Source: Vicia villosa
Taxonomy: Eukaryota; Streptophyta; Magnoliopsida; Fabales; Fabaceae
Direction of reading: 5' to 3'
Assembly (NCBI RefSeq): GCF_029867415.1
Contig: NC_081182.1
Location: forward strand, 47,517,317 to 47,581,316
DNA length: 64,000 nt
Made by a program: the position numbers and the translations under genes
In this document: one piece after another, positions 1 to 64,000 of the stretch
Layout: the number at the start of each line of letters is the position of its first letter
How positions within the stretch are numbered: the first letter of the stretch is position 1
The notes under the pieces: generated by a model
Database searches by the model: none
The model's input: only the letters and a program-made list of their open reading frames with translations
Told to the model about the DNA's origin: nothing

Positions 1-1040
1 AAATAGACATATAGGGAGTGTACTAAGATGTTTTGAGGGCGTACATGGGGGATATGGCCATGGAAAGGTAAATGTAGAGGGTAAGTCTATCTTGGAGTTT
101 TTGTTGGTTTGTGATCTTACTATAGCTAATACTTGGTTTAGAAAAAAGAGGATAACATCTTATCACATATAAGAGTGGGGTGACATGTTCTTTGATAGAT
201 TTCTTCCTTATTAGAAAATATTTGTTTGAACTGTAAAGTTATTTCAAAAGAGAGCTTAACTATCCAACATAGAGTATTGATTATGGATGCAAAAAGCAAG
301 AGGTCAAAACAAATGTCGATGAATGGATAAGAAACCCTTGAGTTCCAATCTACAAGAATAAGAGAAATATACAAAATTGTGCAAATTATAGGGGTTAAAC
401 TTATGATTCATACCATGAAGTTATGGGAAAGAATGACTGAACGGAGACATAGAAAAGAGACTTGAGTCATTGAGAATTTATTTGGTTTTATGTCTAGGAG
501 GTCAACTATAGAAACAATCTATCTACTACGACAGGGTGATAGAGCAGTATCAAATGGGCCAACAAGACTTGTACTTATTTTTTTTTAACTTGGAGAAGGT
601 ATATAATAAAACTTAAACATATTTTGTGGAAAGACTTATAGAAGAAGGGGTTAGGACGGCCGATTTCCCCATTATAATAGGTTTGCACCAATGTTCAACC
701 CTAATCCCCTACCTTTTTACTTTAATTTTGGATATACTCATGGAGCATATCCAAAAGCTAGCATAAAGATGCATGCTTTTTTTGCAGATGATATAGTCCT
801 ACTGGAAGAGTCGAAAGAGGATGCAAGAGGTTGGAGATAAACTTTAAAAATGCATGACTTTTCCCTAAGCAGAAGTAAGACAAAATATATATGGAATGTA
901 AGTTCAATAAAAGGAGAAGCGTTTCTAACCTAAAGGTAAAAGTTGGAGACTATATCATCCCACAAGTCACACGGTTAAATATCTTGGATCCGTAATACAA
1001 AATAATGGACAAATAGAAGGGGATGTAAACCATAGTATTA
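1..1040 (+). pseudogene. Decayed LINE (non-LTR retrotransposon), endonuclease and RT remnants
   Basis: Plus-strand translation in broken frames gives an endonuclease-like stretch near 40-180 (GGYGHGKVN, then IANTWFRKK) and a reverse-transcriptase core at about 775-815 reading HAFFADDIVLLEES, the FADD active-site block of plant L1-type LINEs. Many stops and frame changes are present, and the distance between endonuclease and RT blocks is far too short for an intact element, so large internal deletions are inferred. The left end lies outside the window. On the right it is cut by the LTR starting at 1041. Family assignment rests on the FADD block and the endonuclease pattern; the decay makes the subfamily unknowable by eye. 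Confidence 0.75.
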
Positions 1041-1213
1041 TGTTGAAGTGTAATCTAAATTCAACAGAATATAGTTAGTATTTCATTTTGCATTAAGAAT
1101 AGTTTGCATTGGGATGTAGTATATAAATTGTGTTTGTTTAGTTTGTTGTAACAGATTTTTCATTATTGAGAGTGTAACTAAATTATCCCTTTTGAAATTT
1201 AGTTACAGATCTA

Positions 1214-1290
<77 letters not shown>

Positions 1291-1322
1291 TCCATCTTCA
1301 TCTTCAACCTTGTAAACCAGCA
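1041..1322 (+). repeat. 5' LTR of copia element no. 1
   Basis: The segment begins TGTTGAAG and ends ACCAGCA, followed two bases later by a primer-binding site. A TATA-like block (TATATAAAT) lies near 1119. The R/U5 part contains a long TC microsatellite (1216-1287). No matching 3' LTR was found downstream of the RNase H region, so no target duplication can be read. Confidence 0.7.
1216..1287. repeat. (TC)n microsatellite
   Basis: About 35 TC units with one interruption (CTAT near 1245), inside the 5' LTR of copia element no. 1. The Ser-Leu or Arg-Glu ORFs crossing it are repeat artefacts. Confidence 0.95.
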
Positions 1323-1324
1323 AT

Positions 1325-1342
1325 TGGTATCCAAAGCTCTGG
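1325..1342 (+). promoter_or_regulatory. Primer-binding site of copia element no. 1 (initiator tRNA-Met type)
   Basis: TGGTATCCAAAGCTCTGG follows the LTR end at a 2-nt spacing. It resembles the TGGTATCAGAGC site typical of Ty1/copia elements but is diverged. It fixes the 3' boundary of the LTR and the plus orientation of the element. Confidence 0.65.
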
Positions 1343-1849
1343 TTCTGAATCAGGAAAGGGAAACACGAGGGTACGTGAGGTGTGTAATTGATTTCGTTTC
1401 TTGAGTCCACGTTGAATTAACGACCGAAATCGAACATAATCATATTTCTTGATTCTGCGGGATTGGGAAACATGAGTGTTTGTGAGAATTAAGTGATTTG
1501 CACACGATCAAAGATGAACGATGGAAATGGTAGCTTGAACACATAGCTTCTAGTATTTGATGGAAATAATAGGAATCGGTGGATGATTCAAATGAGTGTG
1601 TTATTTGGAGCTTAATATGTTCTTGATCTCGTCAATGATAATTATGTGTCAATTGTAACAGATGCAATAAAAGCGGAAAGAAACACACAGTGAAGGCTGA
1701 AAATCAAAGTGGTTAGAAGCCGAAAGTTCAAAGTGAAGGCTGAAAAATATAGTGGTCAGAAGCCAAAAGTTCTCATAATTGATGGTGGAGATTAGTAAAA
1801 CTCTACAGAGTTCAAGAAGTAATGTGAGGAGAATGGAATTGAGCATGAT

Positions 1850-2241
1850 GTTACTGCTTCATACACTCCTCAACACGATGGTCTTGCTGAAAGAAGAAAT
1901 AGAACTTTGCTTGATATGATAAGGAGCATGCTGAAAGATAAGAAGCTCCCTCACACCTTGTGGAGTGAAGTTGTTGCCACTGCAGCATATATGCTCAATA
2001 GGTGTCCAACCAAGAAGCTGAAAGAAACCGTTCATTTTGAGAAATGGATTAGAGATAAACAAAGTGTGATTCATTTCAGATTATTTGGTTCTGTTCGTTA
2101 CTAACATGTTCCATGTGCTACTAGAAAGAAACTAGATGATTTAAGCAAAGTAATGTTGTTGATTGGGTACCACAATACAAATGCTTATAAGCTTTGACGT
2201 CCAGTTACTAATAAAGTTGAATTCAGCAGAGATGTAATTAC
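1850..2241 (+). pseudogene. Copia no. 1 integrase C-terminal core, first copy
   Basis: Translation gives [19 protein letters not shown] followed by an intact ORF (1907-2104) with [10 protein letters not shown] and FGSVRY, the normal copia integrase end. The frame then stops at TAA (2101) where other copia proteins continue with a HVP block. The catalytic Glu of the DDE triad is in AERRN. The same stop is present in the second copy (next entry). Confidence 0.8.
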
Positions 2242-2242
2242 C

Positions 2243-2537
2243 TGATATGACAAGGAGCATGCTGAAAGAGAAGAAACTCCCTCACACCTTATAGGGTGAA
2301 GCTGTTGCCACTGCAACATATATGCTCAACAGGTGTTCAACCAATAAGTTGAAGGAAAACGTGAGTCATTTCAGAATATTTGGTTATGTTTGTTACTAAC
2401 ATGTTACTGATGCTACTAGAAAGAAGTGGGATGATAGAAGCAAACTAATGTTGGTGATTGGGCACCACAGTACATGTGCTTATAAGTTTTCTTATCCAAT
2501 CAGTAATAAAGTTGAATTCAACAGAGATGTTATTATG
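2243..2537 (+). repeat. Tandem second copy of the copia no. 1 integrase segment
   Basis: This stretch repeats about 1910-2241 base for base with scattered substitutions and one deletion of about 36 bp, corresponding to the [12 protein letters not shown] part of copy one. Shared landmarks are AGGAGCATGCTGAAAGA, CTCCCTCACACCTT and AAAGTTGAATTCA. Both copies carry the same in-frame TAA before CATGTT. The unit is about 330 bp and is head to tail. It is not a normal part of a copia element. Confidence 0.85.
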
Positions 2538-2588
2538 AAGGAAACACAAGTGTGGGGTTGAAGCATGTCTTAATCTAACTATGGTGCA

Positions 2589-2810
2589 GTGTTGATACCT
2601 GAGATAACTTCTAAAGGAGAATCTGCCTCTGAAGGGGATTTTTCCTCTGAAGATGAGTCTGAGTCTGAAGGTAACTCTGAAGCTGAAGGAGACTCTGAAG
2701 GCGATTCTGACTCTGAAGGTGAAACTGATTTTGATCCAGATTATGATGATGATTTAGACTTTGGTGGTAATCCAACATCTGACGGTGGTCATACCTCTAA
2801 AGAAGATTAA
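2589..2810 (+). other. Acidic linker ORF between integrase and RT (copia no. 1)
   Basis: A 73-residue open stretch made almost only of Ser, Glu, Asp and Gly (repeats of SEGDSEG). It sits where copia polyproteins have a low-complexity linker between integrase and RT. It is a remnant of the polyprotein rather than a separate gene. Confidence 0.6.
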
Positions 2811-3084
2811 AGAATGACATGGATTACAAAGGTAGACTACTGCGTGGTCTGGTCCAGCATCTGAAGAAGATTTTGAACAAGTTTAGATACCATAAAGAAT
2901 CAAACAAATACCAAGAACATGCATAGAGTTTGAGATGTTCCAAGATAGTGAGAGAGACTCTGAAGGAGAAGTCATCCAGTGTGCCATGTTAGTAGATTCT
3001 GAACCAGTTAATACTGAAGAAACTCTCAAGAAGATAGTGTGGATGAAGGCCATGAAAGGAGAACTAGAGGTTATAGAAAGAAAT

Positions 3085-4490
3085 AAGACTTGAGAGTTGA
3101 CTAGGCTTCCAAAGAACAAGAAAGCCATTAGTGTCATATGGGTTTTCAAGATAAAGCTAAGGCCGGATAGATCAATTGGCAAACACAGAGCAAGATTAGT
3201 AGCTAGAGAATTTCTGCAAAAATCTAGTTTAGATTATTTTGAAGTATTTGCTCCTGTAGCTAGACATGAAACAATCAGATTGGTGATTGCTATAATTGCA
3301 AATAGGAATTGGCCTCTAATGCATTTAGATGTGAAATATGTATTTCTAAATAGTCCTTTACAAGAGAAAATTTATGTGTCACAACCTCATAGATTTGTGG
3401 AAAAGAACCAGGAAGGGATGATGTATAAGTTGCATAAAGTCTTGAATGGACTGAAACAAGCTCCTATAGCTTGGAATCTGAAAATTGAGTCATTTTTCAA
3501 GCTTCAAGGATTCTGAAAATGTGAGATGGAGTATGGCGTTTATGTTTAGCATACCTCTGAAAGCAATATGATTCTGGTGTGTCTATATGTTGGTGACATA
3601 TTGCTAACAGAGGGAGTTGTTGATATGAGATAGTCAAGTTCAAAAAGGTGGAATGAGTTTGAGATGAGTGATTTAGGAAATATGGTATATTTTCTTGGGA
3701 TGAAGATTTTGTACTCTGAGAAGAGTGTATTTTTGCATCAGCTGAAATATGAACTTGAACATTTGTAGAGTTTGAGTTAACAAATTGCAAGTCTGCAATC
3801 ACACGTGCTTAAACAAATCACAAGTTGGATTCTGATGTTGATGGTGATGATGTAGATGCTACAACTTTTAAAAATTTGGTTGGCTCATTGAGATATCTCT
3901 GTAACACCAGACCTGACATCTGTTATGCAATTGAAATGGTGAGTAGGTTTATGAACAAACCAAAGTGGTCACATTATCAAGCTGCTATCATGATACTAAG
4001 ATATATTAAGGGAACTATGAGGTATGAAGTTTTATTTCCTTCTGGTGCTAAATCTGATTCATAACTGATATGCTATTCAGACTCTGATTAGTGTGGGGAT
4101 AGAGTTGAGAGGAGAAGTACTTCTGGATATTTCTTCAAGTATCTGGGAAGTCTCATTTTTTGGTGCTCCAAAAAGCAACTTGTGGTTGCCTTGTCAATCT
4201 ATGAAGCTGAGTACATTACAGGTGCTTTGTCTGCGTGTCAAGCTGTTTGGCTGATGAACTTATTGCAGGATCTGAAGATCAACGTGAGCAAGCCTGTAAG
4301 ATTGATGATAGATAACAAATTAGCTATAAGTCTTGCCTAGAATCCAGTGCTGCATGAAAGGAGCAAGCACTTTGACACAAAGTTCTATTTTCTGCATACT
4401 CAGGTTCATAATAAAATGCTTGAAGTTGTTCACTGTAGTACTCTGAAGCAACTTGCAGACGTGTTGAACAAAGACTGAACACTTTATCAA
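3085..4490 (+). pseudogene. Copia no. 1 reverse transcriptase and RNase H, frameshifted
   Basis: The RT N-part is open at 3097-3516 (KHRARLVARE, FAPVARHETIR, LHKVLNGLKQAP). A stop at 3514 and frame changes follow. The catalytic box at about 3580-3605 reads LYVGDILL, where active copia RTs have YVDD. RNase H follows: GSLRYLCNTRPDICYA (3880-3925), then a stop at 4062, CYSDSD, GYFFKYLGS, EAEYI, DNKLAIS and HFDTKFYF up to about 4400. The catalytic acids of RNase H are largely recognisable, but the frame is broken. Confidence 0.85.
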
Positions 4491-4545
4491 CCTGAACCAA
4501 CAGCTCCCTTAACCTAACTAACAAGTGCCAGCTGAAGTACCCCAC

Positions 4546-5097
4546 TCACCAAGATTTTTTTTTAAACTTCAATTAAACCTACAATATTATATGAGATAAA
4601 CTATTCAGCGTTTAAGAATCAACCAATAATACTATTAAAAAACATACACACCGTTTACTTAATTTTTGTCGGTGGAAGAATGAAGAGGCAACTTTGCAAG
4701 TGTTCCTAATCTTTTGTTATTCTTATCTATTTTATTCATTTTAAAATATATCCACTTCAAGATATATTGTAACATGATTATAAAATTATAATTAATTTTA
4801 TATCTGTATATCTTTCGTGTTTGACTCATAAAAAAAATCCTATAATTTAATTATGCTTGTGTTGCGAAAGAATAAAGAGGAAAAAGAAAAGACAGGTTAA
4901 AAGCCATATATAATATCCAACACTGTTTACAATTTATATTTCTCATTTTTTTCAAATAAACTTATATTTCCCTTCATTATCATTGGAAAAAAAAAATTAT
5001 ATCTGTAGTTTGGTACAATTACCAAACAAAGTATGTACTATAAAATTATATATAGGCAAATAAAATTAAATCAGTACTTTGAACTGTGAAATAAAAA
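4546..5097. other. AT-rich DNA, no gene seen
   Basis: Very AT-rich sequence between the copia RNase H remnant and the Helitron 5' end. No coding similarity, TIR or LTR boundary was recognised. Confidence 0.6.
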
Positions 5098-5399
5098 TCT
5101 ATAATATAAGAAAATTAATGGTTGTGGAAAAGTCAAAAACACCCTTATTTAGCTTTTTGCCACCACATTAAAATTGTGGTTTTTTGGTCTTTGCACCAAA
5201 AAGTTCTTAATTTTATTATTAAAATAATACAACTCTTATATTTTATTAAACTTATCAAATCTCTCTCCATTCTCTATTTTTTTTATCTTTCATCACTTTC
5301 TCACTTCTTTCTTTCACAAAAAATATTTTATTATTGATATATATTTTTTATATACGAAAAATGATATTCATGATCGAAATATTTTTTAGTCAAAAATGA

Positions 5400-6545
5400 T
5401 ATACAGGAAAAATTTATTCAAAAATTCTATTATTGATCTAAATATTTTTATATACGAAAATTTAATATTGATTCAAATATTTTTGTAAATGATACCTAAA
5501 TAAAAATAATATTTGTATACGGAAAAATTATATTACTTACGAAAATTGGTATTTATGATCTAAATATTTTTTATTTAAAAATGATATACAGAAAAAAAAA
5601 TCTACTATTGATCTAAATATTTTTATATACGAAATTTACTATTGATCCAAATATTTTTGTAAATGATACCTAAACAAAAATATACGAGAAAAAAAATATA
5701 TTATTGATCTAAATATTTTTATTTACGAAAAATGTTATTTATGATTCAAATATTTTTTATCCAAAAATGGAATAGGCCAAAAAATCTATTATTTTCTAAA
5801 TATTTTTATATACGAAAATGTGATATTGATCCAAATATTTTTGTAAATGACACATAAACAAAAATAATATTTGTATATGGAAAAAATCTATTATTTACAA
5901 AAAATGGTATTTATGATCAAAATATTTTTATTCCATAATGGTATACGGGAAAATAATTTACTATTGACCTAAATATTTTTATATACGAAATTTACTATTG
6001 ATTCAAATATTTTTGTAAATGATACCTAAACAAAAATGAGGCCTGTATACGGGGAAAAAGTCTATTATTGATCTAAATATTTTTATATACGATAAATGAT
6101 ATTTATGATCAAATATTTTTGATCCAAAAATTGTATAAGAAAAAACATATATTATTGATCTAAATATTTTAATATACGAAAATTTAATATTGATCCAAAT
6201 AATTTTGTAAATGATACATAAACAAAAATAATATTTGTATATGGAAATAAATCTATTATTTACGAAAAATGGTATTTATGATCCGAATATTTTTTATTCA
6301 AAAATGGTATACGGAAAAAAATTTATTATTGATCTAAATATTTTTATAGAAATTTACTATTGATCCAAATATTTTTGTAAATGATACATAAACAAAAATG
6401 AAGTTTGTATACGGACAAAAAAATCTATTATTAATCTAGATATTTTTATATACGAGAAATGGTATTTATGATTAAATATTTTTAATCCAAAAATGGTATA
6501 CGGGAGAAAATCTCTTATTGATCTAAATATTTTTATATACGAAAT
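5400..6545. repeat. Higher-order tandem repeat, about 360-bp period
   Basis: Short sub-units built on GATCTAAATATTTTTATATACG, each roughly 90 bp, alternate in a fixed order. The variant with TTAATATTGATYCAAAT recurs near 5450, 5810 and 6180. The variant with TTTACTATTGATYCAAAT recurs near 5635, 5993 and 6353. Both series give a period of about 360 bp, so about three higher-order units are present. No ORF of interest crosses it. Confidence 0.8.
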
Positions 6546-6627
6546 AAATCAATTAATTATCTAACTTTTTTCTTTTTTTAAACATTTTTATTTAAAATAA
6601 ATTATGTATCCAAATTCGTCTAACTGA

Positions 6628-7408
6628 ACAATATTGAATATTAACGGAAACCTGAAGTTACTGATTAAAATGTTTTTTATTAACAAGAACATGAAGTTAC
6701 TTATCACAATATATATATTGAATATTAACGGGAACATGAAGTTACTTATCATAATATTGAATATTAACGGGAACATGAAGTTACCGATCACAATATTGAA
6801 TATTAACGGGAACCTGAAGTTACTGATTAAAATATTTTTTATTAACAGGGACATGAAGTTACTGATCACAATATTGAATATTAACGGAAACTTGAAGTTA
6901 CTGATTAAAATATTGAATATTAACGGGAACATGAAGTTACTGATCACAGTATTGAATATTAACGGGAACATAAAGTTGCTGATTAAAATATTGAATATTA
7001 AGGGAACATGAAGTTACTGATCAAAATAGTGAATATTAACGTGAACATGAAGTTACTGATGAGAATATTAAATATTAACGGGAACCGGAAGTTACTGATT
7101 CAAATATTGAATATTAACGGGAACATGAAGTTATTGATCACAATATTAAATATTAACGGGAACAGGAAGTTACTGATCACAATATTGAATATTAACGTGA
7201 ACTTGAAGTTACTGACTAAAATATTTAATATTAATATGAACACGAAGTTATTGATCAAAATATTGAATATTAACGGAAACATGAAGTTACTGATCAAAAT
7301 ATTTTGAAATTAACGGGAACAAAGTTACTGAGCAAAATATTAAATATTAATGGGAGCATGAAGTTACTGATCAAAATATTGATTATTAACGGGAACGTGA
7401 AGTTACAA
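6628..7408. repeat. 39-bp minisatellite, about 20 copies
   Basis: The unit contains GAATATTAACGGGAACATG followed by AAGTTACTGATCA. Most copies are exactly 39 bp, which is 13 codons, so frames stay open on both strands (for example 6634-7011 plus and 6588-6971 minus). The ORFs encode a repeated hydrophobic/Asn-rich peptide with a core such as LNINGNMKLL. There is no conserved start context, and it lies inside a Helitron, so it is read as non-coding. Confidence 0.9.
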
Positions 7409-7583
7409 AAGGCTATTTAGACACAATTTAATTTTGGTGATTTCAATTTTGTTCCTTATTTTTTTTAGACACAATTTAATGTTAATTGTTCTTATGCTTT
7501 TCCACAAAATGTTAATTACTTTTAATTTAATTTTTTCTATTAAAAATTATATATGTGAAACAAATGCGCGTCCCGTACCAGAA

Positions 7584-7612
7584 CCCGTGCGAACGCACGG
7601 GTTTGTTACTAG
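7584..7612 (+). other. Helitron 3' terminal hairpin and CTAG end
   Basis: Perfect 8-bp stem with a 2-nt loop, 7 nt spacer, then CTAG. This is the replication-termination structure expected at a Helitron 3' end; it fixes strand and boundary. Confidence 0.8.
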
Positions 7613-7659
7613 TTAAAAGTTGAAAGATACATCTAACTATAGTTGCATTAAAATAGACT

Positions 7660-10600
7660 TTAGGTATTTAAGCCAGCTACGTATGCCACTCCAGTAGACG
7701 GCAACCAAGTCGAGCCCGATATGAACTGACCCACCGTGAATCTATTAGCTTCCACGGTGGACGTAATAACCCGAAACCCGGGCCAAGTTACCCGTTTCCC
7801 AATAGCTCCACCCGGCCCATAATTCATGTATTCACCATAATACAATGTGTCTAAAGCAAATGTTGTATTCCACTCTAACCACCCACGTGGATGTAAATGA
7901 TCCCCCATGTATGATAACATGTACACCGTTCTAGAGTATAGTTTCCATGGACGGCCCAGATACGTTGTGAAGTTTCCCTTGGATGCTTCTAGATCTTGTG
8001 TGGCAAGGATTCTACAGTTATGGATGGATATACCGGTGTTCTGATTCGGGTCTTTTCTGTTTTGGGCTGTGATGGTGTTTTTCTGTTGGGCCATGGGCTT
8101 TCGGGCGTAGAGACTGCAGTTTTGAAAAACAACTGCAGCGTTGCCGAATATGAAGTCTACGGTACCGTAGATGTCACATTCGCGGTAGAATTGACGATTG
8201 GAATGTGCATACATTGTGTCTTGGTATCCGATGATGTTGCAGCGGTAGACCACCGCGTGATCTGATCCAACGCGGAGGGCTACCGCTTGGTGCTTTGATG
8301 GTCCGGCGTAGTTCTCGAATGTCATGTCTCTTGCAATGAAGCCTGGACCACTAGCAGCTGCAAAAAAAAATATATCCCATGTAAGATTTTAGATAATATG
8401 ATAAATTGAGCATCTTTAATAATCTTTAATAAACTCATATGATTAAATATTAGTATTAAGTGGTTGAAATGGAATTATCGATAATGGTACTGTGTTTAAG
8501 AATTAGGAAATTTTGGTTATTATTGTTATTATCAATTAATTATATAGTGCCGGTGCCGGACAAGAACATGTTATTGTTTTTCAGCTGGATAAGCAATGCA
8601 TGACCCACTAACAATAATTTGGTTTCAACTACTTTAATTTGGAGCCATTAGTTTTGATTTTCAATTGAATTATTGGTAGTACTATAAAAAAGTTTACCTG
8701 ACAATATGTTTGTCTCATTTGATTGCCAAATTTTTCTCATTAGACTATTATGCAACTATAATGCTGAAGTAGAAATCACTAAGAGAGGTAGGAAAAGTGT
8801 GCCAGGTTTGAATAATAATAATAATAATAATGCTGTGTTTGGCTTAGTTTTTTTGTCAGCTTCTCTTCTCAGTATAAGAAGATAAGGATCAAACATATGA
8901 CTAGGTATAAATGTCTAAAAATGATTATAAATACATTATAAACATATGACTTATTTTTAATAAAAATATAGCACTGAATAAATAATTAAAATGCCTAGTT
9001 TCTTATAAATGAAGTATAAGTAAAAACCAATTACAATTGTCAGAAAACTTTTTATTCTATTTTCAAGTTCTTTTTTGTTAGCTTTAAACCTTCAATGTTA
9101 AAGTAGCTTTCGAACTCAATAAAAGCTAGGTTAAATGCACTCTAATACTAATAGTTTTGGTTTGGTTTGTTTAATTATAATTCTCATGAATTTAGATTCA
9201 CGATATTAATTATTAACAATGGATTTTCACTTGGTACATTAATTTTTTATTTTAAAAATAGATATACAGTTGGGGTAGACATGTGAGTAAACAGCAAGGA
9301 ATCTTGAAATATGACAATGCGGTCTACAATAGCAGCGCTTGTACGGAGTCTACCTCGTTTCGTGCATGGTTTTGAACTTTAGTTTCGTGTTTTTCTTTTC
9401 TTCCCTTAATTGTTTTAACAATAAAGTCCAAAATAAATCTTTATAATAAATAAATTATTTCTCTTTATTATATTAGAATTTAAATACCATAGGAAAAAGA
9501 AAACGGTATGAAAATTACCAAAGGAAGCAGTGTGAAATGTGGTCAAGTTTTGCATAACATTTTTGCCCCCTGTGATCACTGTCTTTCCCTTTCCGTCTCC
9601 CATGATCATAACATTAGTTTTCTTCCTCCCAATCTTTAAATTGTCTTCTTCATACCTGAAATGTATTTTACATTAATTAAAAACATTATTAGTACCACTT
9701 TCCTTATCTATAATTATAAAATTGTCAACATAGCACCAAACACACTTATCTTTCATGTAGTACTATTCTATTCAAGCAATTACTACACTATCACAACCTA
9801 GTTAAGAAAAAACACAATAACCTTTTGTAAGATAGATCCATATTAAAAAACATTTGTTATGTCACTAATCACATGATTACACTTATTGTTACATGAATGG
9901 TCATCAATGTTAACAAGTCAATGACACAATCCACATTCCACTGATAAATAGAAAATAATTTTTAACTCAATTAAAATAATAAATAAAATTAAAATTAAAA
10001 CAGCTGAATTGATAGTTATACAAACTAGTCTATTTGATAAAAAAAATTAAATAACAAAAGTAGTAGAATTTAATTTTAAAAAATTAGTAGAATTTGATTT
10101 ACCTTCCTTCTTTGATATAGATAATGAAGCGTCGGTTACCGTACTCCGGTATCTTTTTAAGAGCTTCCGATATAGTTTTCACTGTTCCGTTACCGTCTTT
10201 AGAAACTACCACATCAGCCTGTAACGCAGACACCGGCAAGTCCAACAATCTTCTCTCTCGTTTTCTCAACCATATCGGAAAATCATTTTCTGGCATTGTC
10301 ATTAATCGTCTTTTATTATGTATAGGAACACCGGAGAAATCATCTCCGGCGCCGGAGTTAGAGAAAATAGCTAAACAATTACTCACTAGCTCCGACAAGT
10401 CCTTTATATTATTCGCAATCTGATCTTTCACGGCACCGGAAGTGTCGGTAAAACCCTCAGCGCACGTGTCTTGGTTGGTAAGTGCAGCGCTGAGCCACGT
10501 GAGTACATCGTCAGTGGAGGATGAGGTAAGAGGCTTAACGGAGCCTTTGGAGGAGGAGGAAGGTACGACGGAGGTCAATGCGCGAGTGACAGCGTCGACG

Positions 10601-11061
10601 GAGTCGTCAAGAAGTTCGAGACAGTCTTGATAAGCGGCACGGATGCGAGGGTTCATGCCGATGGTGGAGGAGATAGAGGCGGAGGAGTAGAGTGCTTTGG
10701 AGAGATGCTGTAGCGTCATGTTGAGGGAAATGTGGATAAGGTCTTTCTCTGTAGCGATTGTGGATCCAGGGTATTCGAGAAGAGACGTTTCGCAGAGTGA
10801 AGGGAAACGAGTTTTGCTACATGTTCTAGAGATTGCTTGTGTTGGATTACGTCGGAGAGACGGATTTTTATGCTGGTTTCCGCGGCGGGTGTGGACTCCA
10901 GTGAGCATTGCGGCGGAAACTGCGGAGGCAACGATGAGTAACACGGCGAGGAGAGAGAGGAAAATGATTTTCTTCTTGGAAGATCTCGGTTTGGGATGAA
11001 TTATAGGTTCGGAGGGAGTCGAACCTCCAGGGTCGGATAATCCTAACCTACCGTAGTCCAT
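7660..11061 (-). CDS. Pectinesterase/pectinesterase inhibitor (PME34/61-like), three exons
   Basis: Type I pectin methylesterase; removes methyl esters from homogalacturonan in the cell wall. Exons on the minus strand: 11061-10103, 9655-9519 and 8357-7660, all with GT-AG borders, giving 597 aa. Residues 32-53 form a membrane/signal-anchor helix. An inhibitor (PMEI) domain spans about 72-235 with Cys at 81, 90, 147 and 200. Basic processing motifs KRRLM (250-254) and RRLL (270-273) precede the catalytic domain. Catalytic-domain residues are present: Q389 (QAVALR), Q411 and D412 in GYQDT, D433 in GTVDFIFG, R501 in YLGRPWK. The start (MDYGRLG) matches the MGYxRLG start I know from the Arabidopsis PME34/PME61 group. 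The length fits the family and I see no frameshift. The exact paralogue is uncertain. Confidence 0.93.
8358..9518 (-). other. Intron 2 of the pectinesterase gene
   Basis: Large intron with donor GTAATTTT at 9518 and acceptor TTGCAG at 8358. It includes an (AAT)n tract near 8810-8832. No inserted gene or clear TE end was recognised. Confidence 0.8.
8810..8832. repeat. (AAT)n microsatellite
   Basis: Seven to eight AAT units inside intron 2 of the pectinesterase gene. Confidence 0.9.
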
Positions 11062-11163
11062 TGTGTTTTTTTGGTTGAGTGAGTGAAGAGAGAGTACTAG
11101 TACTAGTAGTTTTGGTAATTATGCAGTTTGTTGTGATGAGTTATGAGTAATGAATGATGCCTT

Positions 11164-11172
11164 TTTATATAA
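11164..11172 (-). promoter_or_regulatory. TATA box of the pectinesterase gene
   Basis: Minus-strand TATATAAAA lies about 103 bp upstream of the ATG, a normal distance for a plant core promoter with a short leader. No further element was identified with confidence. Confidence 0.55.
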
Positions 11173-11855
11173 ACGATAAACGACGGTGCTTAGTTAGTGT
11201 AGATACTAGTACAGTGAAAAAAGTGTGCAATGTTGTAATGTGTGTTTTTAGTGAGGTTGGTGTGAAGTCGATGTCGACGCAGGAGTCAGGAATGAGCTGG
11301 CTGCTACTTTGAGACTTTCACTCCCACAACATCTGCCCACTGAACTCAAAACTCATTATGGATTGGGGGCTTCTTGTTTCTATTTCTGTTTCTATCTATC
11401 TATATATATATTATCACTGCCACTTGCTTTTGCTTGTTTTGTTTTGTTTTCATTATTTCAAATATGAAATCAAATGTGACGTGAGGATGAAGAAATTTGG
11501 GTCATGTTAAGTTAAGCTTTATTAGTTGATCTATGGACAAAAAGGGTGGACCATACTGCATGATCATCTTAATTAGTTGGGTTAAGCTAATACAATTATT
11601 AACTCTATAACAATCGAATCATTTTCTTCTTATTCTAGTATTTTCTAGTTCTACTGGTCTTCCATTTCACCTTTCCACTTTTTTCATCATGTTCAAAAGG
11701 TGTCATGATTCCTTCTACTAATCTTCTTGATTTAAACCTAACTTTTAAATGTAAATTTATGTACATGATCATCTAATATGTGTTAGAGATGACTACTAGA
11801 AACACTTCTTTTCAACGATTTATTTAACATTTTCTCTCTTACATGTCGATCTCAC
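11173..11855. other. Upstream region of the pectinesterase gene
   Basis: AT-rich flank with a short TATATA run near 11400. No ORF, TIR or LTR boundary recognised; it is likely to contain the upstream promoter of the divergent minus-strand gene. Confidence 0.5.
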
Positions 11856-12246
11856 TGTTGGAACAAAACCTTATTTGAACAAGATCAATCTTCACTTGAT
11901 TGAGGTAGCAACCTTCAACAACACTCCTTACCCAAGTGATGCATGCAGACAGAGACACACACAAGGTTTCAATGTTCAAGTTTGTTCCTCACACTTTTTA
12001 AAATTGAAAAGAAGAATAAAGATTGGAATAAGAGAGTTTAGATGAAGAAGGGAGTATATTGATCTATCTCTTTTATAATGTTTAGAGTCTCTTATATTAG
12101 GATTGCTTACAAGCCAAACAATCTCAATTTTCCTAACAAACTTCCAAATCAGAATTATGTTGTATAACAGAATTTTAAAACACTAACTAACTTGTTTCCT
12201 GTTTCCTAAGTAACATGAATAAACACTATGATTTACTCTTTCAACA
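11856..12246 (-). repeat. 3' LTR of copia element no. 2
   Basis: Runs from TGTTGGAAC to TTTCAACA (TGTTG/CAACA terminal inverted repeat), 391 bp. It is directly followed on the right by the C-terminal RNase H coding of a minus-strand copia element, so it is the 3' LTR in element orientation. No second copy is seen near 16400. Confidence 0.75.
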
Positions 12247-12249
12247 AAC

Positions 12250-12681
12250 TACCTAATTCATTGTGTCTAGACTCTTTACATTTATCATGCTTCTCAGTCT
12301 TTTGAACAATTCAACTTGCACAACTTTGATCATGATGTCAGCAATTTGATTCTGACTTTTGCAATGCTCCAAGTACAACTTTCCATTTGTTACTTGTTCT
12401 CTAAGATAGTAGAATCTCATTTCAATGTGTTCGCTCCTTCCAAGTTGATATCAAACATGTTATTGCTTCATGATTCTTGCCTTCTATCTCATCAATTAGG
12501 TTCAGCGTCCATGTTGTTTGACAGGCACAGAGAGAAACAAATATGTATTCTACTTCACATGTGATAATGCTACAACTAGTTCCTTTCTTGAACTCCAAGC
12601 AGCTGGTGCACCACCTAGTATGAATACTTAACCAGTTGTAGATGTTTTATCCTCATTATCACCACACCAACTTGAGTAAAT
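12250..12681 (-). pseudogene. Copia no. 2 RNase H, C-terminal part
   Basis: Minus translation gives WCGDNEDKTSTTG, GGAPAAWSSRKE, VVALS and further RNase H end motifs with several stops. The N-terminal part of the same domain continues at 13276 on the other side of the solo LTR. Confidence 0.75.
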
Positions 12682-12686
12682 GTATC

Positions 12687-13270
12687 TGTTAGCCTATGCT
12701 TTTTGACTCAAGTTATTTGATAAGTAATGTTGATATGGATAAATATAAGTGTTAAATGCAGGTATTTGAGTTATGTCTTTCGACACCAAACCGCAAGATT
12801 CGACAGGACAACTTTTCGACAGAGGCAGTTAGAGAACTTGAATACAGTTACGAGTGGGGTAGCAGTTTGAGGTAGTTTAAGAACCATAGACACGTGGAAA
12901 CACATGAGAAGACAGAAGCCCACATAACAAGATACATGTTGAATCATAAAAAAGTAAATGTTTCCAACAATCATTGATGTACATAGTATATAAGTAAATT
13001 CGGTCTATGGGACAAAGATTTGCATTTTTCATTGCTATTCTCTATAGAATTCACACATCCAAGTTACAGAGATCAAGAATTTGTGAAAATGTATGAACTT
13101 GCGTTCCATTTTTAATTCAATAAGTTTTATACAATTGCTTTACTATTTTTCTTTATTTATTATTGTACATTTAAACATTTACGCGTTTATGCTTTTGAAT
13201 CTTTAAATTGAAAATTTTTTAGCACCATCATTTTCTTCTCAAAACTTTTAACACAAAATAGTAGTAAACA
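12687..13270 (+). mobile_element. Solo LTR inserted in copia no. 2 RNase H
   Basis: 584 bp, starting TGTTAGCC and ending AGTAAACA, flanked by a perfect 5-bp target duplication GTATC at 12682-12686 and 13271-13275. A TATA-like block (TAGTATATAAG) near 12984 suggests plus orientation. Excising the LTR and one GTATC restores the minus-strand reading KLVGYIYSSWCGD across the junction. A solo LTR with matching duplications is the usual product of recombination between two LTRs of one element. The parent family is not identified. Confidence 0.88.
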
Positions 13271-13275
13271 GTATC

Positions 13276-13515
13276 CCACAAGTTTGCATTCATTTCCTTC
13301 AAATATTGAAAAAAATATACCATAATTTAGTGTTCAATTAAGATACCTTAGTATCCTCTTGGTGGCTGCAAAATGTGACAACTTTGGCTTCCCCGTGAAT
13401 CTACTCACCATGTCTACATTATATGCTAGATCAGGTCTTATGCGACAAAGATATCTTAATGATCCAATAAATATTCTATCTTGTGTTGCATCAACACCAT
13501 CTTCATTTCAGTCTT
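13276..13515 (-). pseudogene. Copia no. 2 RT/RNase H connection segment
   Basis: Minus translation gives RYLCRIRPDLAYNVDMVSRF, then KRILRYLN, then a stop. This is the conserved stretch between RT and RNase H. It is bounded by the solo LTR on the left and Cassandra on the right. Confidence 0.8.
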
Positions 13516-13748
13516 GGTTCTGTAACGCCCTATACTGCTTTCAGGATTACCGATTGACCCCACAAACCAACAAGAGTCTTTTGGGACTGCACGACCTCAG
13601 GATCCCTCTTATTCTGATGTAGCGAATACCCTTGCCCCCTTCGGCCTCAGGTGTTACATGCGGTGCCCTTCTTCGGCCTCGAGTGTTACATGCCCGCCAG
13701 TTTCCGTATGGTTCGTCCTTGAACCACATCGTACTGGGAGAGGTATGG

Positions 13749-13761
13749 CTCTGATACCATT
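13749..13761 (-). other. Cassandra primer-binding site, left internal domain
   Basis: Minus-strand AATGGTATCAGAG is complementary to the initiator tRNA-Met 3' end. It lies next to the end of the middle LTR. Confidence 0.7.
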
Positions 13762-14173
13762 TTTAATGCCCCAGACTACTTTCAGGATGATCGACGGACC
13801 CCACAAACCAACACGGGTCTTTTCAGCATGTTTTGACTTCACTGGCACGTTTTCCGGGAATTGCTCCCAGAATTGCTCCAAGTCAAGCCCGCTTAACTAT
13901 GGAGTTCTTATGGAACGGACTACCAAAAAGAAAATGCATCTTGTTGATATATGTAGTACTCATCAATCATTATAAACTTTCCTTCAACCATGCAGTCTCA
14001 TACCTGCACGGCCTCAGGATCCCTCTCATTCCGATGTGGCGACCACTCCTTGCCATCTTCAGCCACGAGTGTTACGTGCGGTGCAACCACCCTCTGCCTT
14101 CTTCGACCTCGGGTGTTACATACCTACCAGCTTCCGCATGGTTCGTCCTTGAACCACATCGGGAGAGGTCTGA

Positions 14174-14186
14174 CTCTGATACCATT
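14174..14186 (-). other. Cassandra primer-binding site, right internal domain
   Basis: Minus-strand AATGGTATCAGAG directly follows the LTR end at 14187, giving minus orientation and the 5' LTR as 14187-14560. Confidence 0.75.
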
Positions 14187-14282
14187 TTTAATGCCCCAAA
14201 TTGCTTTTGGGATGATCGACTGACCCCACAAACCAACGTGGGTCTTTTCGGAATGCTTTGACCTCACTCACACACTTTCCGA

Positions 14283-14345
14283 GAAACTTCCGAGAAGGTC
14301 ACCCATCCCAGAATTGCTCCAATTCAAGCATGCTTAACTATGGAG
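14283..14345 (-). other. 5S rRNA-derived block in the Cassandra LTR
   Basis: On the minus strand this reads AGAACTCCATAGTTAAGCA, TGCTTG and GGATGGGTGACC, clearly matching the 3' half of plant 5S rRNA with box A-like (14326-14339) and box C-like (14297-14308) pol III promoter elements. In the middle LTR (about 13855-13905) the box C part is lost, and in the left LTR the whole block is deleted. It is not a functional 5S gene: the 5' half and terminator context are missing. Confidence 0.8.
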
Positions 14346-14565
14346 TTCTTATGGAACGGGCTACCGAAAAGAAGATGCATCTTGTTGGTATAGGTAGTAC
14401 CCATCAATTCTTATAAGCTTTCCTTGAACCATGTAGTTACATACCTACACGGCCTCAGGATCTCTCTCATTCCGATGTGGCGACCACCCTTTCCCCCTTC
14501 GGCCTCAGGTGTTACATGCAGTGCAACCACTCCTCGCCTTCTTCGGCCTCGAGTGTTACAGGTTC

Positions 14566-15340
14566 AACTGGCGTTGAAGCTGAATTGAAATCATCCATCT
14601 CAAATCTCTTAAATATCTCACTAGTATATCTTCTTTGGTGCATCATCCGTACTCTACCATACTTGCACAACTTAATTCTTCCAAGGAAGTATGAGATGTT
14701 GCCAAGATAACATATCTCAAATTCCTTGCTCAATTAAACTTTGAAATCTTCAATTTATTTCTTGCAGCTGTCTTTTATCCGCATATCATCTACATAGAGA
14801 CAAAGTATAATCAACTCACATTTTCTTCTTTTAACATACACACCATGCTCAGTTGTACACTTAACAAACTCCTTTTTCTTAGAAAACTATCTCTCTTTTT
14901 AATCCAAGCTCTTGGAGCTTGTTTGAGTCCATATGATGCTTTATGTAGTTTATACACCTTGCTTTCTCGACCTCCATTCTCATAACCAACTAGTTGTGAC
15001 ACATAAGCCTCTTCATCTAAAGGGTCATTCAAAAATTCACATTTCACATCTATTTAGCACATTGACTAGTTGGTAATATTTGTTAAACCCACAACCAACC
15101 TGATTGTTTCAATTCTAGCAACTGGTGCAAACACCTCATCAAAGTCAAATCCTTCTATTTGAAGAAATCTTTTGGCCACAAGTCTTGCTTCACATTATAC
15201 TCCTACTTCACATCAATTACTATCTTTCCTTATGGTAATTCAACTAGTAACCAAGTCTTGTTAACCTCTATGGATTTCTGCTCCTCCAACATAACATTCA
15301 TCCATTTTGAATCCTTCAGTGCTTCACTTACATTTACAGG
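14566..15340 (-). pseudogene. Copia no. 2 reverse transcriptase
   Basis: Minus translation contains CEFLNDPLDEEAYVSQ, YGLKQAPRAW, then LCLYVDDM near 14790-14815, with the YVDD catalytic box intact, and LGNISYFLG. A frame change lies between these blocks. The C-terminal part (FNSASTPVEP) ends exactly at the Cassandra insertion. Confidence 0.85.
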
Positions 15341-15699
15341 CTCAATTTCTGTATAGAAAGCATAATGTACCAGCTCACCTTCATCATTGACCACATCATC
15401 TTATGTGATCACACTGTCTTGCAACCTTGTTGGCATATTTCTTGTCCTTTGAGGTTTGCTTGTGCTTGCTTGAACCCTGCCGCCTTCTGATTGAATCTCC
15501 TTGTCAACTTCACTACTTGGTTAATCACACAGGATTCTCACTAAATCCTTCATGACCTTATCATTCTAGTTCCACTCTTTCAGTTCATCAATGATCACAT
15601 CTTTGCTGACCATAAACTTCCTGTTCACGTGATCAAACAATTTGTAGCCACCAGTTGAATGATATCATATCAGGACCATTTGGATTGACTTGTCATCAA

Positions 15700-16375
15700 G
15701 CTTTCTTTCAACTATTCAGGGACATGTCTATGTTAAATAGACCCAAATACCTTCAAATGGATTAGGCTTGGCTTGACACCAAACCAACATTCTTCTGGTG
15801 TAATCCCTTATAGCTTATTGGTTGGACATATATTCAAGATGTATGTTGTAGTGGACATAGACTCTCTCCATAACTCATTTGTTAGATAATTTCCCTTCAA
15901 CATACTCCTCACCATGTTCATAATGGTACCGTTCTTTCTTTCTACAATTTTATTTTTTTGAGGAGTGTATGGTGGCACCACCCCATGCATTATCCCTTCT
16001 CTTTCACATAGTGCACCAAAACCATTTGACACATATTCTCCACCATAACCATTCCTCAAAGTCTTGATATTGTTACCACTTTGCCTCTCCACCATGGATT
16101 TGAATTTAGTGAACACCTTAATACACCACTCTTCTTCTTGATCAAGTATGTCCATAATTTTCTATTGTAGTCATCTATGAATGTAAAAATATACTTGTTA
16201 CCTCCAATTGAATCCACTTGGATAGGCCCATACACATATGACCATATGACTTCAAGAGTGGCTTTAGGGTTTCTTCCGGAATCTTTGTTGAAGCTACTCT
16301 TATGTTTATTGTCCTAAACACATTCCTCACACACTTCATTTGGAATATGGATTTCTGGTAGACCTGAAACCAAAA
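15700..16375 (-). pseudogene. Copia no. 2 integrase, N-terminally truncated
   Basis: Minus translation reads CEECV (end of the zinc-finger region), then a core with FIDDYNRK, KTLRNGYGGEY and YTPQKNKIVERKN, then RSMLKG and NICPTNKL (open at 16155-15808). The D...D...E positions can be followed, with a frame change near 16150. Similarity stops at about 16375. Confidence 0.8.
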
Positions 16376-16555
16376 GTATGAAATTCTAGTTCTAATATAT
16401 CAGGTTTGTCATTCCAGTTTTCACATTAACAATTGACAGGAAATTTAATACAACAATTACAATAACTTTGAATCTAAAAAAACAATTACATTAACTTGAA
16501 GACAAATATTACAACATTTTTATTGTCACAGGAGAATTGTTACATAAACATAACC

Positions 16556-16948
16556 TTACAACATAACCCATAACATAATCAACAAAATAATTAATAATTT
16601 AATCTTCTTATTTAGGTCATCATCACTTTTCTTTGTTAAACAATCTATCTTCTTCAACTCATTAACCTTCTTCAATAGAGAATTAATCACTTCTTGTGAA
16701 ATTTCTGGAATCTTATCATCATACCAATCAAAAAAAGAACATCCTTTCCTTCCATGTAACTAAATCAAACATAATACAAGGATAGAAGATGAATGTTAGA
16801 AATTATCCAAAAAATTTAAGAGGAAGAATACTAAAAATTAGGGATTTAACTGTACTTTGAATAACCCACAACCGTAGAACCTCTGACCTGAATTCTAAGA
16901 TGTCCACAAAGTAGTAAGTGGTGAATCCGACACATAATAACATTTCAT
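16556..16948 (-). pseudogene. GRF-type zinc-finger protein, pseudogene 1
   Basis: Minus-strand exon 1 (about 16948-16856) reads MKCYYVSDSPLTTLWTS, stop, NSGQRFYGCGLFK. A GTAC...TTTAG intron follows (16855-16761). Exon 2 (16760-16556) reads LHGRKGCSFFDWYDD, a Lys/Leu coiled stretch and a hydrophobic C-terminal helix ending in TAA. The pattern C...W T...NxGxRFxxC...CxFFxW is the GRF zinc finger of small plant At4g04775-like proteins, which bind DNA or RNA in an unknown role. The in-frame stop and a lost second Cys indicate a pseudogene. It abuts the truncated copia no. 2. Confidence 0.68.
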
Positions 16949-17161
16949 CCTTATCCTCCTAGAATAAGAAGAAGCACTTGATATTTTCACAGATTAAAAA
17001 TCCATTACGGTTGGAAGATGTGATTTACAGATATAATACGTGATTTATGGTTGGCAGAAATATTAGACTTCAGTTTGAAGAGTGATGGAAGAAGACAACC
17101 ATGGAGAAAACGATGGAAAAACGCATCGCTTTAGGTTTCAGACTGAATATCCATTTTATTT

Positions 17162-17166
<5 letters not shown>

Positions 17167-17227
<61 letters not shown>
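17167..17227. repeat. (TA)n microsatellite
   Basis: About 30 uninterrupted TA units upstream of the GRF pseudogene. Confidence 0.95.
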
Positions 17228-17230
<3 letters not shown>

Positions 17231-18112
17231 ATTATCTTATTATTAAAACTTTTAATTTGTTTTTAATTATTTAAATATCACATGGCAACTTTTTTAATGC
17301 CACGTAATAATCTAAAGGTACACATCAGTACATTTTGGCAGAAAAATGGGCATAGAGGACCAAAATTTCTTTAAAAAATTATAGAGGGACTGATATCGTG
17401 AGTTGGGAAAAATTGGGGGACCAAAACTTTAATTTAGCCTAGTTTATATTAAATATTTTGTGAATTAATAATAGTTTATATTAAATCTTCTGAATAGTAT
17501 TTTAAATAGTATTTATTGTATAATATTAAAATAAACTATGTTAAATTCAGAATTATTTAATTAATAATACTTATTCAGAATTATAGTCTGTTAATAGTAC
17601 TTATTTAATTAATAGTACTTTTTCATAATTATTTAATTAAAATAAACTATGTTAAATAGTGTTTACAAAAAAAAATTAATTCACAAGGAACATTATTTCA
17701 AATTTATAAAATATTATAATCTATTACTTTAGTTTCAGAATTATTTCTAATTTATTAATTATAGTTTATTAATTCATAATTATTCAATATAAAATTCAAA
17801 TCTATAAAATATTTTTAATTCACATTTATGTTATTTAAATTTCACATTTAAACCTCACATTTAAAAACTGGAAGCTAATAACATAATAGAATAATATAAT
17901 ATTATTAAATATAAAATATACAATAATTTACACAAAATATACAACAAAAAATGAAATATGGAAGACATGTTTGTAATTGATACATTTCAGTTTAGAAACA
18001 AAACAAAATAAGTTGTTAGACCTAGTGGTTGCATCCTTTTATTTCAATTAAGAGGTCTTGTGTCATCCTACTAATGCACCTAAAATTATTCATGTTATAC
18101 TAAAAAATGCTA
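17228..18112. other. AT-rich region, likely old TE debris
   Basis: Contains GGGACCAAAA-type phrases near 17400-17430 that are common in legume repeats, then low-complexity AT DNA. No coding similarity or clean terminal repeats were found. Confidence 0.45.
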
Positions 18113-18391
18113 CTCCCTCCGTCTCTAAATATAAGAGAAAAAAATGTATTTTTCTTGTTTCAAAATATAAGAGAAAAAATCATCTTTCATTTCTTTCAAG
18201 GCAAAATTAAATGCAAATTGCATTTAACTTACATTCTCTCTCATCATTTCTATAACCAACAACCAATTAGAATTTTTTACATCTTCCAAAACACTTTATT
18301 TCAAAAAAATCATAAGTCAAATGATTTTGTTTTTACTTTTCTTAATAAGCGTGATTTTATTTTTTTCTCTTATAATTTGAGACGGATGGAG
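18113..18391. mobile_element. Stowaway-like MITE (Tc1/mariner type)
   Basis: 279 bp with terminal inverted repeats CTCCCTCCGTCTCTAAATAT... and ...ATTTGAGACGGATGGAG, flanked by TA on both sides. It is non-coding. Confidence 0.88.
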
Positions 18392-19350
18392 TATAATATT
18401 AGAAATGAATAAAAGAACAAATAAATTCGCTCATCTAATCATTATATATGTCTTTTATTAAATAAAATACTTTACTTCTATTAAATTGTATTATTTTTTA
18501 AATAAAATAAAATAGACTTGAAAAATATTAGCTTTTTTTATGATAAAATTTAACATTTATATTAAAAACTATAAATATTTGTTTTAGAAAAATATCACAT
18601 ACATGAGGTAAAATCATATATGATATTATAATCTAATACAAAAAACAAGAAAATTAACTTAACCTATAAATAACAAATATTTAATTTTTAAACTTAATTG
18701 TATATAAATAAAAATATCTTTAAAGAATTCATGTTCGTTTTTTTAAAAGTAAAAATTCATCTTATTAGTGGCATTATTATCATTATAAATGTCATATGAA
18801 ATTATGTTTCATATGAATACTTATTATTTATACATTGGTACAAAATCGTAAATTTACAGTAATAAATATAAGGAAAATATTTTGATCAATTATATAAAAA
18901 ATAATTCAATCTATTAAATATGATTTCTCTTATATTTTTCTAGATACATAAATATCGTATACTTAATAGAAAATATATATGATATTATGACATGATACAA
19001 GGAAAAAATAAAATTGATTTGAAAAAATATTAGCTTTTTTTTATAATAAAATATGAACATTTATACTAAAAAAACATATAAATATTTGTTTTTATGAAAA
19101 AACATATGACAATTATGATTGGTGAATATACAAATTTCTTATGAAACACAAATTTCTTATGAAAATACAAATTTGTTATTCTTTTTAAATTTTATAACTG
19201 TCACAACTTTATAATTATTAAAAAGAAATTGTTACAATATGTCTTTTTGTGTATGAATTTCAATAAAGAATGTTGATTTGAAAAATTATTGTCATAATTG
19301 TATTGATTAATTCAATGATCATTGATCTTCCTTAATTAATTTTCTCTTCG
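18392..19350. other. AT-rich region without recognised genes
   Basis: Low-complexity AT DNA with repeated phrases such as TATTAGCTTTTTTTAT near 18527 and 19029, suggesting an old internal duplication. No ORF or TE terminus was identified. Confidence 0.45.
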
Positions 19351-19813
19351 TGAGATATTGGATCGAACTCTAGTATGGCCGAAGGGTAGCTTCTTGGTTT
19401 GACAGGATTAAGCATGAAGGCGAAGGTTGTTCACATGCTTGTGTCGAAGATGCTAGGGTTGTTAGCATGTTAAATTAGGTTTTAGTGTTTAAACCCTAAT
19501 TTGTTAAGTTAGCTTGTTTATTAAGTTGACTTGTGTAATGGGCCTTTTAGAAAAAGCCCGTTAGTTAGTATGTTACGTTTTATTATAAATAGCATACTAG
19601 TCTCTCATCATTGCTAAGCTGCAAATCCTTTGCTAAGCTGCAAATCCTAATTTAGGGTGAGAGAGATTATTTGTTATTCTTGTAAACTTGTAATCTTGTT
19701 TTCTAAGAGAAAGTAAAAGAATAGCACTTATAACCCATTCTTGTGTTCTTCTTCTTCCTTGTTCTTTAATTTTCCCTTGCATTATACTTATTCTTGGCAT
19801 CGAATTCACAACA
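19351..19813 (+). mobile_element. Solo-LTR-like segment (copia-type LTR look)
   Basis: Starts TGAGATATTGG, ends TTCACAACA, and has a TATA-like TATTATAAATAG near 19581 followed by a transcribed-looking U5 (CTTGTAATCTTG, CTTTAATTTTCCCTTGC). CTCTTC occurs just outside both ends, but with a 2-bp offset on the left, so the target duplication is not clean. A 21-bp unit (TTGCTAAGCTGCAAATCC) is duplicated in tandem near 19611-19650. No internal retrotransposon sequence flanks it. Confidence 0.6.
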
Positions 19814-20394
19814 CTCTTCTTTTCCAATTTATATTTTAATCCTTAAATTAAATTAATTGTAATAATTGTATAATTAATTTAAATTTGTTAAATTTTTAAA
19901 TATGATCTAATAAGAAGGTTTTAAAATTGAAATTTAACGAGAAGCTATCCTACATTGTAGGCTATAAAAAAACTGAAATTTGACGGGGAGCTGTAGTACA
20001 TTTTAGGTTTGGAAAATGAGCTAATATCTAAAATATGTTTGATAAATGTTTAGAATTAACTCATCTGGATTGAACCGAGATTTGTTAACTCATCTGGATT
20101 CACGGGTATATGTGAACGTATCTATGAGATACCAACTGTAGATTGTTCATTTTAATGTCCATCTTTTAAATCTTTCTTGCTGATGTTTTATATAATTATA
20201 TTAGAGAATCGAATTTACGATTTATTATAATTACAGATTAATGCTTAAAAGTTGGTGTATATTATTATCCTATGTTAAGTTGATGTATATTATTACCCTA
20301 TGTTTGTGACTATGTGAATGTTGTACAATTGAAGAATGTCTTTAAACTTTATAAATGGTGGTTTGATAGACGTGTAATGTGAATCCAGACGAGA

Positions 20395-20423
20395 CCCGTG
20401 CGATAGCACATGTATCTTACTAG
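20395..20423 (+). mobile_element. Helitron 3' terminus, second element
   Basis: CCCGTGC, loop GATA, GCAC, then about 10 nt and CTAG followed by T. It is the same layout as the 7584-7612 terminus but with a decayed stem (4 bp perfect). The matching 5' TC end was not located, so the extent to the left is unknown. Confidence 0.55.
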
Positions 20424-20944
20424 TTAATGATTAACATTAAAGCTAAAATTTTAATTTTAACTACAAAATTGCCACTGTATATAATTTATATATATATTTT
20501 TTAATAAAATAGGTATGACACCAATAATTCTAATGTTATTTCTCTACTAGTGTAAGAGGTTCAGTATTTTATATGGATAAAACATAACATTAAATTATAG
20601 CTATGTTATCTCGGGTTTTTGAGAAAATCGAAGAAAATTGTTGTTTATTTTCTTAAAAAAAATAAACATTGCGCTCCCAGGACCTATACTCTCGATTTTT
20701 AGCATGTTTGAGATGAAAATTTTGTCATAAAAAATATTATTTATTGTAGTGATCAAGAGTCTATTTGGCAGAAAGAAGGTCAGGACATTCATTGTTTTTC
20801 CCCATACCCCTTTGCCTCATCTAGTCCCTACATTGACAGAGGCAACGACGAGTCACCCTTCTATAATGACCAACCTTCTGTTACTAAAATCTTGTCCATC
20901 TCTTGGAACTAGCCGACTACCTGTGAACCGGATGAAATACGGAG

Positions 20945-21839
20945 TAAGAGGTCTAAATTCGCAGTGCAGTTTGGGCGGCTTTGACATAAAAAGTCATCCA
21001 AACCGTAAGAGATAAATGTGTGCGGTTCAGTTTGGTTCAGTTGGCTTTTAGAAATAAAACCAAACCAAACCAATGCAGTTTGGATTGGTTCAGTTGGTTC
21101 GGTTTTTTAAAAAAAAAATTATTGAGTTATACATATACATATAGATGACAACATAACTTTGTATTTAGTCATTTATGCGTTATCAAATAACAACAAAATT
21201 CATCATACTTGGATAACAACTTTCCATTTAATATACAAAAATAATATTAGATAAAAGTGGAATAAAAAACATAAAATAGTAGCATAAAATAATATCAAAA
21301 ACATTATAGTGAAATAGAAAAAAAGAGAAGATGAAATATTAGAGAAGTTGAAAAAGAAAGAGCAGAAGAGATGAGAGATTAGATAAAAAAAGGAACATTA
21401 AAAACGTAATTGGAAGAGAGAAGAATAAAATAAAAATAATAAGATGAAAAAGAAAGAACTTAAGAGATGAAAGACTAGAAAAGAATAGGTGATATGTACT
21501 TCGAAAGGAAGATGAGAAGAAGACGTAATACCGCTAGGAGAGATTTGAGAAAACTTAAACTGAAACTTTAAGTGTGAGGAAGAGAAAATCATTCGTAATC
21601 GTAAGACTAAGACATAATAGATTTGAGTTTGGGATGAATATAAGTTAATTGAAGTATGGGGATTGTAACATAATGCGGTTTGATTCGGTTTGTAAAATAC
21701 AAATCGCAAACCGAAGCGTGCGATTTGTTAAAAAATGGCTCAAACACATCCGTACCAAATGCAGTTTTTTGCGGTTTCAATTTGGTTTAGTTCGGTTTTG
21801 CGGTTTTCTATTTGGCCGGTTTGGTTTTGAACACCCCTA
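20945..21839. mobile_element. hAT-type MITE, diverged
   Basis: Ends are rich in AACCGCA/TGCGGTTTGG motifs in inverted orientation. The right end TTGAACACCCCTA and left end TAAGAGGTCTAAATTCGCAG fit the TAGGGGTGTTC terminus of legume hAT MITEs. No target duplication is visible, so the boundaries are approximate. Confidence 0.5.
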
Positions 21840-21849
21840 AGTCTAATGA

Positions 21850-22596
21850 CCGACCTTATGTGATCGGTGAGAATGTATGTTACATTTTACTTATTTTTAT
21901 TTTATTTCATTAAATTTTAAAAAATAATTAAATTTCTTAAGATTCGTTTCACAAAATAAATTCCTTAGAGAGCCTTGTAATGTGATAATCTCGGTATTTT
22001 TATGTGAATATAAATAAATGGAAGAATATAGAAGCGATATTAAAATGTACATAAGCTGCGGTTTCATTACTAATGATAGATTGAAGCAATTATGCTTCAA
22101 GAAATAAGAGAAGACGGCGATGTTAACAACATTACTACATGATTAGACTAATAATTGATAGAGTATCAATATTGAGCCCTGCCAACATAACATGCCATGG
22201 GATTACATGTGCAGATGTGCTGATCATTATACGTGTTGTTTAAGCCAGGGTTGACGTTAACACACAACTTACCCTTAATTAATGTTGTTGCGCAAAATTG
22301 CTCATTAATAGGCTTTTCAAACGTACTTCCATATTCTTCTGTCTCAAATACAAATAATAAAACAACAAATATTTTCAAAAGTTTTATAAAAAAATTATTT
22401 TAGAAAATACAATTTATATACTTGTGAAGTAATAATACCTTATATTCTATATCGTTTTGAATTATTAAAATAATGTCTTAATTATTTCTAATCACATCAT
22501 TAAAAATATAGTTACACAATAAAATAATTGCTTCGGGCTGACCAAAATGGTTACATATTGCTTGAAAATCAAAATTAAGAATATTTTATATATAAC
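21850..22596. other. AT-rich DNA, no gene seen
   Basis: Short ORFs only (for example 22166-22378 minus), without recognisable motifs. Confidence 0.5.
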
Positions 22597-22604
22597 ATTC
22601 ATAC

Positions 22605-23436
22605 TAGAGCTGTCAATATGGGCTACCTGGCCCTAAACGGGCGGGCCCTGGACTTTTCAGGGTTGGGCCAAAAAGGCCCGGTGTAATATGGGCTCGATAT
22701 TTACTACCCGAGCCCGGTCCTAGATGGGCTTCGGGCTACCCGGCCCTAAATAGGCTTTTTTTATTTAAAAATATTAAAATAAAATTCCATAATATTTATT
22801 ATAAATAAAATTTTAAATTATGTTATTTTAAACATAATACTCCCTCCGTCCCAAATTATAAGAGAAAATCACTTTTTAGATTCATTGAATAATTAATGTA
22901 TCTGGTCTATATATAGACCAAATACATTAATTATTCAATGAATCTAAAAAGTAATTTTCTCTTATAATTTGGAACGGAGGGAGTACATTTTAAGTACTAT
23001 ATTATCTCTTATAAATACTATAATGTGTTTCTAAATAGAATACATGTCTAAATTGTATAAAATAATACTTGGATATTTATTATAAAAGAAAAACTAATAT
23101 AATACGATGAAAAAATGTTGATTATATTAATGTATAATATTTAAAAGAGAAAGATTGAATAAAATAGAGATAAAATTTAGTGAAGTGAGAAAAATCGATA
23201 TGCTATTTTGGAGTAAGATAATATAAATATTAATATATTTTTTTAAAAATTATAATTATGCGGGCCTAATGGGCTACCCACGGCCCATATGGGCTAGCCC
23301 TAATGGGTAGCGGGCTTTTCAGGGCTGGGCTAAAAAGGCCCTGCAAAATATGGGCTTTAATTTTAAGACCCAAGCCCTATGATTTTTCGGGCCTAGCGGG
23401 CCAGCCCATATGGGCTAGCCCATTTTGACAGCTCTA
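22605..23436. mobile_element. hAT-type MITE with nested Stowaway
   Basis: Terminal inverted repeats TAGAGCTGTCAATATGGGC and GCCCATTTTGACAGCTCTA. Perfect 8-bp target duplication ATTCATAC at 22597-22604 and 23437-23444, which assigns it to hAT. Sub-terminal regions are full of GGGCTAGCCC-like palindromes. The AT-rich centre holds the Stowaway at 22840-22983. Confidence 0.9.
22840..22983. mobile_element. Stowaway MITE, near-perfect full-length palindrome
   Basis: 144 bp beginning CTCCCTCCGTCCCAAATTAT and ending with its inverse, flanked by TA. The two arms are complementary almost along their whole length around the centre TCTATATATAGA, so a transcript would fold into a single long hairpin. Confidence 0.92.
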
Positions 23437-23533
23437 ATTCATACACTTCAATCCAACAAGATATTTTTCTAAATGACAAAGCACTCTCACTCCCAAACTA
23501 GACAATACCTCGTAGTCGGAATAACGTGGAGTT

Positions 23534-23732
23534 TGTTAGTGTGTGAACACACTTTTATTGAGAGAAGAGAAAGAGAAAAACAAATAAGGAAACAAAGATT
23601 TATCTTCACTTGAATTGTAATGGTGTGTATAAATATTGATAATTGAGCTTTGGCTTACACAACTTGAATTGTATTTAATATATTATATTATTAGATTAGA
23701 TTATATTTGATATTATATCTAATATCTCAACA
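23534..23732 (-). repeat. 3' LTR of copia element no. 3
   Basis: TGTTAGTGTGTGAAC to ATATCTCAACA, 199 bp. Pairs with the LTR at 27945-28172. Left flank GAGTT. Confidence 0.85.
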
Positions 23733-23784
23733 TACTCCAATATCTCATCATACTCCCCCTATAATCCAAGTTCTTGATCCTACG

Positions 23785-24490
23785 CTAATCATAGTCGATC
23801 TGAACTATTCCTAATTTCTTTCTTAAATTCAGGAATTTGTCGATCTTCAATCCTTTGGTGAAAATGTCGGTCAATTGTGCTTCGCTCGAGCAATGCCTTA
23901 CTTCAAGTTCACCTCGATATACCTTTTCCCTCAAGAAGTGAAATCTAGCCTCGATATGCTTACTTCTTCCATGCAAAACTGGATTTTTTTGCCAACTTTA
24001 TAGCTGACTTGTTGTCGATTTGCAACACAAGAGGTTTTTTCACTTGGACCTCCATTTCTTCAAGTACTAATCTAATCCAAATTGCTTGACATGCAACATG
24101 GGATCCTGCTATATATTCAGGTTCACATGATGATAATGCCACCAGAGGTTGTTTCTTCGAACACCGTGAAATTGGGGTACCAAATACTTGAAAGAAATAT
24201 CCAGTTGTGCTTCTTTGATCTTCCTTATCTCCACACCAATCAGCATATGAGTAACAAGTAATAATAGCTTCTTTGCTCTCAGAGTCTCGTTGAAATAGGA
24301 TTCCACAGTTTATTGATCTTCTTAAGTATCTTAGGATTCGTCTTGCAGCCTTCATGTGTGACACCCTTGGTTCACTAATGTATCTGCTCACTAATCCGAC
24401 TACAAAACCTATATCAGGGTGACTGTTGAACATATACCTCAGAGATTCAACTATTTTTTTAAAAACTGACTTTGTCTTCCTCTCCATGCT
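23785..24490 (-). pseudogene. Copia no. 3 RNase H
   Basis: Minus translation at 24487-23960 reads VESLRYMFNSHPDIGFV, CYSYADWCGDKEDQRSTTGY, ALSSCEPEYIAGS and QIDNKSAIKLAKK. The frame then shifts, and HGRSKHIEARFHFLREKV and LTDIFTKGL finish the domain at 23976-23785. Catalytic Asp and Glu positions are recognisable. Confidence 0.85.
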
Positions 24491-24599
24491 TCACTAACTT
24501 CAAATTTGGTTCGACAGGTGAAGATGCCGGAGTCGAATCATTCATCCTGAATCTCTTGAGTATCTCTTTGACATACTTCATTTGATATAGGATCATACG

Positions 24600-25800
24600 T
24601 TGCTTAGAAAATTGAAATGCCTAAGAAATAAGACAATTTTCTCAGATCTGATATTTCAAATTCTCTCATCATCAACTCTTTAAACTTCAACAAATTCTCT
24701 AAGTTATTTCTAGTTACCAGCAAGTGGTCGACATATAAGCAAATGATTGTTATATCTTGTGCCACAGCCTGAACATAGACACCATACTTAAATTTGCATT
24801 TTACAAATCTCAATTCGACTGAGTATGAGTCGATCTGCTTGTTCCATACCCTAGGTGCCTGCTTGAGACCATAGAGTGTTTTGTGCAACTTATATACTTT
24901 ACTCACTTCCTTCTAAATCACAAACAATGGAGGTTGTGTGACATAGGCCTCTTCGTCTAAAGGAGCATTCAGAAATGTTGATTTCACATCTAAATGAAAT
25001 GTCGACCAACCTTGGTTGTAGACCAAGGTTACCACTAGTCAAATAAACTTCAATCTTGCCACTGGAGCAAATACTTCAGAGTAGTCGAGTTCTGGTCTTT
25101 GAAGAAAACCTCAAGATACTAATCTTGCTCTATGCCTTGCTACCAACCCATCAACATTGTGTTTCAACTTGAACACCCACTTTACTTCGATATCTTTTGT
25201 ATGTGTTGGCAGTTCGACTAATTCCCGTGTGTTGTTTCTTTCGATTGCTTGTAACTCTTCGACCATAACAGACTTCCATTGTTTAATCTTTAAAGCCTCA
25301 CTATAGTTGATTGGTTCAACACCTTCAAGTAAAGAAAAATGAACTAATTCTCCATCTTGTGTGACTTCATCATCACTAGCTACTTCATAGTCTCGAAGTC
25401 TTACTGGAAGAATGCGATTTCTTTGAGGTATTTGGCTTGTGCTAGCCATAAACTCTTTGACTTCAACATTGTCGGGAATGTCAACAATTGCTTCGACTTT
25501 GACTTCATCAGTTTCTTCGTCAAAACCATAACTCATAAATGGTTTGTTGATTGCATTACCATAATTCCAATCCCAGGCAGAATTTTCATCAATCACAATA
25601 TCTTGACTTAACATAATCTTCTCATTATTTGGATTAAATAGCATGTATGCACCAGTCTTGTGATATCCTACCAGAATCATAGTTTCACACTTGTCATCAA
25701 GCTTCCTTCTTCTTGCATCAAGAGCGTGCTTGTAACACATAGAGCCAAACACCTTCAAATGAATTACTGATGGTCGTTTGCTACTCCACACTTCTTCAGG
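24600..25800 (-). pseudogene. Copia no. 3 reverse transcriptase
   Basis: Open at 25791-25111: integrase/RT linker, then VKWVFKLKHNVDG and ARHRARLVS. A frame change follows near 25110, then KLHKTLYGLKQAPRVW and ICLYVDHLLVT (24906-24604). The catalytic YVDD is changed to YVDH. Confidence 0.85.
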
Positions 25801-26690
25801 TACCTTGTTCTTCTATATCTTGGTAGGGCACCTATTCAGGATATAAATTGCAGTCGAAATAGCTTCACCCATAAGGATTTTGGCAAATTCTTCAGGTACC
25901 TTGTTCTTCAATATCTTAGGAGGGCACCTATCCTATATGGTTTTGTTCCTTCTTTTTACAATTCCATTATGTTGAGGGGGTATAAAGAGCATTTACTTCA
26001 TGAACAACACCATGTTCTGCACAAAATTCTTCAAACATCTTGGATGTGTATTTTCCACCTCCATCTATTCGCAGAACTTTGATCTTCTTCTCATTCTGGT
26101 TTTCGAAAAGTATCTTGAATCTCTTAAAGATTTCAAATACTTCGTCCTTTCTCTCGATTACATAGATCCATAACTTTCAACTAAACTCATCGGCAAACGA
26201 AACAAAATATCTGTTTCCACCAATGACATGTTCTTCGAATGGACTGCATACATCTGAGTGTACCACTTCGAGTATGCAGGATGATCTCATTGGCATAGTC
26301 GAAGCGAAAGAATTTCTAGATTGCTTTTCGACTAAACAGCCTTCATATAATTTTTCAGGCATCTCAAGACTTGGAATACCAGAAACCATATCTTGAGTAA
26401 TCAGTTGATTGAGTGATCGAAAATTCAAATGTCCAAACCTCAAATGGCACAACCAACTATCCTTGAGGTCGACAACCGTTTTTAGACATTGGACTTCCAC
26501 CAAACTGATCATGGTCTTAAACATCATATTCTTTGACAAAGGAGATTTCAAGACCAAATTCTTTTGGGTGTCAAACAATTTTAAAACTCCATCTTTCATG
26601 ACAACTGAGAAACCTTTCTCGACTAGTTGTTTAACACTTAGCAGGTTACACTTCATTCCAGGTACATAGAGCACATCTTTGATCATAGCT
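25794..26690 (-). pseudogene. Copia no. 3 integrase with a local duplication
   Basis: N-terminal HHCC-like part: LRFGHLNFRSLNQL, YEGCLVEKQSR (26686-26177). Core part is frameshifted with RIDGGGKYTSKMFEEFC near 26060. A segment of about 45 bp (CTTCAGGTACCTTGTTCTTC and following) is repeated at about 25793-25838 and 25890-25935, so the C-terminal part is locally duplicated. Confidence 0.8.
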
Positions 26691-26775
26691 TTCCCCCATT
26701 ACTCATTTGAAAAACTATGTTGCTAGTACCTTTTGCTTGCAACAAACTATTATCAGCAAGTTTTACCTTGCTCTT

Positions 26776-27849
26776 CTACAACTCGTTGAAATCTGGAAAC
26801 CACACCTTTTGACCAGTCATGTGATTCGAGCAGCCTAAGTCGAGGAACCAGATCTTGGATTCGACATGGTTATCTACGATTGAATCCATAACCACCATAC
26901 CACTTTCAGAATCATCTGAATCTTGGCTTGCAAGGTTCGCTCCTTCATCCTTGCCTTTCATTGATCCATTATCTTTCCTATACCAACAATATTTAGCTAA
27001 ATGACCCCACTTTTCATAACACTGCATATCTTTCTTATCTTCTTTGTCCTTCCGATAGTTTCCTCCTCCTCTTTTTGAGGATTCAGAAGATTTATCTTTG
27101 ACCTGATGCTTATGGGGATTTGACCAAGACTTCTTGCCCTGAGTCTTGTCAAACTTGCCTTTGAATTTGTTGGAACCACCATTCTTTTTCCATAACTGAG
27201 CCTGTAGAGCTTGTATCGAGTCTTGAACTCCTTTCCTTTCAACAATCCTAATCTCACGTGCTTCCAACGAACCAACCAAATCTTCCAATTTTAAGGTTTC
27301 AAGTTGATTGGATTCTTAAATAGCTATGATAACATGATCAAAGTGAGAGGTCAACATTCCCATTACCTTCTGAACTACCATATTATTAGTTATGGTTTCA
27401 CCACAAGCCTTCATGAGATGGACGAGTTTCTGGACCTTCGACACATATTCTGTAACTTTTTCATCTTCTCCCATCGACAACAATTAATATTGTCGATCCA
27501 AGGTCTGCAACTTGACAACCTTGATTTTCTCACCTCGTTCATAATACTTGACCAGAATATCCCATGCCTTCTTCTCCGTTTCAGCATGAGAGATTCTATC
27601 AAAGTTAGCAGCATCGACCACCGTCTGAGTTCAATAAGTAGCCTTGTAATCTTTCTTCTTGACTTTGTTGCGGGAAGTTTTTTGAGCTTTAGTTGCATTT
27701 GCAGCTAGTGCAGGAACATCATCAGTAACCACTTCTAGGGTATCATGGAAGCCAAACAAGGATTTCATATGTTTTTTCCATCGGATCCAATTTTTTCCAT
27801 CAAGTATAGGAAGAGAATTCAGATTTCTCTTATAACCAGTCATCCTCAC
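26776..27849 (-). pseudogene. Copia no. 3 gag and protease
   Basis: Starts MRMTGYKRNLNSLPILDG at 27849, the usual gag beginning. It continues with a UBN2-like gag in several frames, a degenerate zinc knuckle (CYEKWGHLAKYC, second Cys missing and spacing shortened) and a protease site reading LDLGCSNHMTG, where functional elements have DSG. Several stops are present. Confidence 0.8.
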
Positions 27850-27944
27850 AGCGGTTGATTCACTTGTCTTGGAAACACGATCTCTAACGTGAAGTTCTTG
27901 AAAAACCGATCAAGAATAATAACCGGAAGCTCTGAATAACAATT

Positions 27945-28172
27945 TGTTAGTGCGTGAAGCACTTTTAGTGAGAGGGGAGAAAAAGAAAAAATAAGGAATT
28001 AAGGATTTATATTCACTTGAATTATAATGGTGTGTACAAATAATGATACAAACTATGACTATTTATATACAATCCTAATTGAGCTCAGGCTTACACAACT
28101 TAGATTATATTTGATATTATTATATTATATTATATTTGATATTATATCTAATATCTCAATAATATCTCAACA
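27945..28172 (-). repeat. 5' LTR of copia element no. 3
   Basis: TGTTAGTGCGTGAAGC to ATATCTCAACA, 228 bp. A TATA-like ATTTATATACA lies near 28060. The primer site lies on its left, as expected for a minus-strand element. Confidence 0.85.
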
Positions 28173-28199
28173 AAGTTGAGGTTGACCCGAACATTCTTC

Positions 28200-30740
28200 G
28201 CCACCAGCATATTTTTCATCATACTGTTGACCAATATTATGTTATCACCAAAATAAAATAAGAGCAATGGTCATCTCATAAGTTAAAACAATGGTAGAGA
28301 CAAGTAAATACATGGTTCCTTCCTCTCACTATAGATCTTTTTTCTCTCCTGCACGTCGGCCACCTTCGCCACAAACCATGTGTCAATATACCTCCTCTTC
28401 GTTCATATCGACAACATATCAAAGGGACTGACCCTGTCTTCAAAGCCCAAACTCTCCTAGAGAGAACATAAATTAGCCTTCAACTCATCTTCTTTTGGAT
28501 TAAGTTATTCCGACGGTAACGCATACTTGCTTGAAACCCTCATAAAGTGAATTTGATTTTAGTACTTCAGGAATTTGTCTATACATCTGGCCAATGGGGC
28601 TTCACGAGTCTGGGGAACAATTAGGAAGTACATGTCTTTGAATTTTGTTCCATCTATCAACATAAACATTCAACACCTTATTCGTCTAACGAAGAGGAAA
28701 TAATCATTGTCCCTGCTATACTCTAGTAGAAGTACATGTTACACTGAACAGGTTAAATAACAACTTCAAGGTTGACACTCCACCCAATATTTGCACTAGT
28801 GGTGAAACACTTTCACATAAGCCAAATTCACGGGTGAAGTTAAGAGGGGACAACTCTTAAGTGATTCTAGACGACTTCCTCTTAGTCGTTGAGGGGGAGC
28901 TTGAACCCTAGTTTAGAAAACAGAAACTCTTGGAAAGGCGCCGAGCATCTGCTGAAAGGACTACATAACCTCTTGTCAAATTTTACTTAAGAAACAAACC
29001 AATCAGAAAATAATCCCACATCCCGATGAGAAGTCTTTAGTTTATGAGCCTTGCTAAACACGAAAACCATCCCCACCATCTATGCATCCACCCAAAAATA
29101 CTGAATGGCATCCGCAAGGAGCTCGATACCTTGTTGGTCCTTTTGAACCATTTCTTACTTATTGTTAACAAAAATAAAATGTCCTTCATGAGCTCTAGAA
29201 CCCCTTTCAAAGTCAATATGCTCCCCACTTCCCCATCGCTAGGTTTCTAAAAAATTCAAAGATCATTAATCTTTAATATATGAGTGAGCCGCGAATCATT
29301 CTGGTAGGTCCCACCAAACTTTGAATCCTCTATGAGAAATTCAGGAGAAGAGAAGGCACAATCGATTTCCCCTGTGTTGAGATCAACAAGATTCATCCCT
29401 CCACCCTTTCGTACAAGGCCCTATACATCACTATTGTCCGTATTATTTGTAAGATACAATTACACATGTAAATAAATAAATAATAAAATACTATGGCACC
29501 CCGTTCTCACCAAATATTCTCTCGTATCCGTGCAATCGACCGCACTCACGATCACATAAGTGCTAATTTACTTTTTCTTGTCTCAGTGGAAGACACTTCT
29601 CCAAGGTCAAACTTTCTTCATAGACTAGTCCTTATAACCAAGAACGTAGGTCCTCCTTCATCGTTACTTTTTCGGGGGGAAAGAGGACTTGACTTAATCC
29701 AGTAGAAATTGTCATTATGATGAAAGTGAGGCCAAGACTAGTACTTTAGGAATCTGCTTTTACAGAAACGAGAAGATTCAACCAGATATTAGAAAAAGGA
29801 AATTTGAGCCTCTATAATGAGGGGTGAAAGGGATGAACTAGGGATAATCTGGTATGAAGGAAATAAGCCCTTGGTCACAAGTATCGTCCTGAGAGGTGTG
29901 CACCATATAAAATAAATTGAAGGATAGCATAAAGGAAGGCTTCCAACACTTATGCTCGACACAAAACAGGAACACCTTCATAAGCCCAGACTCCCAAATG
30001 AAGTTGTGAAGGGGAGACTTTCAAGTGCTTCAAGACGGTCACCTCGAAGTCAGAGAAAGGCAACCATAGTCTTGTCATAGTGAACATATACTCATAAAGC
30101 ATGACCAAGTTGCCGTCAAAGAAGCTACATATCGTTTTTTCCAAGCTCAAAGGAGGAACAAAACAATTTAGGGGGTCACTGAATGTGATATCAGCAGCAG
30201 CTATAGCCATCTCGACATTTAGGATGGATGGGGTCCCCACCATTTTTGTAGCCACCCAACCGTACTTTGCCGTGTCGACTAGCTCCACAAACTTCACTCC
30301 CCTCTGGGACAGTTGTTGACTTTAAAATGTTTGTCGGGACCCCATCGACACTCTAAATGGACCTTAATTTCATCATCGCCAAAATCACAATGATTGGTTC
30401 TCTGATAAACCTGGATGAAATCGTCAGCATGTTCTCTCATAAACTAGGTAGGTTGTATTTCTACATCATTCAAAACGGGAGGGGCATATGGACCTCCGTG
30501 TGCTCTTCCTCTCCACTATCATTTGATAAGAGAGCCTCATAATAGTCAAATGAAGATGCTTTCTCATCAAGGGAGTCTCAGATACTCTTTTCAAAATCGG
30601 AATTATCGATCAGGGATATAACTTCGCGGCCCATACGATCACGAGCAAAATGAGAATCAAGGGATACCTCTATTCCCGCAACAGAAGAAACATTTCCCTC
30701 ATAATTGCTCACTATGAGAATATGGATGTCAATCATCTTA
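28200..30740 (-). pseudogene. Transposase_28-like (putative gypsy-type) ORF remnant
   Basis: Minus-strand reading from an ATG near 30740 (MIDIHILIVSNYEGN) through broken frames. The clearest block (30297-29950) has FVPPLSLEKTICSFF and WLPFSDFEVTVLKHL followed by KVSPSQLH, the pattern LP...VL..L.VAPSQLHPN.W of the plant 'putative gypsy type transposon' family. A later block near 29260-29040 is open for 63 codons. Many stops are present. A TATAAATAGG on the minus strand near 30975 lies about 235 bp upstream of the ATG and may be its old promoter. Which TE it belonged to is unclear. Confidence 0.5.
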
Positions 30741-31815
30741 ATTAAAAAACATGAAATGTTGAAGCTAAAAGCATGAGTTGAGAAAGGTACTTAGTTAGGT
30801 GAGGTTGATAAAGCGAAGTAATGTAGAAAGACAGAAACTTTGATAAAAAAGACAACCGCTGAGAAATGCTTTCTTGAAGGACGAAAAGAAGAAGTTTATT
30901 AATAAGAGCAACTATGAATGAACTTGAAGGCCAAGTATTGTGAAAAAAAATTCAGTGCTCAACTCCTCCTATTTATAGGTAAAGATGATTAAATAGTCTC
31001 AATAAGCGATGAAAAGGAGTTCGAAATTAACGACTGAATTTCTCTTTGGGAATGCAAACTCAAGTGCACTATAAACATCGTCGTGTCTTAACTAGTCATA
31101 TCAGTCCACGTGTCAGAAGGAAGCAGCGAAACATTTCAATGATGAAAATATATTTAATGCATATGTTCCCCCCAATACTTTTTCAACTTACTCCAAGCGT
31201 TTCACTTCCAGTTCGCATCAGACAACATTCTTAGAGGCCGACATCAACCGCTAAAGACATCCCCGACTCCCTAAATACCCAGCAAACCTTGAGGGTAATT
31301 GTTATGGGCCGGCTAAAAGGCCCATATGATTAAGGCCCAAATCAAGTCAATTTCACTCCACTTGACCCAAGGTAAAAAAAGTCAAGTCACACAGAAAGGA
31401 AAATACACTTTTTGATATCCACTTTTCACTACACTCATCTTGAATCTTGAACTGACCTGAGTGTTGGAGTACTAATCTTATAGGCTCAATCCACACCACC
31501 TTATCAGAGGTCACCAGTGTCTATTTAGGATTCCGCACCATCTACCTTAACTATTTATAGTTCCAGTACGAAACAATTTTCATGATTGATTCAAATGTGA
31601 ATCCATGCATTGATTCACAATCTAATAGACAAATAACGATGTCTTTTTTTTTCTATCAATCAAATCAAAAACAACTTATTCATTATTAAAGATACATCAA
31701 AAAAATCAGAAGAGAGAAGAGATAAATCGCAATAAAGAGCATTAAAAATAAATTAACGACATGAATCCGAATGCATTCTATATTCTTAGAAACTAAGGTA
31801 ATTGTGAAAATCATA
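30741..31815. other. Unassigned TE-like flank
   Basis: Contains the possible promoter/leader of the preceding remnant and, from 31308, a TGTTATGGGCC... segment that resembles a legume LTR and ends GTACGAAACA at 31575. No target duplication matches, so no element is called. Confidence 0.35.
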
Positions 31816-32367
31816 CTCCATCTGTCTCATAATAAGTGTCTCATTTGCATTTTTTCTATGTCTTAAAATAAATGTCTCTTTGGAATATCAATGCAACATT
31901 TATTATTTTTTTTCAATACTATACCCCTATACACCCTCCGGTCACTATTATAAGCAAAAAAAATGATCTAATTCTTGGTCACTATTATAAGCAAAAATCA
32001 ATTATTACTAAATCATTTAATGCTGTAATTCCTAAGATACCCCTATATTTCATTTTCCAATACTTCATTAAATTTAATAAAGAGGATATTATAGTAAATT
32101 TAATCAATGTTTTCTCCGAAATCTAAAAAGTTAACTACACTTAATTGAATTTCTTAATAATCGTGAAAACCATTTTTTTTGCTTATAAATGTGACCGGAG
32201 GGTGTATATTAATTCTCACATTTTTCAACTACACCAATATCTATAATAAATAAGGGTACTTTGATAAATGATATTAATTTTATCATTAAAATCAACACAT
32301 CCAATCATTTTCTTAAAAATCGTACAAAATTCAAATAAGACATTTATTTTGGGAGAGACAGAGGGAG
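31816..32367. mobile_element. Stowaway-like MITE, outer element of a nest
   Basis: Terminal inverted repeats CTCCATCTGTCTCATAATAA and ...TTTTGGGAGAGACAGAGGGAG. Left flank TA, right flank TG (one change). A second MITE is inserted at 31932. Confidence 0.8.
31932..32204. mobile_element. Stowaway-like MITE, inner element
   Basis: 273 bp with ends CACCCTCCGGTCACTATTAT and ATAAATGTGACCGGAGGGTG, flanked by TA on both sides. GTCACTATTATAAGCAAAAA is repeated near its left end. Confidence 0.85.
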
Positions 32368-33110
32368 TGATATAAAAAGATCTAGATATAATTTGATCAT
32401 CAGGAGTAATAAGCGGCCATTTTAGCTGTACTGAAAATGATGTATGGCATGTTCAGTGTAGGGTTAATTCCTAGTCAAAGTATTGCCTTAAAGAAGAGAA
32501 AATAGAGACGAAAGCCAACCTAAATAGAATACATATACAGACATGATCATGATGACCCACTACAAAGTGGAGGTTCATGTATCATTCAATCACAAAAATT
32601 AGGTCCACGTGATTTTTTTGCTAGAATTGAGACTTATGAATAAGGCACACTACTATTGATTGGGCTAATATAAATCAACACCTTTTCGCTGAAAGAAAAT
32701 GACAACAGGCCATAAAGTCCATCACGTAGTGCTTCAATGTCTCACACATGATGCTGGTGGTGGTGGTCATTTGCGTTTGTCCATTTTATGTAGTCTGATC
32801 TGAGACAAAAACGTGTTCTAGTATTACAGGATTGGAGAAGGTAGTTCAAGGGTCAAGATGTATTTGTGGTCTATTGATACAAACAGACCAGGCTGTTTTT
32901 AAGACTATGTATGTCCTCCATAGAGGCTAGACCTAGAAAATCTTATCTCATAGGCATACATTATAGATCTTCCCCACAAACACAATAAACATTCTAAAAT
33001 GTATCTTTCCCTTTATCAAATAAAAGATTATTTTTCACGCAATCTCACAATAGATTAGGAATAATGTGTTTTGAATTGGACAAAGGCTCTATAAGTATGA
33101 AGATTTCGTC
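32368..33110. other. Intergenic DNA, no gene seen
   Basis: Moderately AT-rich, with only short ORFs and no recognised TE ends. Confidence 0.5.
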
Positions 33111-33111
33111 C

Positions 33112-33247
33112 TTCCATCCTCAACTCATGTATTTAACAATCCCCTTATTTGGATTGAAATGTCCCTTTCATTATTTACGTATTTCAAAATTATAATTAAT
33201 AAAAAAGAATTCTATAAAATTGTAAATTTCAAAATATTTTGAACGTC
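33112..33247. repeat. Left copy of a tandem duplication split by hAT insertion
   Basis: CTTCCATCCT...ATTTACGTATTTCAAAATTATAATTA... is repeated at 34920-35045 with scattered substitutions and indels, in direct orientation. The hAT element at 33256 inserted at the start of the second copy. Confidence 0.75.
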
Positions 33248-33583
33248 CTTCCATTTAGATATGAGAATAGATTAAGTCGGCCTACAGGTGTCTATAACCT
33301 AACTTATTTAAAGTCAGATCAGACCTATTTAACAAAAAAGTCAGACTTAGACTTTTTTAAAAGTCTATTTAATTAAATAGGTTAGACTTAGACTATTAAA
33401 AAAAGTTATGAAACCTTATAGATCGGCCTATATTTTCATATATATTAAAATTAACTAGGGATGACAATGGGCAGGATTTAGACAGGATATAAAGTACCCG
33501 TCCCCATACCCACAGTTTAAAAAATCTCTATACTTGAGCCCATATCCGCGTAGGCACCGATGTTCGTACCCGTATCTTATGGG

Positions 33584-33789
33584 CAGTGGCGGAGCCAAAA
33601 ATTTTATGCAGCCTGGGCAAAAACTTTTCACCATTGATTATTCATGTGTTTTAATTTTCACACCCTATTTTTATTAATTTTGCCCCTGATTTTGTCTAAA
33701 AATCGACTATTAAATTGAGGGAGTACAAAGAAAATAGGGGATGAGCTCAGGCGCCTGCCCGGGCTAGCTGGGCCTTGGCTCCGCCCCTG
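33584..33789. mobile_element. hAT-type MITE, innermost member of the nest
   Basis: 206 bp with ends CAGTGGCGGAGCCA and GGCTCCGCCCCTG and a perfect 8-bp target duplication CTTATGGG at 33576-33583 and 33790-33797. Confidence 0.88.
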
Positions 33790-34273
33790 CTTATGGGTAC
33801 CTCAATACCCATTCCCGTGTCCGTTTACCCGCGCTTGTAGTAACATTAAATCAATTAACTGTAAAATATTGTATAATTTTAAGTTTTTTTTAATAATATC
33901 AAAAAAAATTATGAATGTTATTAGTAAGTTAAAAAAATAAATAAACTCTTTTATTAAAATGTGTAATAGTTTAATAGCGATATATTTATTTCAACGTAGA
34001 GGCCCCATTTTAATTTTAAAAATAGGTTCAAATTTAAAATATAAATACAATAATAATTAAAAAAGACACATAAAAATTACATTTATGTATTAATCAATAA
34101 TATATTTAATTATAATTATTTTAAATTTTGATCTATCTCAATTTTTATATGTATTGAGTTTTTATTATAGCATTTTTTTATTTATTGGATTTTTATTATA
34201 ACATTTTATTTATTTCAATTAATATTTATAAAAAAATTGGACCTTTTATAAATTTGGGGCCTCCTAAAATTCG

Positions 34274-34349
34274 GGGCCCTATGCATGTGCACGAAGTGCT
34301 ACAGCACATGCATAGGGCCCTGTGTTGTAGCACTTCGTGCACATGCATA
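34274..34349. repeat. Two overlapping perfect inverted repeats
   Basis: Hairpin 1: 17-bp perfect arms 34274-34290 and 34304-34320 (GGGCCCTATGCATGTGC and its complement). Hairpin 2: 24-bp perfect arms 34280-34303 and 34326-34349. The left arms overlap, so only one of the two can form at a time. Both lie inside the middle hAT MITE. Confidence 0.85.
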
Positions 34350-34919
34350 TGGCTGCCCCTAAATATAAATAAAATTATATAAATATGTAGTTCGGGTATA
34401 GCGCAGGGTGTGTAGTAAGATACTCGTGCCCGCTTAATTTAATGGGTAATTACCCGTGTCCGTACCCATTTTGCGGATTTTTATCCTATCCATTATGGAT
34501 ATTTTTTGCGGGTACCCATGGGGTATGGGCCAAATTGCCGTCTCTAAAAGTAGTATAAATAGGCCGACCTATATATGCATATATATATTAGAAAAAAGCT
34601 AAATAGATTGGTCTATATATGCATATATATTAGAAAAAATGCTAAATAGATCGGCATAAATATTCATATACAGGTCTACTTATAAGACTTCTTAAGTAAT
34701 ATGAATTAATTGAAAAACTTAATGAAAAAGATACTTTAAAATAGGCTTTCAGGTCAGGTCAGACTTTTAAAATGGTCAGACCAGGCTGAAAAAAGAGTCT
34801 ATAGTAGACCATAGGCTAGGCTCTGGCCTTGTAAGTTTATTGTAGGTCAGACTCAGGCCTTGTAAATTTATTGTAGACCAGACTCAGGCCTTATAAAGCC
34901 TAACTTATTTTCACCCCTA

Positions 34920-35045
34920 CTTCCATTCCTAACTCATTTGACAATCTCCTTATTTTTATATTGATTGAAATGTCCCATTTACGTATTTCAAAATTATAAT
35001 TGATAAAAAATATATTTTAAAAAATTGTAAATTTTGAAATATCCG
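34920..35045. repeat. Right copy of the split tandem duplication
   Basis: Direct copy of 33112-33247: CTTCCATTCCTAACTCATTT..., GATTGAAATGTCCC, ACGTATTTCAAAATTATAAT. Confidence 0.75.
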
Positions 35046-35740
35046 AAAGTTGTAACAAAAAAGTCACTACTGATTTTTTTTTAAATTTGAGTTTTTTTTT
35101 TGCATTATTTATGAATTTAAAAAAAAAACATATGACTTTTTACTAGAATTTTTTTTTAAAAATCCAATATTTTCTTGGATAATCATTAGTTTTTATCGAA
35201 TTTTTAAAAAATTTAGTACTGCATTTTTCAAAAAATTCTGATAATTCCTAAGGAAATCGATATTATTTTTTGAATTTTTCAAAAATTCGAAAAACAACAT
35301 AATTTATGGACTTCTATGAAAATTGTGATATACCGGATTTTAAGTCTAGTGTGAAAAAATCGATAGTTCAATTCAGAATGCTTTATTGGTGCGCTCTAGA
35401 TCCGAATAGATCCTCTACAAATTTTACGTAGTTTTTCACCACTAACGTTGTATGTTTTACTCGCATGTTTTGTTTTTAACTTGTTCAAAATTTAATAGGC
35501 TTTGTGTATCTCTATCATTGATAATTCATTCTTTATATGTTGTAAATGACAAATATTTCCCTCTCGGGATGACGTGTTAGCATGGACACAATCCATTGGT
35601 AAACAACATTGCATTATTATTGTTACACTGTTCGCTCTGATACCGCAAATAGGATAAGAGGGAGGAAAAATAAATTGATTACGGGTGTTAAGAGCGGAGG
35701 AAGCTACAAGAAGAAGAATTCCTCTTAAAACACTTTTAGT
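35046..35740. other. AT-rich DNA upstream of the MULE pseudogene
   Basis: Runs of A and T and short ORFs only. No terminal inverted repeat of the MULE could be identified. Confidence 0.5.
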
Positions 35741-36480
35741 ATGAAAGTTAAATGTCAATTTATGCTGAGAGTTGTGCCAAGTGGTAGCACCTGGAAGGGT
35801 GTGGTTAGGTGTGGATTTCACAATTGTGAACTAGCTATGAATTTAAATGACCTTGACATATTAGGACGTTTAAGACATGATGAAAGAGAATTTGTGAATG
35901 AGATGACAAAATACAATATGACACTCAGGTACATAGTTGTTGCTCTGAAAGATAGAGATCCATAAAATCTGACGAGCATTACACAGGTGTACAAGGCAAA
36001 ATCTACATAAAAGACAAGCAAGAGAGACCATTATATGAAATGCAACATTTGCCGAGTCTAATTCATGACGATAAGTACATGTACTCATTCAAAAACAAGG
36101 TCGAATCAAACGTTGTTGCTAATATCTTTTAGACACATCTTGATTCAGTGAAGTTGTTGAAGATGTTTCATTTGGCGTTGATTTTTATATTGTACGTACA
36201 AAACAAATAGGTACTTCCTTCCCCCATAAATCTAACTTTCTTTTACTGATTTTGGAACATGAAAGGGAGGAAAACTTCAGATAGACACTAAAGAAGCTGA
36301 AAGAGTTGTTTGCATTCGAGAAGTTGCTACTGGAGGTTATGGTGACGGATTGGGAACTTGCGTTGATGAATGTCATGGAAGTTGTGTTCCCATCCTTAAT
36401 TCACCAATTGTGTGTGTCCCATGTTTTAAAAAAAAGTTAGTATGAAGTGTAAGAAGTATGACGACAAGAAACATGTACAT
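35741..36480 (+). pseudogene. MULE/MuDR-type transposase pseudogene
   Basis: Open start MKVKCQFMLRVVPSGSTWKG, then RCGFHNCELAMNL and RLRHDEREFVNEMTKYN: the CPFxLR...W...V..G.HNH...GRL pattern of the zinc-binding N-terminus of plant MULE and FAR1-type transposases. After a stop at 35963 the similarity continues in shifting frames (THLDSVKLL..., then LKKLKELFAFEK and VTDWELALMNVMEVVFP), the DDE-domain block containing the second catalytic Asp. At least three frame breaks are visible. A domesticated FRS gene is unlikely given the decay. Confidence 0.75.
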
Positions 36481-37433
36481 CATTGTGACTTTGATTTTAT
36501 TATAGAACTAACTATCAAATTATAACTTATTTTTCTATTTATATTTTTTATGGTTGAGTCTACTCATTTGAGACTCAAAAACATGTTGAATACTAGGGAG
36601 ATTTATGAATCAGTCGCCCCGTTCCATCTCTTCTTATAAATACAACTATCAATCGAAGGGATACTCTGATTGGACGGGCGTTTAGTTTAGAGGAATCATC
36701 AATGTTGAAGCTTCTTTCTAAGGAATCTTTAAATGACGGTCCACCAAACCCTTGATTATATATAGATGGAGTCTCTTCCATCTCCCTCTATGAATCATGT
36801 TATCATTCAAAGCATTTGTACCAATCATTTTAGGGTTATCATCAAGCTTTAGTAGTTAGTTCTTCTTAGATTATTCACCCATAAATTTAAGGGTCTTCAT
36901 CATTCAAAGTTTGGTTACCCCCCGAATTAGTATTTCATCCTTTTTCAACAACTGATCCTTATATGATCCTTGATCAATACCCTCAGATGAGTCACCCCAT
37001 ACATGTTAATGTTTTGTAGTAGTATAAGAAGATTCATATAAGGATAGCTACGGTTAATTACAACGTCAAAGGTTATAGTTACGGTTAATTACCTAACCGT
37101 GGTGATATAACCCAAGTTTCTTGGGTTTGTCAGGTTCCTCAAATAGGTAATCCATTTTACGTTAATGCGTGCCTATTCAATTTTATTTATATTTAATTAA
37201 AAAATGATAGCTATATCACTACAACTCATTTATAAGATCGTTGTTTCACATTTGAGCTTCTTTATATATGTTAAACACTAAGTATTCATTTTTCAACTGA
37301 AAAAAGAAACAGACCCTGACACCAACGCCGTCGACATCGTCGGGAAGAAGACAAGAACATGCATACTCATTGTTGTTGTTCAGTTTTGTATAAAATATCG
37401 CATTTGAAGACAAACTCATCCAAAGGTTTTACA
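36481..37433. other. Region between MULE and GRF pseudogenes
   Basis: No confident coding match. It includes repeated TACGGTTAATTAC phrases near 37049 and 37080. It may belong to the MULE interior. Confidence 0.4.
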
Positions 37434-37850
37434 ATGTCTTCTTCCATTGTAAAATCTAGATCTGGAAATTTTTGTGGTTGTGATAATCGTATGGTTTCGT
37501 GCCAATGCAAGAAGGGACAAAATAAAGGAACGCTTTTTTAGAGATGTCCATTTTGGAGGAGTGATGAAACATCTAACTTTTTCATATGGGTAGAAGACAT
37601 GAGAGAAAAATTGGGAAATGAAGATGAGAGTAATATGAAGTCGGAGTTGAAAGTTGTGGGCTATATGAAGGTTATGTAAGATTCAAAAAAGAAGAACAAG
37701 AATTTGAAGAGAAAACTAGAGTCAGAGAGATTCTTTGGAAATTTGAAGTTGTTGTATTTTCTTATCTCCTTTAATATTTACTTTGTTATGAAATACAATA
37801 GTTGAAGTAGAGTTTGAAATTTGAAAATTTTACACTGATTCATATATGCT
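37434..37850 (+). pseudogene. GRF-type zinc-finger protein, pseudogene 2
   Basis: Reads MSSSIVKSRSGNFCGCDNRM, VSCQCKKGQNKGTLF, stop, RCPFWRSDETSNFFIW and then a Lys/Glu-rich coiled region. The CxC...G.NKG..FWRCPFW...C.FF.W signature is the GRF zinc finger; the stop replaces the usual Trp (TGG to TAG at about 37540), and the final Cys before FF is Ser. No intron is evident, unlike pseudogene 1. A hydrophobic stretch follows near 37745-37790 after further frame breaks. Confidence 0.7.
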
Positions 37851-38238
37851 TTATGTTTAATATTTATTTTGTTATGAAATGTAATAGTTGAAGATGCAGT
37901 GAACTTGACAAGAATGCAACTAAAAGATTGTTTCTTACGAGTAAGTTCATTGCAAACTGTTGATAACACGAAAATGTATCGTTTATTCGACTCGATTTAC
38001 ATCGATTATTTCATCGTTTTAATTTAATTATATTGCATTATATTATGATTATGTTGGTATTTTAAGTTTTGTTCCAGGTATTAAATAAATATAAGCTTGC
38101 ATCAAATTGGAGAATAAAAGAAAAGAAACTGAGAAGAAATTGTTCAAAAAGCCAAAGAAATTGAAGGGAGATTATATAGCAAGAGGGAGGTGAAGAAGAA
38201 AAGAAATAAATTAAAAAGGCCGAGCCCACCTCACAAGG

Positions 38239-38422
38239 GAGGCGCCCGCCTCCAAGGCCACGAAGGCCCACGTCTCCACCATCTAAAAGGTGAGACGCCC
38301 GCCTCTAAGGGGACTTGGGTCCCAGGTCTCCACTCGGCAATGGGAGACGCACGTCTCCAATACATTAGGCTGGCCCACTACCTTTTATTCAATCCACTTG
38401 ACACGTTTGACGCCCGTCTCCA
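38239..38422. repeat. Cluster of short compensating palindromes in the solo LTR
   Basis: GGAGGCG-CC-CGCCTCC (38239-38254), GAGACG-CC-CGCCTC (near 38292), GGAGACG-CA-CGTCTCC (near 38343) and GACG-CC-CGTCTCC (near 38410). Arms keep pairing while the third base pair changes between G:C and A:T. Confidence 0.75.
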
Positions 38423-38706
38423 TTTCATTTGCTTCATTTGCTACATTTTAGGAAGACTAAGACCACGACTTCCCACGAATTTTGGAAAGGAATTTATCAC
38501 CAGAACACTATATAAAGAACAGAGAATTCAAGTAAAAGGGGATTGGATGATCTTTTGTCCCAGCCACCAACTTTCGATTCCAGCATTATTTTTCCATCAT
38601 TGAAGCTTATTTCTATTTGTTATTTTTCTTCTCTTTTTCATAGACTAGGCATATATTTATTTTCTCACAATAGTTTCTACACCGAAAACTATTGTGTACT
38701 TTTGAC

Positions 38707-39054
38707 TAGGGGTGGCAAACGGGCATGCCCGCCCCGTTTAGGCCCGCCCCGCAAAAGCCCGCGAAAAAACGGGGCGGGGCGGTGCGGGCTTTTTTAAGAG
38801 TGCGGTCTAAAACCATGCCCCGCCCCGCAAAAAAGTGAGGGCGGGGCGGGGAAAGCCCGCGGGCATTCGGCTTTTTAGGCCTAAAAATAGTAAAATTCTA
38901 TAAAAAAACAAATGCCCGCAAAAGCCCACAAAAAAACGGGGCGGGGCGGGGCGGGCACATTAAAGAGAGCGGGCCTAAAACCTTGCCCCGCCCCGCGAAA
39001 AAGTGCGGGTAAAACGGGCTTTCCCCGCGGGCCGGGCCCGTTTTGCCACCCCTA
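38707..39054. mobile_element. hAT-type MITE, very GC-rich
   Basis: 348 bp, ends TAGGGGTGGCAAACGGGC and CCCGTTTTGCCACCCCTA, perfect 8-bp target duplication CTTTTGAC at 38699-38706 and 39055-39062. The interior is dominated by GGGGCGGGGCGGG and GCCCGCGGGC motifs, in sharp contrast to the AT-rich surroundings. Confidence 0.92.
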
Positions 39055-39454
39055 CTTTTGACTGGATTTAACCTTACGTTAGATCATAGTATTTTATTTC
39101 CTTATTTTTATTATTATTTGATCGAAGAATCTTAAGGAACAAATCCAACCAGTTTATGGTGGAGTGTTCAAGGATTTCAAGTTCAAGAATTAATTCAAGT
39201 ATTATTTTCAGGTTTCTATCATTTATTTAATTTATAGTTTTATATTTCTTGCTTATAAATTATTGAATATGTCTAAATACATGAACTATGATTGTTTATA
39301 CATGTTTAATTCAATAAGTATGTTTAGCTAAATTAATCAGGTGTCGGTATGTAACTTAATCTAGCCAAAGGGATCCGAAATAAACTGGCCTAAATATTAT
39401 TTTATCGAAAATCACTTTTTCTGGTTTTAGTATCTAATTGAATTTATTAGAAGG

Positions 39455-39860
39455 TTAGAAAATCAACGGAGCGGAAGTTTGAGATTTAAAAACTAGACTA
39501 AGGTTAGAAATCAACAGAGCGAGAGTTTGAGATATTTAACTAGATAGTGGACACTGAACATTATTTTTGAGGACAACGAGAGCGTATTAAAACTAATTAG
39601 ATTTTTATTCATTTACAAAAAGTGTTTTTAAACTCAGCGGGACAGCGAGAGCGTACGTTAGGGATTACTAGCATAATCTAAGTCAACAGAGCGAGAGTTT
39701 GAGATAAGGGTTTTTAAATGAATAATATTTGCTGAAAAAGGAATTCTATTAATTCTGTTATTTTCAAAAAGTGGTTTTAAATCTAATGGGATAGCGAGAG
39801 CATACATTACGAGTTAGAATCATAGTCTGATTCAACAGAGCGAGAGTTTGAGAATATGAA
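39455..39860 (+). repeat. Dispersed motif block in the solo LTR
   Basis: The phrase CAACRGAGCGRRAGTTTGAGA occurs about four times (near 39462, 39512, 39681 and 39834), alternating with GGGAYAGCGAGAGCRTACRTTA (near 39642 and 39789). The spacing is irregular. Confidence 0.7.
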
Positions 39861-40216
39861 TTTTATATTAACGGTTTTAATGAAGGATTTTTGTTAGATT
39901 AAAAACCAGGCCAGTGGAACTTCGGATTCCCTAAGTTTGACGAATTACATACCGATATCCGCCTATTAATATTTTATCTAGATCTAAGTCTTATTTCCCC
40001 TAAAACATAATTAAAATATCACTAACCTTAACTTTACATAGTAAATTTAGATAACGGTAGATCGATTCATAGTCTGTGTGGATTCAATATCTTTTAAAAC
40101 TACACGACACGACTGTGCACTTGCAGTCTTCCGACTAATAGACAAATAAAGTCGCGATCAACTGTTGAATTTTCAATTACAATTATCTGTTTGTTAGATT
40201 ATTCAATTTGTAATTT

Positions 40217-40264
40217 AAGCTGATAGTTTAAGTTGATAGTTTAAGCTGATAGTTTAAGTTGATA
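40217..40264. repeat. 13-bp tandem repeat
   Basis: About 3.5 copies of GYTGATAGTTTAA. Confidence 0.85.
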
Positions 40265-42699
40265 ACCTTAAGACAATTAAACAGAAAGATTAAAACTTCA
40301 TTACATAAACTTTCATTACATAATCAAAAACCATAATCATATCTAAATCCTCTCGCTGAGATAAAATTAGACCAATCATAGTCGGCCTCATCATCATTAT
40401 CATCAAAATCGAAAAAAATAATTATTTTCATCAACCTTCTTCTTTTTCTTTTTGTTCTCCTCACCCTGAGAGCTCTCATTAGTCTAAACACAACACCATC
40501 TTCAAGAACATCTTAAATCTGATGATGGTTTCGTAATACAACTTCCTCTACAGCAACATTTGGATTCTCAACATTGTTGGTAGCTTGAGCACGATAACAC
40601 ATGTTGCTTCATTTGAATGAAGTTGTTTTTGTGTTTTGGTTCTTTCGCTTTTATATTGTTCCTTCTGATTCTTCATCTTCTTCTCTAGGAAGTTTAAAAA
40701 TCAAATATGCTCATTATTGTTTCTTTAATTCTATATGCTTTCTATTCTCTTTGAAAGTTGGAAAGATTGCATACCTCAAGCTGTTCAAATTTATTGTGTA
40801 CTTATAATATAAGTTTTGATAACAATTCAAAAGTGGTGTAATGTTGATTCTGGTATGATACGATTAACAGTTATTCACATATAATATCACAACGATTATT
40901 AGGATTAACCGTGGTTAAAGAGTGCGCGCTTTCCTGTTTACTACGACGGTCACTGGACCGTGATTGAAAATGTCGCATATACTACCACACCCTACATAAA
41001 AACGTCTAGACCTATGTGATTATATATCTTTTCCAACGGTTGTTAAATAGCTTTTTAATAGTAGTATTATTTTCTCTCCTTGAACTTTCACCTTGGAACC
41101 AACACCAACGATGATTGTGAGTCTTTATGCTCTCCCAATGTCAATTGAATGTATTTTCAATACATTTACTTTTCTTTTTAGCGTCATAATGCACATTGTT
41201 ACAATGATTAATTTCCTGAATATCACCCTCCATTATATTACCATGTTGTAGAAAATTTGCTGAGTTGTTGGATATCTTCAGCATTTGAGCTTTACCCTTA
41301 CTCATATTGGGTATAAACATATGTATTTCATTTCATTAATATCTCTCTGTTATTTACATATTTTGTACTTTTCTTTTGAATTGTTATTATTCTTGTAGTA
41401 GGTATTATATATTGGATTTTTCAGGTCTTGTGGGACTTATGATCAATGGCGGAGTTGGCATCATTAATACCATTGGTAGGTATCTATTCACATTTTTTAT
41501 CACTTAAATGTAATGCTTGATAATCTCATGCGGATTTTTATTATGATTATTCCCTTTATTAAATTCATTATTTTCTTTGTTTTGATTTGCATTGGTATGA
41601 ATTGATGAATTGTCAACTAGGCTGCAATCAGATGGAATATACAAGTTATGGCCCAATTAGGAGTATATGTTGTAAGCTCCCTTATTTTTAGTGGCAACGT
41701 TAAAATCATGTTGTTAGCATACTCTAGACAACTAGTTGCTTTCTTGCTGTGTTTGGTTGTTTTCTTGCGGTGGTTGTTTTCTTTGTTAAGAAAAGTATAG
41801 GAATTGAGATTTGTATTGAATTGATTAACATTATCTTTAGGTTTGCTTGTGAATATTTGATGCATGTCTTCTGGACATATCAATATAAACAATGTATTAT
41901 TCATAAATCTCTTTATTTCTAGTTAACCAAATGCTAGATATGATAACAAATGTAAAGTATATAGTGCCATGTTTTTCATTAGGGATGGTCTCTGGTGTAG
42001 ATATAATGTAATAGTTGTGCCAATAAAAATTCACAAAGTGGGAGCATATGTTAATTGTATGCACATGGATTTTTGTTAATTCGACAACACTAAAAAAAAA
42101 AATGTATTTATTATTATAAACTTGATGAAACGTGAACATAACAAGGGTGCGTAGAGCTCGATTTATTAGGTTTTTCTACAACTACAAAATTATCAACTAA
42201 AATAACACTTTCAATACTTCTATGAGAGAATCGATTAAGTCTATCATTTAAATCATTTGTCCATTTAGTATGGTGTGTTTATGCTTCTCATGTTACTGTG
42301 GCTCAATGTGCTTAACATAAGTAATAGGTTTTGATGATGAAAGACATGGAGCACTAAGAAGATGAAGATTCTTAAAGTGAAAGTGATAACGACATGTTTG
42401 CATATTTCAAAAATTCAAAGAATTCATAAAATACGAAAAACATCCTCCAAATAGCTAGAAACAAAATAAAAAAAAAAGATTAACCTTCATATCAATATGC
42501 TTTCAGTGCGGAAAAAAAAAGTCAAATAAAGTCAGAATATTTGCAGAATCAAATAAAATCTAGTAGATACGGAAAAATCTAAAAAAACTTACATTACATG
42601 AAATGACGACGACATGGACTTGTCCAATAAAACCAGAAAAAGAGAAATCCACCACCACATTCAATATTCATATTCTTCCAATTTCAACCATATCATCAA
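40265..42699. other. Intergenic region downstream of the dioxygenase gene
   Basis: No confident gene. Short intron-like signals occur between 41110 and 41690 (for example a reading with YNDxFPEYHPPLYYH near 41210), but no family was recognised. The right part holds the 3' flank of the dioxygenase gene. Confidence 0.4.
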
Positions 42700-44017
42700 T
42701 TAAGCACTATACCGAAATTGGTCCAAAGCCCTTTCCTCTGAAAATCGCGACTTCTGTTGAACTGAGAAATAATCCCGATACTTAATAGTTTTGAACAATG
42801 GCTTTTCTTTCTCCAACAGTTGAGGAGCAGGTCCAATTTCCTTATCTTCTGCAGGTCCATTAAACACTACAATACTAATTCTAGTGCCCTTGTTATTCAG
42901 GATGGCACGATGTAACGCGCTTAAATACCTCCCATTACTCACAGCCTAATCAATATTTAGAGAATAATCATTAATCAAAGGATTGAAAATGAGAACAAGA
43001 AGAGATTAGTTACTAACCTCAAGTTGATCTCCAATGTTGACAACTAGAGAATTTGGAATAGGTTTGACATTGACCCATTTGCCCTTGTATTTAACTTGAA
43101 GTCCTCCAAGTCCATTCTCAATGAACATGGCTAAGAAACCAACGTCAGAATGTGTAGGCAAGCCCAGAGCAAGTTCTGGTTGTGGACAAGGAGGGTACAT
43201 GTTCACAACCAAGAAATGTAAGCCAGAATCAAAACCAGTGGAATCAATTATAGAATCGGATTCTAATCCCAAACTCTCGGATATTCCTTGCATTAATTTC
43301 CTCGCTATAGCCTTGATTTTTTCGCTATACTCGAAAGCAGCCTCCCTGCACAAAACCAGAAGAATCAATTTTGTTTATTAATTTAGAGTTTTCGTCTCTG
43401 CAGATGCGCGTAGAGGACATTCGGTTTATACCAAAAAAAAGAAGTTAATTAACTACCTGTAACCTGGTGGTTTGTCGGGGAAATAGAATTGTGGAGATGT
43501 AAAAACTTTGAGAAAATCTCTCCAATAATGAACATTTTCTACTGGAGGGTAGATACTGGTACCATGCCTGATGGGTGCGAAAGTATCGCCATTGTCTTGA
43601 TACTCATTCTTTTCTTCCACCGGCAAATCGTGAAACTCTTTAGATATTTTCATCAACTCTTTCATTAGACTCTCCGGAATTCCATGGTTTGTGAGCTTCA
43701 CAGTCACAGTCACAGATATTGAGATTCATGTATCGTTTGAAAAAACTAGAATGAAAAAAAAAATAATAGAAAGGAAGAGTTACCATGAAGAAACCCCAAT
43801 CAGCGCATGCGTTGGCGAGTTCATCAACAGCTTTGGTATGGATTTGAGGATCATCTGAAGCGAGGAGAGAGAAATCAATGACGGGAAAGGAAGCTGCAAG
43901 GTGGTCTGCAACATCATGAGTATCTGTAACGGAATGGTAAATGGAAGGGATAGGAGAGGCTCCGTTTGATTCAGCAAAGACTTTAATGTTTGATATATTG
44001 GTAGAAGATGAAGCCAT
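42700..44017 (-). CDS. 2-oxoglutarate/Fe(II)-dependent dioxygenase, four exons
   Basis: Soluble 2OG oxygenase that uses Fe(II), O2 and 2-oxoglutarate to oxidise an unknown substrate, often a specialised metabolite or hormone in this plant family. Minus-strand exons 44017-43784, 43695-43457, 43345-43018 and 42945-42700, with GT-AG borders, join in frame to 348 aa. The N-terminal DIOX_N domain (about 45-160) has FPVIDFSLL and WGFFMLTNHGIPESLM. The C-terminal 2OG-FeII_Oxy domain has the metal ligands H223 and D225 (PTHSDVGF) and H279 (ALHRA), and the 2OG-binding R289/S291 (TRIS). Length is normal and no break is seen. Closest by pattern to the 2-oxoglutarate-dependent dioxygenase 19-like/DMR6-like groups; substrate not inferable. 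Confidence 0.92.
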
Positions 44018-44269
44018 GAGGATGTATCTTTGAGGTATTGAACTTAATGGTTGATAATGATATACAGATAGTGAAGTGATTTTGAAAAGGATTAGGAAGT
44101 GAGAAGGAAAAACAAAATCTCAGAAACTCATATGTGGACAACAATAAACTGCAGTTAAAACAACTTCAATGGTATAAGTCAAAATGAATGAGGACCAAAA
44201 TAACACATTCAATTTTTTTAATGTTGGGCTATCGGTGGAGGTTTAGATTTTAAGAGTGTGTTTCTCTTA
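44018..44269 (-). promoter_or_regulatory. Upstream region of the dioxygenase gene
   Basis: Immediate 5' flank. A weak TATA-like GTATATCAT lies about 40 bp upstream of the ATG, which is rather close; no other motif is called. Confidence 0.3.
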
Positions 44270-44659
44270 GGCTATGTTTGGGAGTTTGGAGGGGAGGGGA
44301 GGGGAAGGCTTCCGAAAACGAATTTTTAAAAAAATATAGAGAAATATTTGACATTTTTTGAAAAAATGATTTTGTTTAGAATGATAAAAGAGTCATAATC
44401 ATTACAAAATTTTTAACTTTCAAAATAGTATAACAACCTAAAAGATATTTGGAAAATTTATATAAGCCCTTCAAAACCCTCCAAAACCCTTCTTCAATAC
44501 AATTTTTGAGTTCCCCCATTTTATGGGGTTTTTGGTGTTATGAATAAAACCAAACCCTCCAAAACCCTCCTACTCAAAATCCTTTTATTCTTTTCACCCA
44601 ATTCTTCTTATTTTTTAAAACCCTCTCCTCCCCTTCCCTCCAAACTCCCAAACATAGCC
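44270..44659. mobile_element. PIF/Harbinger-type MITE (Tourist-like)
   Basis: 390 bp with long terminal inverted repeats GGCTATGTTTGGGAGTTTGG and CCAAACTCCCAAACATAGCC, flanked by TTA on both sides (44267-44269 and 44660-44662). The TTA duplication and the GGC...TTTGG start fit PIF/Harbinger. Confidence 0.88.
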
Positions 44660-44662
44660 TTA

Positions 44663-45860
44663 AAGTTATGAGTTCGAATCTATCTAATTGTTAATAATTT
44701 TTGTGTTGAATTCATACAAAATTCTGCTAGTAGATGGTGGAATTGGTCCTTAGTTTAGTCGAGATTATCAAATTTTCAAAAATAAAAAAACACATTCACT
44801 TTTTTTCTTCCTTTCAATAGTACTACATCTTCAAAAAACTTAAGAAAATAAAATATATACCAAAAATATAAAATATTTTTATATTATTAATCAATAAAAA
44901 ATTGTATTTCACTAAATAACACTACTATTTTAAAATACGGATGAAATTTAACAAATTTAAAATTTTGGACTGAATGTGGGAGTTATATTGTTTTATATTG
45001 AGTTGGGTCTCACAAATATTAATTTAAATTATTTTAATAAATGTTAATATATATAAATACTTAGAAAATAAATTGTGAATAATTTCAATTAGTTGAAATA
45101 TTGAAATTAAAGTAATGAATATCAAATTAAGAAAAAGGAAATGAAATTTTAATTAAATAAATTTAATGTAATATTTTTTGTATGATTATAAGTTTTATTT
45201 ATTTTCTTTTTCAAAAGTTATGAAAAATGGTTAAACAATTTATTACTATGTCTTTGAACAATTTTTTTATTTGTCAAAATTAATATATTATTTCTTTAAA
45301 TTTGTTGAATAATTAATATATTTAAAGTAAATATAATTTTATAAAGATAATAATCAATGTATATTAAATAAGGCATTGTCAACTTGACTTATTCTCATGG
45401 TAATACTTGCAAAGAGCCAAGTTCTGAATGGAAAATGAATAAAAAATTCAAATACTTTAAGAACTCAATTCAATAACAATTAAATTACATTAAATTATCG
45501 AATTCATTGAACTTGTCCTCACAAGGTTTAAAATTAGTGCAACAAAGGTATATTCTTTTTCTTTAAAGAAAAAATTATTTGGAGATTCTTACCGAATAAT
45601 TTTTTTTTTTAATTGGAAGCTATGATTTTGGATCTGAGAAAACACGTGTTGGCTTTTAATTAGCTAAGAAAAAAGAAATTTAAAAAATAGCCATTGGAAT
45701 GAGTGAGGTGATAGCACTGTAGAGACGTGATGGAACATAGAGAAACATGTGACAATGACATATAATAAAGACTTGACTTTTTTCTCCAAAATTCTTGCAA
45801 GTAACTCACATGATGATTAAAAGAAATGTGTGGGATTTTCTTTTACATAAAATTAACTTA
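44663..45860. other. AT-rich DNA, no gene seen
   Basis: Low-complexity sequence with short ORFs only. Confidence 0.5.
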
Positions 45861-45861
45861 G

Positions 45862-45881
45862 GAAAATGCGTTCGCACGGTA
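45862..45881 (-). other. Possible decayed Helitron 3' terminus (minus strand)
   Basis: On the minus strand ACCGTGCGAACGCATTTTCC is followed by TAA. It resembles the hairpin of the Helitron at 7584-7612, but the stem is reduced and the end reads CTAA. The AT-rich tandem repeats at 45980-46320 lie inside the would-be element, as in the 5098-7612 Helitron. The 5' end was not found. Confidence 0.35.
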
Positions 45882-45979
45882 AACTTATTTAATATAATAT
45901 AATTTTTTTTAAAATTTAAATATGTGTTTGAAATGAATTATTTAATTATAAAATAAATAATAATAAAATAAATTTAATT

Positions 45980-46320
45980 ATGACATTTAAAAATAAGAAT
46001 TTTGTGTTTTAAATAAAAATAATTGATAATTAAAATAAAATAGATATTTTGTTGATAATGACCAATGAGAAAAATAGAAATTTTGACATTTAAAAATAAA
46101 TATTTTATATATAAAATAAAAATAATTGTTAATTAAAATAAAATAGATATTTTACTGATAGTGTTATGTGAAAAATAGAAATTTTGACACTTGAAAATAA
46201 GAATTATGTGTCCAAAATAAAGATAATTAATTAAAATAAAATAGGTATTTTGTTGATAGTAGCCTGTGAGAAAAATAAAAATTTTTAACATTTGAAAATA
46301 ATTTTGAAAAAAATTTAAAT
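45980..46320. repeat. About 103-bp tandem repeat, three copies and a part
   Basis: GACATTTAAAAATAAGAA recurs near 45980, 46083, 46186 and 46288, each followed by ATAATTGATAATTAAAATAA and TAGATATTTTGTTGATAGT. Confidence 0.8.
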
Positions 46321-46543
46321 TTTTTTGCTTATAGGTATTTTTATGTGTTTCTCTTTATTCTATTAAAAAAAGTTCTATTTATTTATTTATGCTTAGAAAA
46401 ATAAAATGGAAGAAGAAAATAGAGAGAGAAAATTAAAATGAAAAATGAAAAGTGGAGGAAAGAGAAATGTGAGTGAAATTTGAAAAAGTAATGGAGCCAC
46501 TTATGAGGTTCTTGTTGAATTAGAATGGAAATAATACATAATA

Positions 46544-46783
46544 CTCCCTCCGTTCCACAATGAGTGAACCATTTGGAATAAAATGATGTCCCAAAATGAA
46601 TGACCCATTTCAATTTTCAATACACTTTTTCCAATTTTACCTTCTAATTAATAAAAGTTTCATCATTTCCAATACATAATAAGGATAGTATAGGAAAAGT
46701 ATTATTCTCTCACTTACTTTTAATTACTTTTCTTAATTCGTGTGAAATGGTGTGTTGGGTCACTCATTGTGAGACGGAGGGAG
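46544..46783. mobile_element. Stowaway-like MITE
   Basis: 240 bp, ends CTCCCTCCGTTCCACAATGA and CATTGTGAGACGGAGGGAG, TA on both sides. Confidence 0.9.
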
Positions 46784-47095
46784 TATATGGCATTTGATAG
46801 TATCTTTATTTAATGGATATATAGATAGTTGATAAGGGAGAATGAACATGTGGCAAACAAGGATTGGACAACAATTGAATATGCTCTCAAAATTGCATAT
46901 ATAACAATCATATGTAACATTGACTAAGTCAACATTGCTTTTTCATTGACCAAATTAATGACTTCATCAAAGAAGTCAATTGTGTGACTTCACCATAGAA
47001 TTTTCCTATATAAAAACCAGCACATCTATCCATTTGTTTTCACTTGTTCTGTAAAAATGGAATTTTTTATTGTTCTACCATCTTTTTAGAAGTTA

Positions 47096-47452
47096 TTACC
47101 CAATATACCACACTTTTCAACACAATTCCCAATATACCATCTTTTCAAACGTTTTTTTTATTGTTATAGAACCTCCGCCAATTGAATGGGCGGAGGTGTG
47201 TAAAATATAAGAGGCTCCGCCCAATGCATTGGCGGAAGCATGTAAAGTTTGTTTTTTTTTTTTAAAGAAAATTGCACAGCTCCGCCCATTTATTGGGCGG
47301 ATGTTCTATAAAAAGTAAAGGCTCCGCCCATTCAAATGGCGGAGGTTCTATGCAGAACATTTTTTTGTTTGAAATGATGGTATATTAGGAAATAGGAATG
47401 AAATTGATGGTATATTGGGATTTATTTTCTATAAACATGGTATGTTGGTAAA
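47096..47452. mobile_element. Inverted-repeat element with four GC hairpins
   Basis: The ends TTACCCAATATACCA and TGGTATGTTGGTAA are inverted, and similarity extends inward about 60 bp to CCCAATATACCATC. The centre has four palindromes built on CTCCGCC...GGCGGAG at 47172-47196, 47215-47238, 47280-47301 and 47322-47344. A MULE- or other TIR-type non-autonomous element is likely; no clean target duplication was found. Confidence 0.65.
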
Positions 47453-47691
47453 AGATTCGTAAAAATGAACTAGGATTCTCTCTATTTTTCTCTCTCTTAA
47501 TTTTCTGTCTTACTATAGTTTTATGTGTAAATGACACATATATCTAAGACATATAACATATATTTAATCAATTTAATTTTATACACATAACTTATAGTAA
47601 TATAATTTTCTATTTCTTTTAAGAAATGAAAGGATCCATACCTAGTAAAAATAGAAAAAATTGGTGGAAAGAGGTGTGTGCCATGTGCTTT

Positions 47692-47720
47692 CTTCTTCTT
47701 CTTCTTCCTCTTCTTCTTCA
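47692..47720. repeat. (CTT)n microsatellite
   Basis: About nine CTT units with one interruption. Confidence 0.9.
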
Positions 47721-49612
47721 ACATATGTACATTTAAGCTTCATCAAAACAACACAACAAGTGATAATTTCTTCAAGTATTTTTTCAACTAATAATTTGTA
47801 AGTGCTTCCGTGAATCAACACAATGACACTGTATAACTTCCAGCACGCATGCATTATCAATTATAGTTCACATCTCAAATTCATCTCAAGAATCATACAT
47901 AAACCCAAATCACCTGTCATCTATCAACAAACTATATTTTCCATGGATTTTCTTGGGGCAAAACAAATAAAACCACATCATTTAAAGCTTTCAGCACTTA
48001 CATCATTTTTTTTAAACTCACATTAGCTACAACAATTAGCATTCACAAGTCTATAATATCATCTTCGCACCACCATTATTTACCAACAAAATGTCATCAA
48101 GCCACAAGCAAAATTTAGCTTCAATTCAACAATCATTTGTTCATCAAGAATTGCAACAACACTTGAATTCAAAAGTTTTCCACATTTTTAAAACTTAACA
48201 GCACGCCAATACTGTCACCAATTTACGTTGAAGCTTTTACTCAAACATATAGTGTGCCTAATTTTTTACATAATTTCTCATGAACATAACACAACAACAA
48301 GCCAATTATCCACGTCCACAAACAAGAAAAACTAATAGACTTTCAGCAACTACACACTTCGAGTCAACAAATCATCATTTTCAGTTTGTCTCAATTAATA
48401 ATCAACATCAATTTGCATCCAATTTTCACAATCAATGTCATACTTCACAAATAACTAACAAAACTATGAGTAAGAGATGTTACCTAAGTGAAAATTTGAA
48501 GTAAAATGATGATGAATAGCAATGATGAACGAAAGAGGAGTGAGGGCTCGATCAACGCGAAGATGGATGGCGGACGTCTGCGTGGCTCCGGTGCGCGAGT
48601 GAATGGCTGACAGCGTCGTGCAATGTCCGAAAAGGAGAAGAGGATGATCTTGGATTGATTTGGAAGTTTAGTGTTTATGTGTTCTTGAAATTGTTCATTG
48701 TTCTTGATGAAATTCAAAGCAGATATGAGTTTTTATTTTGGGAGAATTGAGAGAGAATGAGAGAAAGTGTTTTTGATATTTTTTGGAGAATTGAAATTAT
48801 ATGTTTTGTGCCTATTTTCTTATGTGCATTGTCGCTTCCCTATTCGAATTTTGACTCGCTTTCGTCGTATTCTCATTTTCTACTCTGTTATTCATTTTCG
48901 GTACAATAACACAACTCCGATTACGGTTTCTTGTTATCTCTAACGTGTGTGCTAGTATACAAGGCATCCCAAAGGCTCCCTCCGATCGACTCTTACTCTG
49001 TCATGTTCTGCTTTATTTGTGAGACACGGTGTCATTGTTCGCGTTCTCATTCAGGAGACACGCTTTTTGCTTTATATATGTATTGTTTGGATTTTGTGTC
49101 CCCTTGCAGGTGTATAGCACACTTGTGCTCGACGCACATGTCGGTGTTTGATTTATTTTCACCACGCCGACCTTTGTTGGCTTATGCGGTTAATCGAGGT
49201 GCTGACTGTTTGTTGTTGATTATGCTAGCTCGCTCGCGGGATCTCTGGTTTTCTTATACATTGTGCAGTAATTTATGGATCATAATTCGTTTGGTATTGA
49301 TCTCGTTTCATTTGACCTTTTCCCGCATTTTATTTCTTTCATTCATCCTTTAACATGAGAAGTAGGACTTAGGCATGCATCACATCTGGAAATCCTTTGA
49401 GGCGTGTGCCGGAGGTTTTGTTTTTGTCGGTATGTTTACGTTTGTGCTTGCAAGAAGACCTAATAAAGGCCATTGTAAGTCCTCAAGAAGGCAAACAGAA
49501 AGGGTTAGCAATCAACCACCGCAACTTTCAGTCCTCAGGTCGTCCCTATACTCACTCTTTGCAAGTTCAGAGCTTTGGACAAGTCCCAAGATTGTCGAGT
49601 CGAAGGCCTAAT
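47721..49612. other. Unassigned region left of the chromovirus LTR
   Basis: From about 48830 the base composition rises and ORFs of 70-140 codons appear (48931-49353 and 49375-49645), without recognisable domains. A TATATATG lies near 49075. It may be the left part of an Ogre-type LTR split by the chromovirus insertion, because an LTR 3' end resumes at 52133, but no homology could be confirmed by eye. Confidence 0.35.
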
Positions 49613-50421
49613 TGTAACACCATTCTAAACCCCGCGGAAAAATAAAATTCTGAGTACATGAAAACAAGGGCATCACAAATTCAATAATTAATAAAACAAT
49701 CATACGTCTATGTCATGCATTCACTGAGGGAAATCCATCATAAAATTATAACATCTCATGTTAACACAGCGGAAATTAAATCACACAGATAAGTTCAACA
49801 TCTTTAAAACTTTATCCTTCAAACATCAAAATAACAATTAGAGTTATAAAACATAAACTCAAAACTCACGTCCCTAGTGTTACAATATCAGAGCATGACA
49901 CCTGACGCTAAGCTAAACGCACTAACTCATGAGCTAATCCTCACCAAGTCGAAAAGCGGATATCCTCAATCTGAAAATGACAACATGTAAGGGTGAGTCT
50001 CATCACAATTAATAAATATTATTGCATTACAAACAACAATATATCATAGTTATATTATTCACCCAATCGTTTCATCATCACACAATCAGAACACCATCAA
50101 ACCATAACATAAAATACATTTATCCAGGTCATGAAAAGTCACGCATATGTATGAACTGACACTATGCATATGATACCAACATCATCAATGGGAATAACCC
50201 ACCTACCGATCTATCATCATCAAGAAACGGCCCTACCAGCACAATTCCACACAATGGGAATTATGCCCTTCACTGATCCAACACATCATCATGGATACAG
50301 ACCTCAACAAGTGATTATGAATGAATGCAAACATACATAAAACATACTTATACCATCATCAATCTATGAGTAACATCATCTCATACTCAAGCCATCATCA
50401 TCATCATCGTCATCAAAGCAT

Positions 50422-50423
<2 letters not shown>

Positions 50424-50487
<64 letters not shown>
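50424..50487. repeat. (TA)n microsatellite
   Basis: About 32 TA units inside the chromovirus LTR. Confidence 0.95.
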
Positions 50488-50490
<3 letters not shown>

Positions 50491-50649
50491 CATCATTCAA
50501 TTAAATCATAACATCAATCAATAATACAGATTATCTCATCAAGTTCATCATGATCAAAACGACACTCAAAACAGGCCAATATTTTAAAAGTTACGCATCA
50601 TCAAACTTTCAAAAATTACAAACAGCAAAATTCTGCATTTCACGCTGGC

Positions 50650-50880
50650 TATACGTGTACCAACAGAGCCAGATTTCCACACAAACACACATCATACGCG
50701 TATGAACAGGAGCTGATTTCTTCTCAAAACACAGCATACGCGTACCACAAGGTCATACGCGTATCAGCTCTTCATCATACGCGTACCATACGCGTATCAA
50801 CAGAAGGGCGTATTTTGGTGCGTAACGGGGCGCGTACCACCCCCTCATACGTGTACCATACGCGTATCGTACGCAAATGG
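50650..50880. repeat. Cluster of ATACGCGTAT palindromes
   Basis: About nine copies of TACGCGTA or one-base variants (near 50651, 50694, 50733, 50754, 50776, 50785, 50830, 50848, 50859), often preceded by CAT or TC. They are not at a constant spacing. Confidence 0.8.
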
Positions 50881-51529
50881 ATAGAAGTCCCAAAAACCTG
50901 CAACTTACCCAGTTCGTCTTCCTCGCGATTTCACTGTTACAGTCTGCGATTTGGATTCTAAAACAGAAATTCTGCACTCTTAAACACATAGGATTCATCT
51001 ATCATCAATAGTTTATTACCCTATATCGATTCACTCATTAGAAACCTAATTCTACTCAATTAATTAGGAATTCACAATCATAGATTCAATCCATAGATGA
51101 ACACAACAACACAATCACAATACAAAACCATTGATCTAAACAATACCCCTAATCAACATCATCACCTTTAATACGATAAGAGATATTAATCGGAGAGTCC
51201 CCCTTACCTTAGCCAAGAATTCTTGATTGTTCTCTCCCTCTACTGTTCCTCTTTCACGTTCTTCGTGTTCCAAAACCTACAGTTCTTTCACGTTCTATCC
51301 CTTTCCCAACTTCCTTCTTGTTGTAGGAAAAATAATATTATAATTATTAAAAGGCTTTATTAACTCACACCCCTTTTCTTGCTAACATCATCCATTGGCC
51401 CAATGCCTTAACCTTTTATTTTCTAATTTCATTTTCCATAATTCAATGTAATTCTAATATTAATTCAATTTCCAAATTAAATTAAGATTAAAATATACGG
51501 GTGTTACAACTCTCCCCCACTAAAAGAGT

Positions 51530-52126
51530 TTTCGTCCTCGAAAACATACCTCAAGTAAAGAGTTCCGGATATGAGTCTTTCATCTGGCTCTCTAGCTCCT
51601 AGGTAACATTTCCGTAAGCCGGTCCTCCCCAAGCTACTCTAACCAAAGCTATCTCTTTGCCGCGTAATTGATTCAACTTTCGATCTTCAATCCTCACAGG
51701 TAAAGCCTCAACCGTCAAGTTGTCTTTCACTTGTACATCATCCACTTGGATCACATGGGACGGATCCGCAATGTATTTCCTCAACTAAGACACATGAAAT
51801 ACATCATGAAAATTTGCAAGGATCGACGGCAAAGCGATACAATAGGCCACTTCTCCTACTCTTTCAGAAATTTGGAACGGACCAATGAAACATGGTGTCA
51901 ACTTATTTGACTTCAACGCCCGACCAATACCTGTCATAGGAGTAACTCTCATAAACACATGATCTCCTTCTTGAAACTCAAGTGTTTTCCTCCGCTTGTC
52001 GTGATAACTCTTCTGGCGACTTTGAGAAGCTTTCAGCTTCTCCTGAATCATCTTAATCTTTTCCGTAGTTTGTTGTACAATCTTTGGCCCGATCACAGCA
52101 CTCTCACCAGATTCGTACCAACACAA
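51530..52126 (-). pseudogene. Chromovirus integrase C-terminus and chromodomain-like tail
   Basis: Minus translation at 52126-51785 reads QSRQKSYHDKRRK, FQEGDHVFMRVTPMTG, FIGPFQISERVGEVAYCIAL and FHDVFHVS, the integrase C-terminal (GPY/F) region. After a stop it continues LRKYIADPSHV...RKLNQLRGKEIALVRVAWGG and, after another stop, ELESQMKDSYPELF, the chromodomain-like end of Tekay/Del elements. Two in-frame stops (51784 and near 51599) break the frame. Confidence 0.87.
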
Positions 52127-52132
52127 CAGTGT

Positions 52133-52997
52133 GCAATCGGACCCCCAGGTTTCTTAGCTCACGTTGACCGACGTTGATGCTCGGTGTACGCACACACCGA
52201 TTTGCCTCTGCTCCTCTTTTCCCCGATAATATAATGTCGTGGTTAAAGACTCACATCTCCTTGGTCTAATGCTTGGTATACTCGGGTGATACACTCCCTT
52301 TGGCTATGGCGGGACCATTTTTCTACTACAAGACCCGCGCCTGTAGGTGTGTGTGCATGAGCCGAGCTCGTTTGTTTGATATTATTGTTTGTTTTTGTTT
52401 GTTTTTGCTTTTCCTCTATAGGTCGCTAGTTTAGCTTAGTCTTGCACCCTTTGTATGAAAACATAAGTAGCAAGCTTTCTCCCCTTAACTTAGGCTTTCC
52501 TCGTGCATTTATTAAAACACAAACCACACTCTTTGATTTTCTTTTCTTAAGAGCTCGTTATTTTCGCTCTATTCCCAGCATAAGACTCCAAAGGTCAAGC
52601 AGTGGAGTGTGAATGTAACGTGTTTACCTAAAAAACACAAAACAAACAGAAATTAGTTAGCCGAGCTACGGTTACCTCTGATTCCTCAAAAAGTATACGT
52701 AGGCAGCAGGGTAGGGCCCGTGCGAGTACAACTCTTTCTTTTCCCTACGTTTGGCATGCATTTTAGTTCAAATTAGGCGTATATTTGTTACACACCCATA
52801 AAGTAGACCATAAGCATGGATCCTATCGAGTACAATGGACGCGAGGGGTGCTAGTACCTTTCTCTCACATAACCGACTCCCTTACCCTCTTCTCTAGTCG
52901 CGAGACCATTGTTTTGTTTTTTGTGGTTTGCTTTCGTTCCCTTCCATTTAGGATAAATATGTTAGTGGCGACTCTGTTGATTTTCACGGTAGCGACA
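52133..52997 (+). repeat. Ogre-type (Tat) LTR 3' part, older copy
   Basis: Contains GTATACGTAGGCAGCAGGG near 52695, a GAGGGGTGC...ACCTTTCTCTCACAT stem near 52842-52870, GTGGCGACTCT near 52963, and ends at CGACA followed by the Ogre primer site. All of these recur in the young Ogre-type LTR at 59200-59408. Confidence 0.72.
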
Positions 52998-52999
52998 AC

Positions 53000-53017
53000 T
53001 GGCGACTCCACTGGGGA
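53000..53017 (+). promoter_or_regulatory. Ogre-type primer-binding site (tRNA-Arg type), older element
   Basis: TGGCGACTCCACTGGGGA lies two bases after the LTR end. The same site with two changes is at 59413-59430. Confidence 0.72.
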
Positions 53018-53470
53018 TTATGCATCGAACACACAGTCATGCGAGAAATGCATTAAAACATTGTCAAATACGCATAAATGTGTGCATCCTATATCAGGTA
53101 CCCAGAAATGCGCATATTTTTTGTCTATACAGAAATGCGAATAACCTTTATCTCCTCGCCTTTAGGGTCCTGTTGAGAGGTAGACAAAAAATAGTGCAAT
53201 AGGAGAAAAACAATATACAAGTATTTTCGTTCATAATGAAGTAAATTTTTTACAGTGACATAATAGAATAACTAGGTAAGTAAACCTTCAATAATAACAA
53301 CGCTTTAGCTTGCCCCAGAGGTTATAGCCATATCTATTGGGGTCGAGTGTTTGGTCGGACAAAGGTGAAGTTCCTTGAGATGCTCGTCCCCTGAATCATT
53401 TTTCTAAATTAAAATCAACCAACCTACAAAATTTTTTAGACGAACTACAGTGCTCTGATTTTCTTATTGC
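53018..53470. other. Leader fragment of the older Ogre-type element and unassigned DNA
   Basis: Short repeats such as CGCATAAATGTG and AGAAATGCG near 53035-53140. No gag coding is preserved. Confidence 0.4.
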
Positions 53471-53790
53471 ACTATAAGAATACGTAGGCACATGGTTTCA
53501 AAACCCTGGCGAGCTCAATAATAAAAATAAAACATCTCCCCCATTTTTCTTTGTAAATAAATAAATAAACAAACATGCAAACATTCCCTTAGAAAACAAA
53601 CTTAAACCTAGCCTAATAAAAGGTTCCCATTGAGTTCAACGGATGTGAGGGGTGCGTAACACCTTCCCCTTGCATAACCGACTCCCGAATCCTAAACTGG
53701 TTCGATGACCATGTTTTGTCCTCTTTAAGGGTTTTATCGATGTTTCCCTTCAAATAAAAAACTTCAGTGGTGACTCTGTTATATTTCGAG
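53471..53790 (+). repeat. Ogre-type LTR 3'-end fragment, third copy
   Basis: AATACGTAGGCACATGG near 53479, hairpin arms ATGTGAGGGG and CCCCTTGCAT (53643-53675) and GTGGTGACTCTG near 53768 match the order of motifs in the other two LTR ends. It stops before a primer site. Confidence 0.65.
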
Positions 53791-54899
53791 TGTGCGATGC
53801 ACTCGGGTATTTTTCTTGATGCGGCACAAGGTATGGTCGAGGCTTGTTTTACCGAGGGGCCAATATATTGGTCAAAAAGTACATATGTGAATGTTACACC
53901 TGTAAGGGAGGTGGTACTTAGAGGCCTTAGTAGGTATATTACGTTGTATGGTAGTTAGGACTTATCCACGACGGAGAGAAACCTTGTACGGTGGTTTTTT
54001 ATGGTGGTTAAAGGACATGCTCACGTGAGGTGAAAGGCTTTGTGCATACGTTGAGTTATGATCTGTATCATTTAAAATGTGTCCTTCTCCCTTTGGGGAA
54101 TATGTCTTTTATTAAGTCTTTTTAGGCCTAGGGTTTAGGAAACCCATTGGGCGATAACCACTCCCTTATGACTAGGGGAGATTTTTGACCCCTTACTCTC
54201 AAGGGAATCGTGGTGGACTTCTCCTCTGACTAACATTAAATAACCGTATTATACACACCATTAGTCCCAAGGGCGAGTCCCCCTCCCCCATGTTTTGTGA
54301 AGATGTTGCCTAGGCGATACCACTCTTAATAGAAAACACTTGTGCCTCCTTTTTTTAGGACTCTCACAAATATAACAATACAACTAGGTTGTAATTTCTA
54401 ATCGATTAAAGAGCAACCAAACCCATGGATTGTTGTTTTTTTGAGCTAAACTTTCCCTATATAAATGAGTGATATGATCACTTCTTAAGCACGAATTTTA
54501 TGAACTATCTCTTCTCATAACTCACTCATTCACATCCTAAAAATAGGTTTATTTACTACGCATTATCTTAGTGTTAAGAGAGTTAAAAGCTTACTTTGAG
54601 ATTTGTATAATTTTTTGTTGTGCTTAATTTGTTTATTGAAGATCTTAATTCTTGTATGCATTTTTAATTGATTTCAAGGTTGCAAGTTAAACTTGTAAAA
54701 TCTTGGTGTAAAGAAGGTTGCTGAATTGAACCTGTGTAAAAGCTCTAGTTGTTGATAGTGGAAATCGTAAGATGAAACTCTTCGGGATTGAAGTAGGTTG
54801 CGTGGTTCAAGATTGAATTAGTATAATCTCTAGTATGATCTCTTTGACTTTATCTTTTTTGCTTTATGTCTTTTATTTTTCTTTATCCTCTTGTGTTTG
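53791..54899. other. Unassigned, with possible copia LTR
   Basis: No ORF of note. 54370-54900 has the look of a copia LTR/leader (TATATAAATGAG near 54461, TTGTATAATTTTTTG), leading into a copia gag. Boundaries not resolved. Confidence 0.4.
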
Positions 54900-54914
54900 A
54901 AGTCACTTGTTCTA

Positions 54915-55668
54915 AGAGTGGCATTAGAGTCTAACTCTTATTATAAGACTAATCGACTCAAAAGGTATGGCTTCAAACGGTTCAATAAGAAAATCCTCAC
55001 CTTTAATGAAGATAAACATGCTTATTGAAATAAGAAGATAAAAAAATTTATAGAGTGCATAGATAATGTTATTTAGGTCGTTGTAAAAATGGGTTCATTT
55101 GTTATCACAAATCTAGTTGGTGGTGTTGTGGAAAACAAAAATAAATAAATTTGGACCAAAGAGGATAAGGAAAATGTGTATTACACTTTAAAACCAAAAA
55201 CTATCATCTTTATTGCTTTAGACATGAATGAGTTTTTCTGTGTTTCACCTTGTAATTGTGCAAAAGAAATGTGGGACACTTTCAAAATACTCATGAAGTT
55301 ACGACCAATATAAAAAAAAGGCTAAAATAAACACATTAACCCATGAGTATGAATTGTTTAGTATGAAATATGAGGAAAATATTTAGAACATGGAAAATGG
55401 TTTATTCTTCTTGTTAAATCACTTTAGAACTCTAGTAAAAACCTTTCTAAATGAAAATTTTATAAACAAATTTCTTAGATGACTAAACCACAATTGACAA
55501 CATAAAGTCATTGCGATTTATGAATCTAAAGATTTATCTCAATGAATTTGTCTACCTTGTTTGGAAAATTACAAGAACATGAAATTGAAGTAAAAAAAAG
55601 GCTGTCTGAGAATGAAGAATGTGATGAGAAAAAGAAAAGACTTGCATTAAAAGCTACAGATGTCAAAG
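54915..55668 (+). pseudogene. Copia gag fragment, cut by the Ogre insertion
   Basis: A degenerate primer site (GAGTGGCATTAGAGTC near 54916) is followed by MASNGSIRKSS at 54967 and a broken gag. The last open part (55542-55668) reads MNLSTLFGKLQEHEIEVKK and LALKATDVK, a common copia (UBN2) gag segment. The sequence switches to the Ogre LTR exactly after this, so the Ogre element inserted into gag. Confidence 0.72.
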
Positions 55669-57999
55669 TGTCATACCCCAAAATTTGCCCACATTATTTC
55701 TCTTATTCAAGCTTCAAGTCCATAGGCAAAAGCTCATAAACACACTCTCCTATACAAAAGCTCTGAACTAGGGTTTGATTAATTCAATGGAAAATCATTG
55801 AATCAATGGCTCAAGGTGGTTCCATAGGGTCACCAACATCCCAAAGTATCTCCATATAAAGTTTCAAGTCAAACAGAGCAAATTTAGTCCCTCAAATCCT
55901 GATTAGGTCAACAGTCAACTCTCAAGGGCAAAACAGTCATTTCAAGTCAATATACAAGATATTTGGTCAACAACATCCTCATAACCCTAAAATCATCATT
56001 TGATCAAGGGTTGATCATGATGATGCAAGGAAAGATCAGAAAAGTCAAAAGTCAAAAGTTACTATTTTGGGCATGAACTGAAAAAGTCAACCAAACTTTG
56101 AAAATTCACCAAATATTCATACTTCATCAGAAAAATTCCCACCAAAGCTCGTTTTGAAGGGAATTCATTCCTCTATCCAATGGCCCAAGAATCAGAGCTC
56201 ATAGGTCAATGGTTTAAGAGATATGGCTTCATACATTATAGGTCCTTTTCAAAAGTCAACAGAGAGACACTTTTTTTAAAAGGACATAAAATGAGAATGG
56301 AAAATGATTTTGATATGGGACCAAAGACATTGGTTAGGGGACTCTCCAAGGTTTCTAAAATGTCTTAGAACACTTCCATACCTCAAAAATTGAGGGAGAT
56401 AGGCCTTGTCAAAGTTAGATAATTTTGGAGGGAAAAATGTGAAGGAACTTGAAAATGGGCCTAAGCTTTTGAGATCCAAACTTGTTTCTTATGACATTGA
56501 GAGCCCATAAATAAATTTCCACGAATTTACTTGAATTATGTGATTTATTATGAATTTTTATTCATATTAAAAGGAATTTAAAATCAAAATAAATCATATA
56601 ATTGCAAAAATTTGATTTGATTCTATTATTAACCACTTCCAATCACCAATTAATTCATATATTCAGTAAAAATTCGTGCAAAAAGAGATTGATTCAATAG
56701 AGATTGAAATTGAGCCAAAATTGGAAAGGAAGGGAAGAAAATTTCAATCAAATTTCCAAGGTTGCAAATATTAGATTCAAATGGATTCTCTCCATATTTG
56801 TTAACCTATTTCATTCACCTATAAGTAGTAAACAAATCCAGAACCCTAGGGCACGAGGTCTGCAGCCAAAGAAAGTGAAATCGAGCTCAAGAATTCACAA
56901 AAATCTCAAACAACAAATCTCAATTGCGAACCAATTCAAGGCCTCTAATCAATCTCAACTCATTCCTGGATCATCACTGAGTGCATCCCAATCGTTTTCG
57001 GGCATTGAAACATCAAGAACAAGCATTGTGAGTCTCTTTTTGGCCGAATCGTATTTTACTTCGATTACATGATTTCACGCATCCATTCTCAAATATAATT
57101 GCATATTTATGTTTAGCATGATTTGTTTATCGTTTCTGGATGATTGGAGGCATTATCATGTCGTTATGAGTATGATACCATATTAGGGCATAAAGCTCCA
57201 ATTTGGGGTTTTTGCATATAAGCAAAATCAAGTTTAAACAGGTCCATGACTGAATTCGCGAGGCTTTAACGGTTCGATTCATGTATGTGCGAAATATTTT
57301 GGTGTGGTTTTGGTCCTGTTCGCTATTTTTCGCAGGTGTAAAAGATATTACTTTTTATAGCGTGGGCAAGAAAAGCGCTGTAATAGCGCATCTGCAGAAA
57401 CTCATTGAAGAAGACGACGACGTGTCATCGTTTGATTGGCTGGTTCAAATATCTTTTGGCGCGCGCTCCAGTTGGGTTCAGACGAATCCTGTGCGTTAAG
57501 AAACACGCACTAGCGTATGCCCTCACCTTCCAGGCCATCTGATCATCAGCTTAGTGTATCCGACGCTCCTGAAGCTGCGACCATACCATGATCTTCTACG
57601 CCCGCGCCACACTGAATCACAAGCTAAGTATTTTGCAAATTTTTTTATTTTTAATTATACAGCCTTTTGTTTTTATTTTTATATATTTACCCTTTGTTTT
57701 TTTAATAAAAGTTATTCTTAATATATAAAAACTATATAAAAATTATATAATATTTTTTACATGTTTATTTTATTATTTAATCTATTTATTTATTTTTTTA
57801 ATTAATAAATTCATATATACTTGTTGCCTTTTTATATTTATTTAAATGACTTTATTTATTTATTTTAATTTACCTTTAAATCTTTAGAAAATCATAATTG
57901 TTTTATTTAAACTCCGAAAAAATTCCAAAAAATATTTTCGTATTCGTTTTAATTTTCTGAGACCAATAATTAATTAAATCATCTATTTTCTCTTATTTA

Positions 58000-58440
58000 A
58001 TTTCGTACCCTAATCAGGGTTCACGGAGATCATGCCCTACACTGAATGTTTTCTTTTCTGTGCTTTTTTCAGGGTTAGCAACATGATTTCTCCCGATCAC
58101 GCGTCTTCAGAAAACCCGAAGTTAAGTAATTTTATTTAGTTTAATTTAAATTATATTTGATTTATCTTTTAAATTAGGGTTTGTGTCGCTTTCATTTTTT
58201 TTCTGCTTTGTCTCTTTTCAGGGTTAACCTTAAAGGCGTCCTATCAACCATATCAGATCAAATCCGAGCTAAGTACCCTTACCTATTTAATTATTTTTTA
58301 TATATCTTTATTTATTCTTTATTTTAGGGTCAATCACGTTCGCCTTTGAATTAGTCATACACTCACCCTATTTTGTTTGCCTTTTCCAGGGTTTGTCAAA
58401 TTGCCAAAGCCACGAGTTTGGTCACCCTAAACCCTAACCT
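58000..58440 (+). repeat. Degenerate tandem segments in the Ogre LTR
   Basis: Three to four imperfect units of about 100-140 bp, each with a RCTAAGTA...TTTAATT part and a TTTTYAGGGTT part (near 57623/58070, 58121/58220, 58269/58325, 58388). They look like repeated donor/acceptor-like pairs. Confidence 0.55.
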
Positions 58441-58667
58441 TTTATTTTTCTGTTTAATTATTACTTGTGTCAAACCCTATTAAGGGATCCGCTGGTTACA
58501 ATTTCCCTCCCCCATATTACTGTTTCTTGCCTTATATTATCTGCGTGGTTAGTAAAATAGGGAGTGGCAACCATGAATTGAATTTAGAATCGCTAATTTA
58601 CAAGATAATATAATTGAATATAATCACGTGATTGGTGCACACACGCACGCTTTTGGGTAACCTCTCT

Positions 58668-58709
58668 GTTGCCTTGTTGCCTGTTGCCTTGTTGCCTGTT
58701 GCCTTGTGT
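58668..58709 (+). repeat. GTTGCCT minisatellite in the Ogre LTR
   Basis: Alternating TGTTGCC and TTGTTGCC, about five to six units. Confidence 0.85.
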
Positions 58710-59226
58710 TTTTTTTGCAGAATAAGCCAAGTCCCTCGAATACGAGGATACCTCAGCCATGTTGCCTCGATAAAAAGGTCACGACCCTAAATGATGCTGC
58801 CTTCGATACACAAATGACCTCGACCCTCGGAAGTTGCCTACGGAAAAAGGCTGAGGTATCTTCTGGTTGCCTAACGAAAATGGCTTATTCTGATTCTTGC
58901 CTTAGACTACCTGCCCTTCTATGGCATGGGACAGTCTCATGGCAAAGGATGCTTCGATGACCCTTCAACCTCCAAACGAAAGGCTTCCTGCCCTCTTATG
59001 GCAAGGATAGACCCTTTCATTCTGAAAGGCTAAAAAGAGACCTATCATCTGAGTTTAAGGTAATTGCCCCTAATTGCCTTGCAATGCTCAAACTTTCATT
59101 ATATTCTTTCTCATAATTTTTCAAAAGGGCTACGCTCATTTACGAGCTAAAGTCCCTATCTCTTTCATCTACATTTTCTAAACAAACGAGCAAGCAAAGC
59201 AATTAAGAGCCCATGGAAAACCATGG

Positions 59227-59259
59227 ATGCAAAGGGTGCCTTACACCTTCCCTTTGCAT
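59227..59259 (+). other. Conserved hairpin near the Ogre LTR 3' end
   Basis: Perfect 10-bp arms ATGCAAAGGG and CCCTTTGCAT with a 13-nt loop TGCCTTACACCTT. The older LTR copy at 53643-53675 has arms ATGTGAGGGG and CCCCTTGCAT, still paired with two wobbles, and a loop of the same length with nearly the same sequence. The copy at about 52842-52872 is more degraded. Confidence 0.8.
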
Positions 59260-59412
59260 AAATTACCCCCCGAACTTAGATTTCTTTAAAAAGGTTTTTT
59301 TCTGTTTCTTTTTGCCTTTCCGAATTTGTTTGGATAAAATAAAAGTCGGTGGCGACTCTTGCTTACCGCGACATTTCGATTAATAAAAAGTCAGTTCACC
59401 GTATTACAGAAC

Positions 59413-59430
59413 TGGCGACTCTGCTGGGGA
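59413..59430 (+). promoter_or_regulatory. Primer-binding site of the young Ogre-type element
   Basis: TGGCGACTCTGCTGGGGA, the tRNA-Arg site characteristic of Ogre/Tat elements, four bases after the LTR end. A partial copy, GTGGCGACTCT, lies about 65 bp upstream inside the LTR (near 59349). Confidence 0.85.
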
Positions 59431-60535
59431 CTTTCCGATAAAAGAGGGGTTACCTTAAAAGTTTAAGATTCACTTAAATGTTTTCTATTGTTTGTTTTGT
59501 TTGTTTTATTTTTCAGGGGCGTTTTGGGAAAATTGAAGGACGAATCCTATTCCCGGATTCAAGAACACCTAAGTTTAGGAGTGGCATAGTCATGGAGGCC
59601 TCTTTCACATATGTGGGAGATGAGTCAATATGAAGTTCACGCTTGAGTTAGGACTCCATAGCATATGCACACCTTTCTCAAATGAGGGAGGTCTATGTAT
59701 GTGTCTGTGGGTGCGCCGGAGCTCAAGGACCTTTAGTTACCCTTAACCCATCCTGGCCTTTAGGAACGTAGTGGGGGGACTACCCTTGACAAATGTTAAG
59801 GACTAGTCGCTACCCGATACTACAATTCAGATAGGTTCTTTCTCAAAGTATCATTGCATGGTGCGAATGCATCATGTCCGAGGGTGCTTTAGAAGGGCTG
59901 ACAATTCTGGATAACTTGTAGAACCCGTTGCTGAAATCTCCTTATCCATAGAAATACCCTTGGGAAGGACACTTGATCAGACTCCATGCAAGCCTTAAGT
60001 CAAAAAATTGTGTGACTTGTGTGACTTGTTTGTGTTTGCTACTAACCTTTGTTCTTTGCAGGTTTTGTTAAAAGGACGTGTTTGCCCTTACTATCTCACA
60101 CTATGCCTAATGAATTGCATTCGCATAACATTCATGACATCATGACATCATAAGCATAACATGATTTAACTAACCCTTTCAAGGATCTTAGGGATTTAGG
60201 GCGCACAATTTTAGGTGCCCTTATCAAAGGTTGATCTCCTAATCAAGGGGCAAGAGGATTTACTTCCCTCTGGCCACATACCTTCCAATTCAGAGATCCA
60301 GTACCTATCAAGGGGCAAGAGGATTTATTTTCCTCTGGCCACGTATCTTCAAATTCAGAAGTATCCTGAATCAGAGGCGATGACCCACTCGATATGGTGA
60401 GCTTGATTCTTAAAGAAGGACGCTTAAAAATGAAAGCCAAGGTTCTTCAGACGAAGCTGTGACTGATTAAATTCCTAAAGTTGCTAACTAAATTCCTTAA
60501 AGATCCTTGAAAACATTTCATTTGCATTCATAACA
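59431..60535 (+). other. Ogre leader region
   Basis: Untranslated leader between primer site and gag. It includes a repeated phrase CAAGGGGCAAGAGGATTTA at 60244 and 60309 (about 65-bp tandem unit). Confidence 0.6.
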
Positions 60536-61745
60536 TTGCATAACAGGTTTCCTATGATGGGTTTCTCATCCTTCCTCGCTGTTTATTTCAGCATCATGAA
60601 TCTCGAACAATCAGTTAAGGATCTTCAAGCTCAAAACACCGAGTTCCAAGCCTTGATTCTGAATTTGTCCAAAGGGCAAGAAGAGCTGAAAGCCATGTTG
60701 ACTAGAAAGAAGAAGAAAAAGGGTAAGAAGACTCGAGTAAAAAAGCTTAGACCAATCTTGCAACTCAGGGATGCTGAAACCTCTGAAGACAGTGATGAGG
60801 ATGAGCAAGATGATAATGCTAGTATCAAAACCGATGCAAAAAGTAACCACGATTCTGCCAAACTCTCTGAAGAAGAAGAGGACTATTACCATGAGGGCGA
60901 ACATCCCGATGACAAATACCAGATGTTAGAAGAGCGTCTGAGAAGTGTGGAAATTCAGAAGGTACCTGGGCTGGATTTTGAAGAGCTTGGACTTGTGCCT
61001 GGGGTCGTTATTCCTCCAAAATCAAAACTCCCGCCTTTGCTAAGTATGATGGAGTCTCTTGTCCTAAACTACACTTGAGGTCTTATGTAAGGAAGATTCA
61101 GCCTCACACTACTGATAAGAGGCTCTGGATCCATTTCTTTCAGGAAAGCTTATCTGGAACTCAACTCGAATGGTATTATCAACTGGAAAGTACCAACATC
61201 CATACCTGGGAAGATTTAGTTGTTGCTTTCTATAAGCAATACCAATATAATTCCGATCTCGCACCAACTCGCATGCAACTACAAAGCATGTCCATGGGAC
61301 CTAAAGAAAGTTTCAAGGAGTATGCTCAAAAGTGGAGAGATCTAGCTGGAAGAGTCAAACCCTCCTTAGCTGACAGAGAATTGGTCGATATATTTATGAG
61401 TACACTGACTGGTCCTTTCTATAGTCATTTATTGGGGAGTTCATCATCTGGATTCACTGAACTCATACTGATTGGGGAACGTGTCGAGAGTGGTATTCGA
61501 AGTGGTAAGATTCAAATGGCTACATCCTTAGGTACTACAAAGAAGCATTCTAATGGGAGGTCAGATTCCAATGTTGTGTATGGGCAGAAAAGTATAAGCC
61601 ATGATCAACCCTCTACTTTTCAAAGTTTCTCATATCAAAGTTTCTCATTTATTTTGAGATACTCATTACATAAACACATGCATCATAACATAAGAAAACT
61701 AACCTCTACTTTTCAGGATACCACTATCTCCATTTACAAGAGTTA
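60536..61745 (+). pseudogene. Ogre-type gag, split by a frameshift
   Basis: First ORF 60536-61078 (180 codons): coiled-coil start MNLEQSVKDLQAQNTEFQAL at 60599, a Lys-rich patch (KKKKKGKKTRVKK) and an acidic Ser/Glu/Asp region. It stops at TGA overlapping the next ORF, 61075-61746, which holds the capsid-like retrotrans_gag domain: DKRLWIHFFQESLSGTQLEW, WEDLVVAFYKQYQYN, ESFKEYAQKWRDLAGRVKP. The two ORFs overlap by 4 bases (ATGA) but lie in different frames. No zinc knuckle, protease or RT follows. It could supply only a capsid-type protein, if expressed at all. Confidence 0.82.
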
Positions 61746-62215
61746 AGTCGACACCTCTGACGGTTCCTTAACAACCTATTTTCAAGTATTAAGTCGATAC
61801 CTTTGACGGTTCCTTAATATATCAAGAGTTAAGTCGACACCTTTGACGGTTCCTTAACGACACACTTCAGATATAAGTCGACACCTTTGACGGTTCCTTA
61901 TACAATCTATCTACATATCTGAGTCGATACCTTTGACGGTGCCTCAATGATATGCTTCAGATATAAGTCGACACCTTTGACGGTTCCTTATACAATCTAT
62001 CTACATATCTGAGTCGATACCTTTGACGGTGCCTCAATGATATGCTTCAAAGTTAAGTCGACACCTTTGACGGTTCCTTAACAACCCACATCAAGAGTTA
62101 AGTCGACACCTTGGACGGTTCCTTAACGACGTATTTCAAATTTAAGTCGATACCTTTGACGGTTCCTTAAATAACCCAACACAGACTTGAGTCGACACCT
62201 TTGACGGTTCCTCAA
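61742..62215 (+). repeat. Array of 11 hairpin-forming tandem repeats
   Basis: Eleven units of about 45 bp, each with a core of about 31 nt: arm, TCGAYACCTTTGACGGTTC (or GGTGC), complementary arm. Core positions: 61742-61772, 61788-61818, 61828-61858, 61872-61902, 61920-61946, 61962-61992, 62010-62036, 62052-62082, 62097-62127, 62140-62172, 62187-62215. Arms read GTTAAG/CTTAAC, ATTAAG/CTTAAT, TATAAG/CTTATA, TGAG/CTCA, TTTAAG/CTTAAA and TTGAG/CTCAA. Units 4-5 and 6-7 form an exact duplication of about 90 bp. The array lies between gag and the purine tract, in the 3' UTR position. Confidence 0.93.
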
Positions 62216-62430
62216 CATTCAAACAAAAAAGAGAAGACGGCAAAAGCAGAAATTTCGCAACAATCCATACTCCAACAACTATCAGATGGCATCTACAAGC
62301 CCATCTCCGACAAAAAGTCCCTACTGCAAATAGGGCAAATTTCTTGGTATTCTAGTGTTCAATCATCTTCCACCTTCAGATACCGACTGGCACACAAACC
62401 ACTCTACATCTTCAGGTTTAAGATAATTGA

Positions 62431-62441
62431 ACAGGGGCAGC
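62431..62441 (+). other. Polypurine tract of the Ogre-type element
   Basis: ACAGGGGCAGC directly precedes the 3' LTR start TGTCATACC. Confidence 0.7.
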
Positions 62442-64000
62442 TGTCATACCCCAAAATTTGCCCACATTATTTCTCTTATTCAAGCTTCAAGTCCATAGGC
62501 AAAAGCTCATAAACACACTCTCCTATACAAAAGCTCTGAACTAGGGTTTGATTAATTCAATGGAAAATCATTGAATCAATGGCTCAAGGTGGTTCCATAG
62601 GGTCACCAACATCCCAAAGTATCTCCATATAAAGTTTCAAGTCAAACAGAGCAAATTTAGTCCCTCAAATCCTGATTAGGTCAACAGTCGACTCTCAAGG
62701 GCAAAACAGTCATTTCAAGTCAATATACAAGATATTTGGTCAACAACATCCTCATAACCCTAAAATCATAATTTGATCAAGGGTTGATCATGATGATGCA
62801 AGGAAAGATCAGAAAAGTCAAAAGTCAAAAGTTACTATTTTGGGCATGAACTGAAAAAGTCAACCAAACTTTGAAAATTCACCAAATATTCATACTTCAT
62901 CAGAAAAATTCCCACCAAAGCTCGTTTTGAAGGGAATTCATTCCTCTATCCAATGGCCCAAGAATTAGAGCTCATAGGTCAATGGTTTAAGAGATATGGC
63001 TTCATACATTATAGGTCCTTTTCAAAAGTCAACAGAGAGACACTTTTTTTAAAAGGACATAAAATGAGAATGGAAAATGATTTTGATATGGGACCAAAGA
63101 CATTGGTTAGGGGACTCTCCAAGGTTTCTAAAATGTCTTAGAACACTTCCATACCTCAAAAATTGAGGGAGATAGGCCTTGTCAAAGTTAGATAATTTTG
63201 GAGAGAAAAATGTGAAGGAACTTGAAAATGGGCCTAAGCTTTTGAGATCCAAACTTGTTTCTTATGACATTGAGAGCCCATAAATAAATTTCCACGAATT
63301 TACTTGAATTATGTGATTTATTATGAATTTTTATTCATATTAAAAGGAATTTAAAATCAAAATAAATCATATAACTGCAAAAATTTGATTTGATTCTATT
63401 ATTAACCACTTCCAATCACCAATTAATTCATATATTCAGTAAAAATTCGTGCAAAAAGAGATTGATTCAATAGAGATTGAAATTGAGCCAAAATTGGAAA
63501 GGAAGGGAAGAAAATTTCAATCAAATTTCCAAGGTTGCAAATATTAGATTCAAATGGATTCTCTCCATATTTGTTAACCTATTTCATTCACCTATAAGTA
63601 GTAAACAAATCCAGAACCCTAGGGCACGAGGTCTGCAGCCAAAGAAAGTGAAATCGAGCTCAAGAATTCACAAAAATCTCAAACAACAAATCTCAATTGC
63701 GAACCAATTCAAGGCCTCTAATCAATCTCAACTCATTCCTGGATCATCACTGAGTGCATCCCAATCGTTTTCGGGCATTGAAACATCAAGAACAAGCACT
63801 GTGAGTCTCTTTTTGGCCGAATCGTATTTTACTTCGATTACATGATTTCACGCATCCATTCTCAAATATAATTGCATATTTATGTTTAGCATGATTTGTT
63901 TATCGTTTCTGGATGATTGGAGGCATTATCATGTCGTTATGAGTATGATACCATATTAGGGCATAAAGCTCCAATTTGGGGTTTTTGCATATAAGCAAAA
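62442..64000 (+). repeat. 3' LTR of the young Ogre-type element, cut by window end
   Basis: Nearly identical to 55669-57227. Differences seen: A/G at 55918, C/A at 55998, C/T at 56193, G/A near 56433, T/C near 56606 and T/C near 57027 (positions in the 5' LTR, approximate to a base or two). The remaining about 2.2 kb is expected outside the window. Confidence 0.93.

Follow-up and report, generated by a model that had tools for sequence, protein, structure and literature searches.

Covarying tandem hairpins in the 3′ untranslated region of an Ogre-like retrotransposon of Vicia villosa: a candidate multivalent RNA element

Introduction

Why should a plant retrotransposon carry, between its Gag region and its 3′ LTR, a row of tandem hairpins whose arm letters differ from unit to unit while remaining complementary? 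The question is raised by an element in a 64,000-nucleotide stretch of Vicia villosa DNA (NC_081182.1:47,517,317–47,581,316, forward strand), the whole of which we refer to as the window and number from its first letter. Tandem arrays at this place are already known: they are common in the 3′ untranslated regions (UTRs) of Tat/Ogre elements and feed satellite DNA (PMC7004042, citing Macas et al. 2009, in its accessible part), and a 2025 paper, as far as its own accessible part goes, still calls their origin and function unknown (PMC11963269). The array described here shares with these hypervariable repeats, as the accessible literature portrays them, a place between pol and the 3′ LTR, the existence of family-specific arrays and the role of satellite source. 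Those portions of the two papers treat the origin and variability of Tat/Ogre arrays, not their structure (PMC7004042, PMC11963269); the words hairpin and secondary structure, and words in palindrom-, do not occur in the main text of PMC7004042. The literature searched, which did not cover most subscription papers (Macas et al. 2009 among them), contains no account that we could find of hairpins covarying in the 3′ UTRs of Ogre elements, and a literature search with the core and LTR sequence strings returned unrelated titles only.

Results

A truncated Ogre-like element in the window

The window contains a truncated LTR retrotransposon that runs from 55669 past the window's end and retains Gag but lacks pol, none being seen in the interval from Gag to the array. 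All features of the element given below lie on the forward strand. The 5′ LTR (55669–59408, ~3.74 kb; right edge set by eye at the CA before the primer-binding site) and the 3′ LTR (62442–64000, extending beyond the window) both begin with TGTCATACCCCAAAATTTGCCC, the latter being recognised by this start and by its identity to the 5′ LTR. The window takes in 1559 bp of the 3′ LTR, over which the two are 99.6% identical (6 mismatches), and the insertion is therefore probably recent. The primer-binding-site-like sequence TGGCGACTCTGCTGGGGA (59413–59430), read by eye, may be one for tRNA-Arg; a tRNA-Arg primer-binding site is a trait of Ogre, of the Tat lineage of Ty3/gypsy. The Gag region is open from stop to stop at 60982–61746 in the open reading frames and matches PF03732 (Retrotrans_gag; E 2.9e-13 for 61075–61746); its N-terminal part lies in another frame (60536–61078), the frame changing near 61020–61075, and a protein search with 178 amino acids of Gag returned 603 related proteins. 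A polypurine tract-like sequence, AACAGGGGCAGC (62430–62441), stands directly before the start of the 3′ LTR. A retrotransposon Gag between paired LTRs (PF03732 and the LTR pair), and tandem arrays between the coding region and the 3′ LTR, both here and at eight of nine other 3′ ends described below, make an Ogre identity of the element plausible.

In the tail before the polypurine tract, comparison by eye with nine other elements over their last 260 nt picked out a hairpin-like sequence, GATGGC...GCCCATC (62285–62305). A GATGG...CCATC hairpin-like element is present in the corresponding tails of L208, L209, L211, L212, L214, L215 and L216 and unclear in L210 and L213; the tails of L212 and L215 read GGTGG with CCAC, a change that looks compensatory by eye. 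Also in this tail is the left arm of an inverted repeat (62333–62350), 83% complementary to 62446–62463 and thus able to pair with the LTR start across the polypurine tract, which recalls the polypurine tract-proximal repeat of Sireviruses (PMC2829016, accessible part). Elsewhere in the window, outside the retrotransposon, a 39-nt repeat present in about 20 tandem copies (6630–7406) has no convincing hairpin.

Eleven hairpin units with complementary arms

The array between Gag and the 3′ LTR comprises 11 tandem hairpin units, with cores at 61748–62207 and starts 40–46 nt apart. Allowing up to 3 mismatches to the core, TCGAYACCTTTGACGG, we obtained 12 matches in the window, the twelfth at 38398, as against at most 2 in shuffled sequence. 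A preliminary description, made from the letters of the window, had stated that every unit keeps this core; that holds exactly for nine of the 11 units and was slightly too strong for units 1 and 9, which have one mismatch each (loops TCTGAC and TTGGAC, respectively). The arms GTTAAG/CTTAAC recur in units 1 (61742–61772), 3 (61828–61858), 8 (62052–62082) and 9 (62097–62127). Unit 2 (61788–61818) has ATTAAG/CTTAAT and up to 8 bp, unit 4 (61872–61902) TATAAG/CTTATA, unit 5 (61915–61953) ATATC-TGAG/CTCA-(AT)-GATAT, unit 10 (62141–62171) TTTAAG/CTTAAA and unit 11 (62186–62216) TTGAG/CTCAA; units 6 (61962–61992) and 7 (62005–62043) are copies of units 4 and 5, as had been proposed and as the sequence confirms. 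The arms were also correctly recorded as complementary: 61 of the 66 arm cells are Watson-Crick, versus 18 of 66 in the flanks just outside the arms.

When a single unit is folded, an outer stem of 5–8 bp is followed, in order, by a 2-nt bulge (TC), GA/TC, a 1-nt bulge (Y), ACC/GGT and the 6-nt loop TTTGAC. The inner ACC/GGT that closes the loop, likewise anticipated in the preliminary description, is thus part of the unit fold; in units 5 and 7 the outer stem has only 4 bp adjoining the core, then a 2-nt bulge and a 5-bp ATATC/GATAT helix, and the fold above the bulge differs slightly from that of the other units.

Among the nine distinct units, 96.0% of cells are paired, compared with 23–54% when the partners are slid by 1–3 columns. 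Three of 11 pairs are changed on both sides (1.2 in shuffles, 13 of 500 reaching 3), as are six cells (1.5 in shuffles, 1/500); further pair types, of which there are 4, are not above shuffles (3.0; 154/500). The units reduce to six distinct arm types, in which 33 of 36 cells are paired, a figure matched by 2 of 720 permutations. Independent evidence comes from these six types only, and not from the nine or so units that had been counted as independent; covariation within the window array is real, but it is carried by few independent types.

Folding energy was rejected as support for the array: the TRF consensus of its unit has z = +0.45, and unit-consensus z-scores are modest in general, the best being −3.26 (L211). 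The array is also negative in a de novo hairpin scan (z 0.47), since that scan allows one bulge only. A known RNA family was rejected as well: Rfam covariance models have no match in the array, and a search of 61600–62460 gave only two miRNA matches (E 3.9 and 7.3), both below the gathering score and outside the array.

The TTTGAC family across the genome

In the 2.03-Gb assembly (1888 contigs) the exact core occurs 8,464 times (4237 + 4227; backward control, 0). We read 519 units at 41 loci (L168–L207 and L216, the window's own array being L178), 30 of these loci having been picked by similarity to the window's UTR tail and being therefore close relatives. These units have 30 arm types. In the ten types that occur in at least three arrays, 52 of 60 cells are paired (51 Watson-Crick, 1 G-U), and the Watson-Crick count was equalled by 7 of 20,000 permutations. 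The preliminary description had held that the stem itself is conserved, against which arms varying independently in other copies would have spoken; the pairing in these shared types upholds that proposal, and the ACGAAC family described below does so far more strongly. Cells are unpaired more often in the 20 rarer types (35/120 versus 8/60 in the widely shared ones), and these rare types are probably post-insertion mutants. Pairing is poor in 3 of 15 units of L176, and 4 of 12 units of L216 retain just four of the six outer pairs.

The core also matches at least 119 stretches of a prokaryote contig collection (80 listed, with one core each) and 40 of a viral contig collection (one each), which we take to be chance 16-mers. 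A 24-base pattern had 0 matches in the viral contigs, and a Gag search of the viral collection yielded no confirmed viral locus.

Directly upstream of the array lies a predicted branch point plus 3′ splice-site-like sequence, ACTAAC...TTTTCAG (ACTAACCTCTACTTTTCAGG in the window, 61698–61717). A sequence resembling it is present 5′ of the array in all ten loci L168–L177 and in L216; none was found before the arrays of L208–L215, and it is therefore a lead only.

Other hairpin families at related 3′ ends

A junction pattern led to nine other 3′ ends (L208–L216), which we examined with 3.1 kb more upstream at a TRF score of 90. Tandem arrays are present at eight of the nine, seven of them of other sequence and one (L216) of the window's family; L215 has no array at that score, only weak short repeats. 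By eye, many units of the other arrays are hairpins too, and several related elements carry at least two successive arrays of different kinds. The row of eleven hairpins with compensating arms stands as first noted, and such rows extend more widely. Upstream of the array in L213, one of the nine elements, there is reverse transcriptase and RNase H sequence (Pfam only).

Seven families, first chosen by eye on the loci later tested, were analysed with anchors outside the stems, three of them restricted to the loci or stretch of first sighting. Pairing exceeded all shuffles in GAACYA-42 (17 distinct units, 86.0% paired, shuffle maximum 84.6%, 0/500; 12 double-changed cells) and in ACGAAC-48 (13 distinct, 95.2%, shuffle maximum 91.3%, 0/500); 7 of 500 shuffles reached the pairing of TAAYGYAY (20 distinct, 81.2%), and AACCTT-65 is weak (7 distinct, 52/500). 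There was no excess in CCTCGW-52 (8 distinct, 256/500), in CTTY-42 (7 distinct, 74.3% paired versus a shuffled mean of 76.7%, 500/500) or in GAACYA-88 (2 distinct units, 500/500). The de novo scan, which covered 14 arrays with no preset hairpins and one bulge allowed, ranks the same hairpins top in L214 (z 13.7), L210-42 (z 3.9), L212 (z 2.5) and L208 (z 1.5) but in no further array. Only L214 and L210-42 stand out, the scan not being specific below about z 3; a value of 2.7 was reached both by the 39-nt array at 6630–7406 of the window and by a 28-nt array that lies far upstream in L216.

Some of these arrays can be read through: the 42-nt array of L210 (−1427..−750) is open in one frame for 215 codons and the 45-nt array of L216 (−824..−245) for 223; in L214 an open frame of 129 codons covers part of the 48-nt array. 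These frames speak for coding repeats, in which pairing would follow from codon constraint. We nevertheless find that account scarcely credible and rejected it as a general one: the window units are spaced by 40–46 nt, no window frame of 30 codons or more is open over more than about two units, and several periods (41, 43, 44, 47, 52, 65, 70 and 88) are not multiples of 3.

Covariation in the ACGAAC family

The strongest test came from ACGAAC-family units, of which a genome-wide search with both stems left free returned 12,749 (6398 + 6351; control, 0). The sample analysed is the first 100 listed: these lie on C1 at 0.14–18.2 Mb, in 29 clusters more than 4 kb apart, and exclude L208–L214. Relative to the seven-family test, the bulge was shifted by one base after inspection of the list; RNAalifold places it there too, and on the same trimmed 23-nt alignment it returned the same structure, with 5 of 8 pairs changed on both sides. 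The sample holds 33 distinct stems, in which 183 of the 198 cells of six variable pairs are paired; the maximum among 20,000 permutations of whole right arms was 169, so that none attained this count (0/20,000). In the 13 types found in at least two clusters, 75 of 78 cells are paired. Furthermore, the 33 rows are 94.3% paired, versus 24–54% when slid, and contain 41 double-changed cells, versus 14.7 in shuffles (0/500) and at most 6 when slid. Two measures show no excess over shuffles, namely pairs changed on both sides (5 versus 4.1; 152/500) and further pair types (13 versus 12.6; 271/500). They are the measures least affected by relatedness, and both are near their ceiling because there are only 8 pairs, two of which are constant. 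As the shuffles ignore the relatedness of units, none of the counts is a probability.

Mispairs as a guide to RNA or DNA

What pairs as G-U in the sense strand is an A-C mismatch in the complementary one; the two should therefore be equally frequent in a DNA dyad. The ACGAAC types contain 30 G-U versus 9 A-C (binomial p 0.001 if types are independent), and those in at least two clusters 13 versus 2 (p 0.007); the seven families pooled give 62 versus 25, and an earlier extraction of four families 65 versus 17. In the window family the direction is reversed: all 30 arm types together have 5 G-U versus 13 A-C, an excess of A-C that is due in part to TCTGAG types, the outer arm of which pairs in another register. 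With A-C admitted in place of G-U, the best de novo score equalled or exceeded that obtained with G-U in 9 of the 14 arrays and was clearly lower in L214-48, L212-43 and L208. From the mispair counts, an RNA-level signal is favoured in the ACGAAC family, and the RNA-level reading carries over to the window family only by analogy. The preliminary description had left the choice between an RNA signal and a DNA fold; the ACGAAC counts favour the former, but those of the window family lend it no support.

It is here that a DNA-level signal has to be weighed, with the short dyads as binding sites or as cruciform-prone sequence, comparable to the palindromic motifs of Sireviruses and to satellites. 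Such a signal would be compatible with the window family's lack of a G-U excess; Sireviruses have been described to carry repeated palindromic motifs (PMC2829016, accessible part), and dyad symmetry is treated in the accessible literature on satellites and centromeres. On the other hand, the arm letters vary and hence offer no fixed protein site, the units have bulges and loops of 6–8 nt, and the mispairs of other families are asymmetric between strands; we regard a DNA-level signal as decidedly improbable. The likeness to Sireviruses consists of repeated dyads in plant LTR elements and of an inverted repeat at the polypurine tract. In contrast to the element here, Sireviruses are Ty1/copia elements, and their motifs, all but one CGG-CCG, lie in the LTR and upstream of ENV, covarying stems not being described in the accessible part of that source (PMC2829016). 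The window array lies outside the LTR, its arms vary, and by eye it has no CGG-CCG dyad.

Loop conservation and exchange of modules

Another observation that bears on selection is that the loop has an entropy per column of just 0.11 in L214 (ACGAAC) and 0.12 in L208, below stems and spacers; the stems are at 0.37–0.79. The loops of L210 and L212 (0.47 and 0.62) are not more conserved than the stems, and the spacers there are more conserved (0.20 and 0.38). These values can be set against a mutational origin without selection, in which hairpin-driven template switching in reverse transcription would rewrite arms and make tandem copies, so that covariation would be a by-product and the array functionless. 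The variable loops of L210 and L212 are what might be seen under such an origin, as is a window family with no G-U excess. However, loops that are better conserved than their stems, as seen in L214 and L208, are not among its predictions. Rewriting of arms should also leave Watson-Crick pairs and remove G-T, whereas G-U predominates among the mispairs of the ACGAAC family. We therefore consider this origin unlikely.

The GAACYA loop recurs with other stems, in a 42-nt repeat (L210, L212) and a distinct 88-nt repeat (L211). Modules mix, since the elements of L176 and L177 have an ACGAAC unit some 0.1 kb past the TTTGAC array. A single Gag would not require different loops within one element.

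The loop sequences also raise the possibility of an RNA element that acts in reverse transcription, through pausing, strand transfer, genome circularisation or contacts with the primer tRNA. The ACGAAC and GAACCA loops (L208–L214) contain CGAAC and GAACC, which are presumably complementary to the general tRNA T arm. Ty3, which like the element here belongs to the Metaviridae and has cis-acting RNA in its 3′ UTR, carries primer-binding-site segments there (PMC4974528); it differs in that the accessible text of that paper describes two tRNA-complementary segments and no hairpin array. By eye, the loops TTTGAC, TAACGCAC and CCTCGW have no complementarity to the T arm, and we judge a role in reverse transcription quite unlikely.

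Discussion

Bearing in mind the matched-pair changes in the stems and the comparable rows in other elements, we conclude that this 3′ UTR region, mainly known as a source of satellites, probably does a job in the RNA of the element. Our preferred reading, to which we assign a probability of roughly 0.55, is that of a multivalent, structured RNA element which, as we infer, probably acts as an array of binding sites through which full-length RNA is exported or packaged. Among the alternatives, a mutational origin and roles in reverse transcription are the ones to be reckoned with. Many copies of a small hairpin would lie between the coding region of an Ogre-like transcript and its polypurine tract. 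As the element propagates, selection would preserve the pairing of the stems while their letters drift, and in some families the loop too; related elements of the genome build the equivalent region from other hairpin modules. The hairpins may serve as repeated binding sites for an RNA-binding partner, be it the element's Gag or a host factor, and this partner would pick out the full-length RNA that is to be packaged or exported from the nucleus. The number of copies would confer avidity, together with tolerance to the gain and loss of units. The splice-acceptor-like sequence before the window array, if used, would make the array the start of the last exon.

The CTE is one of the RNA export elements of LTR elements. 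Mammalian LTR elements also export their RNA via structured RNA in the form of the RTE of IAP and the MTE of musD (PMC12786077, accessible part). Ogre transcripts are spliced, according to the accessible parts of two sources (PMC12786077, PMC3735527), so full-length RNA must escape splicing, be exported and be packaged. By analogy with the RTE, MTE and CTE, the array would be a structured RNA acting on the full-length transcript, a role that is putative here. Those elements are single folded domains in mammals, whereas the array consists of many short hairpins in exchangeable modules.

A broader proposal is possible, if doubtful: the Ogre-like 3′ UTR may be a modular address region, made up of exchangeable hairpin recognition sites that are reshuffled among lineages and that would decide the export and packaging of full-length RNA, in which case the derived legume satellites would be fossils of RNA recognition elements. 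Provided that the units are RNA hairpins that covary, the arrays can be tested as a cis-acting element for which natural compensatory variants are available, and the spread of satellites from these arrays would gain a functional starting point.
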